This document shows, piece by piece, positions 1 to 64,000 of a DNA stretch of 64,000 bases. Both the position numbers and the translations under genes were made by a program. Numbering within the stretch: the stretch's first letter is position 1; the number at the start of each line of letters is the position of its first letter. The stretch lies in assembly GCF_040214835.1 (NCBI RefSeq), contig NZ_CP157874.1:4552501-4616500 (forward strand). The letters are read 5' to 3'. The DNA comes from Pseudomonas asiatica. GTDB lineage: Bacteria > Pseudomonadota > Gammaproteobacteria > Pseudomonadales > Pseudomonadaceae. Below the pieces are notes generated by a model. The model ran no database searches. It was not told the DNA's origin and was given only the letters and a program-made list of their open reading frames with translations.

Positions 1-782
1 GCGACCAGGAACTGGAACGTACACTCGCCGCACTGTGGTGGTCGGCACTGGCCGCAGGCTTGTCCATGGGGCTGTCGCTCATGGCCATGGGCCTGTTCTA
101 CGCTCGCCTGCCGGAGGGGGACAGTGCCCAGGTGGTCGCCAGCATCGGCTACAGCGCTGGCTTCCTTGCAGTGATACTGGCGCGTCAGCAGTTGTTCACC
201 GAAAACACCCTGACCGCCGTGTTGCCGGTAATGACCGCCCCTACCCTGGCCAACTTCGGGCGCCTGCTGCGCCTTTGGGGCGTTGTACTGCTTGGCAACC
301 TCGCCGGCACCTTGCTGGTGGCCTGGGTAATGCTGGAACTGCCGATCTTCGACAGCAAGACCGACGTGGCCTTCCTGGAGGTGGGCCGCAAGGTCATGAA
401 GAACGATATCAGCCAGATGTTCGCCAAAGGCATCGTATCGGGGTGGATGATCGCCACGATGGTCTGGATGATCCCGTCGATGGAACACGCCAAGATCTGG
501 ATCATCCTGATGATCACCTACCTGATGGCCCTGGGCGACTTCACCCATATCGTGGTCGGCTCGGTCGAGGTGTCCTATCTGGTCTGGGCCGGCGATGAAA
601 CCTGGAGCAGCTTCTGGCTGGAGTTCGCGCTGCCGACACTGTCGGGCAACATCATCGGCGGCAGCTTCATCTTCGGCTTGATCAGCCATGCACAGGTGCG
701 CAGCGACAGCGGCAAACCGCCCTCACGGCTACTGAAAGAGGACCGGCCACCCTCCCCGCGCCGCAACAACGGCAACAAATGA
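1..782 (+). CDS. Formate/nitrite transporter (FNT) family membrane protein, 5' end outside window
   Basis: Partial gene; the reading frame is already open at base 3 and ends in TGA. The product is a polytopic inner-membrane protein with at least five hydrophobic stretches. The segment ARQQLFTENTLTAVLPVM matches the FNT-family re-entrant region (E/Q-LFT-x-N), in the version with extra residues seen in YfdC-like members. FNT proteins are pentameric channels for small monovalent anions such as formate or nitrite; the substrate here cannot be told. The C-terminus is a short charged, Pro/Arg-rich cytoplasmic tail. It converges on the next gene with only three bases between the stops. Confidence 0.8.
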   Translation, partial: DQELERTLAALWWSALAAGLSMGLSLMAMGLFYARLPEGDSAQVVASIGYSAGFLAVILARQQLFTENTLTAVLPVMTAPTLANFGRLLRLWGVVLLGNLAGTLLVAWVMLELPIFDSKTDVAFLEVGRKVMKNDISQMFAKGIVSGWMIATMVWMIPSMEHAKIWIILMITYLMALGDFTHIVVGSVEVSYLVWAGDETWSSFWLEFALPTLSGNIIGGSFIFGLISHAQVRSDSGKPPSRLLKEDRPPSPRRNNGNK

Positions 783-785
783 ACT

Positions 786-1877
786 TCAGCGTGCCGCCAC
801 CACGCGCTCGTTCGCCTGGCCGCGCTGACGCACAGGCCGCGGCTGCCACCAGTTCTGCCCGGCGTGCGGAGAGTCGAGGCTGACCCGCTCCCCCATCTGC
901 GGCGTGCTCAGGCGCACCTGTGCCTGGTTGGCCAACGCCAGGATGCGCTCGAACGGCTCCTGCCAGCCATGCATGGACAGGTCGAAGGTGCCGTTGTGAA
1001 TCGGCAACAGCCAGCGCCCGCGTAGATCCAGATGGGCCTGCAGGCTCTGCTCCGGCTGCATGTGCACATCGGGCCAGGCGACGTTGTAGGCCCCGGTCTC
1101 GATCAGGGTCAGGTCGAACGGCCCGAAGCGCTCGCCAATCTGCTTGAACCCATCGAAGTAGCCGGTATCGCCACTGAAGAATACCCGCACATCCTCGTCG
1201 ACGATCACCCACGACGCCCACAAGGTCCGGTTGCTGTCCAGCAGCCCACGCCCTGAAAAGTGCTGAGCCGGGGTGGCGACAAAGCGCACACCCTCGACCT
1301 CGCTTTCCTGCCACCAGTCCAGCTGCCGCACCTTTGCCGGTGCTACGCCCCAGGTCATCAGCAGGTTGCCTACGCCAAGCGGCGCCAGGAACACACTGGT
1401 GCGCGGTGCAAGTTGGCGAATCGCCTGTTCGTCAAGATGATCGAAGTGATCGTGGGACAGTACCACCGCAGCCAACGGCGGCAACTGGTCCAGCGCCAGG
1501 GGCGGCGCATGGAAGCGCAGTGGGCCGGCCCACTGCACCGGCGAGGCGCGCTCGGCGAATACCGGGTCGGTAATAAAGAAGCGCCCGCGCAGCTTGAGCA
1601 GTACCGTGGAATGGCCCAGGCGCCAAAGGCTGCGGTCGGGCGCATCGAGCACCTGCTGGCGGGTCATGGGCTGGAGGCTGACCGGGGTGGCCGGCCGGGT
1701 TTCCGGCGGTTTGCGCAGGAACAGGTACTTGAGCCCGATGCGCAGCTTCTTCAATACGCCATCCTGTGGCAACGACGCCTGATTGTGAAAGCGCCCTTCC
1801 CGCTGAGGCGCCGGCTCGCCGGCAGGGTTGGCCAAAGGGACCATCAGCAACACTCCGAGCAACAGGAAAGCCTTCAT
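786..1877 (-). CDS. Metallo-beta-lactamase-fold hydrolase, probably exported
   Basis: About 363 aa. It contains the MBL-fold zinc motif HxHxDH as SHDHFDHLD, followed by the later GDTGYFDGF and PIHNGTFDL elements that supply further metal ligands. The overall pattern (L.LGHSTVLLKL...DPVFA.RASP) resembles UlaG/NAPE-phospholipase-D-like hydrolases, so a phosphodiester or lactone substrate is possible but not shown. I chose the start at 1877 because a GGGGT Shine-Dalgarno-like run lies just upstream and the N-terminus MKAFLLLGVLLMVPLANPA then reads as a signal peptide. The frame stays open to 1943, giving a 385-aa alternative. Confidence 0.8.
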   Translation of the reverse strand: MKAFLLLGVLLMVPLANPAGEPAPQREGRFHNQASLPQDGVLKKLRIGLKYLFLRKPPETRPATPVSLQPMTRQQVLDAPDRSLWRLGHSTVLLKLRGRFFITDPVFAERASPVQWAGPLRFHAPPLALDQLPPLAAVVLSHDHFDHLDEQAIRQLAPRTSVFLAPLGVGNLLMTWGVAPAKVRQLDWWQESEVEGVRFVATPAQHFSGRGLLDSNRTLWASWVIVDEDVRVFFSGDTGYFDGFKQIGERFGPFDLTLIETGAYNVAWPDVHMQPEQSLQAHLDLRGRWLLPIHNGTFDLSMHGWQEPFERILALANQAQVRLSTPQMGERVSLDSPHAGQNWWQPRPVRQRGQANERVVAAR

Positions 1878-1998
1878 GTTACCCCACAGTGATCGGATCA
1901 ACCGTGAATTGGCTTGTAAGGTCATTTTTCGTCGATGAAACACTGTTCAACAATATTCATGCGAGTTATGCGATAAACGGTGCTTCAGCAGAAGAACG

Positions 1999-3081
1999 AT
2001 GACCAAGATGGATAAACGCAGCGGCAAAGGCCTTTCATTCGCCAAACGCATCTACCTGCCGCGGGTCATCGGCCTGGGGATCGGCCTGTTCAGCGTCATG
2101 GCCGCCATGGCGCCGCTGTCACCGCCCACCTGGGCATGGCTGCTGGTACTGTTCAACGGCCTGGTATGGCCGCATGTGGCCTACCTGTGGGCCGCCCGTT
2201 CAGCAATGCCCTACCAGGCAGAACAGCGCAACCTGGTGCTGGACTCCCTGATGGGTGGGTTCTGGACCGCCGCCATGCATTTCAATCCATTGCCCAGCGT
2301 GACCGTGCTGTCGATGATGACCATGAACAACGTCGCCGCCGGCGGCAAGCGCATGGTCGTTCGCGGGGTGCTGGCCCAGCTGGCGGGCATGCTCGTCGCG
2401 ATCCTGCTGCTGGGCCCCGGCCTGCAACTGAATGCGACGCCCCTGCAGGTCTATGCCTGCCTGCCGATGTTGACCCTCTACCCGCTGGCGCTGGGCTGGG
2501 TCTGCTACCAGTTGGCGATCAAGCTGGCCGACCACAAGCGCCGGCTGAGCACCCTGAGCCTTACCGACAGCCTGACCGGTCTGCTCAACCACGGCGCCTG
2601 GAAAGACCTGCTGCTGCTGAAGTTCCAGGCTTGCCAGCAGCAACAGGGGCACGCGGTGATTGCCCTGATCGACATCGACCACTTCAAGACCATCAACGAC
2701 ACCTTCGGCCACGTGGTCGGCGACTGTGTGCTGCGCCAGCTCGGCGCCGAGCTGCGGCGCAATCTGCGCGAAGGCGACCAGGCCGGGCGTTACGGTGGTG
2801 ACGAATTCTGCGTGATCCTGCCGGACACCAGCGAGGCCCAAGCCTGCCAGGCCATGGAGCGCCTGCGCGAGCAGGTCGCCAGCTACCGTAACCCGCAGTT
2901 GCCGCACCTGCGCATCAGCCTGAGCATCGGCCTTTCGGCATTCGAGGCCGACCTGGAGTCACCCGAACACTGGCTCGAACAGGCGGACAAGGCGCTGTAC
3001 ACCGCCAAGCATGCCGGACGCGACCAGGTCAATTTTGCCCACAGAGACGCTGCGGCGCTCAGGCTGGCCTATCCTGATTGA
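1999..3081 (+). CDS. MASE2-domain diguanylate cyclase (AdrA/DgcC-like)
   Basis: 360 aa. Residues about 15-175 are hydrophobic and begin RIYLPRVIGLGIGL, typical of the MASE2 membrane sensor. Residues about 190-350 form a GGDEF domain with intact signature G266-G-D-E-F270, so it should make cyclic di-GMP from two GTP. An RxxD inhibitory site (R257-D260) lies five residues before the signature, predicting product feedback inhibition. No EAL domain is present. The layout equals that of E. coli DgcC (AdrA), which controls cellulose and biofilm, but the target here is unknown. An ATG nine bases downstream is an alternative start. A second cyclic-di-GMP gene follows after 51 bp and may be co-transcribed. 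Confidence 0.9.
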   Translation: MTKMDKRSGKGLSFAKRIYLPRVIGLGIGLFSVMAAMAPLSPPTWAWLLVLFNGLVWPHVAYLWAARSAMPYQAEQRNLVLDSLMGGFWTAAMHFNPLPSVTVLSMMTMNNVAAGGKRMVVRGVLAQLAGMLVAILLLGPGLQLNATPLQVYACLPMLTLYPLALGWVCYQLAIKLADHKRRLSTLSLTDSLTGLLNHGAWKDLLLLKFQACQQQQGHAVIALIDIDHFKTINDTFGHVVGDCVLRQLGAELRRNLREGDQAGRYGGDEFCVILPDTSEAQACQAMERLREQVASYRNPQLPHLRISLSIGLSAFEADLESPEHWLEQADKALYTAKHAGRDQVNFAHRDAAALRLAYPD

Positions 3082-3132
3082 ACCTCCTTCCTGACCAACT
3101 GGCGGGAGGCTGCCTGAAGGAGCCGCTCGCGC

Positions 3133-5718
3133 ATGGCCAGGACCGCCAACCTTCCACCCGCCAGCCCCACACCACACTTCCAGGTGCGTCGCCTGATTGC
3201 CGGCTTCAGCGCAGTTTTCGGTCTGGCCTGCCTGATCATCCTCGGCGCCCTGTTCAATATCGCGGGTACTCTTGACCATCAGGAACGCCAGCGCAGTGCC
3301 TCGCAGGCAACCAAGGCGCTGGAGCAACGGCTGCTCGCCTCGCGCCAGTTCCTGTCCAGCTATGCCGTGTGGGATGCTGCCTTCGAACACCTGGCGGGCC
3401 AGGCCGACTGGAAATGGGCCTACGAAGAAAAGAACGTGGGCGAGTCGCTGTACAGCGCCAGCGGCTATGAAGGGGTGTTCGTGGTGGAGGACGCTCGCAC
3501 CACCTACGGTTTGTTCAAAGGCCAGCCTACCCAGGCAGCGGCCAATACCTATATTGATGCAGCGCTGCAGCCAATCATCGACCAGGCTCGGGCGGCGGCC
3601 ATCCCACGTGAACAGATCACCCGTTTCGTCCTGTTCAACGGTTGGCCGGCAGTGCTCAGTGCCGCGGCGGTGCGCCCGGACCGGGATGTCACCGATAGTG
3701 AGGTGCGCCAGGCGCCGGTGATGCTGTTCGTCGACCAGCTCACCGAGGAAAAGCTGGCACAGCTGAGCAGCGGTGCCGGCCTGACCGGCATGCATGTGGA
3801 AAACGATGATGTGCGGGAGCACGGGCACCTGCGCATCGACCTCGGCGATACCGGCTACCACCTGTCCTGGAGCAGCCCGCTGCCAGGACACCAGTTGCTG
3901 CGTGCAGTGTTGCCGCCGCTGGCGGGTGCCTTGCTGATACTCGGCCTGGTCATGCTGTACCTGTTCCGCCATGCCTTGCGCAGTTCGCGGGCGATCGACC
4001 TCACGCTCGCCGATCTGCAGCAGAGCAACCAGGCCCTGGAGGCCAGCGAGCAGCGTTTTCGCGCGGTGGCCGAGTCGGCCTCCGACTGGATCTGGGAAAC
4101 CGATCGGCAACAACGCCTGACCTACCTTTCGCAACGCTTCGTCAATGTCACCGGCTACCCGGTGGACGACTGGCTCGGCCACCCGCTCAACCAGTTGCTG
4201 GCCTGCGATACCACGCCGCTCTCGCCGTGGCTGGATGCCCTGGCCGCGGCCGACCCGCAACAACTGGCCAACCTGCGCTGCACCTACCGCGACCAGAATG
4301 GCCAGAACCGCTACTGCCGGATATCGGCCCGCGCCATCTGGTACGACGGCAAGCCCGTCGGTTTTCGCGGCACCGCCAGCGACATCACCGACGAAGTCGA
4401 CGCTCATGCGCGCATCCAGCACCTGTCGCTGCACGACCCGCTGACCGGGCTGGCCAACCGCAACAAGCTCGCCCGGCACCTCGAGCAGGCCTTGTTGCGC
4501 GGCAGTGATTCGCCGCCACTGACCTTGCTGCTGCTGGACCTGGACAACTTCAAGCCGATCAACGACTCCCTCGGCCATGCCGCCGGTGACGCCGTACTGC
4601 AGGAGGTAGCAACACGCCTGCGCGACAGCACCCGCGATGGCGACCTGGTCGCGCGCCTGGGCGGCGACGAGTTCCTCCTGGTGCTTGGCGGCATGGACAA
4701 CCGCAGCGAGATCGACCGCTTCTGTGCGCGCCTGATCAGCCTGCTGCAACAACCGATCATCTTCGATAACCAGCCCCTGCACGTTGGCGCCAGTATCGGT
4801 GTCGCCCAGACCCGTACCCAAGGCTTCGATGCCGGCGAGCTGATCCGCTGCGCCGATATCGCCCTGTACCAGGCCAAGGCCGACGGCAAGTGCACCTGGC
4901 GCTATTTCGCTGCCGAAATGAACCAGCAGATCCAGTACCGCCGCCAACTGGAGAACGACATGCGGCGGGCCCTGCGCAACCAGGAATTCGAGCTGCACTA
5001 CCAGCCGCGCTATCGCCTCAGCGACCTGCGCATCGTCGCGGTCGAGGCTTTGCTGCGCTGGCAGCATCCGCAGGAGGGGTTGCTGGGGCCGGACACCTTC
5101 ATTCCGTTGGCCGAACAGAGTGACATCATTGTTGCGCTGGGCCGCTGGGTGCTGCGCGAAGCCTGCCGCACCGCCCATGACTGGCCCGCCGATGTACTGG
5201 TTTCCGTGAACCTGTCACCGGCGCAGTTCCTGCGCAGCGATGTGGTGGCCGATGTACGCGAGATCCTGCTGGAAACCGCCTTCCCTGCCCAGCGCCTGGA
5301 GCTGGAAATTACCGAGAACGTGATGCTCAATGACATCGAAGGCGCGCTGGGCACCATGCTGTCGCTCAAGGAGCTGGGGGTGCGCCTGAACATGGACGAC
5401 TTCGGCACCGGCTACTCGTCGTTGGGCTACCTGCGCACCTACCCGTTCGACAGCATCAAGATCGACAAACGCTTCATCGGCGGGCTGAACAACACCGCTG
5501 GCAGCGACCGCGCCGTGGTCCAGGCCATCATCAACCTGGGCGAAGCGATGGGGCTGACGGTGACGGCCGAAGGGGTGGAAAGCGAGCAGCAGCTCAGGGC
5601 ATTGCAGAAGGACCGTTGCCATGAAGTGCAGGGCTATTACCTGAGCAGGCCGCTGGACAGTGCGGGGCTCGAGGCGTTGTTGCAGCAGGCATCCCAGCGT
5701 TCGGCGCCCTACCTGTAG
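3133..5718 (+). CDS. CHASE4-PAS-GGDEF-EAL cyclic-di-GMP signalling protein
   Basis: 861 aa. A transmembrane helix at about 20-45 and another at about 258-276 bracket a periplasmic CHASE4-type sensor (YAVWDAAFEHL is characteristic). A PAS domain follows at about 300-425, then GGDEF (G510-G-D-E-F514, with an RxxD I-site at R501-D504), then EAL (E638-A-L640, DDFGTG at 755-760, KIDKRFI). Both catalytic motifs look intact, so it could be bifunctional; many such proteins act mainly as phosphodiesterases with the GGDEF part regulatory. AAGGAG lies about a dozen bases upstream of the start. The ligand of the periplasmic domain is unknown. Confidence 0.92.
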   Translation: MARTANLPPASPTPHFQVRRLIAGFSAVFGLACLIILGALFNIAGTLDHQERQRSASQATKALEQRLLASRQFLSSYAVWDAAFEHLAGQADWKWAYEEKNVGESLYSASGYEGVFVVEDARTTYGLFKGQPTQAAANTYIDAALQPIIDQARAAAIPREQITRFVLFNGWPAVLSAAAVRPDRDVTDSEVRQAPVMLFVDQLTEEKLAQLSSGAGLTGMHVENDDVREHGHLRIDLGDTGYHLSWSSPLPGHQLLRAVLPPLAGALLILGLVMLYLFRHALRSSRAIDLTLADLQQSNQALEASEQRFRAVAESASDWIWETDRQQRLTYLSQRFVNVTGYPVDDWLGHPLNQLLACDTTPLSPWLDALAAADPQQLANLRCTYRDQNGQNRYCRISARAIWYDGKPVGFRGTASDITDEVDAHARIQHLSLHDPLTGLANRNKLARHLEQALLRGSDSPPLTLLLLDLDNFKPINDSLGHAAGDAVLQEVATRLRDSTRDGDLVARLGGDEFLLVLGGMDNRSEIDRFCARLISLLQQPIIFDNQPLHVGASIGVAQTRTQGFDAGELIRCADIALYQAKADGKCTWRYFAAEMNQQIQYRRQLENDMRRALRNQEFELHYQPRYRLSDLRIVAVEALLRWQHPQEGLLGPDTFIPLAEQSDIIVALGRWVLREACRTAHDWPADVLVSVNLSPAQFLRSDVVADVREILLETAFPAQRLELEITENVMLNDIEGALGTMLSLKELGVRLNMDDFGTGYSSLGYLRTYPFDSIKIDKRFIGGLNNTAGSDRAVVQAIINLGEAMGLTVTAEGVESEQQLRALQKDRCHEVQGYYLSRPLDSAGLEALLQQASQRSAPYL

Positions 5719-5762
5719 CGCGCGGACGTAACTGTCTTGTCCAGGTTTGATACTTGCACATC

Positions 5763-5852
5763 CCCTGTGGGAGCGGGTTCACCCGCGAAGAATGCAACTC
5801 GGTATATGGCACCGGCTTCGCCGGTGTTCGCGGGTGAACCCGCTCCCACAGT
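5763..5852. repeat. Inverted REP pair (CCCGCTCCCACAG class)
   Basis: Two copies of the Pseudomonas-type REP unit face each other: CTGTGGGAGCGGGTTCACCC at the left and its complement at the right, separated by about 35 bases. They can fold into a long hairpin between converging genes. The central arm here reads TTCACCCGCG rather than the commoner TTTACCCGCG. Confidence 0.85.
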
Positions 5853-5897
5853 GATGGTGCAGGTTTTCGGTATTCGAGCGAGGCAGTTACTCCGCTA

Positions 5898-6233
5898 TTA
5901 CAGAGCGGAATTCCGCTGCAAGCTGCGCTCTGCCACGATTTCCGGCAGGTCGCGCCGGCGCAGGTAGGTGCGCAGCGGTTCACCGATGTTCAAACGGTCA
6001 TCCACATGCTGCTCCAGCAACAGCGCCAGCCGTTCGCGGCACAGGGCCATGCGCTGCCCTTGCTCGGGCCGCCAGACAAACTCGTTGCAGGGCGTGATGC
6101 TGGCGTCGGCCACGTCCATGCCGAACGAATCTTCGGAAAAACGCACGATGTGCACACCGCGCTTGCCATGAAAACCGACGAAGCCCTTGAGCTGGTCGGC
6201 AGCGTTGCAGATGTCTTGGGAAGTGATGGCCAT
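5898..6233 (-). CDS. Small conserved hypothetical protein
   Basis: 111 aa, starting MAITSQDICNAADQL. I placed the start at 6233 because GAGG stands eight bases upstream; the frame extends to a TTG at 6248, which overlaps that ribosome binding site. No signal peptide or membrane helix is visible. The N-terminal half carries FVGFHGKRGVHIVRF, which alternates like a beta sheet, and the C-terminal half is Arg-rich and probably helical. I do not recognise the family and cannot name a function. It ends next to a REP pair and its upstream neighbour is the LysR-type gene on the same strand, 122 bp away. Confidence 0.65.
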   Translation of the reverse strand: MAITSQDICNAADQLKGFVGFHGKRGVHIVRFSEDSFGMDVADASITPCNEFVWRPEQGQRMALCRERLALLLEQHVDDRLNIGEPLRTYLRRRDLPEIVAERSLQRNSAL

Positions 6234-6355
6234 GACGTAACCTCGCAATGAAATCGGAAGATACGCACGCCAGGCGGGGGTGGTTGCCTCTGCCGGGCAA
6301 CTCGTGACTGGCAGCCTAACGCAGGCCGTCGCACAGGCGCCACGCTTTTCATCAA

Positions 6356-7264
6356 TCAGCGGCCACCGTCAACCTGCGAATGCAGCACCTCGCCCAGCCA
6401 CTGCATGAAGGCCTGCACCCGGCGTGGCACGTGCCGTTGCCGGGCATACAGCAGTGACACGGGCATGGCCGGGGCCTGCCAGCCTTCCAGTACCGAAACC
6501 AGCTCACCGCGCTGCAGGTGCTCGGCCACGCCCACCGCCGGCACCTGGATCAACCCCAGCCCGGCCAGGCAGGCCGCCGAGTAGGCCTCGGCATTGTTGA
6601 CCGTGACCACTCCGGCCATGGCCTGGAAGTGCAGTTCACCGCCCTGCAGGTATTCGAAACCGGCACTGCGCCCCCCAAGGGTGCGCACGTAATGCACCAG
6701 GTGGTGCTCGGCCAGGTCCTGCAGCGTGCGCGGCACGCCACGGCGGGCCAGGTAGGCAGGGCTGGCACAGTTGCGCATGCTCAGTTGCCCGACCGGGCGC
6801 GCCACCACGTCCAGGTCATGCAGGGCACCAATGCGCATCACACAATCGAAGCCTTCACGCAGCAGGTCGACCTGGCGGTCGGTGCAACTGAGCTCCACCT
6901 CCAGGCGCGGGAAGCGCTGCAGAAACTGCGGCAGCGCCGGGATGATGACCCGGCGGGCCATCATGGTCGGCAGGTCGACCCGCAGGCGCCCGGCCAGCTC
7001 GGCGTCGTCGGCGCAGAACAGGCTCTCGATCTCGTCCATGCCCGACAGCAGGTCCTTGCTGCGCTCGTACAGCAAGGCGCCATCCTGGGTTGCCTGCACC
7101 CGGCGGGTGGTGCGGTTGAACAGCTGCGTACCCAGCAAACGCTCCAGCGCCCTGACCTGCTCCGACACGGTCGAACGGGGCAGCCCCAGGCTCTCGGCAG
7201 CCAGGGTGAAACTGCTGACCTCGCTCACGCGCACAAAGGTGCGCAACAACTCCAGCTTGTTCAC
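6356..7264 (-). CDS. LysR-family transcriptional regulator
   Basis: 302 aa with the classic LysR N-terminal winged helix-turn-helix (LLRTFVRVSEVSSFTLAAES, then STVSEQVRALERLLG) and the family hallmark TQLFNRTTRRVQATQDG. The rest is the periplasmic-binding-protein-like effector domain. The start is GTG, with GAGG six bases upstream. It is divergent from a short-chain dehydrogenase, 111 bp apart, the usual arrangement for a LysR protein that controls its neighbour; the effector is unknown. Confidence 0.92.
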   Translation of the reverse strand: MNKLELLRTFVRVSEVSSFTLAAESLGLPRSTVSEQVRALERLLGTQLFNRTTRRVQATQDGALLYERSKDLLSGMDEIESLFCADDAELAGRLRVDLPTMMARRVIIPALPQFLQRFPRLEVELSCTDRQVDLLREGFDCVMRIGALHDLDVVARPVGQLSMRNCASPAYLARRGVPRTLQDLAEHHLVHYVRTLGGRSAGFEYLQGGELHFQAMAGVVTVNNAEAYSAACLAGLGLIQVPAVGVAEHLQRGELVSVLEGWQAPAMPVSLLYARQRHVPRRVQAFMQWLGEVLHSQVDGGR

Positions 7265-7280
7265 TTGAACCTCGTCTATC

Positions 7281-7315
7281 CGGTTTTACCGAACAGTATT
7301 TCCATATTTGCTGGA
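7281..7315. promoter_or_regulatory. Possible LysR operator region in divergent promoter
   Basis: In the 111-bp gap between the LysR gene and the dehydrogenase there are two small dyads: CGGTTTTACCG (7281-7291) and TCCA-N7-TGGA (7301-7315). Spaced dyads of this sort are typical LysR contact sites, but neither fits T-N11-A exactly, so the assignment is tentative. Confidence 0.35.
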
Positions 7316-7375
7316 TTTAACAGCACAACACCGACCAATAACCTGTGCTCATCAGCCCACCATGAGGTTTTCACC

Positions 7376-8134
7376 ATGACCCGCAAGATTGCCCTGATCA
7401 CTGGCGCCAGCCGCGGCCTGGGCCGCAACACTGCCGAACACCTGGCCGCACGCGGCATCAATGTCATCGGCACCTACCACAGCAAGGCCGAGGAAGCCCA
7501 GGCCGTGGCCGTGCGGCTGGAGCAGGCCGGGGTCAAGGCCGCCATGTTGCAACTGGACGTCAGCGACAGCGCCAGCTTTGCCGGCTTCGCCCAACGCCTG
7601 GGGGCAACCTTGCAGCAACACTTCGGTCGCGAGCGTTTCGACTTTCTGGTGAACAATGCCGGGATCGGCTTGAACGTGCCATACACCGAAACCAGCGAGG
7701 CGCAGTTCGACCAGTTGCTGAATATCCAGCTGAAAGGACCGTTCTTCCTCACCCAGCGCCTGCTGCCGCTGCTGGTCGACAATGGCCGCATCGTCAACAT
7801 TTCCACTGGCCTGGCGCGCTTTGCGCTGCCGGGGTATGCCACCTATGCCGCGATGAAGGGGGCGATGGAGGTGCTGACCCGCTACCAGGCCAAGGAACTG
7901 GGCGCGCGTGGTATTCGCGTGAACATTCTGGCGCCGGGGGCGATCGAGACGGACTTTGGCGGCGGCGTGGTGCGGGACAACCGCCAGGTGAATGAATACA
8001 TTGCCGGCAACACGGCGCTGGGGCGGGTGGGCTTGCCGGATGATATCGGGGCAGCGATTGCGCTGTTGCTCGAAGATGGCAATGGCTGGATCAACGGGCA
8101 ACGGCTGGAGGTTTCAGGCGGGATGTTCCTCTGA
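7376..8134 (+). CDS. Short-chain dehydrogenase/reductase (SDR)
   Basis: 252 aa, classical SDR. The N-terminal Rossmann motif is ITGASRGLG, followed by the NNAG motif. Catalytic Ser143 (NISTGLARF) and Y157-xxx-K161 (YAAMK) are present, and the C-terminal WINGQRLEVSGGM is typical. It should oxidise or reduce a small alcohol or carbonyl with NAD(P)(H); the residue pattern does not reveal the substrate. I chose ATG 7376 because GAGG lies upstream and the fold starts there, although the frame is open far upstream. Divergent from the LysR regulator, which probably controls it. Confidence 0.9.
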   Translation: MTRKIALITGASRGLGRNTAEHLAARGINVIGTYHSKAEEAQAVAVRLEQAGVKAAMLQLDVSDSASFAGFAQRLGATLQQHFGRERFDFLVNNAGIGLNVPYTETSEAQFDQLLNIQLKGPFFLTQRLLPLLVDNGRIVNISTGLARFALPGYATYAAMKGAMEVLTRYQAKELGARGIRVNILAPGAIETDFGGGVVRDNRQVNEYIAGNTALGRVGLPDDIGAAIALLLEDGNGWINGQRLEVSGGMFL

Positions 8135-8146
8135 AATCGAGAATCT

Positions 8147-8268
8147 GGGGCCGCTTTGCGGCCCATCGCGACGCAAGGCCGCTCCTACAAGAATACGCAA
8201 TCGCACGGGGAATACGCGATCGCCTGTAGGAGCGGCCTTGTGTCGCGATGGGCTGCTCAGCAGCCCCC
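8147..8268. repeat. Inverted REP pair (CCGCTCCTACA class)
   Basis: Left arm GCCCATCGCGACGCAAGGCC continues into GCTCCTACA; the right arm is its complement through TGTCGCGATGGGC. Flanking GC-rich arms (GGGGCCGCTTTGCGGCCC at the left) extend the hairpin. It lies between the converging SDR and HlyD genes. Confidence 0.85.
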
Positions 8269-8275
8269 TTGGCCC

Positions 8276-9145
8276 TCACGGCTGATTCTGCTCCTCATGC
8301 ACCTGCACACTGGCCGTCATCCCCGCACTCAGGGTCACGCCCTCCGGCACCTGGTCCAGGCGAATCCTCACCGGTATCCGCTGCGCCAGGCGCACCCAGT
8401 TGAAGGTCGGTTCAACCTCCGGCAGCAACTGGCTGTCGGGGTTGCTGTTGCGGTCGGTGATACCGCGGCTGATGCTCTCTACATGCCCTTGCATCGGCTC
8501 GCCTGCGCCCATCAGCCAGACCTTCACCGCATCCCCCACACGAATGCGCGGCAGCTTGGTTTCCTCGAAGTAGGCCTGGATATAGAAGGTTGAATCGTCC
8601 ACCAGGGCCATCACCGATTCCCCGGTGTTCACATAGTTGCCCTCGGCCAGGCGCAGGTTGGTGATATGCCCGCTGCGCGGTGCCCGCACTTCACTGCGCG
8701 CCAGGTTGATTCTGGCAACCTGCAACTGTGCCTCGGCCTCATGCAGCTCACCACGGGCGATGGCCGCATTGATCTGGGCGTTTTCCCGCAATTCGGCACT
8801 TATCGCCTCCGGCCCAAGGGCGGTACGCCGGGCCGCTTCACGCTCGCGCAGGCGCAGTTGCTGACTGCGGGTCTCGGTCACCGCGCTGGCCTGGTCGAAG
8901 GCCGCCTGGAAGCGTTCGCGGTCGATGCTCATCAGCAGGTCGCCGGCCTTGACCTGCTGGTTGTCACGGGCCTTCAGCTCGCGCACCCAGCCGGACACAT
9001 CAGGGGCGATCACCACCACATCGGCGCGCACACGGGCATCGCGGGTCCAGGGGGTGAGCATGTAGTACTGCCACAGCTGATAGCCGGCGAACACGGCAAG
9101 GGCCACTACACACAAGGTGACCAGGGTACGTACGGCCGCACGCAT
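8276..9145 (-). CDS. HlyD-family efflux adaptor (AaeA/EmrA-like)
   Basis: 289 aa. One N-terminal transmembrane anchor (residues about 6-25) is followed by a periplasmic membrane-fusion domain: a lipoyl half-motif (VVVIAPDVSGWV), a helical hairpin (about 85-140) and a beta-barrel region. It would link the inner-membrane FUSC pump of this operon to an outer-membrane channel. The order FUSC, DUF1656, HlyD matches aaeB/aaeX/aaeA of aromatic acid efflux systems. GGAG sits seven bases before the ATG. It is the last gene of the operon, 12 bp after the DUF1656 stop. Confidence 0.9.
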   Translation of the reverse strand: MRAAVRTLVTLCVVALAVFAGYQLWQYYMLTPWTRDARVRADVVVIAPDVSGWVRELKARDNQQVKAGDLLMSIDRERFQAAFDQASAVTETRSQQLRLREREAARRTALGPEAISAELRENAQINAAIARGELHEAEAQLQVARINLARSEVRAPRSGHITNLRLAEGNYVNTGESVMALVDDSTFYIQAYFEETKLPRIRVGDAVKVWLMGAGEPMQGHVESISRGITDRNSNPDSQLLPEVEPTFNWVRLAQRIPVRIRLDQVPEGVTLSAGMTASVQVHEEQNQP

Positions 9146-9157
9146 CGAAACACTCCT

Positions 9158-9364
9158 TTATAAAGCTCCCAGCAGTCGCACCACCAGGAACAGCACACAA
9201 ACGAACAACGCCGCGTCGAACAGCGCTTCATGCCAGATCCAGCGCCCCAACGGCGTGGCCTGCACCAGCAGACGCAACAACCCGGTAAGCACCAGCGCCA
9301 GCAACACATAAACAAGGAAGGGGCTGAACAGCACGCCGCCCACTTCCCACTCACGCAACCCCAT
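9158..9364 (-). CDS. DUF1656 small membrane protein (AaeX-like)
   Basis: 68 aa with two hydrophobic helices. It begins MGLREWEVGGVLFSPF, and the E-x-x-x-G-V-x-x-x-P-F pattern is the DUF1656/AaeX signature. Such proteins are nearly always encoded between a FUSC-type pump and its HlyD adaptor, as here, and are thought to be accessory components of the pump; the precise role is unknown. The start overlaps the end of the FUSC gene by 14 bases, suggesting translational coupling. Confidence 0.85.
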   Translation of the reverse strand: MGLREWEVGGVLFSPFLVYVLLALVLTGLLRLLVQATPLGRWIWHEALFDAALFVCVLFLVVRLLGAL

Positions 9365-11339
9365 GGGCTTCCTCCTGCCAGTGGCACCACTTGCCCCAGC
9401 TCTTCTGCAGTTGCAGCACCGCCCCTTCGGCCAACCGCAGCGGATCGCTTGAGGGTAGACGGCGCAAGGCGCCAATGAACTGTTCGCTGGCGGCATCCAG
9501 GCGCTGACCTCGCCCGGGCGCCGGCCCCTTGGCCAGCACGGCCTCTACCTGCTGCAGGTATTCGCGCTCGGCCCGCCCCAACGGGGCTTGGGCAACCGCC
9601 AGGCACATGCGCAGGTGCACCAGTTCGTCGCCGATATCCAGGCCGTGCAGGCCGTCGTCCCAGCGCTTGCGTTCGCTCTCGGGCAGTTCGCCGGCATGCC
9701 GCGCCAGTTGCATCAGGCGGTCGGCCATGCGCCCGCCAAACCAGCTGTCGGCCCCGCGCAGGTCGCGCCGGGTCAGGCGCACCAGGTCGTTCTGGGTCGC
9801 CGCACGCAGGCGCCGGCCCAGCCAGGCCGGGTGGCGGAACACCAACAAACGGAAGGCCATCACCGCCGCCGATACACCCACCAGCATGGCCAAGGCACTG
9901 TTGAGCATGGTGGCCACGCCGAACTGCATGGCGTTGAGCGGCGACACCAGCACGATGAAATGCAGGCAATAGGAGGTGGCCGTGGCCCCGGTCCGCGGGT
10001 GAGCCATGCCCAGCGCGCCAAGAAACAGCGGCACGCCCATGCCCAGGCAGAGCATGGCGAAGCTGCTCCATTGCGGCAGCAGAATCTGCCCGACCAGAAA
10101 CGCCGCAGGTATCGCCAGGAAAATCCCACGCAAGAAGCTCAGGCCGATCTGCGCGCCGTTCTCGCGGCTGGCGAACAGGCTGCAGACCACGCAGGTCAGC
10201 ACCAGGCCACCTGGTGCCGAAGGCCAGGCGGTGGCCAGCCAGAAGCCACTCATTACCAGAAAGGCCAGCGCACTGCGTGAGCCGAACAGCAAAGCCAGCG
10301 ACCAGTCGCGGTGCGCGGCCAGGCCTTGGGACACATCTTTGGGCGCCCTGCCCGCCTCCACATCGTCCAGCGCCTGGCTGGCAGCCATGGCGTAGTCCAG
10401 CAGCAGCGCCATGCGCGCCAGGCAGAAGTGCTCCGCCGGGCTGATCTGTTCATCGTGGGCAGCATCCCAGATGCGCTGGCGCAGCAACAACAGGCTCGGC
10501 TGGTCGGGCTTGCCCAGCAGTGCACGCACTTCCTCCAGCCAGGGTGCCAGGCGTTCGGCCTCGCGCTCATCAAGTTGCCGCCACTGCCGGCGCACCGAAC
10601 GGGAAATGCGCAACAGCACCATCAGTTTCTGGCTCAGGCCACGAATGGCGCGAGCGCGCTGGCGCCCGCGGTTGCCTTCGAACCAGGCGTGTTCGCGTTG
10701 GCTGTCGATGGCAACGATACGCCCCAGGCTTTCCAGCAGGCCTTTGCGCGCCTCGTCTTCGCCGCCCAGCATGGCACTGGCGGCCTGCAGGCCGTTCTGC
10801 CAGGCCTGGCGGGCCTGCCCGCCCAGTTGCTGCTCTACCCGCATGGGCCAGAGCAAGGCACTGCTGGCGGTGGCACAGAAGATACCCAGGCAGATCTCGG
10901 TGCAGCGCGCCACGGCCTGGTCGAACACCTGCAACGGGTGGTCGATGGCCGGCAGGGCAATGATCGCCGCGGTGTAGCCTGCCAGCACGAAGGCATAGGC
11001 CCAGGCGCTGCGCAGTTGGGTGGAGGCGGCGGTGCACAGGGCCAGCCACAGGGCCAAGGTGAGCAGGAACAGCCATGGGGTCTGGGCAAACAGGCCGATG
11101 AACAGCACCGACGCAAACGTGCCGACCAAGGTACCGGCCAACCGCGCCAGGCCCTTCTGCACCACCATGCCCGACAACGGCTGGGCGACGATGAAAGCGG
11201 TCATCAGTGCCCAGGACGGTTGCTCCAGCCCCCAGCGCATCGCCAGCCACAGCGCCAGGCCGCCACCGAGCAGGGTCTTGATGGCGAACTTGAGGGCGAG
11301 GCTGCTGGGGGCGAACAGGGCCTGGAGGGTGATGGGCAC
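9351..11339 (-). CDS. FUSC-family inner-membrane efflux pump (AaeB-like)
   Basis: 662 aa from the GTG at 11339, chosen because AAGG lies about eight bases upstream and the protein then begins VPITLQALFAPSSLALKFAIK like its relatives; a TTG at 11381 would add 14 residues. It has two hydrophobic blocks of about five or six helices each (residues about 20-170 and 350-500), each followed by a cytoplasmic domain, the arrangement of AaeB/FUSC pumps, which export aromatic carboxylic acids. First gene of a FUSC-DUF1656-HlyD operon; a SlyA/MarR-type palindrome lies about 70 bp upstream. Confidence 0.88.
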   Translation of the reverse strand: MPITLQALFAPSSLALKFAIKTLLGGGLALWLAMRWGLEQPSWALMTAFIVAQPLSGMVVQKGLARLAGTLVGTFASVLFIGLFAQTPWLFLLTLALWLALCTAASTQLRSAWAYAFVLAGYTAAIIALPAIDHPLQVFDQAVARCTEICLGIFCATASSALLWPMRVEQQLGGQARQAWQNGLQAASAMLGGEDEARKGLLESLGRIVAIDSQREHAWFEGNRGRQRARAIRGLSQKLMVLLRISRSVRRQWRQLDEREAERLAPWLEEVRALLGKPDQPSLLLLRQRIWDAAHDEQISPAEHFCLARMALLLDYAMAASQALDDVEAGRAPKDVSQGLAAHRDWSLALLFGSRSALAFLVMSGFWLATAWPSAPGGLVLTCVVCSLFASRENGAQIGLSFLRGIFLAIPAAFLVGQILLPQWSSFAMLCLGMGVPLFLGALGMAHPRTGATATSYCLHFIVLVSPLNAMQFGVATMLNSALAMLVGVSAAVMAFRLLVFRHPAWLGRRLRAATQNDLVRLTRRDLRGADSWFGGRMADRLMQLARHAGELPESERKRWDDGLHGLDIGDELVHLRMCLAVAQAPLGRAEREYLQQVEAVLAKGPAPGRGQRLDAASEQFIGALRRLPSSDPLRLAEGAVLQLQKSWGKWCHWQEEAHGVA

Positions 11340-11410
11340 GAGACGGACCTTGCGGGGATAGTCTTGTAGAAAGATAGACAATTGGGGAAAGGATAAAGCG
11401 GAAACGATTA

Positions 11411-11424
11411 ATTAGCTAGCTAAT
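11411..11424. promoter_or_regulatory. SlyA/MarR-type palindromic operator upstream of efflux operon
   Basis: ATTAGCTAGCTAAT is a perfect 14-bp palindrome in a local AT-rich patch upstream of the FUSC operon. Its core TTAGCTAGCTAA differs by one base from TTAGCAAGCTAA, the known SlyA consensus. A MarR/SlyA-type repressor is a common controller of such pumps, but none is encoded next to it in this window. Confidence 0.5.
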
Positions 11425-11456
11425 CATCTTTGTTGTGGACAGGCTCTCCTGCGCTG

Positions 11457-11550
11457 CCCTCTTCGCGGGCACGCCGCTCCCACATGGGACCGCGCACAGT
11501 CCGAATCCTGTGAAGTCATTGTGGGAGCGGGTTTACCCGCGAAGAGGCCG
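11457..11550. repeat. Inverted REP pair
   Basis: The left copy (CCCTCTTCGCGGGCACGCCGC) diverges in its loop, while the right copy reads GTGGGAGCGGGTTTACCCGC followed by GAAGAGGCC. The copies are separated by about 35 bases. Confidence 0.8.
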
Positions 11551-11634
11551 GTACAGGCAACACAAAAATTGCAGGCAAAAAAATGGGCGACCGAAGTCGC
11601 CCTAAATGCCTTGCGTGCTCGTGTACCCGGAAGG

Positions 11635-11751
11635 TCAGCGCGGCTTGCGCTTGTTCGAGTCCTTCCAGATGAAAATGCCCAGACCGGCAAAGAAGACGAC
11701 CATCAACCCGACCGTTACCACTCCGGCGATAACCACGTTGTCGAAGAACAT
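11635..11751 (-). CDS. ccoM: CcoM-like small subunit of cbb3 cytochrome c oxidase
   Basis: 38 aa, a single predicted transmembrane helix starting MFFDNVVIAGVVTVGLMV and ending in a lysine/arginine-rich tail after IFIWKDSNK. This closely resembles my recollection of CcoM, the small extra subunit of the Pseudomonas stutzeri cbb3 oxidase involved in assembly and stability. A strong GGGGAGG ribosome binding site lies six bases before the ATG. A near-perfect Anr box is 68 bases upstream of the start codon. The gene stands away from any cco operon in this window, as expected for an orphan subunit. The identification is from motif memory and should be confirmed by alignment. Confidence 0.75.
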   Translation of the reverse strand: MFFDNVVIAGVVTVGLMVVFFAGLGIFIWKDSNKRKPR

Positions 11752-11790
11752 GCTGGCCTCCCCATTCGTTTGCCGTTGTCCGATGGGTGC

Positions 11791-11796
11791 AAGTTA
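11791..11796 (-). promoter_or_regulatory. Putative -10 element of the ccoM promoter
   Basis: Reading on the minus strand, TAACTT stands where a -10 hexamer would be if the Anr box were centred at -41.5, placing transcription start near 11784 and giving a 33-base leader. This is the class II activation geometry. It is inferred from spacing only. Confidence 0.45.
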
Positions 11797-11818
11797 ACCA
11801 ATGTGGGGGCGGGGAAAA

Positions 11819-11832
11819 TTGATCGGTGTCAA
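11819..11832. promoter_or_regulatory. Anr/Fnr box
   Basis: TTGATCGGTGTCAA matches the Anr/Fnr consensus TTGAT-N4-ATCAA with one difference (G for A). It is centred 74 bases upstream of the ccoM-like start codon. Low-oxygen induction through Anr is well known for cbb3 oxidase genes in Pseudomonas. Confidence 0.7.
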
Positions 11833-11886
11833 TGGTGCCCGGGGCCGGGCACGCGAGGCGGGTGCAGGGTTGACCTGCGTCAAGTT

Positions 11887-12048
11887 TCAGCGCTTCTTCG
11901 GTTTGCCCTTGGGCTTCTTTTTCTTGGCGGTGTTCAACGGCAGGGCCTGCTCGAACGCATTGCGCATCTCGTTCAGGCGCTTTTCCTTGAGGTCGTGGAC
12001 GCGCTTGGCGCGTTCGGCATCGAAATCGATGAGGTTGTCTTGGCTCAT
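11887..12048 (-). CDS. Small lysine-rich hypothetical protein
   Basis: 53 aa, starting MSQDNLIDFDAERAKRVHDL and ending in a run of about 14 residues made mostly of Lys, Pro and Gly. The middle is a strongly charged, probably helical segment. No signal or membrane segment. The codon use (G/C third positions) is like that of neighbouring genes, and a stop-free ATG frame of this composition fits a real small gene; the ribosome binding site is weak. Function unknown; the basic tail could bind nucleic acid. Confidence 0.55.
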   Translation of the reverse strand: MSQDNLIDFDAERAKRVHDLKEKRLNEMRNAFEQALPLNTAKKKKPKGKPKKR

Positions 12049-12115
12049 GGGTGGGCTCGACGATCAACTGAGACTTGCATGATGAAGCCAGGCGCTGGCG
12101 CTGACCAGCCCCATG

Positions 12116-12445
12116 TCAGACTTCGATGTCCACCAGCAGCCCCTGGCGTACATGCTCGCCCATCAACGGCGCCACCGGCACGGTGTTGTCGGCGTTGACC
12201 TCGTCACCCGGCATCGCACTGTAGCGTTCGTCGTCGCCCTTCTGCCGGCGTTGCTGCTGGCGGCGCTGCTCGTCGCGCAGCAGCAGCGCCTGCTCCTGCG
12301 GGTCACGCTGGTGCTTGAGGTCGATGGCACTTTCACCGGATGCAGGCTGCGTCGGCACCACCGGCTTGATGTCGGGTGTCGGCTTGACCGGGTCCTGTTG
12401 CGAGGTCACCGGCGCGGCACTGAGCGGAATGATCGGTGGCAGCAT
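12116..12445 (-). CDS. Hypothetical low-complexity cytoplasmic protein
   Basis: 109 aa, MLPPIIPLSAAPVTSQQDPV at the start, GGAG seven bases upstream. The first third is Pro/Ser/Thr-rich and probably disordered; the middle is a Gln/Arg/Glu-rich helix (about residues 45-70). The C-terminus is ordinary. No signal peptide, membrane segment or recognised motif. It lies between two other small minus-strand genes and may form an operon with them. Function unknown. Confidence 0.65.
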   Translation of the reverse strand: MLPPIIPLSAAPVTSQQDPVKPTPDIKPVVPTQPASGESAIDLKHQRDPQEQALLLRDEQRRQQQRRQKGDDERYSAMPGDEVNADNTVPVAPLMGEHVRQGLLVDIEV

Positions 12446-12508
12446 GGACGTTCTCCTATGCCCCCTGTATCGGCAGGCGCGGGATTATCTTGATGGCAGG
12501 CACAACAC

Positions 12509-13204
12509 TTATTCGGCTTCGTCGTCAGGGTCGTCGTCGCTTGGCGGGCTGGCCTCGCTCCAGGGCCGCTTGTACACCTGCTGCCAGACCGCGTCCATGT
12601 GCTCGCGCAGCACCTGCGGCGCGGCCTTGAGCGAAGCGCTGTCCTCGCGCTCACCGCCGATCGGCTCTTCACCCGCCGGGGTGATCAGCGACTGGCCGGT
12701 GATGCTGTAGCTGGCCTGCCCTTCGCGCATCTCGATGGCGATGTCGTGCGGGTCGATGCCACCGCCGCAGAAGGCGTGGCTGGCGACCGTCACCTCGGCG
12801 ACGCCGTCCTTGTTCAGGTCGCCGACATCGCTTACGTCGTTATAGAAGTCCACGTCCAGGTCCAGGCCCGGGCAGGTGGTTTCCTGTTCGATCTGCCAGC
12901 GCGCCTTGAACGCGTCGTTTTCGGCGGTGCGCCCGTAAAGCGTGGCCTTGAGTACCACCTTGTCCACTTCCTGCTCGCTTTCCGGGTCGCTGGCCTGGCC
13001 ATCGCTGCGGCTCAATACCAGCAGGCCTTCACCGTCGCGGTCACGAAAGTGCACGCTCTTGATCGGTGTCTGCACACCCAGTACCTCGAGCTGCTCGATC
13101 GGGATGGCGGGCAAGGTCTCGAAGTTTTTCTGCTCGCAGGCGGCCAGCAGCAACAGGCTGCCCACGGCCATCGAAGTGCTGATCCAGCGGTGCTTGGCAG
13201 ACAT
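12509..13204 (-). CDS. Putative lipoprotein with acidic calcium-loop-like repeat
   Basis: 231 aa. An N-terminal signal ends in a lipobox LLLLAAC (Cys23), so it should be lipid-anchored in the envelope. Around residues 120-145 there is DVSDVGDLNKDGVAEVTVAS, which resembles the Ca-binding DxDxDG loops of FG-GAP/dockerin-type repeats. The C-terminal 20 residues are very acidic (Asp/Glu-rich). The enzyme or binding role is not evident. Followed on the same strand by the small gene ending at 12116. Confidence 0.72.
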   Translation of the reverse strand: MSAKHRWISTSMAVGSLLLLAACEQKNFETLPAIPIEQLEVLGVQTPIKSVHFRDRDGEGLLVLSRSDGQASDPESEQEVDKVVLKATLYGRTAENDAFKARWQIEQETTCPGLDLDVDFYNDVSDVGDLNKDGVAEVTVASHAFCGGGIDPHDIAIEMREGQASYSITGQSLITPAGEEPIGGEREDSASLKAAPQVLREHMDAVWQQVYKRPWSEASPPSDDDPDDEAE

Positions 13205-13365
13205 GTTGATCCGGGGCCCTCGTCGGCAGCACGGTGGGGGGCGATGAAGCGGCTAGACTGTTGCTACCTATCGCACTTCGGCACCTTTCGATGCGCTCGG
13301 CACTTTGGTCTGACCGGCCGATCCGTTAACATAACCGGCTTTTTCATCGCGGGAGTTCAGGCAGT

Positions 13366-16212
13366 ATGGCGCAGCAGTATCAACCGGGGCAACGCTGGAT
13401 CAGCGACAGCGAAGCCGAGCTCGGCCTGGGTACCATCCTGGCGCAGGATGGCCGCCTGTTGACCGTGCTCTACCCGGCCACTGGCGACACCCGCCAGTAT
13501 TCCCTGCGCAATGCGCCGCTGACCCGCGTGCGCTTCTCGCCAGGTGACCAGATCACCCACTTCGAAGGCTGGAAGCTGACCGTGCGCGAGGTCGAGGACA
13601 TCGACGGGCTGATGGTCTACCACGGCCTGGACGGGCAGAACCAGCCGCGCACCCTGCCGGAAACCCAGTTGTCGAACTTCATCCAGTTCCGCCTGGCCAG
13701 CGATCGCCTGTTCGCCGGGCAGATCGACCCACTGTCGTGGTTCAGCCTGCGCTACAACACCCTGCAGCACACCAGCAAGCAGATGCAGTCGGCGCTGTGG
13801 GGCCTGGGCGGCTGCCGTGCCCAACCCATCGCCCACCAGTTGCACATCGCCCGCGAAGTCGCCGACCGCAGCGCGCCGCGCGTCTTGCTGGCCGACGAAG
13901 TGGGCCTGGGCAAAACCATCGAAGCCGGCCTGGTGATCCACCGCCAGCTGCTGTCGGGCCGTGCCAGCCGCGTTCTGATCCTGGTACCGGAAAACCTCCA
14001 GCACCAGTGGCTGGTGGAAATGCGCCGCCGCTTCAACCTGCAGGTGGCCCTGTTCGACGCCGAGCGTTTCATCGAAAGCGACGCCAGCAACCCGTTCGAG
14101 GATGCCCAGCTGGCGCTGGTGGCCCTGGAGTGGCTGGTCGACGACGAAAAGGCCCAGGACGCGCTGTTCGCCGCCGGCTGGGACCTGATGGTGGTGGACG
14201 AAGCCCACCACCTGGTCTGGCACGAAGACCAGGTCAGCGCCGAATATGGCCTGGTCGAACAGCTGGCCCAGGTGATCCCGGGCGTGCTGCTGCTCACGGC
14301 CACCCCCGAGCAGCTCGGCCAGGACAGCCACTTCGCCCGCCTGCGCCTGCTCGACCCCAACCGTTTCCACGACCTGGCCGCCTTCCGCGCCGAGAGCGAG
14401 CACTATCGCCCGGTGGCTGAAGCCGTACAGGAACTGCTCGACGAAGGCCGCCTGTCGCCCAAGGCCCACGCCACCATCCAGGGCTTCCTGGGTGCCGAAG
14501 GCGAAGCCCTGCTGGCCGCGGTCAGCGACGGCGATACCCAGGCCAGCGCGCGCCTGATCCGTGAGCTGCTAGACCGCCACGGCACCGGCCGCGTGCTGTT
14601 CCGTAACACCCGCGCGGCGATCCAGGGCTTCCCTGAGCGCCAGCTGCACCCTTACCCACTGGCCACGCCCGAGCAGTACCGCGACCTGCCAGCCGGCGAA
14701 CACGCCGAGCTGTACCCGGAAGTCGCCTTCCAGGCCCAGGGCGAGGTGGCCGACGACGAGCGCTGGTGGCGTTTCGACCCGCGCGTCGACTGGCTGATCG
14801 ACACCCTGAAGATGCTCAAGCGCACCAAGGTGCTGGTGATCTGCGCCCATGCCGAAACCGCGATGGACCTGGAAGACGCCCTGCGCGTGCGCTCCGGCAT
14901 CCCGGCCTCGGTGTTCCATGAAGGCATGAGCATCCTCGAACGCGACCGCGCCGCCGCCTACTTCGCCGACGAAGAGTTCGGCGCGCAGGTGCTGATCTGC
15001 TCCGAGATCGGCAGCGAAGGCCGCAACTTCCAGTTTGCCCACCATCTGGTGATGTTCGACCTGCCGGCGCACCCCGACCTGCTCGAACAGCGCATCGGCC
15101 GCCTCGACCGTATCGGCCAGAAGCACACCATCCAGCTGCATATCCCGTACCTGCAGGACAGCCCGCAAGAGCGCCTGTTCCAGTGGTACCACGAAGGCCT
15201 CAACGCCTTCCTCAACACCTGCCCTACCGGCAACGCCCTGCAGCACCAGTTCGGCCCGCGCCTGCTGCCGCTGCTCGAAGGTGGCGAAAGCAAGGCCTGG
15301 GAAGCCCTGGTGGCCGATGCCCGCAGCGAGCGCGAACGCCTGGAAGCCGAACTGCATACCGGCCGTGACCGCCTGCTGGAGCTCAACTCCGGCGGTGCCG
15401 GCGAAGGCCAGGCGCTGGTCGAGGACATTCTCGAACAGGACGACCAGTTCGCCCTGCCGATCTACATGGAAACCCTGTTCGACGCCTTCGGCATCGACAG
15501 CGAAGACCATTCCGAGAACGCCCTGATCCTCAAGCCGAGCGAGAAGATGCTCGACGCCAGCTTCCCGCTGGGCGACGACGAAGGCGTGACCATCACCTAC
15601 GACCGTGGCCAGGCGCTGTCGCGCGAGGACATGCAGTTCCTCACCTGGGAGCACCCGATGGTGCAAGGCGGCATGGACCTGGTGCTGTCCGGCTCGATGG
15701 GCAACACCGCTGTGGCGCTGATCAAGAACAAGGCGCTCAAACCCGGCACCGTGCTGCTTGAACTGCTGTTCGTCAGCGAGGTGGTGGCACCGCGCAGCCT
15801 GCAACTGGGCCGTTACCTGCCACCGGCGGCATTGCGCTGCCTGCTCGACGCCAACGGCAACGACCTGGCGTCCCGCGTGGCCTTCGAAACCCTCAACGAC
15901 CAGCTGGAAAGCGTGCCACGCGCCAGCGCCAACAAGTTCGTCCAGGCACAGCGCGACGTGCTTGCCCAGCGCATCAGCAGTGGCGAGGCCAAGGTCATGC
16001 CGGCCCACGTCGAGCGCGTGGCCGAGGCCCAGCGTCGCCTCACAGCTGAAGCCGACGAAGAACTGGCGCGTCTGATCGCGCTGCAAGCGGTCAACCCGAG
16101 CGTGCGCGACAGCGAGATCGAAGCGCTGCGCAAGCAGCGCGAAGAGGGCCTGGCGATGCTGGAAAAGGCCGCCCTGCGCCTGGAAGCCATTCGCGTGCTG
16201 GTGGCTGGCTAA
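13366..16212 (+). CDS. rapA: RNA polymerase-associated ATPase RapA (HepA)
   Basis: 948 aa, full length for the family. Order: N-terminal Tudor-like domains (about 1-110) that contact RNA polymerase, then a Swi2/Snf2 ATPase with motif [13 protein letters not shown] (177-188) and motif II DEAH (278-281), the second RecA lobe with [18 protein letters not shown] and [11 protein letters not shown], and the C-terminal spacer/Rpb2-binding regions. RapA rescues and recycles stalled RNA polymerase using ATP. GGGAG lies upstream of the ATG. No partner genes are evident; it stands alone between a lipoprotein gene and the MHYT gene. Confidence 0.97.
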
Positions 16213-16235
16213 TACAGGTCAGACACCGCCGCCTT

Positions 16236-16353
16236 TGTGGGAGCGGCCTCGTGTCGCGAAAGGGCCGCAACGCGGCCCCAGGATTGACGCGCAATAGTTG
16301 AAACTGCTGGGGCTGCTTTGCAGCCCTTTCGCGACACAAGGCCGCTCCCACAG
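16236..16353. repeat. Inverted REP pair
   Basis: Left unit TGTGGGAGCGGCCTCGTGTC then GCGAAAGGGCCGC; the right unit is its complement ending GGCCGCTCCCACAG. This REP pair occupies most of the 320-bp gap between rapA and the MHYT gene; the remainder holds only the promoter region of the latter. Confidence 0.85.
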
Positions 16354-16532
16354 GGGGGCCAATTTTTAGAACCCGTGTACATATTCCAGCCTGCGATCAG
16401 GTTCATAACCAAATCGTAGAAATCAATGTGCCATTAGTCAGGAAGGGTTAAACACCTCTTCCTATACTGCCTCTGGACAGTCTGCACAGGGTTGTAGCGC
16501 AGACGAGTGAAAACTCGATCATGAGGCATTCC

Positions 16533-18797
16533 ATGGAATGGCTGGGGCTGCAACTGTTCGCCGACCTGCCGGCAACCGGGCGCATCGTCATTGATTGCCG
16601 GCATGAACCGTTCCTGGTTCTGCTCGCCTACTTCGTCGCCTGTGCGGCCTGCTTCGCCACTCTGGACATGGCCGAGCGCCAATCCCACAGCGAAGATCCC
16701 ACCGCCCACCGACAATGGAACATGCTCGGTGCCTGCTGCCTTGCTGGTGGCATCTGGGCCATGCACTTCATCAGCATGCTGGCCTTCCAGGCGCCAGTTG
16801 AAGTGCATTACGACGCGTCCCTGACCATCCTTTCGCTGCTCATCGCCCTGGCCGTCGCCTGGCTGGCCATGCACAGCCTCGACCGCAGTCAGATGCACAC
16901 ACTCCATTACCTGCAAAGTGCGGTACTGATCGGCCTGGGTATCATCGTGATGCATTTCGTAGGCATGGCCGCTCTGGAAACCGGCGCCCGCCAGTACTAC
17001 CAGTCCGGCCTGCTGCTGGCCTCGGCCACCATTGCCCTGCTCACCAGCCTGACCGCGCTGTACCTGGCCCGCTACTTCCGCCATGGCAGCGGTACCCTGC
17101 ACCAGGCCATGAAGTACGGCGCCAGCCTGCTGATGGCCGGCGGTATCGTCGCCACCCACTTCACCGCGATGTCGGCCATGACCCTGGTCATCCCGGCAGA
17201 CACCGCCCTGCGCCTGCCCTCTGGCGATAACAGCCTGCAACTGGCGCTGGGCATCGGCTTCATCACCCTGCTGATCAGTGCTGCCAGCATCAGTACCGCG
17301 CTGGCCGACAAGAAGCTGCAAAGCAAGGAGCACGACCTGCGCCGGGTCAGCGTGCTGCTCAGCCAGCTCGACCAGGCCCGCGCGTCGCTGCAGCAGGCCG
17401 CGCACTACGATGCCCTGACCAGCCTGGTCAACCGCCGCGGTTTCAACCAGGTGTTCGCCGAACGCCTCGCCGAACACCAGGCCACGCAAAGCCACCTGGC
17501 AGTGATGTTCCTCGACATCGACCATTTCAAGCGCATCAACGACAGCCTCGGTCACGACGCCGGTGACGAACTGCTCAAGGTGATCGCCAGCCACATCAAG
17601 GCCGCCACCCGCAACCACGACCTGGTCGCACGCTTTGGCGGCGACGAGTTCTGCGTGGTCACCAGCCTCAACAACCGCGACGAAGCCCGCCACCTGGCCC
17701 AGCGCATCATGCAGAGGATGAAAGAGCCCATCAACCTGGGCGGCCGGCGCATGGTCATGACCACCAGCATCGGTATCAGCATCTTCCCCGACGACGGCAC
17801 CACCGCCGAAGAGCTGCTCAAGCATGCAGACCTCGCCCTGTACCAGTCCAAGGGCAACGGGCGCAACAGCCTGAACTTCTTCAACGACAGCCTGAAGACC
17901 CAGGCCTCGATTGCCCTGCAACTGGAAGAGGAACTGCGGGTGGCCCTGCTCGAGGAGCATGGGCTGTGCGTGCACTACCAGCCGATCTTCGACCTGCGCA
18001 GCAGGCAAGTGGCCAAACTGGAGGCCCTGGTGCGCTGGCGACACCCGCAACACGGCCTGCTCGGGCCCGATCGTTTTGTCGCCATCGCCGAAGCCAACGG
18101 GCTGATCATCGACCTCGACCTGTGGGTGCTGCGCCACGCTTGCGCCGACCTGGCCTACCTGCAGCGCCACGGCCATGGCAACCTCAAGGTCACGGTCAAT
18201 TGCTCGGCCGTCACCCTCAGCCACGATGAACTGCCCAACGAAGTGGAAAAGGCGCTGTTCCACGCCGGGCTCGCATCCCGGCAGCTGGAACTGGAAGTGA
18301 CCGAGAACGCCCTGATGGGTGATATCCAGCGCACGGTCAACCTGCTCAAGCGCGTGCGCGCCCTGGGCGTGGCGCTTTCGATCGATGACTTCGGCACCGG
18401 CTACTCGTCACTGGCCTACCTCAAGCGCCTGCCGCTGGACGTGCTGAAGATCGACCGCAGCTTCCTGCAGGATGTGCCGGGCAGCCAGAAGGACCGCGAG
18501 ATCGTCCAGGCGATCATCGTCATGGCGCATACCCTGCATCTGCAGGTGGTCAGCGAGGGCGTGGAAACCGCCGAACAGCTGGCGTTTCTCGAAGCCCACG
18601 GCTGCGACTACCTGCAGGGCTACCTGCTGGGCCGCCCGGAGCCGCTGGCCGAACTGCGCTCGCTGCTGGAGCGGCTGCAGCACCAGGGCGGCGTGTTCAG
18701 CCCTTGCTGCGATACAGCTCAACCAGGGTCGCCGGATCTTTTTGCAGGTAACCCTGGCTTGCGTGCAGGCGCATCAATTGTGCAGCAAGGCCACTGA
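16533..18797 (+). CDS. MHYT-GGDEF-EAL membrane cyclic-di-GMP protein (MucR-like)
   Basis: 754 aa. Seven hydrophobic helices (about 25-260) carry three MHYT-type motifs (MHFISM, MHFVGMAA, THFTAMSA), thought to bind copper and sense oxygen, CO or NO. A GGDEF domain (369-373, RxxD I-site RNHD five residues earlier) and an EAL domain (E497-A-L499, DDFGTGYSSL) follow, both with intact motifs. The architecture equals P. aeruginosa MucR, which links cyclic di-GMP to alginate. I prefer ATG 16533 (GAGG six bases upstream); an in-frame ATG lies at 16521. The last 30 or so residues extend past the EAL domain and are antisense to the dehydrogenase gene. Confidence 0.92.
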   Translation: MEWLGLQLFADLPATGRIVIDCRHEPFLVLLAYFVACAACFATLDMAERQSHSEDPTAHRQWNMLGACCLAGGIWAMHFISMLAFQAPVEVHYDASLTILSLLIALAVAWLAMHSLDRSQMHTLHYLQSAVLIGLGIIVMHFVGMAALETGARQYYQSGLLLASATIALLTSLTALYLARYFRHGSGTLHQAMKYGASLLMAGGIVATHFTAMSAMTLVIPADTALRLPSGDNSLQLALGIGFITLLISAASISTALADKKLQSKEHDLRRVSVLLSQLDQARASLQQAAHYDALTSLVNRRGFNQVFAERLAEHQATQSHLAVMFLDIDHFKRINDSLGHDAGDELLKVIASHIKAATRNHDLVARFGGDEFCVVTSLNNRDEARHLAQRIMQRMKEPINLGGRRMVMTTSIGISIFPDDGTTAEELLKHADLALYQSKGNGRNSLNFFNDSLKTQASIALQLEEELRVALLEEHGLCVHYQPIFDLRSRQVAKLEALVRWRHPQHGLLGPDRFVAIAEANGLIIDLDLWVLRHACADLAYLQRHGHGNLKVTVNCSAVTLSHDELPNEVEKALFHAGLASRQLELEVTENALMGDIQRTVNLLKRVRALGVALSIDDFGTGYSSLAYLKRLPLDVLKIDRSFLQDVPGSQKDREIVQAIIVMAHTLHLQVVSEGVETAEQLAFLEAHGCDYLQGYLLGRPEPLAELRSLLERLQHQGGVFSPCCDTAQPGSPDLFAGNPGLRAGASIVQQGH

Positions 18798-19584
18798 GCG
18801 GCGTCGCCGAGCCTTGCTCGCGGGAAAACTTGACCGCGCCATCGAGGTCCTTGAGCAGCGTGCGCACGTGCCACTTGATCGGCTCGAAGCGGCTTTCGGC
18901 CATTTGCGGAGCGAGGATCTGCAACGGTTTGGAATCGGCAAAGCCGCCCGCCAGCGCTTCGGCGATCAGCGTCGCGTCGACCCCGGACTGTTCAGCCAAG
19001 GCCACCACTTCGGCGATCACCAGGGCATTGCAGGCCACGATCATCTGGTTGCAGGCCTTGGTCACCTGGCCTGCGCCCACCGCCCCCATGTGCGTCACCC
19101 GCTGGCCGAGTACCTGCAGTACCGGGCGCGCACGCTCCAGGTCGGCCGCCTCGCCACCGACCATGATCGCCAGGGTGCCGGCTTCGGCCCCCGGCGTGCC
19201 GCCGGAAACTGGCGCGTCCAGCCAGGCCATGCCGCACAGCGCTGCCAGTTCGGCGGCCATTTCACGGGTGGCGGTTGGCTCCAGGCTGGAGAAATCGATC
19301 AGCAACTGGCCGCTGCGTCCGCCCTGGGCGATGCCTTGCTCGCCGAACACCACTTCGCGGACCACGGCCGTGTCGGCCAGGCACAGCAGCAGCATGTCGC
19401 TGTCGCGGCACAGTTCGGCAGGGCTGCTGGCCAGGCGCGCGCCGGCGGCGACCAGTGCAGCGCACTTGTCCGGGCTGCGGTTCCATACCGTCAGCGGGTA
19501 ACCCGCGGCCAGCAGGCGGCGGCACATGGGCAGGCCCATCAGGCCGATGCCGGCGAATCCAAGCGAAGGTAGTTTTGAGTTCAT
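18697..19584 (-). CDS. NAD(P)-dependent beta-hydroxyacid dehydrogenase (3-hydroxyisobutyrate dehydrogenase family)
   Basis: 295 aa. Rossmann motif GFAGIGLMGLPMCRRLLAAGY, the substrate motif DAPVSGG, and the catalytic-lysine motif GAGQVTKACNQM place it in the family of 3-hydroxyisobutyrate, tartronate-semialdehyde and related reductases; which substrate it uses is not clear. GGAG lies eight bases before the ATG at 19584 (the open frame continues to 19734 without a good start). Its last 101 bases, with the stop, lie inside the 3' end of the convergent MHYT-GGDEF-EAL gene. Confidence 0.9.
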   Translation of the reverse strand: MNSKLPSLGFAGIGLMGLPMCRRLLAAGYPLTVWNRSPDKCAALVAAGARLASSPAELCRDSDMLLLCLADTAVVREVVFGEQGIAQGGRSGQLLIDFSSLEPTATREMAAELAALCGMAWLDAPVSGGTPGAEAGTLAIMVGGEAADLERARPVLQVLGQRVTHMGAVGAGQVTKACNQMIVACNALVIAEVVALAEQSGVDATLIAEALAGGFADSKPLQILAPQMAESRFEPIKWHVRTLLKDLDGAVKFSREQGSATPLSGLAAQLMRLHASQGYLQKDPATLVELYRSKG

Positions 19585-19616
19585 CAATGACTCCGGACAA
19601 ATTCGATATCGATCCG

Positions 19617-19731
19617 GGCCGCTTTGCGGCCTTCGCGGGCGCGCCCGCTCCCACGGGACCAGCGCTGGTCTGAAGAGCAGCATCTGACCTGTGGGAGCGG
19701 GCATGCCCGCGAAGGGCTGCAAGGCAGCCCC
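19617..19731. repeat. Inverted REP pair
   Basis: Left unit runs from GGCCGCTTTGCGGCC into TTCGCGGGCGCGCCCGCTCC; the right unit is GTGGGAGCGGGCATGCCCGC then GAAGGGCTGC. Loop sequences are GCGC and CATG instead of the TTTA of the commoner copies. Confidence 0.85.
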
Positions 19732-19848
19732 CATTACGCATTCCGTAAACTGTTACCGCCACGCCGAATTGTTACTTCCCTCTACCCGCCTTGAGCGCCT
19801 TCGAGCACCAGAACGGGGCTGCTGCGCATTTTCGCGCACCAAAAGCGA

Positions 19849-20160
19849 TCACGCCTCTGCCGGGGGCTTCACCTGGATCACGATGAACGGCGAAACCACC
19901 ACCGCCCAGATCTCTGGATCGCGGCTTTGCAGGTCATGGGCCTGCTCGGCGGTCACCGGCCCAACAGTGCCATCACTACGCCACTTGGCGAAGATCTCGC
20001 TGCGATTCTCGGCCATCGCCTCGGCAACGGCGATCAGGTCGAGGCTCGGGTCGACCCAAATCAGGTCACCCTTGGCCCAGAAACGCTCCAACGCTTTCCA
20101 CTCGATGATTGCCGTCTCGCCAAGCAATTTGGCATAGAGGGTGCTTGTTTGATCAGTCAT
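19849..20160 (-). CDS. DUF2288-family protein
   Basis: 103 aa. It begins MTDQTSTLYAKLLGETAIIE and contains AKGDLIWVDPSLDLIAVAEA, which I associate with the DUF2288 family of small cytoplasmic proteins of unknown function. The start at 20160 is preceded by a weak GGAA. The long upstream open frame has no supporting start. It is divergent from livK across a 359-bp gap and there is no obvious functional tie. Confidence 0.78.
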   Translation of the reverse strand: MTDQTSTLYAKLLGETAIIEWKALERFWAKGDLIWVDPSLDLIAVAEAMAENRSEIFAKWRSDGTVGPVTAEQAHDLQSRDPEIWAVVVSPFIVIQVKPPAEA

Positions 20161-20519
20161 GGGTGGTTTCCGCAAAAATCGGCCAATAAAAAAGGTCGGC
20201 ATTTTTGCAGAAAAACCCGGTTTCAAATATGTAATTTGGTCGATTGATCCCGAACTTGTGGGGCGGGGTCGCAGATGCAGGCAGTTTGATGGCGCCTTTC
20301 TGTATCTTTGTGTCGACCATGCGACAACCCAGGAAGCAGGCACTTTTCGACCGCTTTTCAAGCGCTCGAACAGCGCTCTACACTGTACCGGTACAGTTCC
20401 GGGACATGTTCCGGGGGAAGGTGGGCTTGCGCGTTGGCATGGCCACGCCGCAAATCCCGCCCGGTCTGTAGCCCTGGCCGCCAGGACTATAAGAATTACA
20501 ACAGAATGAGTGGAGCACT
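20161..20519. other. Non-coding gap upstream of livK
   Basis: 359 bases without a credible gene. Near 20382 there is a 16-bp perfect palindrome with a possible -10 hexamer; the left part is locally AT-rich (20180-20240), unlike the surrounding DNA. The leader before livK ends in GTGGAGCACT, its ribosome binding site. Nothing else recognisable. Confidence 0.6.
20382..20397. promoter_or_regulatory. 16-bp perfect palindrome, possible operator
   Basis: ACTGTACCGGTACAGT is perfectly self-complementary. The hexamer TACACT (20379-20384) overlaps its left edge and could be a -10 element, with a poor -35 (TTTCAA) 17 bases upstream. Operators overlapping -10/+1 are typical of TetR-type repressors. The spacing CTGT-N6-ACAG is two bases too short for LexA. 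Confidence 0.45.
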
Positions 20520-21635
20520 ATGATCAAGATTTCCAAGCTGTTCGCCGCAATGGTTCTGGCAGGGGTAGCCAGCCATTCGTTTGCCGCCGATACCATCAAG
20601 ATCGGGATTGCAGGTCCCAAGACCGGCCCTGTGACCCAGTACGGCGACATGCAGTTCATCGGCGCAAAGCAAGCCATCAAGGATATCAACGCCGCGGGCG
20701 GCGTGGATGGCAAGATGCTCGAAGCCAAGGAATACGACGACGCCTGCGACCCTAAACAGGCCGTTGCAGTCGCCAACAAAGTGGTCAACGACGGCGTCAA
20801 GTTCGTCATCGGCCACCTGTGCTCCAGCTCCACCCAGCCTGCGTCCGACATCTACGAAGACGAAGGCGTGATCATGATCACCCCGGCCGCCACCTCCCCG
20901 GAAATCACCGCCCGTGGCTACAAGCTGATCTTCCGTACCATCGGCCTGGACAGCGCCCAGGGCCCGGCTGCCGGCAACTACATCGCCGACCACGTCAAGC
21001 CGAAGGTGGTCGCCGTCCTGCACGACAAGCAGCAGTACGGTGAAGGCATCGCTACCGCGGTCAAGCAGACCCTGGAAGGCAAAGGCACCAAGGTTGCCGT
21101 GTTCGAAGGCCTGAACGCCGGTGACAAGGACTTCTCCTCGATCATCCAGAAGCTCAAGCAGAACAACGTCGACTTCGTCTACTACGGCGGCTACCACCCA
21201 GAGCTGGGCCTGATCCTGCGCCAGGCTCAGGAAAAGGGCCTGAAAGCCAAGTTCATGGGCCCGGAAGGCGTGGGTAACGACTCCATCTCGCAGATCGCCC
21301 AGAACGCCTCCGAAGGCCTGCTGGTGACCTTGCCGAAGTCGTTCGACGCGGACCCTGCGAACAAGAAGATCGTCGACGCCATCAAGGCTGACGGCAAGGA
21401 CCCAAGCGGCCCGTTCGTGTTCCCGGCCTACTCAGCTGTCGAGCTGATCGCCCAGGGCATCAAGGCCGCCAAGTCCGAAGATACCGACAAGGTGGCAGCC
21501 GCCATCCACGCCGGCACCTTCAAGACCCCGACCGGTGACCTGTCCTACGACGCCAAAGGTGACCTGAAAGACTTCAAGTTCGTGGTCTACGAATGGCACT
21601 TCGGCAAGCCGAAGACCGAAGTCTCCCCTCAGTAA
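20520..21635 (+). CDS. livK: Branched-chain amino acid ABC transporter, periplasmic binding protein
   Basis: 371 aa with a cleavable signal peptide (MIKISKLFAAMVLAGVASHSFA, cut before ADTIKIG). It is a type I periplasmic binding protein whose start IKIGIAGPKTGPVTQYGDMQ and motif GHLCSSSTQPASDIYEDEGV match LivJ/LivK/BraC. It delivers leucine, isoleucine and valine (often alanine or threonine as well) to LivHMGF encoded downstream. GGAG is seven bases before the ATG. An intrinsic terminator-like hairpin follows the stop, which should make this gene more strongly expressed than the rest. Confidence 0.95.
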   Translation: MIKISKLFAAMVLAGVASHSFAADTIKIGIAGPKTGPVTQYGDMQFIGAKQAIKDINAAGGVDGKMLEAKEYDDACDPKQAVAVANKVVNDGVKFVIGHLCSSSTQPASDIYEDEGVIMITPAATSPEITARGYKLIFRTIGLDSAQGPAAGNYIADHVKPKVVAVLHDKQQYGEGIATAVKQTLEGKGTKVAVFEGLNAGDKDFSSIIQKLKQNNVDFVYYGGYHPELGLILRQAQEKGLKAKFMGPEGVGNDSISQIAQNASEGLLVTLPKSFDADPANKKIVDAIKADGKDPSGPFVFPAYSAVELIAQGIKAAKSEDTDKVAAAIHAGTFKTPTGDLSYDAKGDLKDFKFVVYEWHFGKPKTEVSPQ

Positions 21636-21660
21636 CTGCGTGACTAATAGCTGACCGTAG

Positions 21661-21692
21661 AAGCCCACTGTGCGAGCAGTGGGCTTTGTTTT
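21661..21692 (+). terminator. Intrinsic terminator/attenuator between livK and livH
   Basis: A perfect 10-bp stem, AAGCCCACTG / CAGTGGGCTT, with loop TGCGAG, is followed by TGTTTT. It lies 25 bases after livK and 129 before livH. Partial read-through would explain excess binding protein over membrane subunits. Confidence 0.85.
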
Positions 21693-21820
21693 ACGAGGTT
21701 CATGGGCCTGATCCCCGCGATCCGGGGGCGGGCTCACCTGAAAATCTTAAAACCGTCACCCGCGGTTTCCTGGCCTACCCCCGCCAGCGAAATGCAAATC
21801 AGGTTTTTAGGAGCGCTGTA

Positions 21821-22744
21821 ATGCCTGAGATCTACCATTTCTTCCAACAACTGGTTAATGGATTGACCATCGGCAGCACCTATGCCTTGATCGCCATCGG
21901 CTACACGATGGTGTACGGCATCATTGGCATGATCAACTTCGCCCACGGCGAGGTGTACATGATCGGTTCCTACGTGGCCTTCATCGCCCTGGCGGGCCTG
22001 GCCATGATGGGTATCCATTCGCTGCCGATCCTGATGACCGTCGCCTTCGTCGCGACGATCTTCGTCACCAGTGCCTATGGCTACAGCATCGAACGGGTTG
22101 CCTACCGCCCCCTGCGCAACAGCAACCGACTGATCCCGCTGATTTCCGCCATCGGCATGTCGATCTTCCTGCAGAACACCGTCTTGCTTTCGCAAGACTC
22201 CAAGGACAAGTCCATCCCCAACCTGATCCCCGGAAGCTTCTCGTTCGGGCCGGGCGGCGCGGAGGAAGTACTGATCAGCTACATGCAGATCCTGGTGTTC
22301 GTGGTCACCCTGGTGGCCATGACCTGCCTCACCCTGTTCATCTCCCGTTCCCGCCTGGGCCGCGCCTGCCGCGCCTGCGCCGAGGACATCAAGATGGCCA
22401 ACCTGCTGGGCATCAACACCAACAACATCATCGCCCTCACCTTCGTCATCGGTGCCGCCCTGGCGGCGGTGGCGGCCGTGCTGCTGAGCATGCAGTACGG
22501 GGTGATCAACCCCAACGCCGGTTTCCTGGTGGGCCTGAAGGCCTTCACCGCGGCGGTGCTGGGTGGCATCGGCAGCATCCCGGGCGCCATGCTCGGCGGG
22601 CTGGTGCTAGGCGTGGCCGAAGCGTTCGGTGCCGATATCTTCGGCGACCAGTACAAGGACGTGGTGGCATTCGGCTTGTTGGTTCTTGTCCTGCTATTCC
22701 GGCCGACCGGCATCCTGGGCCGCCCGGAGGTTGAAAAAGTATGA
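21821..22744 (+). CDS. livH: Branched-chain amino acid ABC transporter permease LivH
   Basis: 307 aa, about eight transmembrane helices. The start [20 protein letters not shown] and the segments [21 protein letters not shown] and [20 protein letters not shown] are typical LivH/BraD; the cytoplasmic EAA-like loop [20 protein letters not shown] contacts the ATPases. TAGGAG lies upstream of the ATG at 21821. The open frame extends to 21686 but without a good start. The stop overlaps the livM start (ATGA), so they are translationally coupled. Confidence 0.96.
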
Positions 22745-23997
22745 ACAGAAATCTCAAACAGGCGTTCTTCAGCGCCTTGCTGGTATGGGCCGTGGCCTTC
22801 CCGGTACTGGGCCTGAAACTGAGCATCGACGGCATCAGCCTGTCCGTGCACAGCCAGGGCTCGTTCAACCTCAGCATCATTGCCCTGTGCTCGGTGCTGA
22901 TGTTCCTGCGCGTGCTGTTCGACAAGCAGTGGAACTCGGTAATGGGCCGCCGTTCGGATCGCAAGCTGATCCCGCCGGCGGTCAGCAACTACCTGACCCT
23001 GCCGAAAACCCAGCGCTACGTGATCATGGGCCTGATCGTCGCGGCACTGGTATGGCCGTTCTTCGGCTCGCGCGGTGCGGTCGACATTGCCACGCTGATC
23101 CTGATCTACGTGTTGCTGGGCCTGGGCCTGAACATCGTGGTCGGTCTGGCAGGCCTGCTCGACCTCGGTTACGTCGGTTTCTATGCCGTCGGCGCCTACA
23201 GCTACGCCATGCTCTCGCACTACCTGGGCTGGAGCTTCTGGGTATGCCTGCCGATCGCCGGCCTGATGGCCGCTACCTTCGGCTTCCTGCTCGGCTTCCC
23301 GGTGTTGCGCCTGCGCGGTGACTACCTGGCGATCGTGACCCTCGGCTTCGGCGAGATCATCCGCCTGTTCCTGCGTAACCTCACCGACTGGACCGGCGGC
23401 CCCAACGGCATCAGCAACATCCCCAAGCCAGAGCTCTTCGGCCTGACTTTCGAACGCCGTGCCGCCGAGGGCATGCAGACCTTCCATGAGTTCTTCGGGC
23501 TGGAATACAACTCGATCAACAAGGTCATCTTCCTCTACCTGGTGGCCCTGCTGCTGGCCCTGCTGGCGCTGTTCGTGATCAACCGCCTGCTGCGCATGCC
23601 GATCGGCCGCGCCTGGGAAGCCCTGCGCGAAGACGAGATCGCCTGCCGTGCACTGGGCCTGAACCCGACCGTGATCAAGCTGTCGGCATTCACCCTGGGT
23701 GCCTGCTTCGCCGGTTTCGCCGGCAGCTTCTTCGCTGCGCGCCAGGGCCTGGTGACGCCGGAGTCGTTCACCTTCATCGAGTCGGCGATCATCCTCGCCA
23801 TCGTCGTGCTCGGCGGCATGGGCTCACAACTGGGCGTGATCCTCGCGGCCATCGTGATGATCTTGCTGCCCGAGCTGATGCGTGAGTTCAGCGAATACCG
23901 GATGCTGATGTTCGGTGCGCTGATGGTGTTGATGATGATCTGGCGTCCGCAAGGCCTGCTGCCTATGCAACGTCCACACATGGAGCTGCGTCGATGA
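22741..23997 (+). CDS. livM: Branched-chain amino acid ABC transporter permease LivM
   Basis: 418 aa with roughly ten hydrophobic helices. The N-terminal 90 residues are the extra domain found in LivM/BraE. The core has [20 protein letters not shown] and the EAA loop [20 protein letters not shown]. It pairs with LivH to form the translocation pore. Overlaps livH and livG by four bases each. Confidence 0.96.
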
Positions 23998-24761
23998 GCC
24001 GCGAAATTCTGCAAGTCAGCGGCCTGAGCATGCGCTTCGGCGGCTTGTTGGCGGTCAACGGCGTGGGCCTGACCGTCAAGGAAAAACAGGTGGTGGCACT
24101 GATCGGCCCGAACGGCGCCGGCAAGACCACGGTGTTCAACTGCCTGACCGGCTTCTACAAGCCCAGCGGCGGCACCATCCTGCTCGATGGCCAGCCGATC
24201 CAAGGCCTGGCCGGGCACCAGATCGCCCGCAAGGGCGTGGTGCGGACCTTCCAGAACGTGCGCCTGTTCAAGGAAATGACCGCGCTGGAAAACCTGCTGA
24301 TCGCCCAGCACCGCCACCTGAACACCAACTTCTTCGCCGGCCTGTTCAAGACCCCGAACTTCCGCCGCAGCGAGAAGGAGGCCATGGAGCGCGCGCAGTA
24401 CTGGCTGGAGAAGGTCAACCTGACCGAGTTCGCCAACCGTACCGCCGGCACCCTCGCCTACGGCCAGCAGCGCCGCCTGGAAATCGCCCGCTGCATGATG
24501 ACCCAGCCGCGCATCATCATGCTCGACGAACCGGCAGCGGGCCTGAACCCGAAGGAGACCGAAGACCTCAAGGCGCTGATCGCCTACCTGCGTGAGTCGC
24601 ACAACGTCACCGTGCTGCTGATCGAGCACGACATGAAGCTGGTGATGAGCATTTCCGACCATATCGTGGTGATCAACCAGGGCACCCCCCTGGCCCACGG
24701 CACGCCGGAAGAGATCCGCGACAACCCTGACGTGATCAAAGCCTACCTGGGGGAAGCGTAA
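23994..24761 (+). CDS. livG: Branched-chain amino acid ABC transporter ATPase LivG
   Basis: 255 aa. Walker A is GPNGAGKTT, the ABC signature is [14 protein letters not shown] (the Liv-type AYGQQR variant), Walker B is [13 protein letters not shown] and the switch histidine is in [11 protein letters not shown]. One of the two ATPases that power LivHM; BraF in P. aeruginosa naming. Begins inside the livM stop (ATGA) and ends directly before livF. Confidence 0.96.
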
Positions 24762-25463
24762 ATGCTGAAGTTCGAGAACGTTTCCACCTTCTACGGCAAG
24801 ATCCAGGCGCTGCACAGCGTCAACGTGGAGATCAACCAGGGCGAGATCGTTACCCTGATCGGCGCCAACGGTGCCGGCAAGTCGACCTTGCTGATGACCC
24901 TGTGCGGCTCGCCGCAGGCGCACAGCGGCAGCATCAAGTACCTGGGTGAAGAACTGGTCGGCCAGCCGTCCTCGCACATCATGCGCAAGAGCATCGCGGT
25001 GGTGCCGGAAGGCCGCCGCGTGTTCTCCCGCCTGACCGTCGAGGAAAACCTGGCGATGGGCGGTTTCTTCACCGACAAGGGCGATTACCAGGAGCAGCTG
25101 GACAAAGTGCTGCAGCTGTTCCCGCGCCTGAAGGAGCGTTATATCCAGCGTGGCGGCACCATGTCCGGTGGCGAGCAGCAGATGCTCGCCATTGGCCGGG
25201 CGCTGATGAGCAAACCCAAGCTGCTGCTGCTCGACGAGCCCTCGCTGGGCCTGGCGCCGATCATCATCCAGCAGATCTTCGACATCATCGAACAGCTGCG
25301 CCGTGATGGCGTGACGGTGTTCCTGGTGGAGCAGAACGCCAACCAGGCGCTGAAGATCGCTGACCGGGCGTATGTGCTGGAGAACGGCCGGGTGGTGATG
25401 CAGGGTACTGGGGAAGCACTGTTGACCGACCCGAAGGTGCGCGACGCGTACCTGGGGGGTTGA
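24762..25463 (+). CDS. livF: Branched-chain amino acid ABC transporter ATPase LivF
   Basis: 233 aa. Walker A GANGAGKST, signature MSGGEQQMLAIGRAL, Walker B LLLLDEPSLGLAP. It is the second ATPase of the system (BraG). The ATG follows the livG stop with no gap, and the gene ends three bases before a strong intrinsic terminator, closing the livKHMGF operon. Confidence 0.96.
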   Translation: MLKFENVSTFYGKIQALHSVNVEINQGEIVTLIGANGAGKSTLLMTLCGSPQAHSGSIKYLGEELVGQPSSHIMRKSIAVVPEGRRVFSRLTVEENLAMGGFFTDKGDYQEQLDKVLQLFPRLKERYIQRGGTMSGGEQQMLAIGRALMSKPKLLLLDEPSLGLAPIIIQQIFDIIEQLRRDGVTVFLVEQNANQALKIADRAYVLENGRVVMQGTGEALLTDPKVRDAYLGG

Positions 25464-25467
25464 TGGG

Positions 25468-25491
25468 AAAAGGGCCTTCGGGCCCTTTTTT
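25468..25491 (+). terminator. Intrinsic terminator of the liv operon
   Basis: The stem AAAAGGGCC / GGCCCTTTT is closed by a stable TTCG tetraloop and followed by more T residues. It starts four bases after the livF stop codon. Confidence 0.95.
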
Positions 25492-25520
25492 CTGCCTGCC
25501 GGTTTTGTGTCGCCTGTGCA

Positions 25521-25613
25521 GCCCTCTTCGCGGGTAAACCCGCTCCCACAGGTACGGCGCCACACTCAAGCCTTGCACTATCTCTGTGGGAGCGGGTTTA
25601 CCCGCGAAGAAGC
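25521..25613. repeat. Inverted REP pair
   Basis: Left CCTCTTCGCGGGTAAACCCG then CTCCCACAG; the right unit is its complement TGTGGGAGCGGGTTTACCCG then CGAAGAA, separated by about 32 bases. Consensus copies of the TTTA-loop class. Confidence 0.9.
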
Positions 25614-25702
25614 CAGCACAGTTGACCGAAAACTTGTGATCCCGGCAAAGCCTGAGTAACGTGGCCAGCTCCTTGGCAAAAGATCCCCCCGGAGCCCGCC
25701 CC

Positions 25703-26377
25703 ATGCGCCTCACCCCCACCCTGCTGCTCACCGCCCTGCTGCCCCTGTTCGCCGGCTGCCAGCTCATGGCTGACGCCCCCAGCGACCCGAACATCGGCAC
25801 CACGCGCATGCAGGGCGAGTTGCGTGCTGCCGGTGGCCAGCTGCTGTTCAAGCCGTGCAGCGAAAGCCGCACTTTCGTGATCAACGACGTCGCCGCCACC
25901 GGCATCCTGCAGGAAGCCGCCAACCTCGCCAAGGACGCCAACGACAAGCTGTTCGCCGACGTCCGTGGCCGCCTCACCGGCAGCAGGCAGGCCAACAACG
26001 ACGGCCAGCTGGAAGTTCGTCGCCTGTACCGCCTGGAACCTTCCACCCGCGCTTGTGAAGACCCCAACTTCAAGCAGCTGACCCTGCGCGCCAACGGCCA
26101 TGAGCCGGAATGGGACATCAAGGCCAGCGGCAAAGGCATGGTGCTCAACCGCGTCGGCCAGGAACCCCTGCCCCTGCCCTTCCTGGAAGAAGAAGTGCCC
26201 GGCGGCGGCCTGACCCTGACCAGCGAAGCCAACGGCCAGCACGTGGAGCTGTGGGTCGCGCCACAACGCTGCGTAGACACCGCCACCGGTGCCATCCACC
26301 ACCTGCGCGCCGAACTGCGCATCGACGGCAAGACCCTGCAGGGCTGCGGTTACTACGGCGGTGCGCGCGACAACTGA
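25703..26377 (+). CDS. Putative lipoprotein (COG3650-like)
   Basis: 224 aa. The signal peptide ends in lipobox LFAGC (Cys about 17), so it should be lipidated. The mature part has GTTRMQGELRAAGGQLLFKP and, near the C-terminus, a Cys-containing domain with WVAPQRCVDTATGAIHHLRA and TLQGCGYYGGARDN, a pattern I associate with the COG3650 envelope proteins. ATG 25703 has GGAG upstream; the open frame begins 42 bases earlier. Function unknown. Confidence 0.75.
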   Translation: MRLTPTLLLTALLPLFAGCQLMADAPSDPNIGTTRMQGELRAAGGQLLFKPCSESRTFVINDVAATGILQEAANLAKDANDKLFADVRGRLTGSRQANNDGQLEVRRLYRLEPSTRACEDPNFKQLTLRANGHEPEWDIKASGKGMVLNRVGQEPLPLPFLEEEVPGGGLTLTSEANGQHVELWVAPQRCVDTATGAIHHLRAELRIDGKTLQGCGYYGGARDN

Positions 26378-26480
26378 TCGCCGGGCGCTTTTATCCTGCC
26401 AGTCGGGGCGGCGAACAGCTTATACTTGGCGGTTTGTGTAAAGCCGCCGGCCGCCCATGGCCGGGATACTGGACCCTGCC

Positions 26481-28088
26481 ATGCTACGAATCACCGAACT
26501 GAAGCTGCCCCTGGACCATCCCGACGAAGCCCTGCGTGAAGCCATCGTCCAGCGCCTGGGCATCCGCGACGAGCAACTGCTCAGCTTCAACCTGTTCAAG
26601 CGCAGCTACGATGCGCGCAAGAAGAACAGCGAACTGCTGTTCATCTACACCATCGACCTGGAAGCCAGCAACGAAGCCGAACTGCTCAGCAAGTTCGCCG
26701 ACGATCGCAACATCGGCCCGGCGCCAGATGTGACCTACAAGTTCGTCGGCCAGGCCCCTGCCGATCTGCAGGAGCGCCCGATCGTGGTCGGCTTCGGCCC
26801 GTGCGGCATCTTCGCCGGCCTGTTGCTGGCACAGATGGGCTTCAAGCCGATCATCCTCGAGCGCGGCAAGGAAGTGCGCCAGCGCACCAAGGACACCTGG
26901 GGCCTGTGGCGCAAGAGCGTGCTCAACCCCGAGTCCAACGTGCAGTTCGGCGAAGGCGGCGCCGGTACCTTCTCCGACGGCAAGCTGTACAGCCAGATCA
27001 AGGACCCGCAGCACCACGGCCGCAAAGTGCTGGAAGAGTTCGTCAAGGCCGGTGCGCCAGACGAAATCCTGTATATCAACAAGCCGCACATCGGCACCTT
27101 CCGCCTCACCGGCATGGTCGAGCAGATGCGTCAGGACATGATCGCCCTCGGCGCCGAAGTGCGCTTCCAGCAGAAGGTCACCGACCTGCTGATCGAGGAT
27201 GGGCAGCTGACCGGCGTGGTGCTGGAGAGCGGCGAACAGCTGCACTCGCGCCATGTGGTGCTGGCCCTGGGCCACAGTGCCCGCGACACCTTCCGCATGC
27301 TGCACGCCAAGGGCGTGTACATGGAAGCCAAGCCGTTCTCGGTGGGTTTCCGCATCGAACACCCGCAAACGCTGATCGACAAGGCGCGCCTGGGCAAGTA
27401 CGCCGGTCACCCGAAACTTGGTGCCGCCGACTACAAGCTGGTGTACCACGCCAAGAACGGCCGTTCGGTGTACAGCTTCTGCATGTGCCCGGGTGGCACC
27501 GTGGTCGCCGCCACCAGCGAGCCAGGCCGGGTGGTTACCAACGGCATGAGCCAGTACTCGCGTAACGAGCGCAACGCCAACTCCGGCATCGTCGTCGGCA
27601 TCGACCCCGAACGCGATTACCCGGGCGGCCCGCTGGCCGGCATCGAGCTGCAGGAGCGCCTGGAAGCCCACGCCTACGTGATGGGCGGCAGCAACTACCA
27701 GGCCCCGGCGCAGCTGGTGGGTGACTTCGTCGCCGGCCGGCCGTCGACTGCACTGGGCAGTGTCGAGCCGTCCTACAAACCGGGCGTGACCCTGGGCGAC
27801 CTGGCGCCGAGCCTGCCGGACTTCGCCATCGAGGCCATTCGCGAGGCACTGCCGGCGTTCGACCGGCAGATCAAGGGCTACAACCTGCATGATGCAGTGT
27901 TGACCGGGATCGAGACCCGCACCTCGTCGCCGCTGCGCATTACCCGCGGTGAGGACTTCCAGAGCCTGAACCTGAAGGGGCTGTTCCCGGCGGGTGAAGG
28001 GGCTGGGTATGCGGGCGGGATCCTGTCGGCAGGTGTCGATGGCATTCGTATCGCCGAGGCGGTGGCGCGGGATATGCTCGGCCTCTGA
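26481..28088 (+). CDS. FAD-dependent oxidoreductase (COG2509 type)
   Basis: 535 aa. A dinucleotide-binding motif VVGFGPCGIFAGLLLAQMGF followed by an acidic residue (ILERG) lies near residues 100-125, after a family-specific N-terminal domain (MLRITELKLPL). GEGGAGTFSDGKL and the C-terminal LFPAGEGAGYAGGILSAGVD (second FAD motif) are typical of COG2509 dehydrogenases. Substrate and electron acceptor are unknown. I chose ATG 26481 because homologous proteins begin MLRITEL; an in-frame ATG lies at 26457. Confidence 0.85.
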   Translation: MLRITELKLPLDHPDEALREAIVQRLGIRDEQLLSFNLFKRSYDARKKNSELLFIYTIDLEASNEAELLSKFADDRNIGPAPDVTYKFVGQAPADLQERPIVVGFGPCGIFAGLLLAQMGFKPIILERGKEVRQRTKDTWGLWRKSVLNPESNVQFGEGGAGTFSDGKLYSQIKDPQHHGRKVLEEFVKAGAPDEILYINKPHIGTFRLTGMVEQMRQDMIALGAEVRFQQKVTDLLIEDGQLTGVVLESGEQLHSRHVVLALGHSARDTFRMLHAKGVYMEAKPFSVGFRIEHPQTLIDKARLGKYAGHPKLGAADYKLVYHAKNGRSVYSFCMCPGGTVVAATSEPGRVVTNGMSQYSRNERNANSGIVVGIDPERDYPGGPLAGIELQERLEAHAYVMGGSNYQAPAQLVGDFVAGRPSTALGSVEPSYKPGVTLGDLAPSLPDFAIEAIREALPAFDRQIKGYNLHDAVLTGIETRTSSPLRITRGEDFQSLNLKGLFPAGEGAGYAGGILSAGVDGIRIAEAVARDMLGL

Positions 28089-28107
28089 GCCTTTATTACA
28101 TGCCAGG

Positions 28108-28200
28108 GCCTCTTCGCGGGTAAACCCGCTCCCACAGGTACTGCACAGGTATTGCAGACTGTGAAGTACCTGTGGGAGCGGGTTTACCCGCGAAAGGGCC
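28108..28200. repeat. Inverted REP pair
   Basis: Left GCCTCTTCGCGGGTAAACCC then GCTCCCACAG; right its complement through ACCCGCGAAAGGGCC. Identical in class to the copy at 25521. With the nhaA leader it fills the 312-bp gap after the flavoprotein gene. Confidence 0.9.
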
Positions 28201-28303
28201 ACTGCAGACATCAGAAAAATCCACAACAAACATCAGACTTCCCCTCCCCACTCTTTCCCCATCTGCATCTAGGCTTCCCTCAGCCCAGCCAGTAACAACA
28301 TAT

Positions 28304-28328
28304 AACAAAAACGAATATAGTTTTTGTT
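28304..28328. promoter_or_regulatory. AT-rich inverted repeat upstream of nhaA
   Basis: AACAAAAAC and GTTTTTGTT form a perfect 9-bp inverted repeat around a 7-base AT-rich spacer, 72 bases upstream of the nhaA start. It stands out in a GC-rich region and could be an operator or part of an UP-like promoter element; no regulator is known to me for this sequence. Confidence 0.45.
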
Positions 28329-28400
28329 TGAAAGCATATCGTCACAGGCTAGGGTGTACGCCCGTTCCATCGTCAACTGCTCATGGAGAGCCTATAGCCC

Positions 28401-29576
28401 GTGCGTAGCCTGTTCACCCGCTTCTTCCAGCTCGAAGCCGCCAGCGGCCTGTTGCTGATCGCTGCGGCCATCCTGGCCCTGGTCATCAACAACTCGCCGC
28501 TGTCCTACCTGTACAGCGGCCTGCTCGACGTCCCCGTCGCCGTCCAGGTCGGCGCGCTGCACATCGCCAAACCGCTGCTGCTGTGGATCAACGACGGCCT
28601 GATGGCCCTGTTCTTCCTGCTCATCGGCCTGGAGGTCAAGCGCGAGGTGGTCGACGGCCACCTGTCCAAGCCCTCCCAGGTGATCCTGCCTGCCACCGCC
28701 GCCGTGGGCGGCATGGTGATACCGGCACTGATCTACTGGTTCATCAACCGTGACAACCCGGCGGCCGTGGCCGGCTGGGCGATCCCCACCGCCACCGACA
28801 TCGCCTTCGCCCTCGGCGTACTGGCCTTGCTGGGCAAGCGCGTGCCGGTGTCGCTGAAACTGTTCCTGATGACCCTGGCGATCATCGACGACCTGGGTGC
28901 GATCATCGTCATTGCCCTGTTCTACTCGGGCACCCTGTCGAGCGTGTCGCTGCTGCTGGCCGCCGCCTGCCTGGTAGTGCTGGTGGCCATGAACCGGCTT
29001 GGCGTGGTCAAGCTTGGGCCGTACATGGTAGTTGGCCTGATCCTGTGGGTCTGCGTGCTCAAGAGCGGTGTGCATGCCACCCTGGCCGGGGTTGCCCTGG
29101 CCCTGTGCATCCCGCTGCGCACGCGCCATGCCGAACGCTCGCCACTGCTCGCCCTGGAACACGCCCTGCATCCTTGGGTCGCCTACGCCATCCTGCCGCT
29201 GTTCGCTTTCGCCAATGCCGGTGTATCGCTGGCAGGCATGACCGTAGAAAGCTTCACCCACCCGGTGCCACTGGGCATCGCCGTCGGGCTGCTGCTGGGC
29301 AAGACCGTGGGTGTCTTCGGCCTGACCTGGGTCGCGGTCAAGCTGCGCCTGGCCGCGCTGCCTGCAGGCGCCAGTTGGGGGCAATTGCTGGGTGTGGCGA
29401 TACTTTGCGGTATCGGCTTCACCATGAGCCTGTTCGTTGGCTCGCTCGCCTTTGTGCCTGGCAGCAGTGATTACGCCGGAATGGACCGCATGGGTATTCT
29501 CACCGGCTCGTTCTTCGCCGCCGTGATCGGCTATGCGGTAACCGCCATGGCCAGCCGCAAGCACAACGTCGGCTGA
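28401..29576 (+). CDS. nhaA: Na+/H+ antiporter NhaA
   Basis: 391 aa, about 12 helices. It has the two adjacent aspartates D163-D164 in [16 protein letters not shown], at the same numbers as in E. coli NhaA where they bind Na+ and H+, and the discontinuous-helix segments [19 protein letters not shown] and [17 protein letters not shown]. It exchanges 2 H+ for 1 Na+ across the inner membrane for pH and salt homeostasis. The start is GTG, with GGAG about twelve bases upstream. Confidence 0.96.
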
Positions 29577-29593
29577 CCTGGCCGCAGCATGAA

Positions 29594-29628
29594 AAAACCC
29601 CGACTGGCGAGCGCCATGTCGGGGTTTT
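29594..29628. terminator. Bidirectional intrinsic terminator after nhaA
   Basis: The stem AAAACCCCGAC / GTCGGGGTTTT is 11 bp, with A-run and T-run on either side so that it can work on both strands. It serves nhaA and the convergent glycine-zipper gene. Confidence 0.9.
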
Positions 29629-29645
29629 GTCTTGTTGGGCTACGG

Positions 29646-30110
29646 TCAGTGCGTGACGCGGCTGGTGCCATCGACGGTCATGATGCGCACGCGGTCGCCA
29701 ACGCGGAAGATCTCATTCTGCTGCACGGCCTGCACATAGGCACGCATGCTGCCATCATCCTCACGCACGGTAATTTCGACACCCTGGGTACGAGTCAGGC
29801 CTTCTTCGGCGGCGGAACCGGCCAGGCCACCGGCAACGGCACCAATCACGGCGGCGACGATGCTGCCACGGCCCCCACCCACGGCGCTGCCGGCCACGCC
29901 ACCGACGATGGCGCCAGCACCACCGCCGATCGGGGTCTTGGTGCCTTCGATCTTGACCGGGCGCAGGGACTCGATGGTGCCCATGCGCACGGTTTGCACG
30001 CGGCGGGCCTCATCACGGGAGTAGCTGTCACCGGTCAGGCTCGAGGCACAGCCACCCAGCAACAGCGACATGGTGGTAAAGGTCGCCACCAGCAAAGCGG
30101 ATTTACGCAT
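29646..30110 (-). CDS. Glycine-zipper lipoprotein (SlyB/Pcp-like)
   Basis: 154 aa. Signal peptide with lipobox SLLLGGC (Cys about 21), then a central glycine-zipper 2TM region (GGGAGAIVGGVAGSAVGGG and IGAVAGGLAGSAAEEGL), then a C-terminal domain with VREDDGSMRAYVQ and FRVGDRVRIMT. This is the layout of outer-membrane SlyB-type lipoproteins, which help keep envelope integrity. Start at 30110 follows GGAG; the open frame begins 15 bases earlier. Convergent with nhaA, sharing its terminator. Confidence 0.87.
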   Translation of the reverse strand: MRKSALLVATFTTMSLLLGGCASSLTGDSYSRDEARRVQTVRMGTIESLRPVKIEGTKTPIGGGAGAIVGGVAGSAVGGGRGSIVAAVIGAVAGGLAGSAAEEGLTRTQGVEITVREDDGSMRAYVQAVQQNEIFRVGDRVRIMTVDGTSRVTH

Positions 30111-30256
30111 GGGTAAAGTCTCCATAAGTCAGGTGCTCATTAGACGCTGCACGTTGACGGCTGTCACGGTACAAACGTAATAAAATTGTTTTCATTCAGC
30201 CAAGGGACAGCCTGCGTGGCTGTGTCGAGGCCTTTCAAGTGAGACCAAGGATAGCC

Positions 30257-30490
30257 ATGGATTACTTCATCGTCGTGGTCACCACCGTTGCGGGGTTGTA
30301 CTTCCACTGGTGGCTGTATGTGCGCATGCGCCGCTGGATGGACCGTGACCTGGCGTTGTCGCTGGCTGGGGCGGACCCTGCAAAACGCACGTATATGCTG
30401 CAAAGGCTGGAGCAGGCGCGGGTGGAGAAGGTGGGGCGCAAGCAGTTGGCGGGGTGGTTGGAGCGGGCGGCTGCGGGGTATCCGGGGTAG
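30257..30490 (+). CDS. Small membrane-anchored hypothetical protein
   Basis: 77 aa. An N-terminal hydrophobic helix (DYFIVVVTTVAGLYFHWWLY) is followed by a charged cytoplasmic helix rich in Arg, Leu and Lys. AAGGA lies seven bases before the ATG. No recognised family or enzymatic motif. It stands alone between the glycine-zipper lipoprotein (divergent) and a REP pair. Confidence 0.7.
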   Translation: MDYFIVVVTTVAGLYFHWWLYVRMRRWMDRDLALSLAGADPAKRTYMLQRLEQARVEKVGRKQLAGWLERAAAGYPG

Positions 30491-30502
30491 CCTGATGGAG
30501 TG

Positions 30503-30627
30503 CCGGGGCTGCTGCGCAGCCCTTTCGCGACACAAGGCCGCTCCTACAGGGGATCGCGATCCCGGCAACTGACGCGGCTCCCTGTAGGAGCGGCCTCGTG
30601 TCGCGAAAGGGCCGCAAAGCGGCCCCA
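30503..30627. repeat. Inverted REP pair with extended GC arms
   Basis: Left GGGGCTGCTGCGCAGCCC then TTTCGCGACACAAGGCCGCT; right its complement ending in GGGCCGCAAAGCGGCCCC. Each outer arm is itself a small hairpin, as in other copies of the TCGCGACACAAGG class. Confidence 0.88.
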
Positions 30628-30633
30628 ACAATC

Positions 30634-31281
30634 TCAGGGCGCCAACCGCTCCCGCAGCCATTGCCCATCCACCAGCCGGTAGTTCAGTCGGTCATGCAGG
30701 CGGCTGGCCCGCCCCTGCCAGAACTCGATGCGTTCAGGCAGCAAACGATACCCACCCCAATGTTCCGGGCAATGCGGCTGGGTGTCGGAAAAGCGCGCCT
30801 CGGTGGCCTTGACCAGCCCCTCCAGCTCCTCACGGCCGGCAATCACCTGGCTCTGCGGCGAAGCCCAGGCCCCCAGGCGGCTGCCCAGCGGGCGCACCTG
30901 GTAGTAGGCGTCAGACTCCTGGGGCGTGACCTTTTCCACCCGCCCTTCAATGCGCACCTGGCGCTCCAGTGCCGGCCAGAAGAAGGTCATGGCGGCGAAA
31001 GGGTTGACCAGCAGTTGCTGGCCCTTGGCACTATCGTAGTTGGTGAAGAAGGTGAAACCACGCTCATCGAGCCCCTTCAGCAGCAAGATACGGCAGTGAG
31101 GGCGGCCGTCACCATCGACAGTGGCCAAGGTCATGGCGTTGGCCTCCACCGGTACCTGCTCGGTTTTCACCGCATCGGCGAACCACTGGTGGAACAGGGC
31201 GAACGGCTCCCCCGGGGCCTGGGCTTCGGCCAGGCCATCACGGGTGTAGTCGCGGCGCATATCGGCCAGGGATTGGGTCAT
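30634..31281 (-). CDS. pdxH: Pyridoxamine/pyridoxine 5'-phosphate oxidase
   Basis: 215 aa, the usual length. Starts [20 protein letters not shown] and has the FMN and substrate motifs [47 protein letters not shown] and the C-terminal [16 protein letters not shown] with RLHDRLNY. It oxidises PNP or PMP to pyridoxal phosphate using FMN and O2. It is followed upstream on the same strand, after 18 bp, by the OmpA-like gene, so the two may be co-transcribed. Confidence 0.96.
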
Positions 31282-31299
31282 TGCTGCGTTCCTTGACGA

Positions 31300-32277
31300 T
31301 CAGTTGGTCTTCGCAGGGCTGTTGGCAGCTACTTTCTTGTCAGTGGTAGCTTTCTTGGCGACGGGCTTGGCCGGCGCGGCTTTTTTCTTGGCCGTGGTCT
31401 TGGCTGGCGCCTTGGCCTTGGCTTTGGTTACAGGCTTCTTCGCCGCAGCCTTGGTGGCCGGCTTGCTGTCGGCAGGCTTGGCGGCAGGCGCCTTGACGTC
31501 CTGCACCGCCACCATCGGGGCCCGCGCCGGGGCGGCTTGCTGGTACTTGGCCAGCAGGGCGACCATGGTGTTCTGCGGGGTCAGCAGCATTTCCACACGG
31601 CGGTTCAGGGCACGGCCCTCGGCGCTGTCGTTGGCGGCGCGCGGCATTTCCGAGCCCATGCCCTTGAGGTTCAGGCGATCACGCTGCAGGCCGCTGAGGC
31701 GGAAAATGGCCGACACCGAAGCGGCGCGCTCCAGGCTGAGCTTCTGGTTGGCGGCAGCGACACCGCTGCTGTCGGCATGGCCGAGCACCAGCACGGCGGT
31801 CTTGGCATCGCCCTCGACAGTCTTGGCCACACGAGTGATCGGGCCCAGAGTCATCGGCAACAGCATGTTCGGACGATCAGGGTTGTACGAGCTGTCCACC
31901 GGGATGGTTACGGCCAGCACGTTGTCACGGCGCTCCAGTTCCAGCTTGCTGCCCTTGATCGCCTCACGCAGCTTGGGCTCGTACTCGTCCAGCCAGGCCT
32001 GGGTGGCCTTCTGGTCGATCTTCGGTACCACCGGCCCCTTTGCCTGCTTCTCTTCACCGCCGAACGGCCACCACCAACGGCTGGCGTTGTCGGACTTGGC
32101 GTCGGCCTTGGCCACGTTTTCCGTGACGGCTTGCTTCACTTCCTGCTCGGCAACCTTGTCCGAACCGAAGGGCCACCAGCTCGAGGCGCTGTCCTTCGAG
32201 CCGTCCTGGGGGTGACTGGCGCAGCCGGTAACGGCGGTCAGGCACAGGGCGAGTGCTAAGGTTTTGTGTGAAGACAT
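31300..32277 (-). CDS. OmpA-like lipoprotein with Ala/Lys/Pro-rich histone-like tail
   Basis: 325 aa. Signal peptide with lipobox VTGC (Cys about 18). Next come two copies of a WWPFG motif (SSWWPFGSDK and SRWWWPFGGEEK), then an OmpA-like peptidoglycan-binding domain (ILGHADSS-like: VLVLGHADSSGVAAANQKLS, with GSEMPRAANDSAEGRALNRR). The final 70 or so residues are almost purely Ala, Lys, Pro and Thr, like AlgP or histone H1. The tail would make a positively charged periplasmic arm. The start at 32277 is chosen for the signal peptide. Confidence 0.85.
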   Translation of the reverse strand: MSSHKTLALALCLTAVTGCASHPQDGSKDSASSWWPFGSDKVAEQEVKQAVTENVAKADAKSDNASRWWWPFGGEEKQAKGPVVPKIDQKATQAWLDEYEPKLREAIKGSKLELERRDNVLAVTIPVDSSYNPDRPNMLLPMTLGPITRVAKTVEGDAKTAVLVLGHADSSGVAAANQKLSLERAASVSAIFRLSGLQRDRLNLKGMGSEMPRAANDSAEGRALNRRVEMLLTPQNTMVALLAKYQQAAPARAPMVAVQDVKAPAAKPADSKPATKAAAKKPVTKAKAKAPAKTTAKKKAAPAKPVAKKATTDKKVAANSPAKTN

Positions 32278-32376
32278 CAGCGATACACCATGAAATAGAA
32301 AGAAATTTTGCCTACGCCTTTCAGGCGTTGGCATTGAGGATAGTCAAAGGGGTGGGGCAACACCCGCATTACCCGA

Positions 32377-33522
32377 TCAAAGGCAACTGGCAAGGACGCG
32401 TACCAGTTTCTGGGCTCGCGGGTCCATGAGCACATAAGGGCCAAGGGTATTGACCACGAAACCGAAGGCCACATCGTGTTCCGGGTCAGCGAAACCGACC
32501 GAGCCACCAGCACCTGGGTGGCCGAAGGCGCGGGCCCCGAGGCCGAACGTGGCATTGGCCACGTCGGGCTGGTCGAGCATGCAGCCCAGGCCAAAACGGG
32601 TCTGGGTGAGCAGGGTGCGATCCTGCCCGAGGCTGTGCTCACGGGTCAGTTCGTCGAGCAGTTCGGATTCGAGCAGGCTGCCGTCAAGCAACCCGGCATA
32701 GAAGCCCGCCAGGCTGCGCGCATTGCCATGGCCATTGGCCGCTGGCTGCTGCATGCGCCGCCACTCCGGCTTGTTGGTACTGGTCAGGATCGCCGGCGGG
32801 TTGGTGAAGGCACGGGTCGACAGGGCCTCGGGCTCGCGCATGGTCACCTGCAGCAGGCGCTGCGCCGCAGCGTCCCCGGCGTTGCCCTTGCCACGGGCGA
32901 TGTGCGCCACGCGATAAAACTCATCGTCCGCCAGGCCGACATGAAAATCCAGCCCCAACGGCCGAGCGGTACGGGCCACGATCGAGTCGCCGGGGCCACG
33001 GCCGTCGGCACGGCGGATCAGCTCGCCGATCAGCCAGCCGTAGGTAATGGCGGCATAGCCGTGCTCGGTGCCGGGTGTCCACCAGGGCGTTTCGGCAGCC
33101 AGCGCATCGACCATGGCCTGCCAGTCATACAGCGCTTCGGCCGGCAGCAGCTCACGGATGGCCGGCAAGCCGGCACGGTGGCTGAGCAGCTGGCGCAGGG
33201 TGATCGCCTGTTTGCCTGCCTGGGCGAACTCGGGCCAGTAGTTGGCCACCGGCGCATCGAGGGCCAGCTTGCCCTCGCCGACCAGTTGCAGGGCGGTGAC
33301 AGCGGTGAAGGTCTTGGTGCAGGAGAACAGGTTGGCGATGGTATCGCTGTGCCAGGCCTGCTGGCCGTCCTTGTCGGCACTGCCGGCCCACAGGTCGACC
33401 ACGGTTTCGCCACCAACCTGGATGCACAGCGCGGCGCCACGCTCCTGGGGATCATCGAACAGCGCGGCAAAGGCTTCGCGCACTGCTTCGAACTTCAGCT
33501 CATAGTGACCCTGGATCTGCAC
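32377..33522 (-). CDS. Serine hydrolase of the beta-lactamase/EstB family
   Basis: 381 aa. The SxxK active-site motif is S67-C-T-K70, preceded by the family context (WHSDTIANLF) and followed by LRQLLSHRAGLPA and HGYAAITYGWLIGELI, which supplies the Tyr of the second motif; GHPGAGGSVGFADPEHDVAF is the third. This pattern fits class VIII esterases (EstB) and 6-aminohexanoate hydrolase-like enzymes rather than true beta-lactamases. No signal peptide is visible, so it is probably cytoplasmic. GTG start with GGAG eight bases upstream. Confidence 0.88.
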   Translation of the reverse strand: MQIQGHYELKFEAVREAFAALFDDPQERGAALCIQVGGETVVDLWAGSADKDGQQAWHSDTIANLFSCTKTFTAVTALQLVGEGKLALDAPVANYWPEFAQAGKQAITLRQLLSHRAGLPAIRELLPAEALYDWQAMVDALAAETPWWTPGTEHGYAAITYGWLIGELIRRADGRGPGDSIVARTARPLGLDFHVGLADDEFYRVAHIARGKGNAGDAAAQRLLQVTMREPEALSTRAFTNPPAILTSTNKPEWRRMQQPAANGHGNARSLAGFYAGLLDGSLLESELLDELTREHSLGQDRTLLTQTRFGLGCMLDQPDVANATFGLGARAFGHPGAGGSVGFADPEHDVAFGFVVNTLGPYVLMDPRAQKLVRVLASCL

Positions 33523-33641
33523 CCGCTGTTCTCCGTACGACCAATTCCGAAAATGGTGTGCATTGTTTCAGTAGTTGCGTGTTTTGCAAACTGGCTTGGG
33601 CCAAGTGGTCGCGACGAATGGCAGCCAGGACGAACGGTGCT

Positions 33642-33758
33642 CCTGTAGGAGCGGCCTTGTGTCGCGATGGGCTGCGCAGCAGCCCCGGCAAATTGTGCAT
33701 TGCGGCGGAGATCCTGGGGCTGCTGCGCAGCCCATCGCGACACAAGGCCGCTCCTACA
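33642..33758. repeat. Inverted REP pair
   Basis: Left CTGTAGGAGCGGCCTTGTGT then CGCGATGGGCTGCGCAGCAG; the right arm is its complement, with GGGGCTGCTGCGCAGCCC at the inner edge. Nearly identical to the pair at 38820. Confidence 0.9.
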
Positions 33759-33779
33759 CCAGACCGCGTCAGCCGGTTG

Positions 33780-36014
33780 CTAGGGCGCCGGTTTTTCCAG
33801 TTGGGCGCGCAGCTGGCTCATTGCCTGCAAGTTGCTCTTGCGCACGGCATCGACAAACCCCGGGTATGGCATATCGGTGATCGCCACCAACCCGAGGTGG
33901 CCGTTCTCGCCATCGAGCAGGCGGCCGCTGGCCGGCTGGTCGAGGTACTGGAACCAGTGCGCGCCAACGATCATCGGCTGCGCCAGGGCCGCCTTGAGGA
34001 AGTTGCCGTAGGCCGGGCCACGGTCTTCTTCCCGCGCCACTTCCAGCGGCCCCGGCCAGAACGGCCCGCGATCGCGCGAGCCGAACTGGAACTCGGACAC
34101 CAACACCGGCTTGTCCAGCTCGGCCAGGCGGGCGAAGTCGTAGCCATCCTGCGGCTTGAGGGTATAGAAGTTGAAGCTGAGCACATCGCAGAACTCCGCG
34201 CAGGCCTTGACCGCCTCCGGCGTGCTGACGGCATAGCGGCCCCCCAGCAGCAGGTGATTGGGCGCATGCCACTTCAACGAGTCGGCAATGGTCCTGAAGT
34301 AGGTTTCGGCGAACACCTGCTGGAAGTGCTGGTAGTCACGCTCGATTTCCGGGTGCTCCGGGTCGGGCAACGGTGCCTCGAAGCCCGGGTCCTCCATCAG
34401 TTCCCAAGCGGTCAGCTCGATGCCCCAGGCCTTGGACAGCCCTTCCTGGTTGCGGTACTTGTCACGCAACTGCTTGAGGAAGGCGCGCTTGGCCGGTACA
34501 TCGGTGGTCAGGCGCAAGGTACCGTAGGCCAGGCCGTAACGCGCCTTCGGGTCGCTACCGGGGGCGGCCCAGGCCAGTTCGTTGTCGGCGAAATAACCGA
34601 TCAGCCAGGGGTCGTCACGGTGATCGCGGGCGGCAATGGCCACGGCGCGCTCGGTAGCCATGGCAAAACGCGGGTCGAACGGGTCGGGCATGCGGCCCCA
34701 CCAGTCCATGCCGGTGCTGATGCTGGCGTAATCCCCCACGATCGATAGCGGCAAGGTGTACGGTATACGCCTGGCCTGGCCCAGGGCCGGCTCGCTCCAG
34801 TTTCCGACCGTGTTGAAACCCCAGGCCTGCAGGCGGTCGAGCGCATGCGCCTGCCAGCGTGCGCTATCCAGCGCCAATGGTGGGCAGTTGGCCGGCTGCC
34901 CTTCTACGGCGGGCGGGCAGGGTTTGCCATAGGTGCGCTGCAGGTTGGCGGCATAGAAATCGAACCAGCGCCCCTGTTTGAAGTTGCGCCCTTGCGACGA
35001 GGGGTTGCCGTCGTCGTTGTTGCCATCGCCATAGAATGCGGCCAGTGCATCACCCTCGCCCGGCAACGCCTTGAACATCCCCTCACGCCCGGCGACGTAG
35101 GTACGCCCGCCATCCGCGGCCACGGCATTCACCCCCAGGGAATAGAACGGATGCCCCTCGGGCGTTACCAGGTACCAGCGGCCGTCACGCTTTTCGGTGC
35201 GGAAGAAGCCTTTGGCCTCGAACGCCGGCCCGGCCAGCAGGCCACCGTATGCATCCAGCTGCTGCTTGCCGCGCTCTGCCAGCCAGCCTTTGAGCTGTTG
35301 CTGCTCGCGTGCATCGGCCGCCTTGAGCTGCTCGTCATTGGCAACCTTTTCAGGCCAATGGCCGCGGGTGTACTGGCCATAGGCATCGATCAGCTCATGG
35401 TAGGCCGCCTTGTAGGCCTGGTCGTCATCCTGGATGCCAACCCGCTCGATCAGCAGGTTCTGCGCCACCTTGGGGTTGGGGATACTCAGGCTGACCGACG
35501 CCACCTGCTTGAGGTCGACCGCGCCGGCGCTGCTGGTCAGCAGCAGGCGCTGGCCGCCATGGTTCCAGGGCATGGGCGGGCCGGCGCGCATGCCCTGGCT
35601 CAGCGGCGAGCTGGCCGTCAGCGGTACCATCACGGTTTGCGCAGGACCGGCCGGAAGGTCAATGCGGCTGGTCAACGTGCGGCCATCACTGCCCTGCACC
35701 ATGACGTCCACGGTCAGCGCCCAATCCATCGCGCTTTGCAGGCGCAAGGTCAGGAACTGACCGCCGGACCAATCCCACACACCGCTTTGCGGGCTGAGGC
35801 GCAGGGTCGGCCGCTGGGCCGGGTTGAACACCACGCGCCGCAACACTTCGCCTTCGGCCGTCTGCTCCGCGTTGTACTGCGGCATGCCGGCATCCTCGGT
35901 CGCCACGTTGACCACCGAGGCCGGGCGCACGAAGCTGAACAGCGTCTGCTGCCCAGCCAGCAAGGGCGAGCTGAACAACAGGGCGAAAATGGCGGGCAGG
36001 GTACGGCGGACCAT
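33780..36014 (-). CDS. Exported glycoside hydrolase, beta-agarase-like (clan GH-A)
   Basis: 744 aa from ATG 36014 (AAGGAG about 12 bases upstream); in-frame ATGs at 36044 and 36068 are alternatives. Signal peptide: MVRRTLPAIFALLFSSPLLA. A beta-sandwich-like N-terminal region (about 20-230) precedes a TIM barrel with FYSLGVNAVAADGGRTY, the probable acid/base Glu in YFADNELAW and the probable nucleophile Glu in LVSEFQFGS. Wide resemblance is to agarases and beta-galactosidase-like GH42/GH50 enzymes. The real substrate, perhaps a cell-surface or plant galactan, is unknown. Its own 82-bp gap separates it from dinG upstream on the same strand. Confidence 0.78.
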   Translation of the reverse strand: MVRRTLPAIFALLFSSPLLAGQQTLFSFVRPASVVNVATEDAGMPQYNAEQTAEGEVLRRVVFNPAQRPTLRLSPQSGVWDWSGGQFLTLRLQSAMDWALTVDVMVQGSDGRTLTSRIDLPAGPAQTVMVPLTASSPLSQGMRAGPPMPWNHGGQRLLLTSSAGAVDLKQVASVSLSIPNPKVAQNLLIERVGIQDDDQAYKAAYHELIDAYGQYTRGHWPEKVANDEQLKAADAREQQQLKGWLAERGKQQLDAYGGLLAGPAFEAKGFFRTEKRDGRWYLVTPEGHPFYSLGVNAVAADGGRTYVAGREGMFKALPGEGDALAAFYGDGNNDDGNPSSQGRNFKQGRWFDFYAANLQRTYGKPCPPAVEGQPANCPPLALDSARWQAHALDRLQAWGFNTVGNWSEPALGQARRIPYTLPLSIVGDYASISTGMDWWGRMPDPFDPRFAMATERAVAIAARDHRDDPWLIGYFADNELAWAAPGSDPKARYGLAYGTLRLTTDVPAKRAFLKQLRDKYRNQEGLSKAWGIELTAWELMEDPGFEAPLPDPEHPEIERDYQHFQQVFAETYFRTIADSLKWHAPNHLLLGGRYAVSTPEAVKACAEFCDVLSFNFYTLKPQDGYDFARLAELDKPVLVSEFQFGSRDRGPFWPGPLEVAREEDRGPAYGNFLKAALAQPMIVGAHWFQYLDQPASGRLLDGENGHLGLVAITDMPYPGFVDAVRKSNLQAMSQLRAQLEKPAP

Positions 36015-36095
36015 AAGGCTGGGGCTCTCCTTCAGGGCCCTCATGGCCCACGACTGAGTAATGGACATCGCGCCGGAGCAAGTGTGCTCCGGCGG

Positions 36096-38240
36096 TCAGG
36101 AAATCTCCCGCCGGAACGGCGGCAGCGCATTGAGAATAGCCTTGCCGTAGCGCTGAGTGACCAGGCGCCGGTCAAGCAAGGTGATGACACCGCGATCCTG
36201 TTCGGTTCGCAGCAGGCGGCCGCAAGCCTGGATCAGCCGCAGCGAGGCGTCGGGCACGGCAATTTCCATGAACGGGTTGCCGCCGCGAGCTTCGATCCAC
36301 TCGGCCAACGCCGCTTCGACCGGGTCGTCGGGCACGGCAAAGGGAATCTTGGCGATCACCACGTGCTCGCAGTAGGCACCCGGCAGGTCGACACCCTCGG
36401 CAAAGCTGGCCAGGCCGAACAGCACGCTGTGCTGGCCATCGTCGACCCGCGCCTTGTGCTTGTTCAGGGTTTCCTGCTTGGACAGGTTGCCCTGGATCAG
36501 CACCAGCTTGCGCCAGTCACGGTCCAGGCCATCGAACACGTCCTGCATCTGCTTGCGCGAGGAGAACAGCACCAGCGCGCCGCGGGCATCTTCGACGATG
36601 TTCGGCAGTTCGCGGATGATCGCTGCGGTATGCGCGGCCGCATCCCTCGGGTCGGCCTTGAGGTCGGGGACCCGCAGCAGGCCGGCATCGCCATGCACGA
36701 ACGGGCTGGGCACCACGCAGGTGACCGCGTCACGCGGCAACCCCGAGCGCATGCGGAAGCGGTCGAACTTGCCCAGCGCGGTCAGCGTCGCCGAGGTCAC
36801 CAGCGCGCCATGGGCCACGCTCCACAGGCTGCGGCGAAGCATTTCGGCGGCCAGGATGGGGCTGGCGTTGACTTCGATATCGAACAGCGCACCGCTCTCG
36901 GCCAGGGTCAGCCAGCGGGCCATGGGCGGGCTGTCTTCCGGGTCTTCGGCGGTAAAGGCCGTCCACAGCTCCCAGTTGCCCTGGGCACGGGTGACCAGGC
37001 TACCGAACAGCGGGTACCACTCCTCGGCCTGATGGCTGGCGATGCCGATGTTGACCTCACCGTCCATGCCCTCCTTGAGCAGGTCGGCCAGGCGGGTGAA
37101 CAGGTCGTTGAGGCGGGCAAAGCCCTTTTTCAGCTCGATGCCCACTTCGCGAATCTGCTCCGGCACCACGCCGCCTTCGAAGCGGTAGCGCGGGCGCTCA
37201 CGGCCTTCGTTGTCCTCGCTGGGGCGGAAGTCGGCAACCTGCTCGCACAGGGTGAACATGAACTGCTGCTGGGTGCGCACTTCCCGCGCAAGCTCCGGCA
37301 CCTGTTCGATGTACTTGCCCAGGTCACCGGGCAGCGGGTGCTGGGCCAGCAGCTTGGTCAGGTTCTTGGCGGTCTGCTCCAGCCAGTCGGCAGTGGAACG
37401 CAGGCGCGAATAGTGGGCGAAATGGCCAATGGCCTTGTCCGGCAGGTGGTGGCCTTCGTCGAACACGTACATGGTGTCGCGCGGGTCGGGCAATACCGCG
37501 CCGCCGCCCAGGGCCAGGTCGGCCAGCACCATGTCGTGGTTGGTGACGATCACATCGACCTTGCCCATGCCTTCGCGGGCCTTGTAGAACACGCACTGCT
37601 GGAAGTTCGGGCAATGACGGCCGGTGCACTGGCTGTGGTCGGTGGTCAGGCGCGCCCAGTCCTGGTCTTCCAGGGCTTCGGGCCAGCTGTCGCGGTCACC
37701 GTCCCAGCGGTTGCCGGCAAGCTTCTCGATCATGCTGTTGAACAGCTTCTGGCTGCGCTCGTCGACTTCGATGTGGAAGCCTTCTTCCTCGAACAGCTGG
37801 GCGGTGGCCGATTGGGCGTGGCCCTCCTGCAGCAGGATGTCGAGCTTGGACAGGCACAGGTAGCGGCCACGGCCCTTGGCCAGGGCGAAGCTGAAGTTCA
37901 GCCCGCTGCTGCGCATGAGGTCGGGCAGGTCCTTGAAGACGATCTGCTCCTGCAGCGCCACGGTGGCGGTGGCGATCACCAGGCGCTTGCCGGCGGCCTT
38001 GGCGGCCGGAATGGCAGCCAGGCTGTAGGCCACCGTCTTGCCGGTACCGGTGCCCGCCTCCACTGCCACCACGGCAGGCTCGCCGGCACGGCGGCCTTCT
38101 TCGTCGCAGGCGATGTCGCCGAGCACCTTGGCCACTTCGGCGATCATCAGGCGCTGGCCATAGCGCGGCTTGAGGCTCTTGGCTTCGAGAAAACGCGTAT
38201 AGGCGCCCTGGATGGTGGCTTTGAGTTCGTTGCTGATCAT
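36096..38240 (-). CDS. dinG: ATP-dependent DNA helicase DinG
   Basis: 714 aa. Walker A is AGTGTGKT (62-69), the Walker B is DEGH (261-264) and motif VI is QACGRLLRTEQDRG. Four cysteines (C129 and the cluster C205, C210, C216 in QCTGRHCPNFQQC) should hold the [4Fe-4S] cluster of XPD/DinG-type 5'-3' helicases. DinG unwinds R-loops and other structures during replication and repair. The ribosome binding site is weak. No LexA-like box is clear upstream. Confidence 0.96.
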   Translation of the reverse strand: MISNELKATIQGAYTRFLEAKSLKPRYGQRLMIAEVAKVLGDIACDEEGRRAGEPAVVAVEAGTGTGKTVAYSLAAIPAAKAAGKRLVIATATVALQEQIVFKDLPDLMRSSGLNFSFALAKGRGRYLCLSKLDILLQEGHAQSATAQLFEEEGFHIEVDERSQKLFNSMIEKLAGNRWDGDRDSWPEALEDQDWARLTTDHSQCTGRHCPNFQQCVFYKAREGMGKVDVIVTNHDMVLADLALGGGAVLPDPRDTMYVFDEGHHLPDKAIGHFAHYSRLRSTADWLEQTAKNLTKLLAQHPLPGDLGKYIEQVPELAREVRTQQQFMFTLCEQVADFRPSEDNEGRERPRYRFEGGVVPEQIREVGIELKKGFARLNDLFTRLADLLKEGMDGEVNIGIASHQAEEWYPLFGSLVTRAQGNWELWTAFTAEDPEDSPPMARWLTLAESGALFDIEVNASPILAAEMLRRSLWSVAHGALVTSATLTALGKFDRFRMRSGLPRDAVTCVVPSPFVHGDAGLLRVPDLKADPRDAAAHTAAIIRELPNIVEDARGALVLFSSRKQMQDVFDGLDRDWRKLVLIQGNLSKQETLNKHKARVDDGQHSVLFGLASFAEGVDLPGAYCEHVVIAKIPFAVPDDPVEAALAEWIEARGGNPFMEIAVPDASLRLIQACGRLLRTEQDRGVITLLDRRLVTQRYGKAILNALPPFRREIS

Positions 38241-38338
38241 GGTCTGCAGGCGCCCGGAGGGCTGGATATATTTTCAGTGTTTCGCATGGGGCGGCTATCA
38301 TACCCCGCTATTGCCCTTTATGCCGCATGGAGATCCGG

Positions 38339-38803
38339 ATGCTTGCCTTTGCCCTGCCCTACACACTGCATGTCCTGGCCGCCCTGGTGTGGGTCGGCGG
38401 CATGTTCTTCGCCTGGCTTGTGCTGCGCCCGGCAACGGTTGCAGCCCTTGAGGGGCCTGCCCGGCTGCGCTTGTGGGTGGAAGTTTTCCGACGCTTCTTC
38501 GGTTGGGTCTGGCTGGCCGTGGCGATTTTGGCGATAAGTGGTATCGGCATGTTGCACATGCGCTTCAGCGGCTTCGAGACTGCACCGAAGTATGTGCAGG
38601 TGATGATCGGTGGAGGCATCGCCATGTTTGCCCTGTTCATGCGCATCCAGGCGTTGCTGCTGCCGGAGTTGAGGGCGGCGGTGCAGGCCGAAGACTGGCC
38701 GGCAGGTGCGGCAGTGCTGGGGCGGATTCGGCGGATGGTGGGGATCAACCTGCTGCTGGGCCTGGCGGTGGTAGCCGTGGCCAGTTCGCGGCTGATGCTC
38801 TGA
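38339..38803 (+). CDS. CopD-like membrane protein
   Basis: 154 aa, four hydrophobic helices. The N-terminal LPYTLHVLAALVWVGGMFFA contains the H-x6-W-x-G-G-M-F motif of the CopD/COG5615 membrane family; HMRFSGFETAPKYVQ and LGRIRRMVGINLLLGLAV follow the same pattern. CopD-type proteins are linked to copper uptake, but this short type may bind haem. Start at 38339 has GGAG about six bases upstream. Divergent from dinG by 98 bp. Confidence 0.8.
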   Translation: MLAFALPYTLHVLAALVWVGGMFFAWLVLRPATVAALEGPARLRLWVEVFRRFFGWVWLAVAILAISGIGMLHMRFSGFETAPKYVQVMIGGGIAMFALFMRIQALLLPELRAAVQAEDWPAGAAVLGRIRRMVGINLLLGLAVVAVASSRLML

Positions 38804-38819
38804 CAGGATCTGCGCGGCC

Positions 38820-38938
38820 CCTGTAGAAGCGGCCTTGTGTCGCGATGGGCTGCGCAGCAGCCCCGGCAATTTGTGCGAAGGCGCTGAAATCCTGGGGCTG
38901 CTGCGCAGCCCATCGCGACACAAGGCCGCTCCTACAGG
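38820..38938. repeat. Inverted REP pair
   Basis: Left CTGTAGAAGCGGCCTTGTGT then CGCGATGGGCTGCGCAGCAG, right its complement, with the inner GGGGCTGCTGCGCAGCCC. One base differs from consensus at the left end (GAAGC for GGAGC). Confidence 0.9.
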
Positions 38939-38953
38939 GGGCGCGGCAAGGCT

Positions 38954-39712
38954 TCAGAGGCGCTGCAGAATCAGCTCACCTGCAGCGCCGGCCAACCCAG
39001 GCTGGCCCGGCTGCCCCGGCCGGCCATTGGCGCCGGCGTCTGTGCGGTACACCAGGCAACCCTTGCTAGCCCCGCCCTTGCCGGCCTTGCCAGCAGCCCC
39101 GGCCTTGCCCGGTGCGCCGCCGTCCAGGCGCACCACGATGCGTTCTTGCGGGAAGCCCTGCGGCACGCTCAAGCGGATGCGCCCACCCGGCGCACCATCG
39201 TGCCCGTTGCCGCCGTCATCGCCATTGGCACCGCGGCTAGCCTGGCCCCAGGTGCAGCCACCGGCCTGGCCGTTGGCGCCATCGAGCCCCACGTACCCCG
39301 GCGCACCGGCACCGCCACGGGCATCGATGGCCAGGCGCTCGGCATCCACTTCAGCCAGTTTCAGGTCCAGGCTGCGGCCCGACCGGGCTCCCCGCTGGTA
39401 AGTACCCGCCGCTCCCGGCGCACTGAATTCGCTACCCTCCCCCAGCCGCGCACTGCGCGCCTCGATCAGCAACGGGCTATCGGAAGGTGCAATGGCGATA
39501 CGTGCATCGCGCCCCAACTCCAGCTGGTCGACCTTCAACTCAGCGAGCGTGGCAGGCAGCAGCAGGGTTGCGGCATCGGCGACACGCAACTGTGCCAGGT
39601 GCACGCTTGCCGACTTGTCGGGCAGGCGCAGCATGGAATTGGCAGCGACCTCCAGGCTTTCGGCCTGGGCCAGGGGAACGGCCAACATGGCCAGCAACAT
39701 CAGATTACGCAT
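38954..39712 (-). CDS. Exported collagen-like glycine-rich protein
   Basis: 252 aa. Signal peptide MRNLMLLAMLAVPLAQA. The first half alternates hydrophobic beta-like segments (SVHLAQLRVADAATLLLPAT, LKVDQLELGRDARI). The second half, about residues 140-240, is Gly-rich with many G-x-x units (GAGAPGYVGLDGANGQAGG, GANGDDGGNGHDGAPGG, and GAPGKAGAAGKAGKGGASKG), broken by single short segments. Only two cysteines, both in that region. The start at 39712 overlaps the stop of the upstream DUF1145 gene, so the pair is probably translationally coupled. Function unknown; likely exported to the periplasm or surface. Confidence 0.75.
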   Translation of the reverse strand: MRNLMLLAMLAVPLAQAESLEVAANSMLRLPDKSASVHLAQLRVADAATLLLPATLAELKVDQLELGRDARIAIAPSDSPLLIEARSARLGEGSEFSAPGAAGTYQRGARSGRSLDLKLAEVDAERLAIDARGGAGAPGYVGLDGANGQAGGCTWGQASRGANGDDGGNGHDGAPGGRIRLSVPQGFPQERIVVRLDGGAPGKAGAAGKAGKGGASKGCLVYRTDAGANGRPGQPGQPGLAGAAGELILQRL

Positions 39713-39980
39713 TTCGCGGCGCCTCCTGCACACGGGGGATGGACATGACATGGAAGATACCCGTCAACAGGATCTGCAAACGATCGAACCAGCGGTGGCT
39801 GCGCCCGCGCAGGCTGCCATTGAAGAACAGCACTTCGAGCAGGTGCAGGCCCAGCAAGGTGATGCCGGCGGCGTTGATCAGCAGATTGAAGGGCAAGGGT
39901 TGTGGCATCAACTGATTGAACAACACCACACCCCAGAAAGCGACTGTCAGGACCTTGCCCAAGCCCAGGATGAACCTCAT
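39705..39980 (-). CDS. DUF1145-family membrane protein
   Basis: 91 aa, probably three short hydrophobic helices. Begins MRFILGLGKVLTVAFWGVVL, with FNLLINAAGITLLGLHLLEV, which I associate with DUF1145 inner-membrane proteins of unknown function. Its end overlaps the start of the collagen-like gene by eight bases. A short GGGGCGGG run serves as the ribosome binding site. Confidence 0.8.
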   Translation of the reverse strand: MRFILGLGKVLTVAFWGVVLFNQLMPQPLPFNLLINAAGITLLGLHLLEVLFFNGSLRGRSHRWFDRLQILLTGIFHVMSIPRVQEAPRNA

Positions 39981-40012
39981 ATCCCGCCCCCATGAATTGT
40001 TGTTATGTCGAG

Positions 40013-40034
40013 ACGGCCCGTTCGAGCGGGCCGT
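40013..40034. terminator. GC-rich hairpin between OmpA lipoprotein and DUF1145 genes
   Basis: ACGGCCCG / CGGGCCGT, an 8-bp perfect stem with loop TTCGAG. There is no T-run on either strand, so it may work as a weak or Rho-assisted terminator of the OmpA-like gene on the minus strand. Confidence 0.45.
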
Positions 40035-40078
40035 GCGACCAACATTAACTGCAATGCCAGGACAGGCGCCAGCACCAC

Positions 40079-40798
40079 TCAGTTGAGGTGCAGTTCCACC
40101 CGTCGGTTGCGGGCGCGGCCCTCCCCGCTTTCGTTGTCGGTGAGCGGCTCACTCTCACCACGCCCCTGGCTGGTGACCTTGCCCGCCTCCAGCCCCTGGC
40201 TGATCAGGTAAACGGCCACGCTGCTGGCGCGGCGTTCGGAAAGTGCCTGGTTGTAGCTGTCGGAGCCTACGTTGTCGGTATGCCCGATCACGCTTACTTT
40301 CGCCACTGTCGGTGAATCGAGCTTCGCCACCAGGCCTTGCAGGCGCTGCTGGGCCGCCGGGGTCAGCTCGGCGGAATCGAAGGCGAACATCACCGCGCCG
40401 TTGTCATCCAGGATGATCACCTCTGGCGAGGGTTCAGGTTCAGTGGCAGGCGGCGATGCGGGGTACACCTTCAACGGGCAACCCATGTGGTCGACCGCAG
40501 TGTTGGCGGGGGTATCGGGGCAACGATCGCGGCGGTCGAAAATACCGTCGCCATCTTCGTCGCCATCCTGGGCGTAACAGATCAGGCCCCCGGCAATGGC
40601 GCCAAGGGCACCGCCGCCAGCCGCCCAGCTCGAACTTTCGATGGCGCCCAGGCCACCACCGACCAGGCCGCCGAGCAGGCTGCAGATGGGCCAGGTCCTC
40701 TGGTTGAGCGGCGCGCTGCCATCGCTGTGGGTGGCGCAGCCCGCGAGCAGGCTGGCAGCCACCAACAGCGGCAGCGCCGCCTTCGACGTCACACTCAT
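40079..40798 (-). CDS. OmpA-family lipoprotein with thrombospondin-3 repeat (copy 2)
   Basis: 239 aa. Lipobox SLLAGC (Cys about 20). A glycine-zipper segment (GGLVGGGLGAIESSSWAAGG) comes next, followed by a TSP3-like calcium loop (DGDEDGDGIFDRRDRCPDTP) and an OmpA C-terminal domain with VIGHTDNVGSDSYNQALSER and NRRVELHLN. Such proteins anchor the outer membrane to peptidoglycan. AGGAG lies nine bases upstream. It follows a paralogue on the same strand, 89 bp away, separated by a hairpin. Confidence 0.9.
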   Translation of the reverse strand: MSVTSKAALPLLVAASLLAGCATHSDGSAPLNQRTWPICSLLGGLVGGGLGAIESSSWAAGGGALGAIAGGLICYAQDGDEDGDGIFDRRDRCPDTPANTAVDHMGCPLKVYPASPPATEPEPSPEVIILDDNGAVMFAFDSAELTPAAQQRLQGLVAKLDSPTVAKVSVIGHTDNVGSDSYNQALSERRASSVAVYLISQGLEAGKVTSQGRGESEPLTDNESGEGRARNRRVELHLN

Positions 40799-40848
40799 GC
40801 TGAATGCTCCTGTGTCATTGGCCACGGACGGTTGACCGCCGTGAAGGC

Positions 40849-40879
40849 GCGCCCGTGCCACTGCTCAAGGCACGGGCGC
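40849..40879. terminator. Strong GC hairpin between the two OmpA lipoprotein genes
   Basis: GCGCCCGTGCC / GGCACGGGCGC, an 11-bp perfect stem with a 9-base loop, eight bases beyond the stop of the upstream paralogue on the minus strand. No T-run follows, so it may attenuate or protect the mRNA 3' end rather than terminate fully. Confidence 0.55.
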
Positions 40880-40887
40880 ACGCCGCT

Positions 40888-41580
40888 CTACCGCTGGATC
40901 TTGATCTCGGTACGGCGGTTCATGGCGCGCCCATCGGCCGTGGCGTTGTCTGCCACCGGCTGGGTTTCACCGGCACCGACCACCGAAACGAAGCTGCTGC
41001 GCGGCACACCGCTCTCGACCAGGTAATCGGTCACCGAGTGGGCACGGCGCTCGGACAGTTTCTGGTTGTAGCTGTCGGAGCCGACGCTGTCGGTATGGCC
41101 GCTGACGCTCAGGCGGGCGGACGGCGCTTCCTGTTTCAGGCGCGTGGCAATGGTGTTGAGGCGCTCCTTGTCGCTGGCGGTCAGGCGCGCAGAGTCGAAC
41201 TCGAAGTGCACATCGCGGATGACGATGACTTCTTCCTTCTGCACCACCACTTCCTCGACCACCGCGGCCGGCTCTGGCGGGCAGCCGTTGGCATCGACCT
41301 GCACACCGCGCGGGGTGCCTGGGCACTTGTCACGGCTGTCCGGCACGCCGTCGCCATCCTCGTCGCCATCGCCATGGGCCCAGCAATAGCCCGCCGCCAG
41401 GCCACCGCCCAGCAACGCGCCCCAACCAGCCCAGCTGGAGCTCTCGATGGCGCCCAGGGCAGCGCCGCTTACACCCCCGACGGCGGCACATTTCGGCCAG
41501 TCGGTCTTTTGCAAACCTGCACAACCAGTCAACACACTGGTGAGCAGAACCAGGGGTATCGCTGTGCGTACTATGCTCAT
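40888..41580 (-). CDS. OmpA-family lipoprotein with thrombospondin-3 repeat (copy 1)
   Basis: 230 aa, paralogous to the next gene downstream. Lipobox VLTGC (Cys about 19), glycine-zipper segment GGVSGAALGAIESSSWAGWG, TSP3-like loop DGDEDGDGVPDSRDKCPGTP, a short acidic hinge (EEVVVQKEEVIV) and the OmpA domain (SGHTDSVGSDSYNQKLSERR, GRAMNRRTEIKIQR). AGGAG lies about ten bases upstream of the ATG at 41580. The 159-bp gap to the next gene upstream holds the divergent promoters. Confidence 0.9.
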   Translation of the reverse strand: MSIVRTAIPLVLLTSVLTGCAGLQKTDWPKCAAVGGVSGAALGAIESSSWAGWGALLGGGLAAGYCWAHGDGDEDGDGVPDSRDKCPGTPRGVQVDANGCPPEPAAVVEEVVVQKEEVIVIRDVHFEFDSARLTASDKERLNTIATRLKQEAPSARLSVSGHTDSVGSDSYNQKLSERRAHSVTDYLVESGVPRSSFVSVVGAGETQPVADNATADGRAMNRRTEIKIQR

Positions 41581-41739
41581 TTCATTGCTTCTCCTAGGGG
41601 GAATCGGCATAAGGCCGATTTCAGGGAGTAAAGACCGAGCATCTGATCCCTGCCACCAATAAGCCACGACACAGTCACATGCCTCTTTGCCCGCACGCTG
41701 CGGCCCGCTAGTCTTGGACGACTTCAACGAGGATTGCCA

Positions 41740-42234
41740 ATGACCGACGGTTTTTCCCAGCGCACCCCGCAGCAGGCCCTGGCGGCCCTGCTCGAGCGCT
41801 TCACCCCGCAACGCCTGCTGCTGGTGGGCACGCGCTTCCCGGCGCTGGACGCCTTCGCCCAGGCGCACCCACAGGTAACCATCGCCACGGCCGCCCCAGG
41901 CCCGCTGCCGGCCGAACTGGCAGCCCAGCGCTTTGACCTGGCGGTACTGGTGGACTGCCTGGAGCACCTGCCCAAACGCACCGGCCTGGAATTGCTCGGC
42001 GGCATTCGCAACCTCAATGCCAGCCGGGTCGCGGTGCTGGCCGACCTGGCCGCCTGTGGCTGGCAAGACACCGATTTCTTTGCCCTGGCCCTGTCGGCCA
42101 GCGAGAAATTCCGCCGTGACCAGCAGGTATTGAGCCTGTTCACCTATGATCTACATGACTACAAGCAGGTACCGGACTGGCTGAATGCCAAGTTCTGGGC
42201 CAACCCTGAAAACTTCGGCAAGTACTGGTGGTGA
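41740..42234 (+). CDS. DUF6231-type protein, methyltransferase-like fold
   Basis: 164 aa. A Rossmann-like pattern with [20 protein letters not shown] then [20 protein letters not shown] resembles the motif region of class I methyltransferases, but the glycine-rich SAM loop (G-x-G-x-G) is absent, so activity is doubtful. I recall related Pseudomonas proteins as DUF6231. The first gene of a four-gene cluster; its stop overlaps the YchJ start region. ATG 41740 with GAGG upstream; a TTG at 41734 is in frame. Confidence 0.7.
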
Positions 42235-42236
42235 TG

Positions 42237-42713
42237 ATGAGTGTCTCGGTCTGCCCTTGTGGCAGTGGCAACCTGCTCGACGCCTGCTGCGGGCATTACC
42301 ATGCCGGCACCCCGGCACCGGATGCCCAGGCGCTGATGCGCTCACGCTACAGCGCTTATGTGCTGGGCCTGGTCGACTATCTGGTGGCCACCACCCTGCC
42401 CGCCCAGCAAGCCGGCCTGGACCGTGCCGCCATGGCCGCCTGGAGCGCCCAGAGCACCTGGCTGGGCCTGGAGGTGGAAAGCGCAGAGGTGCTGGGCGGC
42501 CAGCCGGAGCACGGTTTTGTCACCTTCACTGCACGCTGGCACGACCAGGAGGGTGACCATCAGCACCGCGAGCGCTCGGCATTCGTCCAGCATGCCGGGC
42601 GCTGGTACTTCATCGACCCCACGGTCGGGCTCAAGGCCGGGCGCAACGACCCCTGCCCCTGCGCCAGCGGCCAGAAGTTCAAGAAATGCTGCGCCAGTTA
42701 CGTGGGTAGCTGA
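42237..42713 (+). CDS. ychJ: YchJ-family protein with SEC-C motifs
   Basis: 158 aa. It has an N-terminal SEC-C-like zinc motif ([14 protein letters not shown]) and a C-terminal one ([17 protein letters not shown]), flanking the YchJ domain ([30 protein letters not shown]). SEC-C motifs bind zinc and often contact SecB or ribosome-associated proteins; the YchJ role is unknown. Two in-frame ATGs (42234 and 42237) follow GTG codons; ATG 42234 overlaps the stop of the preceding gene. Two bases separate it from the next gene. Confidence 0.85.
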
Positions 42714-42715
42714 AC

Positions 42716-43201
42716 ATGATCGCTCGCACCCGCCCGCTGCTGCTCGCCACCTTGATGGCATGGCTGGCACTGCTGGCGGGCTGCGCCAGCTGGGGCAGTG
42801 ACGACTGGCGCGAACCCGAGGTGCACCTGGTCGAGGTGGAGACGGTCAAGGCCAGGTTGCTGGAGCAGGAGTTCGTGCTGCATCTGCGAATCGACAACCC
42901 CAATGACAGCCGCCTGTTCATCCGCAACCTGTCGTATGCCATACGCCTCAACGACCTGTTGCTGGTGCAGGATGAAACCAGCGTGTGGCGTAGTGTCGGC
43001 GGGCATGCCCAGCGTACTTTCAAGATCACCGCGCGGACCAACCTGTGGCAGCACCTGAAACCACTGGCCAAGCTGCTGAAAAGCGAACAACCGCTGCACT
43101 ACAGCCTGCAGGGCGAGCTGGCGACCGGGTTGCTCATCCATCGGGACCTGCACTTGTCGCGCAGTGGTGAGATAATCCCCGGTGATTACAAACCGGAGTA
43201 A
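42716..43201 (+). CDS. LEA14-type (LEA_2) lipoprotein
   Basis: 161 aa. Signal with lipobox ALLAGC (Cys about 23), then a WHy/LEA_2 beta-sandwich: [40 protein letters not shown], and the charged loop of [12 protein letters not shown]. Such bacterial LEA14 proteins are envelope lipoproteins that may protect against desiccation or help assembly; function here is unknown. Two bases after ychJ and seven bases before the His-rich SEC-C gene. Confidence 0.82.
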
Positions 43202-43208
43202 CCCTGCA

Positions 43209-43406
43209 ATGTCCCAGCAACCCCACGTTCATGGCCCTGACTGCAACCACGATCATGATCACCACCACGATCATGGCCATGTACACGGCCCGCACTGCAA
43301 CCACGGCCACCAGGAGCCGGTACGCAACGCCCTGAAGGACGTTGGCCGTAACGACCCGTGCCCGTGCGGTAGCCAGAAAAAGTTCAAGAAGTGCCACGGC
43401 GCCTGA
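43209..43406 (+). CDS. Histidine-rich SEC-C zinc-binding protein
   Basis: 65 aa. The first half is strongly His/Asp-rich (for example [14 protein letters not shown]), and the C-terminal half ends in a perfect SEC-C motif [18 protein letters not shown]. Cys and His residues together suggest binding of zinc, nickel or cobalt. No membrane helix. The start ATG follows GGAG at some distance. Last gene in the four-gene operon. It could be a small metal store or chaperone; no family-based function is known. Confidence 0.8.
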
Positions 43407-43460
43407 CCTGAACAGCACTTGCGCGTCCCTGCCGCGGGCCGCGCAGTGGGTAGCCGGGGC

Positions 43461-44657
43461 CTAGCTGGCCCTGGCAGGCCCTGAAACCTTGCGCTGCAGC
43501 ACCCCTGCGGTGGCCATGAGCAGCACGATGCACAGGGCCATGCAGATGGCATTGGTGCCATCCCAACCGACCGTGCCCAGCAACAGCGACGGGCTGAATG
43601 CGCCAATGGTCGCGAACACCGCAATGGCCAGATCGTTCTTCCCCTGCATCTGCATCGCTGCCGGGCTGTTTTGCAGCGTCTGCGCCAACAGCGCCCCACC
43701 GCCCACGTAGGTCAGGTTCCAACCCAGGCCCAGGGCTATCAGTGACAAGGTCATCATCGCGTAGCTGTGCGACCACATGTTCATGGCCGTGCAACCGATC
43801 AGCAGGCCCAGGCCGAGACAGATGGTGGCCCTGATGCCGAGTTTGTGGATGATGGCGCCGGTGAAGAACGACGGCGCAAACATGGCAATCACATGCCATT
43901 GAATCGCCAGGCGAACGTCGGAAAAGTCCTCATGCATGTGTTTCATGTGCATGGACGCCTGGATCATCAGCAAATTCATGATCCCATAGCCCAGCGCGGC
44001 CACTGCCATGGCCACGGCAACCACCGGGCTCAGCGGCTCGGCGGTCGTGCCAGCCGGTTTCGCTGCACGGTCGTTACTGGCGGTGCCGGTATCGCCGGGC
44101 AGGCAGGCCGCTGTCAGCAACGACATCACCGCCAGGCCGACAAAAGCGGCGTAGCACAGCGAAAACAGCGGATACCCACCAACGTCCCTCAGCCACTCGG
44201 TGAGCGCCGGCCCGACCACGGCAGCGATCACCCCACCGGCCACCACCAGGGAAAGCGCCTTGGGCTTCAGGTTCTGAGCCAGATTGTCGGTGGCCGCGAA
44301 GCGATTGAAGTTGGCAAACGCAATGTAGATGCCCAACGCCGAATGGCTGATCACCAGCGTCGGGAAGTGCTGGTACTGCACAGCCAGGTAACCACTGATG
44401 CCAGACACCGCCAAAGGGATCGAGCCCAGCATGAAGGCGCGCTTGCGCCCAATACGGCTCATCAGCCTGGAGACCGGATAGGTGGCCAGCATCAGGCAGA
44501 GGAACTGGAAACCATAGGGCACGGTGGACCACGTGGCGGCAGGCGCCAGCGCCGCCCCGACAATGGCCGCCATGGTCACGGACATGACCGCAGTCGTCAG
44601 GTTGATCGATTGCGCAGTGAAATACAGGTACGTGCGCCGCGGAAGTGTGCTCGACAT
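43461..44657 (-). CDS. Major facilitator superfamily transporter
   Basis: 398 aa, about 12 transmembrane helices. Between helices 2 and 3 it has RLMSRIGRKRAFMLGSIPLA, which is the MFS signature G-x-x-x-D/R-R-x-G-R-K/R in a slightly altered form. A His/Met-rich segment (MIQASMHMKHMHEDFSD) lies near the middle. The family is wide (drug or metabolite efflux); substrate unknown. Divergent from a MocR-type regulator across 155 bp, suggesting joint control. Confidence 0.88.
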   Translation of the reverse strand: MSSTLPRRTYLYFTAQSINLTTAVMSVTMAAIVGAALAPAATWSTVPYGFQFLCLMLATYPVSRLMSRIGRKRAFMLGSIPLAVSGISGYLAVQYQHFPTLVISHSALGIYIAFANFNRFAATDNLAQNLKPKALSLVVAGGVIAAVVGPALTEWLRDVGGYPLFSLCYAAFVGLAVMSLLTAACLPGDTGTASNDRAAKPAGTTAEPLSPVVAVAMAVAALGYGIMNLLMIQASMHMKHMHEDFSDVRLAIQWHVIAMFAPSFFTGAIIHKLGIRATICLGLGLLIGCTAMNMWSHSYAMMTLSLIALGLGWNLTYVGGGALLAQTLQNSPAAMQMQGKNDLAIAVFATIGAFSPSLLLGTVGWDGTNAICMALCIVLLMATAGVLQRKVSGPARAS

Positions 44658-44774
44658 AGCGTGTGCTCACGGTTGGTGGACGGGTCGATTTCGGTATTGG
44701 GAAAGATGCCGACAGGTGCATGGTCGCATCTGCCACGCCCTGAAATTCGAACAGTCGACGCGCTTTCCGGTTAA

Positions 44775-44798
44775 CTGTTAGGCTGCTTTTTCTAACAG
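44775..44798. promoter_or_regulatory. Inverted repeat in the MFS/MocR divergent promoter
   Basis: CTGTTAG and CTAACAG form a 7-bp inverted repeat with a 10-base spacer, fourteen bases upstream of the MocR start. It could be the site at which MocR represses itself and controls the transporter. Confidence 0.4.
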
Positions 44799-44812
44799 CT
44801 GCTGGACCCGCC

Positions 44813-46153
44813 ATGCGCCCGCACAGCCTTCATGACCAGTTGAAACAGCGCCTCGAAGCCGGCGAATGGCTGCCCGGCCAGCGCATGCCGTCCATCCGCA
44901 AGCTGACGGCGGCGGCTGGCTGCAGCTACCACGATGTCGTCTCCAGCTATGCCCGGCTGGTCAGCGAAGGTGTGTTGACCGCCATTCCCGGCCGCGGCTA
45001 CTTCGTCGCCAGCCACACACGGCAAACCAGTGCGGTGGATGCGCCCGCAGGCATGGCCGGCGACCCGCTGTTCAAGCTGCTGCAGGGGGGCCAGCACTAC
45101 ATCAAACTGGGCAGCGGCTGGCTGCCACCCGCCTGGCGTGACACCGAGCTGCTGGCCAAGGCGATTCGGCGCACGGCGCGGCTGGAGCAGAGTTCGCTGG
45201 CGGAATATGGCGACATCCAGGGCTACCTGCCCATGCGCAAACAGCTGTGCGTGCACCTGAAACGCCTGACCCGTGTCGATGCCCGGCCAAGCCAGTTGCT
45301 GACTACGCTGGGCGCCACACAAGCGCTGGACCTGGTGGCGCGGTTGTTGATCAAGCCAGGCGATCACGTGTTCGTCGACGAGCCCGGCAACGGCAACCTG
45401 ATCAAACTGATCCAGTTGGCCGGCGGCCACGTGGTCGGGGTGCGCCGAACCCAGGACGGACCAAGCGTGGAAGACATGCAGGAGCACCTGGCCAGGCACA
45501 AGGTCAAGGCGTTCTTCTGCAACAGCACCTTCCACAACCCGACCGGCGGCAACATCAGTCCGCACAATGCCTTCAGCGTCCTGCGCCTGGCGGTGGAACA
45601 CGACTTCTTCGTGGTCGAGGACGATGTCTACGGCGACTTCAGCCCGGGTGTGCGCCAGACCTTTGCCGAACTGGACAACCTTGAGCGGGTCATCTACATC
45701 GGCAGCTTCTCGAAATGCCTGTCCGCTTCATTGCGCGTGGGCTACATCGCCTGCTCGGCAGAGCTGATAGAGCCGCTGACGCGCCTGAAGCTGCTGACCT
45801 GCGTGGCGGTGCCGGCGTTTTGCGAACGCTTCGTCAACACCATCTTGTCCGACGGCACCTATGCCCGGCACATGCAAGACCTGCAGCAGCGCCTGATCCG
45901 GCAGCAGGCGCAGACCCAGCAGTTGTTGCGGGCGCGTGGCTGGCAGTTCGACATAACGCCCCAAGGCGGCATGTTCCTGTGGGTCTACCACCCCGAACTG
46001 GCCGACCTGCAGCCTTTCATGCGTCGCCTGGAACAGCACAAGGTGCTATTGATGCCAGGCTCGGCCTTCGCCGTCAGCCGTGACTATCAACGCCTTGCTC
46101 GCATCAATTGCACGCACTTTTCCGACGCCGTGGCCGAACATTTCAAGGTTTGA
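44813..46153 (+). CDS. MocR-type regulator (GntR HTH plus aminotransferase domain)
   Basis: 446 aa. N-terminal GntR winged helix ([40 protein letters not shown]) is joined to a class I aminotransferase-like domain. The PLP lysine K301 is in [20 protein letters not shown]. The family senses PLP-related or amino-acid ligands and controls adjacent genes; GabR, PdxR and TauR are examples. The arrangement next to a divergent MFS gene suggests regulation of transport. No strong ribosome binding site. Confidence 0.92.
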
Positions 46154-46256
46154 GTCGACACTGGCAAATAAAGCGCCCAGGGACCTTGCACGGCGCCTGC
46201 GCGCTCACTACCTTAGCGCCTTTCGAAACCCGCCACGCCTTGCAGGAGCCCTTGTC

Positions 46257-48698
46257 ATGGCCGCCTCCGCCTTTCCTCCATTCCGCCCGCGGTTCGCAAC
46301 CGCTGCCACGCTGCTCGGCATGCTCGGGCTGGCCGGCTGCCAGACGGGCGGCTACCAGGGCAGCGTGCCACCGACCAGCGGCGTGCAGCCGCTCAAGGGC
46401 CTGGCGCAGAACGTCTCGGTACGGCGCAACGCAATGGGCGCACCACTGATCGAAAGCAGCAGCTTCCATGACGCCCTGTTCAGCCTGGGCTATGTGCATG
46501 CCGGCGACCGCATCGAGCAGATGGTCGCCATGCGCCTGCTGGCCCAGGGCCGCCTGGCAGAACTGGCCGGCAGCGACGCGCTGGACATCGACCGCCTGAT
46601 GCGCGCGGCCAACCTCAAGCAGAGCGCCGCCCAGCAGTACGCCGACGCCTCGCCAAGGCTCAAGCGCTTCTTCGAAGTGTATGCACGAGGGGTCAACGCT
46701 TACCTGTTCCGCTACCGCGACAAGCTGCCCGCCGGCCTGGCCAGCAGTGGCTACCGCCCCGAATACTGGAAGCCCGAAGACTCGGCACTGATCTTCAGCC
46801 TGTATGCATTCAGCCAGTCGGTGAACCTGCAGGAAGAACTGAGCGCCCTGACCCTGGCGCAGAAAGCCGGCAGCGACAAGCTGGCCTGGCTGCTGCCCGG
46901 TGCCCCGGACGAGCCGTTGGCCGAAGCCGAAGTAGACAAGCTCAAGGGCCTGAACCTGGCCAGCCAGTTGCCGGGGCTGCCGGCCCTGGCAGCTGCCAGC
47001 CAGAAACTGGCCGACCTCGACCTTCTGGGTAGCCCGGGCTCGGCCAACCTGGCCCTGGCGCCGCAGCGCAGCCGCAGCGGCAAGAGCCTGCTGGCCAGCG
47101 ACAGCCGAGCCGCCTGGGCCCTGAGCCCGGTACAGATCCACACCGGCAAGTACCAGGTCGCCGGCCTGTCGTTGCCCGGCCTGCCGATCGTGCTGGCCGG
47201 CTACAACGGCAAGCTGGCCTGGAGCAGCAGCGCGGTCATGGCCGACAACCAGGACCTGTACCTGGAGCAACTGCGCCACCAGGGCAGCCAGCTGAGCTAC
47301 CTGGCCGACGGCAAATGGCTGCCGGCCCGCGCCCGTAGCGAAACCTTCTTCGTCCGCGGCCAGCGCCCGCTGCGCGAGGTGATGTACGACACCCGCCACG
47401 GCACCCTGCTGGCCCAGCCAGGCAATGCCAGCCTGGGCCTGGCGCTGAACCTGCCACAGTTCAAGAGCGACCGCAGCCTGGATGCACTTTTCGACCTGAC
47501 CCGTGCCAAGAGCGTGGAGCGTGCCTTCGACAGCACCCGTGAAGTGACCGCCGCCGCCCTCAACTTCGTCTTCGCCGAACCCGAGCACATCGGCTGGCAA
47601 GTCAGTGGCCGCTACCCCAACCGCCGCGAAGGCCAGGGCCTGCTGCCCTCGCCGGGCTGGGACGGGCGCTACGACTGGGACGGCTATGCCGACCCGATGC
47701 TGCACCCTTACGATCAGGACCCGCCCGCCGGCTGGATCGGCCACGCCAACCAGCGCAGCCTGCCGCGTGGCTATGGCATGCAGCTGTCCAGCACCTGGTA
47801 CTACCCCGAGCGCGCCGAGCGCCTGGCCCAGCTGGCCGGCAATGGCCGCCACGACAGCCGCAGCCTGATGGCCCTGCAGAACGACCAGAGCACACTGCTG
47901 GCCGACAAGCTCAAGCAGATGTTCGACGCCCCGGGCATGGCCCAGCCGCTCAAGCAGGCGATCGACGCCCTGCCCGCCGCACAGCGCGACAAGGCCAGCG
48001 ACGCGCTGGCCCGGCTCAAGGCCTTCGATGGGCGCCTGAGCCCGGTATCGGCCGATGCCGCACTGTACGAACTGTTCCTCCAGGAAGTGGCCCGGCAAAC
48101 CTTCCTCGACGACCTGGGCCCGGAATCCGGCCCGGCCTGGCAGGCTTTCGTCAGCAATGCGAGGTTGTCGTTCTCGGCGCAGGCCGACCACCTGCTGGGC
48201 CGCGACGACAGCCCGTTCTGGGATGACCGCAGCACGCCGCAGACAGAAGACAAGCCGGCCATTCTCGCCCGCAGCCTGGCTGGCGCGGTGGATGCCGGCA
48301 CCGCGCAACTGGGCGCCGACCGCCGCGCCTGGCAGTGGGGCAAGCTGCACCAATACCGCTGGCCTGCACCGGCCTACCATGGTCTGGGCGACGCCCTCGG
48401 CCGCTCGCCGCTGGCTGCCGGTGGCGACTTCACCACCCTGGCCCTGACGCCATACGCCTGGGGTAGCGGCTTCGACACCCGCCTGCCGGCCTCGGCGCGG
48501 ATGATCGTCGACTTCGGCCAGGCCGAGCCATTGCAGGTGCTGACCAGCAGCGGGCAATCCGGCAACCCGGCCAGCACGCATTACAGCGACGGGCTGGATG
48601 CCTGGTTCAAAGGGCGCTTCATGAGCCTGCCACTACAGCAGCAGAACTTCGGGCGGGCGTATGGCAACCAGCGTTTGACGTTGGTGCCTGGGAAATAA
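46257..48698 (+). CDS. Penicillin-acylase-family Ntn hydrolase, lipoprotein form
   Basis: 813 aa. N-terminal signal with lipobox LGLAGC (Cys28). The presumed autocatalytic nucleophile Ser262 ([20 protein letters not shown]) begins the beta chain; the family usually has S-N-x-W there, so the next residues are altered. [20 protein letters not shown] in the alpha part matches the family, as does [20 protein letters not shown]. Relatives cleave acyl-homoserine lactones or penicillin; the substrate is unknown. ATG 46257 has GGAG upstream; the frame is open from 46080. Located 103 bp after the MocR gene, in the same direction. Confidence 0.87.
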
Positions 48699-48713
48699 AC
48701 AATGGCGCCTTTG

Positions 48714-48735
48714 TTGGGGCCACTTTGTGCCCCAA
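48714..48735. terminator. Hairpin after the acylase gene
   Basis: TTGGGGC / GCCCCAA, a 7-bp stem with 8-base loop, 15 bases after the stop. No T-run, so a weak or Rho-dependent terminator at most. Confidence 0.4.
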
Positions 48736-48804
48736 CCATCTCCAGTCGAACTTCCCGCACCTACCATGGTTCCTAACTGGTAACTCCAAGCCAGCGCCCA
48801 TGCC

Positions 48805-49821
48805 ATGGACCTCGTCATCGCCCGCCCCGAAGGCCTGTACTGTCCGCCCGGTGATTTCTACATCGACCCCTGGCGGCCAGTGGAGCGTGCCGTCATCACC
48901 CACGGCCACGGCGACCATGCCCGCGTCGGCAACCGCCATTACCTCACCGCCGCCCCAGGCGCCGGCATCCTGCGCAGCCGTCTGGGCCAGGACATCAACC
49001 TGCAAACCCTGCCGTACGGCGAACGCCTGCTGCACCATGGCGTAACCCTGAGCCTGCACCCGGCCGGGCATGTACTGGGCTCGGCGCAAGTGCGCCTGGA
49101 GTACCAGGGCGAGGTCTGGGTCGCCTCCGGCGACTACAAAGTGGAACCCGACGGCACCTGCACGCCGTTCGAACCGGTGCGCTGCCACACGTTCATCACC
49201 GAATCGACCTTCGGCCTGCCCATCTACCGTTGGCCCAGCCAGGGCGAGATCTTCACCGGCATCAATAACTGGTGGCGCGCCAATAGCGAACAGGGCAAAG
49301 CCAGCGTGCTGTTCTGCTATGCCTTCGGCAAGGCCCAGCGAATCCTCCACGGGCTGGACGCCAACATTGGTCCTGTCCTCGTGCATGGCGCTGTCGAACC
49401 ACTCAACCGGGTGTACCGGGACGCTGGCGTCTACCTTCCGCAAACCCGCTATGTGGGCGATATCCCACGCAACGACCCGCTGCTGCGCCAGGCACTGGTC
49501 CTGGCACCGCCTTCGGCGGGTGGCAGCAGCTGGATGCGCCGTTTCGGCGACTACAGCGATGCCTTTGCCAGTGGCTGGATGCTGTTGCGCGGCACCCGCC
49601 GCCGGCGCGGGGTAGACCGAGGTTTCGTGCTCTCGGACCATGCCGATTGGCCGGGGTTGCTCTGGGCCATCGGCCAGACTGGCGCAGAACGCGTGATGGT
49701 CACCCATGGCTCAGTCAATGTGCTGGTGCGCTACCTCATCGAACAAGGCCTCGATGCCCGCGCCTTCGTGACCGAGTACGGCGAGGAAGATGACGTGGTA
49801 GCCGCGGAGCCAGACGCATGA
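48805..49821 (+). CDS. Ligase-associated DNA damage response exonuclease
   Basis: 338 aa, metallo-beta-lactamase fold of the beta-CASP/SNM1 type. The zinc motif is THGHGDHAR (HxHxDH); HPAGHVLGSAQVRLEY and SGDYKVEPDG follow, and ESTFGLP and the C-terminal SDHADWPGLL and THG complete the family motifs. In cassettes with the ATP-dependent ligase it is thought to process DNA ends. Four-base ATGA overlap with the ligase gene; the ribosome binding site is weak. Confidence 0.93.
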   Translation: MDLVIARPEGLYCPPGDFYIDPWRPVERAVITHGHGDHARVGNRHYLTAAPGAGILRSRLGQDINLQTLPYGERLLHHGVTLSLHPAGHVLGSAQVRLEYQGEVWVASGDYKVEPDGTCTPFEPVRCHTFITESTFGLPIYRWPSQGEIFTGINNWWRANSEQGKASVLFCYAFGKAQRILHGLDANIGPVLVHGAVEPLNRVYRDAGVYLPQTRYVGDIPRNDPLLRQALVLAPPSAGGSSWMRRFGDYSDAFASGWMLLRGTRRRRGVDRGFVLSDHADWPGLLWAIGQTGAERVMVTHGSVNVLVRYLIEQGLDARAFVTEYGEEDDVVAAEPDA

Positions 49822-51476
49822 AGGCATTCGCCGAGCTGTACCTGAGGCTGGATGCGACCACATCCAGCACTGCAAAGCTCACGGCGCTACGCGACTATTT
49901 CAGCACCGCCCCGGCTGTGGATGCCGCCTGGGCGGTGTACTTCCTGGCAGGTGGCCGCCCCCGCCAACTGGTGCCTACACGCGTGCTGCGGGAGCTGGCC
50001 GGCAGATTGGCGGGGCTGCCTGACTGGCTGTTCGAGGAATGCTACCAGGCCGTTGGCGACCTGGCCGAAACCATTTCCCTGCTGGTACCGGAAAGCCACC
50101 ACCCTGGCGACGAGGGCCTCGCCCGCTGGGTCGAAGCCCATCTGTTGCCATTGCGTGGCCTGCCGGTCGAGGAGATCCAGCAACGCCTGCCGCCTCTTTG
50201 GGCCCAGTTGGACCGCCCCAGCCTGATGCTTTGCCTGAAACTCATCACTGGCAGCTTTCGCGTGGGGGTATCGAAGCTGTTGGTCACTCGCGCCCTCGCG
50301 CAACTGGCCGGGCTGGATGCCAAACGCGTGGCCCAGCGCATGGTTGGCTACACCGACATCAGCCACCGCCCGACGGCAGCCAGCTATCAACGGCTGATAG
50401 CCCCGGAATCAGACGATGAACATAGCCAGCGTGGCGGCCAGCCCTACCCGTTTTTTCTGGCCCACCCCCTGCAGGTACCAATCGAACAGCTCGATGCACT
50501 GCTCGGGCCGCCGAGCGAATGGCAGATCGAATGGAAATGGGACGGCATTCGCGCCCAGGTGGTCAAGCGCGAAGGCCAGCTGTGGGTCTGGTCGCGCGGT
50601 GAGGAACTGGTCACCGAACGCTTCCCCGAATTGCACAGCCTGGCGCAGACGCTACCCGACGGTGTCGTGCTCGATGGCGAGATCCTGGTGTGGAAACCCG
50701 GCGGCTCAGCGGCTGAACTGGCTGTACAGCCCTTTGCCATGTTGCAGCAGCGCCTGGGTCGCAAGACCTTGGGCAAGAAGCTGCTGAGCGACGCGCCGGT
50801 CGTGCTGCAGGCCTACGACCTGCTGGAATGGCAAGGCGAGGACTGGCGCAGCCGGCCGCAGCATGCACGCCGCCAACAGCTGGAACACGTGCTTGAGCAG
50901 CACCCATTGGCCCCGGTGTTGCTCTCGCCTCTACTCGAAGGCCGGGACTGGGCCGACCTTGCCTGCCAGCGCGAACAGTCCCGCAGCCTGGGGGTGGAAG
51001 GGCTGATGCTGAAACAGCGCGAGGCCTTGTATGGCGTGGGGCGCACCAAGGACATGGGCACCTGGTGGAAGTGGAAGATCGACCCGTTCAGCGTCGATGC
51101 CGTGCTGATCTATGCCCAGCGCGGCCACGGCCGGCGGGCCAGCTTGTACAGCGACTACACCTTCGCCGTGTGGGACGCGCCAGCCGGTACGCCGGGGCGG
51201 GCACTGGTCCCCTTTGCCAAGGCCTATTCAGGGCTCAGTGACGAAGAGATGCGCAAGGTCGACGCCATCATCCGCAAGACCACGGTTGAAACCTTCGGGC
51301 CGGTACGCAGCGTGACGCCGACGCTGGTGTTCGAGCTTGGCTTCGAGGGCATCGCGCTGTCGAGGAGGCACAAGAGCGGCATTGCCGTGCGCTTTCCACG
51401 GATGCTGCGCTGGCGGCTGGACAAGCCAGTGGAAGAAGCGGATGACCTGGCTACATTGCAGGCGCTGCTGGCCTGA
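49818..51476 (+). CDS. ATP-dependent DNA ligase (cisplatin damage response type)
   Basis: 552 aa, LigB/Lig-B-like bacterial ATP-dependent ligase. An N-terminal DNA-binding domain (about 1-210) precedes the nucleotidyltransferase domain with adenylation motif I K240-W-D-G, motif RGEELVTERFPEL, and motif IV VEGLMLKQREALYGVGR, then the OB fold with KWKIDPFSVDAVLIYAQRGH. It seals DNA nicks with ATP, unlike the essential NAD-dependent LigA. It lies with nuclease and helicase genes of the same repair set. Starts inside the exonuclease stop (ATGA). Confidence 0.95.
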   Translation: MKAFAELYLRLDATTSSTAKLTALRDYFSTAPAVDAAWAVYFLAGGRPRQLVPTRVLRELAGRLAGLPDWLFEECYQAVGDLAETISLLVPESHHPGDEGLARWVEAHLLPLRGLPVEEIQQRLPPLWAQLDRPSLMLCLKLITGSFRVGVSKLLVTRALAQLAGLDAKRVAQRMVGYTDISHRPTAASYQRLIAPESDDEHSQRGGQPYPFFLAHPLQVPIEQLDALLGPPSEWQIEWKWDGIRAQVVKREGQLWVWSRGEELVTERFPELHSLAQTLPDGVVLDGEILVWKPGGSAAELAVQPFAMLQQRLGRKTLGKKLLSDAPVVLQAYDLLEWQGEDWRSRPQHARRQQLEHVLEQHPLAPVLLSPLLEGRDWADLACQREQSRSLGVEGLMLKQREALYGVGRTKDMGTWWKWKIDPFSVDAVLIYAQRGHGRRASLYSDYTFAVWDAPAGTPGRALVPFAKAYSGLSDEEMRKVDAIIRKTTVETFGPVRSVTPTLVFELGFEGIALSRRHKSGIAVRFPRMLRWRLDKPVEEADDLATLQALLA

Positions 51477-51496
51477 AACAATTTCTGGACCGTGCT

Positions 51497-51590
51497 GGCT
51501 TCTTCGCGGTTAAACCCGCTCCCACAGGTCATGCACAAAAGCTGAGTTTTGTACGATCCCTGTGGGAGCGGGTTTACCCGCGAAGAGGCC
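51497..51590. repeat. Inverted REP pair
   Basis: Left GCTTCTTCGCGGTTAAACCC then GCTCCCACAG; one base (T for G) differs in the left copy. Right CTGTGGGAGCGGGTTTACCC then GCGAAGAGGCC. Its presence between ligase and the next gene splits the DNA-repair cassette. Confidence 0.9.
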
Positions 51591-51699
51591 AGGGCGGTGG
51601 CCAGGAGGGTACCGATGCAGGCGCAAGGCCAAAAACTGTGCTTCTATCTGTGTGCCGCCCCGTGTCGCAGACCGTTTTCGCCACGCACCCAGGACCACC

Positions 51700-52815
51700 A
51701 TGCACCATTCAACTCACGACCTGCTCTCGCCCGTTCCGGGCATTACCCGCCAGTTGCACAGCTTCCACTTCGGACCTCGCGGTGGCGGCAAAGTCTATAT
51801 CCAGGCCTCGCTGCATGCCGACGAGCTGCCCGGCATGCTGGTGGCCTGGCACCTCAAGCGCCGCCTGGGTGAACTGGAACAGCAAGGCCGCCTGCAGCGC
51901 GAGATCATCCTGGTGCCGGTGGCCAACCCGGTCGGCCTGGAACAGGTGCTGCTGGACGCGCCGCTGGGGCGTTTCGAACTGCAAAGTGGCGAGAACTTCA
52001 ACCGTAACTTCGTCGACCTTTCCGACAGCATCGGCGACCAGATCGAAGAACACCTGACCGAAGACCCGGCACACAACCTCGCACTGATCCGCGAATACCT
52101 GCGCCGGGGGCTGGACGCACACCCGGCGCGCACACCGCTGCAGGCCCAACGCCTGATACTGCAGCGCCTGGCCTGCGATGCCGACATGGTGCTGGACCTG
52201 CACTGCGACTTCGAGGCGGTCGAGCACCTGTACACCACGCCAGACGCATGGCCGCAGATCGAACCGCTGGCCCGCTACCTGGGTGCCCAGGCAAGCCTGC
52301 TGGCCACCGATTCGGGCGGGCAGTCGTTCGATGAATGCTTCAGCCTGGTGTGGTGGCAGTTGCAGCAACGCTTCGGCAAACGGTTCCCGATTCCGCTGGG
52401 CTGCTGCTCGGTCACCGTCGAGCTGCGCGGCCAGGCCGATGTCAGCCACGACCTGGCCAGCAAGGACTGCCAGGCGATTCTCGATTTCCTGACCCATGCG
52501 AGGGTCATCGAAGGCGCCAGCCCGGCCTTGCCCGACTTGCGCTGCCCGGCCACGCCGCTGGCCGCCGTCGAACCGGTGATAACGCCACTGGGCGGGCTGC
52601 TGGTGTACCACGCCCGGCCAGGCCAGCACCTGGAAGCGGGCCAGTTGATCGCTGAAGTCATCGACCCGCTCAGCGACCGGGTGACTGCCATCCACAACAG
52701 CCAGCCCGGCCTGCTGTATGCACGTAACGTACGGCGCATGGCTACCGCCGGCATGGTCATCGCCCACGTCGCAGGCGAGCAGGTGTTCCGCAGCGGCTAC
52801 CTGCTGGCAAACTGA
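51700..52815 (+). CDS. Succinylglutamate desuccinylase/aspartoacylase family (M14-like) enzyme
   Basis: 371 aa. Zinc motifs H39-x-x-E42 (HADELPGML) and the third ligand in VLDLHCDFEAVEHL fit the aspartoacylase/succinylglutamate-desuccinylase family of zinc hydrolases. NFNRNF is the substrate loop. The C-terminal half (VITPLGGLLVYHARPGQHLE, about 290-371) has a biotinyl-lipoyl-like beta region. Cytoplasmic, substrate unknown. It separates the ligase and helicase genes of the repair set but is in the same direction. The start at 51700 is preceded by AGGA. Confidence 0.85.
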   Translation: MHHSTHDLLSPVPGITRQLHSFHFGPRGGGKVYIQASLHADELPGMLVAWHLKRRLGELEQQGRLQREIILVPVANPVGLEQVLLDAPLGRFELQSGENFNRNFVDLSDSIGDQIEEHLTEDPAHNLALIREYLRRGLDAHPARTPLQAQRLILQRLACDADMVLDLHCDFEAVEHLYTTPDAWPQIEPLARYLGAQASLLATDSGGQSFDECFSLVWWQLQQRFGKRFPIPLGCCSVTVELRGQADVSHDLASKDCQAILDFLTHARVIEGASPALPDLRCPATPLAAVEPVITPLGGLLVYHARPGQHLEAGQLIAEVIDPLSDRVTAIHNSQPGLLYARNVRRMATAGMVIAHVAGEQVFRSGYLLAN

Positions 52816-52882
52816 TCCGGTAAAACCATTGCACCTGGCTGGTTGTCTGTAGAAACACAGCCACCGAAGGACCCTATGCCCC

Positions 52883-55336
52883 ATGCCCGCCGCCACCGAC
52901 CTCGCCAAGGCCTGGTTCGCCAAGCGTGGCTGGAAGCCTTTCGCTTTCCAGCGCCGTGTATGGGCAGCCGTGGACCGGGGCGAATCCGGCTTGCTGCATG
53001 CCAGTACCGGTGCCGGCAAGACCTACGCCGTATGGCTCGCCGCGCTGCGGGCCTTCAAGGCCGAAGCCCAGGGGCGTCATGCTGCACCCTTGCAGGTGGT
53101 GTGGGTTACCCCCATGCGTGCCTTGGCCGCCGACACCGCCCGCGCGCTGCAGTTGCCGCTGGACGACCTGGGCCTGCCCTGGAGCGTGGGCGTTCGCAGC
53201 GGCGACACCGGCAGCGCCGAACGTGCCCGGCAAGCACGGCGCCTGCCCAGCGTACTGGTCACTACCCCTGAAAGCCTTACGCTGCTGTTGACCCGGGCAC
53301 AAGCCCGCGAAGACTTCGCCACGCTGCGCCTGGTAGTGGTGGACGAATGGCACGAACTGCTGGGCAACAAGCGCGGGGTACAACTGCAACTGGCGCTGGC
53401 CCACCTGCGCCACTGGCACCCGAGCCTGCCGACCTGGGGCCTGTCCGCCACCCTCGGCAATCTTCAACATGCGCTGGACGTATTGCTGCCACAAGGCGGC
53501 TTGCTGGTACAAGGCCGACAAGACAAGCCGCTGCAGGTCGATACCCTGCTGCCAACGGCCATCGAGCGCTTCCCCTGGGCCGGGCACATGGGCTTGAAGA
53601 TGCTCGACCAGGTCAGCCGGGAGATCGATGCCAGCACCAGTTGCCTGGTATTCACCAACACGCGGGCACAGGCCGAACTCTGGTACCAGGCCCTGCTCGA
53701 AGCACGCCCCGACTGGGCCGGCCTGATTGCCTTGCACCATGCCTCGCTGGCCCGCGATACCCGTGACTGGGTCGAGCGCAGCCTCAAGCAAGGCAGCCTG
53801 AAGGCAGTGGTCTGCACCTCCAGCCTGGACCTGGGGGTGGACTTCCTGCCCGTGGAGCGAGTACTGCAGATCGGTTCCGCCAAGGGCATTGCCCGCCTCG
53901 TGCAACGGGCCGGGCGCTCCGGCCACGCGCCGGGGCGGCGCTCCCGGGTTACTCTGGTGCCCACCCACAGCCTGGAACTGGTGGAAGCAGCCGCCGCCAG
54001 GCAGGCCCTGGCAGCCGGGCACATCGAGGCCCGTCATTCGCCGCGCTTGTGCATGGACGTGCTGGTGCAACACCTGGTCAGCATGGCCCTGGGCAGTGGC
54101 TTTCACCCGGAGCAGTTACTGGCCGAAGTGCGCAGCACCTGGGCCTTTCGCGAGTTGCGCGACAGCCAGTGGCTATGGGCGCTGGACTTCGTCTGCCATG
54201 GCGGCAGTTCACTCAGCGCCTACCCGGACTACCAGCGCGTCGAGCGCCAGGCCGACGGTGCTTACCGGGTTGCCAGCGAACGCCTGGCACGTCGCCACCG
54301 CATGAGTATCGGTACTATCGTCAGCGACGCCAGCCTGCAGCTCAAGTACTGGAGCAAGGGCGGCGGAGGCAAGGCGCTGGGCAGCGTCGAAGAGGCGTTC
54401 ATTGCCCGTTTGCGCCCTGGCGATACCTTGGTGTTCGCCGGGCGAGTGCTGGAACTGGTGCGCGTGGAAAACATGACCGCCTACGTACGCCGCAGCACCG
54501 CGCGCAAGGCAGCGGTCGCTCGCTGGAATGGTGGCCGCATGCCGCTTTCCAGCGAACTGGCCGACGCACTGGTCGAGCAGCTTGGCGCAGCATCCCAAGG
54601 GTGCTACCAAGGCCCGGAGATGCGTGCAGTGCGCCCTCTGCTGACCTTGCAGGCGCTATGGTCGGCGCTGCCCACCCCCGGCACGCTGCTGGCCGAGACT
54701 TTCAAGTCGCGCCAAGGTTGGCACCTGTTCCTGTACCCGTTCGCCGGACGCATGGCCAACCTTGGCCTGGCCAACCTGATTGCCTGGCGAGTGAGCCGCG
54801 TGCAGCCGCTTTCGGTTTCGATTGCCGTCAATGACTACGGGTTCGAACTGCTCAGCCCGGGCAACGTGGACTGGGCAACGCATCTGCCACAGGCGCTGGT
54901 TACCGAACACCTGCTGGAGGATGTGCTGGCCAGCCTCAATGCTGGAGAAATGGCATTGCGCCGTTTTCGCGAGATCGCGCAGATTGCCGGGCTGGTGTTT
55001 GGCGGGTATCCGGCGGCGCAGAAAAGCCTGAGGCAGATCCAGGCCTCCAGCGGTTTGTTCTATGAGGTATTTCGCAAGCACGACGCCGGCAACTTGCTGC
55101 TGGCTCAGGCACGGGACGAAGTGCTGAATGAGGAACTGGAGATCGAGCGGCTGCACCGTCAATTGCTGAAAATGGGGCAGTTACGGCTGGAGCTGCGCCA
55201 GCTTGAGCGGCCCGGGCCGTTGGCATTTGCCTTGCTGGTGGAAGGCATGCGCGAAACGTTGAGCACCGAGAAACTGGCGGACCGGATTGCCAGGATGGTC
55301 GCGGAACTGAACAGTGCGGCGGACGCTACGGAATGA
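52883..55336 (+). CDS. Ligase-associated DEXH-box helicase (Lhr-like)
   Basis: 817 aa. Motif I is [12 protein letters not shown], motif II is VVDEWHELL (DEWH, in place of DExH), and motif VI is [14 protein letters not shown]. After the two RecA lobes comes the Lhr-type winged-helix and core domain ([20 protein letters not shown]). Family members are 3'-5' superfamily 2 helicases of ligase-associated repair sets. The stop overlaps the pdeM start (ATGA), so these two are translationally coupled. Confidence 0.94.
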
Positions 55337-55986
55337 CCAACTTCCTATCCATCGAACACCATGGCCAGGTGCTCTGGCTGCTTTCGGACAAGGCCATCTA
55401 CTGGCCAGCCCGCCGTGCCCTGCTGGTGGCCGACGTGCACATCGGCAAGGCAGCAAGCTATCGCGCCCTGCACCAACCGGTACCACGCGGCACCACCGAA
55501 GCGACACTCGAGCGCCTGGATGCATTGCTGGCCGCGCATGATTGCGAGCAACTGATCGTTCTTGGCGATTTCCTGCATGCCCGAACAGCGCGGGCGCCGG
55601 CAACGCTCACCAGGCTGCAGACATGGAGGGAACGGCACAAGGCCCTCAAAATCGTGCTGATACGCGGCAATCATGATCGCAACGCCGGTGATCCACCCGT
55701 GTCGCTCGAAATAGAAGTCATGAACGAACCCTGGCTGCTTGAACCCTTCGCGCTCCAGCACGAACCCGAACCGCACCCCAGCCACCCGGTACTGGCAGGC
55801 CATGTACATCCGGTATTTGTACTGCGTGGCAAGGCTCGGCAACGCCTGCGACTGCCCTGCTTCCTGATCGATGGCCAGGTCAGCCTGTTGCCGGCGTTCG
55901 GTGAATTCACCGGGGGTTGGGAAATCGCGCCCACGAGCGCCAGCCGGGTGTACCTGGCAGGGGCAGACCGTGTCTGGGCGCTCTAG
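55333..55986 (+). CDS. pdeM: Ligase-associated DNA damage response endonuclease PdeM
   Basis: 217 aa calcineurin-like metallophosphoesterase. The metal motifs are DVHIGK (D-x-H), GDFLHAR (GD-x-x-H), RGNHDRN (GNHD) and AGHVHPVF (GHxH). Domain members are Mn-dependent phosphodiesterases or endonucleases that act with the associated ligase and helicase. Last gene of the cassette; four-base overlap with the helicase gene. Ends 10 bases before a convergent small gene. Confidence 0.93.
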
Positions 55987-55996
55987 CGGAGTTAAC

Positions 55997-56224
55997 TCAG
56001 GCTACAGGCGCCGGAGGAGGCTCATCAGGCAAGGTTGGCTCGCCCGGTTCCATGGGTGGTGTTTCACCGGGCTCCGGCGGTTGCGGGGTATCCGGGTCAG
56101 GCTGGTGGGGCACGCCGCCCGCCTGCATGGGCAGCGGGTGTGCCAGCAGTGACCATGGCAGCAACCCGACGTGATTGGGCTGCAGAACTGCCAGCTTGGC
56201 ACTGATTGCGGGGTGGAGTTTCAT
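55997..56224 (-). CDS. Small proline-rich hypothetical protein
   Basis: 75 aa. The N-terminal half has MKLHPAISAKLAVLQPNHVG, and the C-terminal 40 residues are mainly Pro, Glu, Gly and Asp, hence disordered and acidic. AGGAG lies seven bases upstream, which supports translation. No membrane segment. Its start is 93 bases from the dcd stop on the same strand, so it may be transcribed with dcd by read-through of the palindrome between them. Function unknown. Confidence 0.65.
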   Translation of the reverse strand: MKLHPAISAKLAVLQPNHVGLLPWSLLAHPLPMQAGGVPHQPDPDTPQPPEPGETPPMEPGEPTLPDEPPPAPVA

Positions 56225-56289
56225 TGGCTGCTCCTGACAAGGCCGCTGCGCATCATGCGCACCGGCGTTATCCAGTTGGAGTGCCAAAG

Positions 56290-56309
56290 GCGCGGGGAAT
56301 TCCCCGCGC
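56290..56309. terminator. Perfect 20-bp palindrome after dcd
   Basis: GCGCGGGGAATTCCCCGCGC is fully self-complementary, nine bases beyond the dcd stop on the minus strand. It gives a hairpin with a tight AATT loop (CTTTGG follows). Terminator-like, though without a T-run. Confidence 0.6.
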
Positions 56310-56317
56310 TCGTCGGT

Positions 56318-56884
56318 TCAGGTACGCGGCAGGGTGACGCCGCGTTGGCCCTGGTACTTGCCGCCACGGTCCTTGTACGACACTTCGCACTCTTCGTCGG
56401 ACTGCAGGAACAGCATCTGGGCCACACCTTCGTTGGCGTAGATCTTCGCCGGCAGCGTGGTGGTGTTGGAAAACTCCAGTGTCACATGGCCTTCCCACTC
56501 GGGCTCGAGCGGAGTGACGTTGACGATGATGCCGCAACGGGCGTAGGTGCTCTTGCCCAGGCAGATGGTCAGCACATCACGCGGAATGCGGAAATACTCG
56601 ACGGTGCGCGCCAGGGCGAAGGAGTTCGGCGGGATGATGCATACGTCGCTCTTGATGTCGACGAAACTGCCGGCATCGAAGTTCTTCGGGTCGACGGTGG
56701 CCGAATTGATGTTGGTAAACACCTTGAATTCGTCGGCGCAGCGCACGTCGTAGCCGTAGCTGGAGACGCCGAAGGAGATCACCCGGCTGTCCTGTTCGCC
56801 GCGCACCTGGCGCTCGACGAACGGTTCGATCATGCCGTGTTCCTGCGCCATGCGGCGAATCCACTTGTCCGATTTGATGCTCAT
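56318..56884 (-). CDS. dcd: dCTP deaminase
   Basis: 188 aa, normal length. The core [21 protein letters not shown] contains the conserved dCTP-binding and catalytic region (the Glu in the L-E-P-x-W-E-G motif), and [11 protein letters not shown] and QRGVTLPRT are typical. It converts dCTP to dUTP, the main bacterial source of dUMP for thymidylate. It begins [19 protein letters not shown]. It is the first gene of its strand here, divergent from the cold-shock gene by 328 bp. Confidence 0.96.
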
Positions 56885-57212
56885 GGCGGGGTGTCCTGAA
56901 GAGTTGCGAGGTGAAAATTCGAGACGCGCATCTTACCGGTCCCGGCGCCCAGGTTAAAGTTCCATGCCTCATCCCGCGCCGGGCGGGGGCTGCAGCCGCC
57001 GTCGATCCGAATTTGCGTAAAGCGTCTTCTGACCATTGGCAGGTTGCGGAAAGTGGGGTAAGGTGGCGCCACTGTGCTGCACGTGACACCGAGAATCTCT
57101 AGTTTGATGCACGATCCTGATCGGCCCATCGCTGAATTTTCTGCTCTCTTTGCGCTCAGTCCCGGCCAGGGTTTTTCCTGACCGTTATCAAATTGTCCAA
57201 GGAGACAGAAAA
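56885..57212. other. 328-bp intergenic region between dcd and the cold-shock gene
   Basis: It has no credible gene. The right 150 bases become AT-richer and probably hold the promoter and a long 5' leader of the cold-shock gene, a common arrangement in csp genes that fold differently at low temperature. I cannot predict that structure. GGAG is eight bases before the ATG. Confidence 0.5.
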
Positions 57213-57422
57213 ATGTCCAACCGTCAATCCGGTGTTGTTAAGTGGTTCAACGATGAGAAAGGCTACGGCTTCATCACCCCTCAGTCGGGCGACGACCTGT
57301 TCGTGCACTTCAAAGCCATCCAAGCTGACGGCTTCAAAACCCTGAAAGAAGGCCAGGCTGTTACTTTCGTCGCTACCCGCGGCCAGAAAGGCATGCAGGC
57401 TGAAGAAGTTCAGATCGCCTAA
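57213..57422 (+). CDS. Cold-shock protein (CspA family)
   Basis: 69 aa, a single OB-fold cold-shock domain. The RNA-binding motifs RNP1 (KGYGFI) and RNP2 (LFVHF) are intact, as is the N-terminal [16 protein letters not shown]. Such proteins bind single-stranded RNA and DNA and act as RNA chaperones at low temperature or during growth. AAGGAG lies upstream of the ATG; the frame is open further upstream without a start. A strong terminator follows. Confidence 0.96.
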
Positions 57423-57446
57423 GTCGATCGAAGCTTCCTAGCTTTC

Positions 57447-57475
57447 AAAAAACCCGCCTTCCGGCGGGTTTTTTT
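57447..57475 (+). terminator. Intrinsic terminator of the cold-shock gene
   Basis: The stem AACCCGCC / GGCGGGTT with loop TTCC is flanked by an A-run and a T-run of seven, so it works well on the plus strand and probably also on the minus strand. Confidence 0.94.
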
Positions 57476-57498
57476 ATGCCTGGCCGAAAGACCGAGTC

Positions 57499-57590
57499 GG
57501 CCTCTTCGCGGGTAAACCCGCTCCCACAGGGACAGCGCGGTACTTGAAGGCTGCGCTGTCCCTGTGGGAGCGGGTTTACCCGCGAAGCAG
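57499..57590. repeat. Inverted REP pair
   Basis: Left GGCCTCTTCGCGGGTAAACC then CGCTCCCACAG; right its complement CCTGTGGGAGCGGGTTTACC. Placed between the cold-shock terminator and the apbC stop. Confidence 0.9.
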
Positions 57591-57607
57591 GCGACTCGGT
57601 CTGCCAG

Positions 57608-58702
57608 TCAATCTTCGCTGATGGTAATGCTAGGCATCGCCGGCGCAGCAGCTTCCTGCAGCACGATCCGCGCGCCCACCTGGCGGGCCAGTTCCTGATA
57701 GACCATGGCAATCTGGCTTTCCGGCTCGGCGATCGCCGTCGGCTTGCCACTATCGGCCTGCTCGCGGATCAGCATCGACAGCGGCAACGATGCCAGCAGG
57801 TCGACACCATACTGGCTCGCCAGCTTCTCGCCACCGCCTTCGCCGAACAGGTGCTCGGCATGGCCGCAGTTCGAGCAGATATGCACGGCCATGTTCTCCA
57901 CCACGCCCAGCACCGGGATGTTGACCTTGCGGAACATCTCCACGCCTTTCTTGGCATCCAGCAAGGCCAGGTCCTGTGGGGTGGTGACGATCACCGAACC
58001 GGCCACCGGTACCTTCTGCGCCAGGGTCAGCTGGATGTCACCGGTGCCCGGCGGCATGTCGATCACCAGGTAATCCAGGTCGTCCCAGGCGGTCTGGGTC
58101 ACCAGCTGCAGCAGCGCGCCGGAAACCATCGGGCCACGCCATACCATCGGCGTGTTGTCGTCAGTCAGGAACGCCATGGACATGACTTCCACGCCATGGG
58201 CCTTGATCGGCACGAACCACTTCTGCTCGCGAATCTGCGGGCGGGTGCCTTCGGCGATGCCGAACATCACGCCTTGGCTGGGGCCATAGATATCGGCATC
58301 GAGAATACCCACCCGCGCACCCTCGCGGGCCAGCGCCAGGGCCAGGTTGGCCGCGGTGGTCGACTTGCCCACACCGCCCTTGCCCGAGGCCACGGCGATG
58401 ATGTTCTTGACGTTGGCCATTGCCGGCACCTGGGCCTGGGCCTTGTGCGCGGCCACCACGCAGTCGATCGACACCTGGGCACTGCTGACGCCCTCGAGGT
58501 TGCCGATGGCGGTCTGCAACACCTGGGCCCAGCCGTTCTTGAACAGCCCTGCGGCATAACCCAGCTGCAACTGCACGCTGACCTGCCCGCCCTGGATATC
58601 GATGGCGCGCACGCAGCCGGCGCTGACCGGGTCCTGGTTCAGATAGGGGTCGGTGTACTGGCGAAGCACGCCTTCGACGGCGGCACGGGTGACGGCACTC
58701 AT
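57608..58702 (-). CDS. apbC: Iron-sulfur cluster carrier ATPase ApbC (Mrp)
   Basis: 364 aa. An N-terminal MIP18/DUF59-like domain (about 1-90) is followed by a P-loop ATPase with deviant Walker A GKGGVGKS (108-115). The C-x-x-C cluster ligand is in HICSNCGHAEHLFGEG. It forms a homodimer that transfers [4Fe-4S] clusters to target enzymes. The start at 58702 is preceded by GGGAG five bases upstream. It is divergent from metG across 158 bp, a common arrangement in this genus. Confidence 0.95.
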   Translation of the reverse strand: MSAVTRAAVEGVLRQYTDPYLNQDPVSAGCVRAIDIQGGQVSVQLQLGYAAGLFKNGWAQVLQTAIGNLEGVSSAQVSIDCVVAAHKAQAQVPAMANVKNIIAVASGKGGVGKSTTAANLALALAREGARVGILDADIYGPSQGVMFGIAEGTRPQIREQKWFVPIKAHGVEVMSMAFLTDDNTPMVWRGPMVSGALLQLVTQTAWDDLDYLVIDMPPGTGDIQLTLAQKVPVAGSVIVTTPQDLALLDAKKGVEMFRKVNIPVLGVVENMAVHICSNCGHAEHLFGEGGGEKLASQYGVDLLASLPLSMLIREQADSGKPTAIAEPESQIAMVYQELARQVGARIVLQEAAAPAMPSITISED

Positions 58703-58860
58703 GGAGACTCCCAATGGCAAACTGAATGTAAAACAGACGCCTATCCTAACCCGTCAATCGTCAGCAGATGCGCATGCGGGGTGAAATATCTTCGCCAGCC
58801 CTTTATAGTGGCCGATCAACCTCATTTTTACCCCGTCGCCAGATAAGTAGCCGAGCCACC

Positions 58861-60900
58861 ATGTCCGAGCCACGTCAGATTCTCGTCACCAGCGCCTTGC
58901 CCTATGCCAACGGATCGATCCACCTTGGCCATATGCTCGAGTACATCCAGACAGACATGTGGGTCCGCTTCCAGAAGCTGCGCGGCAACCAGTGCATCTA
59001 CGTCTGCGCCGACGACGCCCACGGTTCGGCCATCATGCTGCGCGCCGAGAAGGAAGGCATCACCCCGGAACAGCTGATCGCCAACGTCCAGGCCGAACAC
59101 AGCAGCGACTTCGCCGACTTCCTGGTGGACTTCGACAACTTCCACTCCACCCACAGCGAAGAAAACCGCGAGCTGTCGGGCCTGATCTACGCGCGCCTGC
59201 GTGACGCCGGGCATATCGCCACCCGTTCGGTGACCCAGTACTTCGACCCGGAAAAGGGCATGTTCCTCGCCGACCGTTTCATCAAGGGCACCTGCCCCAA
59301 GTGCGCGGCCGAAGACCAGTACGGCGACAACTGCGAGAAATGCGGCGCCACCTACGCGCCCACCGAGCTGAAGAACCCTAAGTCGGCGATCTCCGGCGCC
59401 ACCCCGGTACTGCGTGATTCCCAGCACTTCTTCTTCAAGCTGCCAGACTTCCAGGCCATGCTGCAGCAGTGGACCCGTAGCGGCACGCTGCAGGACGCGG
59501 TAGCCAACAAGCTGGCCGAATGGCTGGACTCGGGCCTGCAGGAATGGGACATCTCCCGCGACGCGCCGTACTTCGGCTTCGAGATCCCGGGCGAGCCAGG
59601 CAAGTACTTCTACGTGTGGCTGGACGCACCAATCGGCTACATGGCCAGCTTCAAGAACCTCTGCGCACGCCGCCCGGAGCTGGACTTCGACGCGTTCTGG
59701 AACGAGGGCTCCAAGGCCGAGCTGTACCACTTCATCGGCAAGGACATCGTCAACTTCCACGCCCTGTTCTGGCCAGCCATGCTCGAAGGCGCCGGCTTCC
59801 GCAAGCCGAGCGCGGTCAACGTGCACGGCTACCTGACCGTGAACGGCGCCAAGATGTCCAAGTCGCGCGGTACCTTCATCAAGGCCCGCACCTACCTCGA
59901 CCACCTGCAGCCGGAATACCTGCGTTACTACTACGCGGCCAAGCTGGGCCGTGGTGTCGATGACCTGGACCTGAACCTGGAAGACTTCGTGCAGAAGGTC
60001 AACTCCGACCTGGTCGGCAAGGTGGTCAACATCGCCAGCCGCTGCGCCGGTTTCATCCACAAGGGCAACGAAGGCGTGATGGTGGCTGGCGATGCCGCAC
60101 CGGAGCTGACCGAAGCCTTCCTGGCGGCCGCCCCGTCGATCGCCGACGCCTATGAAGGCCGCGACTTCGGCCGTGCCATGCGCGAAATCATGGCGCTGGC
60201 CGACCGTGCCAACGCCTGGATCGCCGACAAGGCCCCATGGTCGCTGGCCAAACAGGAAGGCAAGCAGGATGAAGTGCAGGCCATCTGCGCCCAGGGCATC
60301 AACCTGTTCCGCCAACTGGTGATTTTCCTCAAGCCGGTCCTGCCGGTACTGGCTGCCGACGCCGAGGCCTTCCTCAACGTGGCACCGCTGACCTGGAACG
60401 ACCACCAGTCGCGCCTGGAAAACCACCTGCTGAACCCGTTCAAGGCGCTGATGAGCCGTATCGAACCGGCCAAGGTCGAAGCCATGGTCGCAGCCAGCAA
60501 GGAAGACCTGCTGGCCGCCGAAGCCAAGGTCCCGGCCGGCAACGGCGAGCTGGCCAAGGACCCGCTGTCGGCGGAAATCGAGTTCGACACCTTCGCAGCC
60601 GTCGACCTGCGCGTGGCACTGATCGTCAAGGCCGAGGCCGTGCCGGGTGCCGACAAGCTGCTGCAACTGACCTTGGACATCGGTGACGAGCGCCGCAACG
60701 TGTTCTCCGGCATCAAGTCGGCCTACCCCGACCCGTCCCAGCTGGAAGGCCGCCTGACCATGATGGTGGCCAACCTCAAGCCACGCAAGATGCGCTTTGG
60801 CGTGTCCGAAGGCATGGTCATGGCGGCCGGGCCTGGCGGTGAAGAGATCTACCTGCTGAGCCCGGACAGCGGTGCCAAGCCGGGCCAGCGCATCAAGTAA
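58861..60900 (+). CDS. metG: Methionyl-tRNA synthetase
   Basis: 679 aa. Class I synthetase with the HLGH-like signature H21-L-G-H24 and KMSKS at 331-335. The zinc knuckle has C145, C148, C158 and C161 (CPKC and CEKC). The anticodon-binding helical domain follows, then a C-terminal Trbp111-like tRNA-binding/dimerisation domain from about residue 580 ([20 protein letters not shown]). It charges initiator and elongator tRNA with methionine. Single gene, divergent from apbC; REP pair follows. Confidence 0.98.
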
Positions 60901-60915
60901 CAAAACCTGCTGGAC

Positions 60916-61002
60916 CTTGTGGGAGCGGGCGTGCCCGCGAAACTGACTACGCGGTGCATGGCACCGGCGTTGCCGGTGTTCGCGGGCACGCCCGTTCCCA
61001 CA
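60916..61002. repeat. Inverted REP pair
   Basis: Left TTGTGGGAGCGGGCGTGCCC then GCGAA; right TTCGCGGGCACGCCCGTTCC then CACAA. GCGTGCCC variant loops; one base change in the right copy (GTTCC for GCTCC). It separates metG from the rnfA-like gene. Confidence 0.88.
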
Positions 61003-61065
61003 ATGACTCCGGCACCTTGATGCCAAACCCGGACAATCGCCCCGATTCCCGGCTATCGTCATCTC

Positions 61066-61614
61066 ATGAGCGACTACATCCTGGTCCTGATCAGCGCTGC
61101 GCTGGTCAATCACCTGTGCCTGCAACAACAGCCATTCCCCAGGCTGCACCTCCACGTGCACGGCCTCGCCTGCGCACTGTGCATTGCCTTGGGCGTGACC
61201 GGCGCACAACTACTGGTGCGCGGGGTGCTTGCCCCGCTGCAGGCCCAGGACCTTGCCCTGTTCCTGTTGTTGCCCTGGCTGGCCGGGCTCGCCTGGGGCG
61301 TGCCATGGCTGCTGACAAGGTGGCGCCCGAGCTGGCCGGTGACGCAACTGCCCGCGCTGCTGTTGAGCAACGCGGTAGTACTGGGGTTGGCCCTGCAACA
61401 GGCAAGCGACGACAGCACATGGCTCGCTACCTTGCTGCAAGGCCTGCTGGCCGGCGGCGGCTTCTGGCTGGCGTTGGTGTTGTTCGCCGACCTGCGCCAG
61501 CGCAGCGCTCATGCCGACGTCCCCAGGGCAATGCGCGGCCTGCCCATCGAAGTGCTTGGGGCCGGGGTAATGGCCATGGCGTTTTCCGGCTTCAACGGGC
61601 TGTTCGCCCAATGA
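61066..61614 (+). CDS. rnfA: RnfA-like (Rnf-Nqr domain) membrane subunit, divergent
   Basis: 182 aa, about six hydrophobic helices. The N-terminal DYILVLISAALVNHLCLQQQ matches the RnfA/RsxA start (xDYxLxLIxxxLVNN), and LPALLLSNAVVLGLALQQAS matches the second half-repeat (canonical TTNCAVLG). The iron-ligating cysteines of those half-motifs (GLCPF, TNCA) appear to be missing here. In normal Rnf complexes RnfA and RnfE together hold the cluster that crosses the membrane. First gene of the short A-D-G-E operon. The start has no clear ribosome binding site. Position between metG and an rnfD-like gene supports the call. Confidence 0.75.
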   Translation: MSDYILVLISAALVNHLCLQQQPFPRLHLHVHGLACALCIALGVTGAQLLVRGVLAPLQAQDLALFLLLPWLAGLAWGVPWLLTRWRPSWPVTQLPALLLSNAVVLGLALQQASDDSTWLATLLQGLLAGGGFWLALVLFADLRQRSAHADVPRAMRGLPIEVLGAGVMAMAFSGFNGLFAQ

Positions 61615-62585
61615 CCGCCAAGCCCGACCCGCGGCTACGCACCAGCATGGGCCTGGTGTTGCTGGCCTGCGTACCTGGCCTGCTGGCGCTGTTCTGGCTG
61701 CATGGCTGGAGTGTGCTACTGAACCTGTTGCTGTGCGCCAGCGCCGCGCTGCTGTGCGAGGCGTTGTTGCTTACCTTGCGAGCACAACCGCTGCGCACGG
61801 CGCTGAACGACGGCAGCGCGCTGGTGACCGCCGTGCTGCTGGCCGCCGCCCTGCCCACCCTGGCACCCTGGTGGTTGCCTGTGGTCGCAGCCAGCGTTGC
61901 CATCGGCATCGGCAAGCAGGCCTTTGGCGGGGTCGGGCGCAACCTGTTCAACCCGGCCATGGTCGGCTACGCCTTCGTGCTGCTGAGCTTCCCGTTGCAG
62001 ATGAACCATTGGCCGGGGCCGACACCAGGCCTGCTCGACAGCCTGCAGCTGGTGTTCGCCGGCGGCGAGCAGATCGATGCCTGGGCCCGGCCGACACTGC
62101 TCGACGGCCTGCGCCACAACCGCAGCCTGACCATCGATGAACTGTTCGCCAGCCACCCGGGCTTCGGCAGCATCGGTGGGCAGGGCAGCGAATGGGTCAA
62201 CCTGGCGCTCCTGCTGGGCGGCCTGTTTTTGCTGCAACGCAAGGTGATCAGCTGGCATGCGCCGGTTGGCCTGCTGGCAGGGTTGTTCCTGTTCAGCCTG
62301 CTGGGCTGGAATGGCTCGGGTTCGGACTCCAACGGCTCCCCCCTGCTGCACCTGTTCTCCGGCTCGACCATGATGGCGGCGTTCTTCATTGCCACCGAAC
62401 CGGTGTCCGGCCCCCGGCAGGAGTGGGCGAAGCTGGGGTTCGGCCTGGGGGCGGGCCTGCTGATCTACCTGATCCGCACCTGGGGCAGCTACCCGGACGG
62501 TACGGCGTTCGCCATCCTGCTGATGAACCTCATGGCGCCGAGCCTCGAACGCCTGGCTTTGCAGCGCCAGCAGGTTGCACGATGA
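61611..62585 (+). CDS. rnfD: RnfD-like flavoprotein membrane subunit
   Basis: 324 aa, about nine helices. Conserved RnfD pieces include ALNDGSALVTAVLLAAALP, IGIGKQAFGGVGRNLFNPAM and GYAFVLLSFP, plus SGSTMMAAFFIATEPVSGPR and WGSYPDGTAFAILLMNLMAP. The residue that takes covalent FMN in other RnfD proteins (S/T-x-A-T) is replaced by the context ARPTLLD; the Thr is kept but the flanking residues are not. The start overlaps the rnfA stop (ATGA). No rnfB or rnfC lies before it. Confidence 0.85.
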   Translation: MTAKPDPRLRTSMGLVLLACVPGLLALFWLHGWSVLLNLLLCASAALLCEALLLTLRAQPLRTALNDGSALVTAVLLAAALPTLAPWWLPVVAASVAIGIGKQAFGGVGRNLFNPAMVGYAFVLLSFPLQMNHWPGPTPGLLDSLQLVFAGGEQIDAWARPTLLDGLRHNRSLTIDELFASHPGFGSIGGQGSEWVNLALLLGGLFLLQRKVISWHAPVGLLAGLFLFSLLGWNGSGSDSNGSPLLHLFSGSTMMAAFFIATEPVSGPRQEWAKLGFGLGAGLLIYLIRTWGSYPDGTAFAILLMNLMAPSLERLALQRQQVAR

Positions 62586-63184
62586 AGCGCCTGGTACGTG
62601 ATGTGGGCCTGTTGCTACTGACCGGGGTACTGGCACTGTCGGCCACCCTGGCCTGGCGACACTGGACCAGCGCGGCCATCGCCGACGCCGAGAAACAACT
62701 GAATAGCCGTCAGCGGCTGGCAGTGCTGCCAGAAGGCAGTTACGACAACCAGCCCCTGGACAGCCCGCTGCCCAGGCCCGCCGCACAGCGGCCAAACAGC
62801 CGTATCCTGGCAGCTTACCGGGCGACGCTGGCAGGCAAGCCGGCCGCCATCATCCTGGTCACCCAGGCCCAGGGCTATGCCGGGCCGATCGTGCTGAGCG
62901 TGGCCATCACCCCGGACGGCCGGCTGATCGGCAGCCAGGTGGTCGAGCAACAGGAAAGCCCCGGGCTGGGTGCACGCCTGGGTGATCCGCAGCTGAACTG
63001 GCTTGGGCAATTTGCCAACCGCCAGTTGGGCGATCGCTGGGCGCTGAAGCGCGACCAGGGCGACTTTGACCAGTTGGCTGGCGCAACCGTGACCTCACGG
63101 GCGGTGATCGGCGCGCTGCAAGAGGCGCTGAGCTACTTCGATGAGCAGCGCAGCGTATTGCTGGAGGGCGGCTCTCATGAATAG
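62582..63184 (+). CDS. rnfG: RnfG-like flavin-binding subunit
   Basis: 200 aa, with an N-terminal membrane anchor and a periplasmic FMN-binding domain. The motif DFDQLAGATVTSRAVIGALQ contains A-G-A-T where [S/T]-G-A-T is usual; the Thr that receives FMN from ApbE is kept. QVVEQQESPGLGARLGDPQL is the conserved RnfG/NqrC segment (E-x-PGLG). In Rnf this subunit passes electrons at the periplasmic face. Overlaps rnfD by four bases and rnfE by eight. Confidence 0.87.
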   Translation: MKRLVRDVGLLLLTGVLALSATLAWRHWTSAAIADAEKQLNSRQRLAVLPEGSYDNQPLDSPLPRPAAQRPNSRILAAYRATLAGKPAAIILVTQAQGYAGPIVLSVAITPDGRLIGSQVVEQQESPGLGARLGDPQLNWLGQFANRQLGDRWALKRDQGDFDQLAGATVTSRAVIGALQEALSYFDEQRSVLLEGGSHE

Positions 63185-63701
63185 GTTCTACCTGCTCGGC
63201 GCAAGCCTGGTGCCCCTGTTGGGCGCCACCCGAACACTGAGCGAAGGCGCCACCATCGGCGTGTGTGCGGTGCTGATGAGCAGCCTTCACCAGCTGTTGC
63301 TGGCCCCCCTGCGCCATCGGCTTGCCACCTGGACCTATGTGCTGGCCAGCCTGCTGCTGTTGGCGGCCCTGGCCAGTTGCCTGCAACTGGCGCTGCGTGC
63401 CTGGCTGCTGCCAGTGGCACTTGCCCTCGGCCACTATCCCGCACTGCTGTGCCTGCAATGCCTGGCCACTGACCACCTGCTGCCCGATCAAGGGCGCTGG
63501 CGCCTGCTCGCCGGCCACCTTTGTGCGCTGCTTGCCACATGCCTGCTGCTCGGCGCCAGCCGCCAATGGTTGGCCGACGGTACCGGCCTGCACCTGGCCA
63601 GTCTGGCCCCGGGCGCCTTGCTACTGCTCGGACTGCTGTTGGCCTTGTACAATCGCCTGCGTCCGGGCCCCGCCCAACCACGTCGTCAAGGAAAGCTCTG
63701 A
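63177..63701 (+). CDS. rnfE: RnfE-like membrane subunit, shortened and divergent
   Basis: 174 aa, about five or six hydrophobic helices; canonical RnfE is about 220-235 aa, so it is shortened. ATIGVCAVLMSSLHQLLLAP and YPALLCLQCLATDHL lie where RnfE half-repeats occur, but the canonical GLCPLLA segment reads LVPLLGA, lacking its Cys. It keeps LAPGALLLLGLLLALYNRLR, like the PPGAF-type C-terminus of RnfE. Position between rnfG and nth equals that of rnfE in P. aeruginosa. Four bases precede nth. Confidence 0.7.
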   Translation: MNRFYLLGASLVPLLGATRTLSEGATIGVCAVLMSSLHQLLLAPLRHRLATWTYVLASLLLLAALASCLQLALRAWLLPVALALGHYPALLCLQCLATDHLLPDQGRWRLLAGHLCALLATCLLLGASRQWLADGTGLHLASLAPGALLLLGLLLALYNRLRPGPAQPRRQGKL

Positions 63702-63705
63702 TTTC

Positions 63706-64000
63706 ATGAATGCCGCCAAACGCCTGGAGATCTTTCGCAGGCTGCACGAAGACAACCCCGACCCGAAGACCGAACTGGCCTACACCACCCCGTTCGAACT
63801 GCTGGTCGCCGTGACACTGTCTGCGCAGTCCACCGATGTCGGCGTCAACAAGGCCACCGCACGCCTGTTCCCGGTCGCCAACACCCCCGAGGCCATCTAT
63901 GCGCTGGGCGTCGAAGGCCTGAGCGAGTACATCAAGACCATTGGCTTGTACAACAGCAAGGCCAAGAACGTCATCGAAGCCTGCCGACTGCTGATCGAAC
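63706..64000 (+). CDS. nth: Endonuclease III, 3' end outside window
   Basis: The first 98 aa: MNAAKRLEIFRRLHEDNPDP, then the conserved PFELLVAVTLSAQSTDVGVN, which is the start of the endonuclease III helix-hairpin-helix fold, and the segment IKTIGLYNSKAKNVIEACRL. Endonuclease III removes oxidised pyrimidines (glycosylase plus AP-lyase). The catalytic Lys/Asp and the FeS cluster lie beyond the window end. It is encoded four bases after the rnfE-like gene, the usual rnf-nth arrangement in gammaproteobacteria. Confidence 0.95.
   Translation, partial: MNAAKRLEIFRRLHEDNPDPKTELAYTTPFELLVAVTLSAQSTDVGVNKATARLFPVANTPEAIYALGVEGLSEYIKTIGLYNSKAKNVIEACRLLIE

Follow-up and report, generated by a model that had tools for sequence, protein, structure and literature searches.

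We analyzed an rnf-like operon in a 64,000-nucleotide stretch of Pseudomonas DNA (hereafter the window). The operon consists of four intact reading frames, rnfA, rnfD, rnfG, and rnfE, in this order between metG and nth (Table 1), as described in an earlier note on this sequence. The gene-end overlaps are also as stated there: 4 nt (ATGA) for A/D and for D/G, and 8 nt for G/E. Neither rnfB nor rnfC is present in the operon, which agrees with the note, and both genes do stand between A and D elsewhere, where the full loci L088-L090 and L092 run A-B-C-D-G-E.

Table 1. Features of the rnf-like operon and its surroundings, in window positions, and the separate RnfC'-RnfD' cluster of the same genome.
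Feature	Position	Strand	Remarks
metG, upstream neighbor	58861..60900	+	ATG at 58861
25-nt inverted repeat between metG and rnfA	60917..61003	.	sequence
rnfA	61066..61614	+	182 aa; Pfam PF02508 8e-13
ATGA overlap, rnfA stop/rnfD start	61611..61614	+	place of rnfB in related operons
rnfD (NqrB/RnfD family)	61611..62585	+	324 aa; Pfam PF03116 4e-91
rnfG	62582..63184	+	200 aa; Pfam FMN_bind 5.5e-16
rnfE	63177..63701	+	174 aa; Pfam PF02508 4e-6
nth, downstream neighbor, cut by window end	63706..64000	+	ATG 63706; HhH-GPD domain in complete gene
RnfC'-RnfD' cluster	C1:3.31 Mb	apbE on opposite strand	order apbE, rnfC', rnfD'

By fold or family, all four products are Rnf subunits, with weak support for RnfE (best Foldseek E 0.011). 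RnfD and RnfG pass the curated NCBIfam cut-offs (348 vs 207 bits and 172 vs 102 bits, respectively). RnfA (67 vs 229 bits) and RnfE (32 vs 213 bits) fall far below theirs and are therefore strongly diverged. AlphaFold models of RnfA (mean pLDDT 76.7) and RnfE (mean pLDDT 80.0) match first to RnfA/NqrE chains (9eri_A, E 2.5e-5, TM 0.69) and RnfE/NqrD chains (9eri_E, TM 0.72, at the E value above), respectively, and the RnfE model has no structural match below E 0.001. Profiles built from relatives of A and E recover the same RnfA/RnfE-type chains by sequence, a result that is not independent because six distant full-type sequences sat in each alignment. In RnfD, PF03116 spans residues 8-319 of 324, and Pfam detects no other domain and so no C-terminal NAD-binding domain. 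In public databases, these proteins are entered as RnfA, RnfE, RsxA, RsxE, or "NADH:quinone oxidoreductase", and the nearest records for RnfA and RnfE are from P. asiatica and P. inefficax.

We examined the residues that hold the cofactors of Rnf. An intramembrane [2Fe-2S] cluster is held by four cysteines, a pair each from RnfA and RnfE, and the canonical electron path runs from RnfB to this cluster, the FMN of RnfG, the FMN and riboflavin of RnfD, and finally RnfC, as outlined in PMC12174285. We defined the cysteine columns from the full loci L088-L090 and L092, in which these cysteines are conserved, taking the ligand role from motif and place; all four cysteines are present in 4/4 of these loci, which come from a total of 20 full-Rnf genomes. 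Among operons without C (gene content ABDGE or ADGE), we read 88 RnfA sequences, that of L146 being cut off, and 89 RnfE sequences. RnfA C26 (most often replaced by Asp, 70/88) and C114 are kept in 0/88, and RnfE C26 in 0/89, while RnfE C109 is kept in 87/89. A further cysteine, RnfE C82, is kept in 79/89. Window RnfA has neither canonical cysteine and window RnfE has one of two, leaving one of the four that Rnf requires.

The flavin sites are largely conserved. Excluding L066, in which D is split, the FMN threonine of RnfD is found in 87 of 88 ABDGE/ADGE operons, with Ser in the remaining one, and that of RnfG in 85 of 88, with Ser in the other three. Window RnfG carries the flavinylation motif AGATVTS. 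Window RnfD retains the FMN-Thr column in a motif that has drifted to ARPT, a drift common to its clade. The FMN residues on RnfG and RnfD and the ApbE that Rnf requires are thus all present, the RnfD site being a predicted flavinylation site. The glycine pair of the NqrB quinone-site helix is absent from window-type RnfD, and from full RnfD as well; because RnfD is without that pair, we see no sign of an NqrB-type quinone exit.

To place the operon, we used a sample of 149 genomes drawn evenly from the genus. The metG-nth site holds a full ABCDGE set in 19 genomes, ABDGE without C in 77, ADGE in 12 (confined to a single putida-like clade), B alone in 33, and neither B nor A/D/G/E in 8 (7 of them in the putida-like clade). 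Save a few loci cut by contig ends, metG precedes and nth follows the site in all those fetched (89 with A/D/G/E and no C, 33 with B alone, and 8 with neither). The C-less state is usual here, which goes beyond the earlier note, as do the missing A/E [2Fe-2S] ligands and the existence of an RnfC homolog elsewhere in the genome. RnfC scoring 567-643 bits is found in 20 genomes, namely the 19 with native ABCDGE and G022, whose ABDGE locus is accompanied by another full cluster (L092, where a single TGA falls within the rnfB match). Window-type RnfD occurs in 89 genomes, with rnfB adjoining in 77 and not in 12. Scoring the ten best candidates per genome, we found no RnfC match at E<=1e-20 in 82 of these 89, and the 12 ADGE genomes gave no RnfB match at E<=1e-13.

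Named relatives gave the same picture. Thirty-one of their 42 RnfD loci are putida-group by name or sequence, and 28 of these 31 are without rnfB, the three with it being P. guariconensis, P. taiwanensis, and P. entomophila WZ006. One plant-associated putida-group strain that carries ADGE is P. capeferrum WCS358 (L203). Because ADGE recurs in 12/149 genomes and 28/31 named putida-group loci, it is neither chance nor assembly error. We found no description of an Rnf without B and/or C in Pseudomonas in the open-licence PMC literature.

Where RnfB is present in a C-less operon, it keeps its Fe-S cysteines (38/38 examined) but is anchorless. Five of 110 RnfB candidates were without the marker motif, leaving 105 measured; 99 of these have fewer than 19 residues before the motif, and the remaining six have no hydrophobic stretch ahead of it. 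RnfB of full loci has a strong hydrophobic stretch in 3/3. We built a MetG+Nth tree of 130 loci (L090, L092, L106, and L146 dropped), in which 12 ADGE, 8 ABDGE, and 7 empty loci form a 27-locus clade (support 0.995) with all B-only loci outside it. ADGE operons lie in four separate places of this clade ({L048, L056}, {L053, L055}, {L049}, and {L057 + six of the window's group}; supports 0.36-1.0), and at least four separate losses of rnfB map onto the tree. Its base is unreliable because the full locus L089 groups within ABDGE loci (L143-L145), and a single origin of the C-less state is unsupported given this deep branching and rooting.

We compared the junctions left by these losses across 12 sample and 28 named operons without B (40 in total, with at least six genomes in both sets). 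In 40/40, rnfA ends in ATGA. This ATG is the rnfD start in 29, and in the other 11 a short stub intervenes, with six gap sizes (9, 12, 39, 51, 75, and 78 nt) that are all multiples of three. The stub therefore begins at the rnfA ATGA and still overlaps rnfD by 14 nt, the arrangement found in 58 of 78 ABDGE operons. Several stubs keep the first residues of rnfB (MSLIQRIDA, MSLI, MSL) and its last ones (HDHG, HGKP, LQxHA), and the stub of P. mosselii (L206) has since acquired an internal stop. If the frame were free, six in-frame sizes would have a chance of ~0.001, although the sizes are perhaps not fully independent.

We then asked which genes accompany A/D/G/E across the sample. ApbE (PF02424) is found in 117/149 genomes: 19/19 with a full set, 89/89 others with A/D/G/E (in two pieces in G034), and 9/41 without, two of which have Nqr. 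The association is strong (Fisher ~1e-22, kinship ignored). In contrast, RnfB and A/D/G/E are unassociated in the 130 non-full genomes (77 with both, 12 with A/D/G/E only, 33 with B only, and 8 with neither; Fisher 0.44, kinship ignored). RseC (PF04246) is found in 20/149 genomes, the 19/19 with a native full set and only one of the other 130 (kinship ignored); this one, G123, is an ABDGE genome without the A/E cysteines. We note that G022 has a full second cluster yet no RseC, and given G022 and G123, RseC is not a clean marker of any full Rnf. As A/D/G/E are tracked by flavin machinery and not by iron-sulfur, we read them as a flavin-only membrane module.

An alternative is that the set is a slowly dying remnant, leaving the putida group now that C, the A/E cluster, and B are gone, with selection weak or historical. 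The earlier note had raised a remnant, and several observations agree: metG adjoins nth with nothing between in the eight empty genomes, seven of them putida-like; two of the empty gaps hold scraps, an rnfB C-terminus in L182 (60% over 83 residues) and the last 17 residues of rnfE at its 3' end in L181; A and E diverge fast; and A/D/G/E are dispensable in some lineages, because 41/149 genomes are without them, including those seven. The genes themselves argue otherwise. All 12 sample and 28 named ADGE operons have four open genes of constant length. The note had proposed synteny and dN/dS in relatives as a check; the metG-nth site is kept, and selection by NG86 is purifying, with median dN/dS over 15 pairs of the window group of 0.24 for A, 0.14 for D, 0.13 for G, and 0.24 for E (metG 0.02 and nth 0.03 in the same comparison). 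Two further ADGE pairs reach up to 0.29, 0.19, 0.24, and 0.35 for A, D, G, and E, respectively. The corresponding values for ABDGE pairs are 0.36, 0.14, 0.20, and 0.33 in the same clade (4 pairs) and 0.21, 0.15, 0.22, and 0.21 elsewhere (7 pairs). Hence A, D, G, and E are all under constraint, more loosely than housekeeping genes, and rnfB loss brought no clear shift; the open genes and dN/dS reject a pseudogene. Because dN/dS is well below 1 with no clear rise after rnfB loss, the stubs are in frame, and ApbE is constant, we consider a neutral remnant unlikely.

A second alternative dispenses with electron transfer: A, D, G, and E would be kept as a membrane structure, such as a channel, docking, or regulatory complex. 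In Bacteroides, toxin entry needs the Rnf membrane subunits and not RnfB or RnfC, independent of electron flow (PMC12718326), so such a core can be stable without B and C. However, the FMN residues and ApbE are conserved and point to flavin redox work, and we regard this explanation as improbable.

The missing subunits could also be supplied from elsewhere, and a whole-genome search for rnfB and rnfC had been suggested in the note. We searched the window's own genome entirely (5.85 Mb, one contig, completeness 100). No RnfB was above cut-off (best 41.5 vs 68.7 bits), the best matches covering ~31-77 of 190 model positions; because these are partial and below cut-off, and the other ADGE genomes gave none either, we rejected an RnfB encoded elsewhere. 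PF02508 matches window A and E alone, with no further RnfA/E, and PF03116 matches two genes, window RnfD and a second, RnfD'. The genome is accordingly without Nqr, which we rejected as a partner here. An FMN_bind search found one gene, window rnfG, and there are two ApbE genes. One RnfC homolog, RnfC', is above cut-off (383 bits). It lies 1.3 Mb from the operon, beyond the window, next to RnfD' (Table 1), and has an FMN domain, two 4Fe-4S, and a barrel-sandwich N-terminus; RnfD' has an AGAT motif slightly off the usual column.

These two proteins might join window RnfA, G, and E as an NADH-linked hybrid complex. The cluster has its own apbE and none of its own A, B, E, or G, and it is present in 8/149 genomes, all of which also have A, E, and G somewhere. 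However, it has its own D, two of the eight carriers hold a full native Rnf, and the window genome is without RnfB, with an A/E pair that is without the cluster RnfB would reduce. The locus is also missing from 8/12 ADGE genomes and 75/77 ABDGE genomes (including G022 with its separate full Rnf), which rejects dependence of ADGE on it as a general rule. We consider the hybrid the least probable of the three alternatives. Nor is a full complex with the operon's subunits completed from elsewhere, the outcome that the note would have taken as a refutation, because RnfC' adjoins its own RnfD' and RnfB is missing.

We favor, at a probability of about 0.5, the reading that rnfADGE is a real, selected, stepwise-reduced derivative of Rnf: a flavin-only membrane module in which A and E form a redox-dead scaffold. 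As far as sequences tell, reduction had two stages. The first is seen in all 89 operons, which have no operon RnfC, have lost three of the four A/E cysteines, are without RseC bar one genome, and have an anchorless RnfB where one is present. In the second, in the putida-like clade, rnfB was deleted repeatedly, with the overlap of rnfD with its preceding gene preserved. From these patterns we infer loss of the A/E cluster, flavinylation, complex formation, and the direction of electrons. The redox groups left would be flavins only, namely a covalent FMN on periplasmic RnfG, and a covalent FMN and probably riboflavin in RnfD, with RnfA and RnfE in a non-redox role, as a scaffold or as the dock of RnfG. 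Since the canonical path needs the A/E cluster for crossing, electrons here would enter or leave at the cytoplasmic side of RnfD, moving between a partner there and periplasmic RnfG, probably outward to a periplasmic acceptor. There would be no ferredoxin-driven loop through A/E and hence presumably no classical Rnf ion pumping. Retention of RnfE C109 and C82 means that A and E may do something the scaffold idea misses. The note was thus right that the set could not function as an ordinary Rnf, with no RnfB in the genome and no RnfC in the operon, and its suggestion of a reduced complex with a different electron source, partly supported overall, is still the best kind of answer.

Many Pseudomonas carry a pared-down Rnf without most of its iron-sulfur parts but with its flavin parts, and continued selection on the other four genes after repeated rnfB deletion in the putida group suggests a working flavin-only device. 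The record names imply ferredoxin:NAD or SoxR-reducing activity, and the sequences support neither. If the flavin-only reading is true, the genus shows Rnf naturally split into a flavin half (D, G, and ApbE) and an iron-sulfur half (B, C, the A/E cluster, and RseC). RseC is described as a SoxR-reducing partner with an Fe-S-binding motif (PMC11729352) and as a regulator of rnf in Clostridium ljungdahlii (PMC9124969), and NqrM is thought to insert the Nqr cluster (PMC12174285). It is possible, though doubtful as a whole, that much of Pseudomonas has a distinct flavin-only conduit, finished in the putida group by rnfB deletion, and that RseC serves or inserts the A/E [2Fe-2S] cluster in true Rnf/Rsx, as NqrM may do for Nqr. 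As RseC vanishes along with the A/E cysteines, its role is testable in E. coli K-12.

Among known systems, the set resembles Rnf/Rsx (RnfABCDGE) in the homology and order of A, D, G, and E at metG-nth, in ApbE, and in the FMN residues on G and D; unlike Rnf/Rsx, the window operon is without B, C, and three of the four [2Fe-2S] cysteines, and RseC is missing. The ABDGE operons that we found in most other sampled Pseudomonas share the A/E cysteine losses, D, G, and the site, but have an RnfB that lacks the anchor and bears a long extension at its C-terminus; this RnfB is deleted in the window clade. Na+-NQR offers a parallel in that its descent from an rnf operon after loss of rnfB has been proposed (PMC4014512); however, the window set has no NqrF/NqrA counterpart, A/E cluster, or NqrB-type glycine pair (genome checked via PF03116 and PF02508). 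Finally, "NQR/RNF-like" flavinylated systems, with RnfG-like and RnfD-like subunits, are proposed to have one-way outward electron flow (Meheust 2021, PMC8238504; PMC10979944). These systems are of two subunits, with RnfD fused to an NAD-binding domain, no A/E, and no FMN Thr in D, whereas window RnfD is unfused and A/E and the D threonine are kept. Their outward flow is the nearest published idea to the flavin-only module, with different subunits.

At the metG-nth site of 33 genomes (loci L148-L180), rnfB is the sole remaining rnf gene. Its product lacks the membrane anchor and carries a long C-terminal extension that differs in length between loci, and in these genomes RnfB must have a role separate from the Rnf complex. 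A diverged second full ABCDGE cluster was observed outside metG-nth in one ABDGE genome (G022, locus L092); its rnfB match contains one TGA.

The window's own genome (G000) carries an apbE / rnfC'-rnfD' cluster, in which rnfC' and rnfD' are the homologues located about 1.3 Mb from rnfADGE and from which A, B, E and G are all missing. The rnfC'-rnfD' cluster is carried by 8 of the 149 same-genus genomes, and among three of the eight fetched loci ApbE does not adjoin it in two cases, L095 and L096. The second apbE of the window's genome is flanked by gap-like and sthA-like genes (named by eye). The inverted repeat between metG and rnfA resembles a Pseudomonas REP element.

Coordinates of these features
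Feature	Position	Remarks
apbE / rnfC'-rnfD' cluster	G000:C1:3310443-3313929	loci L001, L011
Second apbE	L147 6959-7957	
25-nt inverted repeat	window:60917-61003	between metG and rnfA

In G034 alone, metG, rnfD and apbE each seem broken (L066), probably through assembly frameshifts rather than biology. Putida-group rnf genes in L213, P0116 and P0118, labelled Pantoea sp. and Arthrobacter, likely reflect mislabelled or contaminated records.

By whole-genome search, RseC was found in the 19 native full-Rnf genomes versus 1 of the remaining 130, a distribution that offers a lead on the role of RseC in the RnfA/E [2Fe-2S] cluster.
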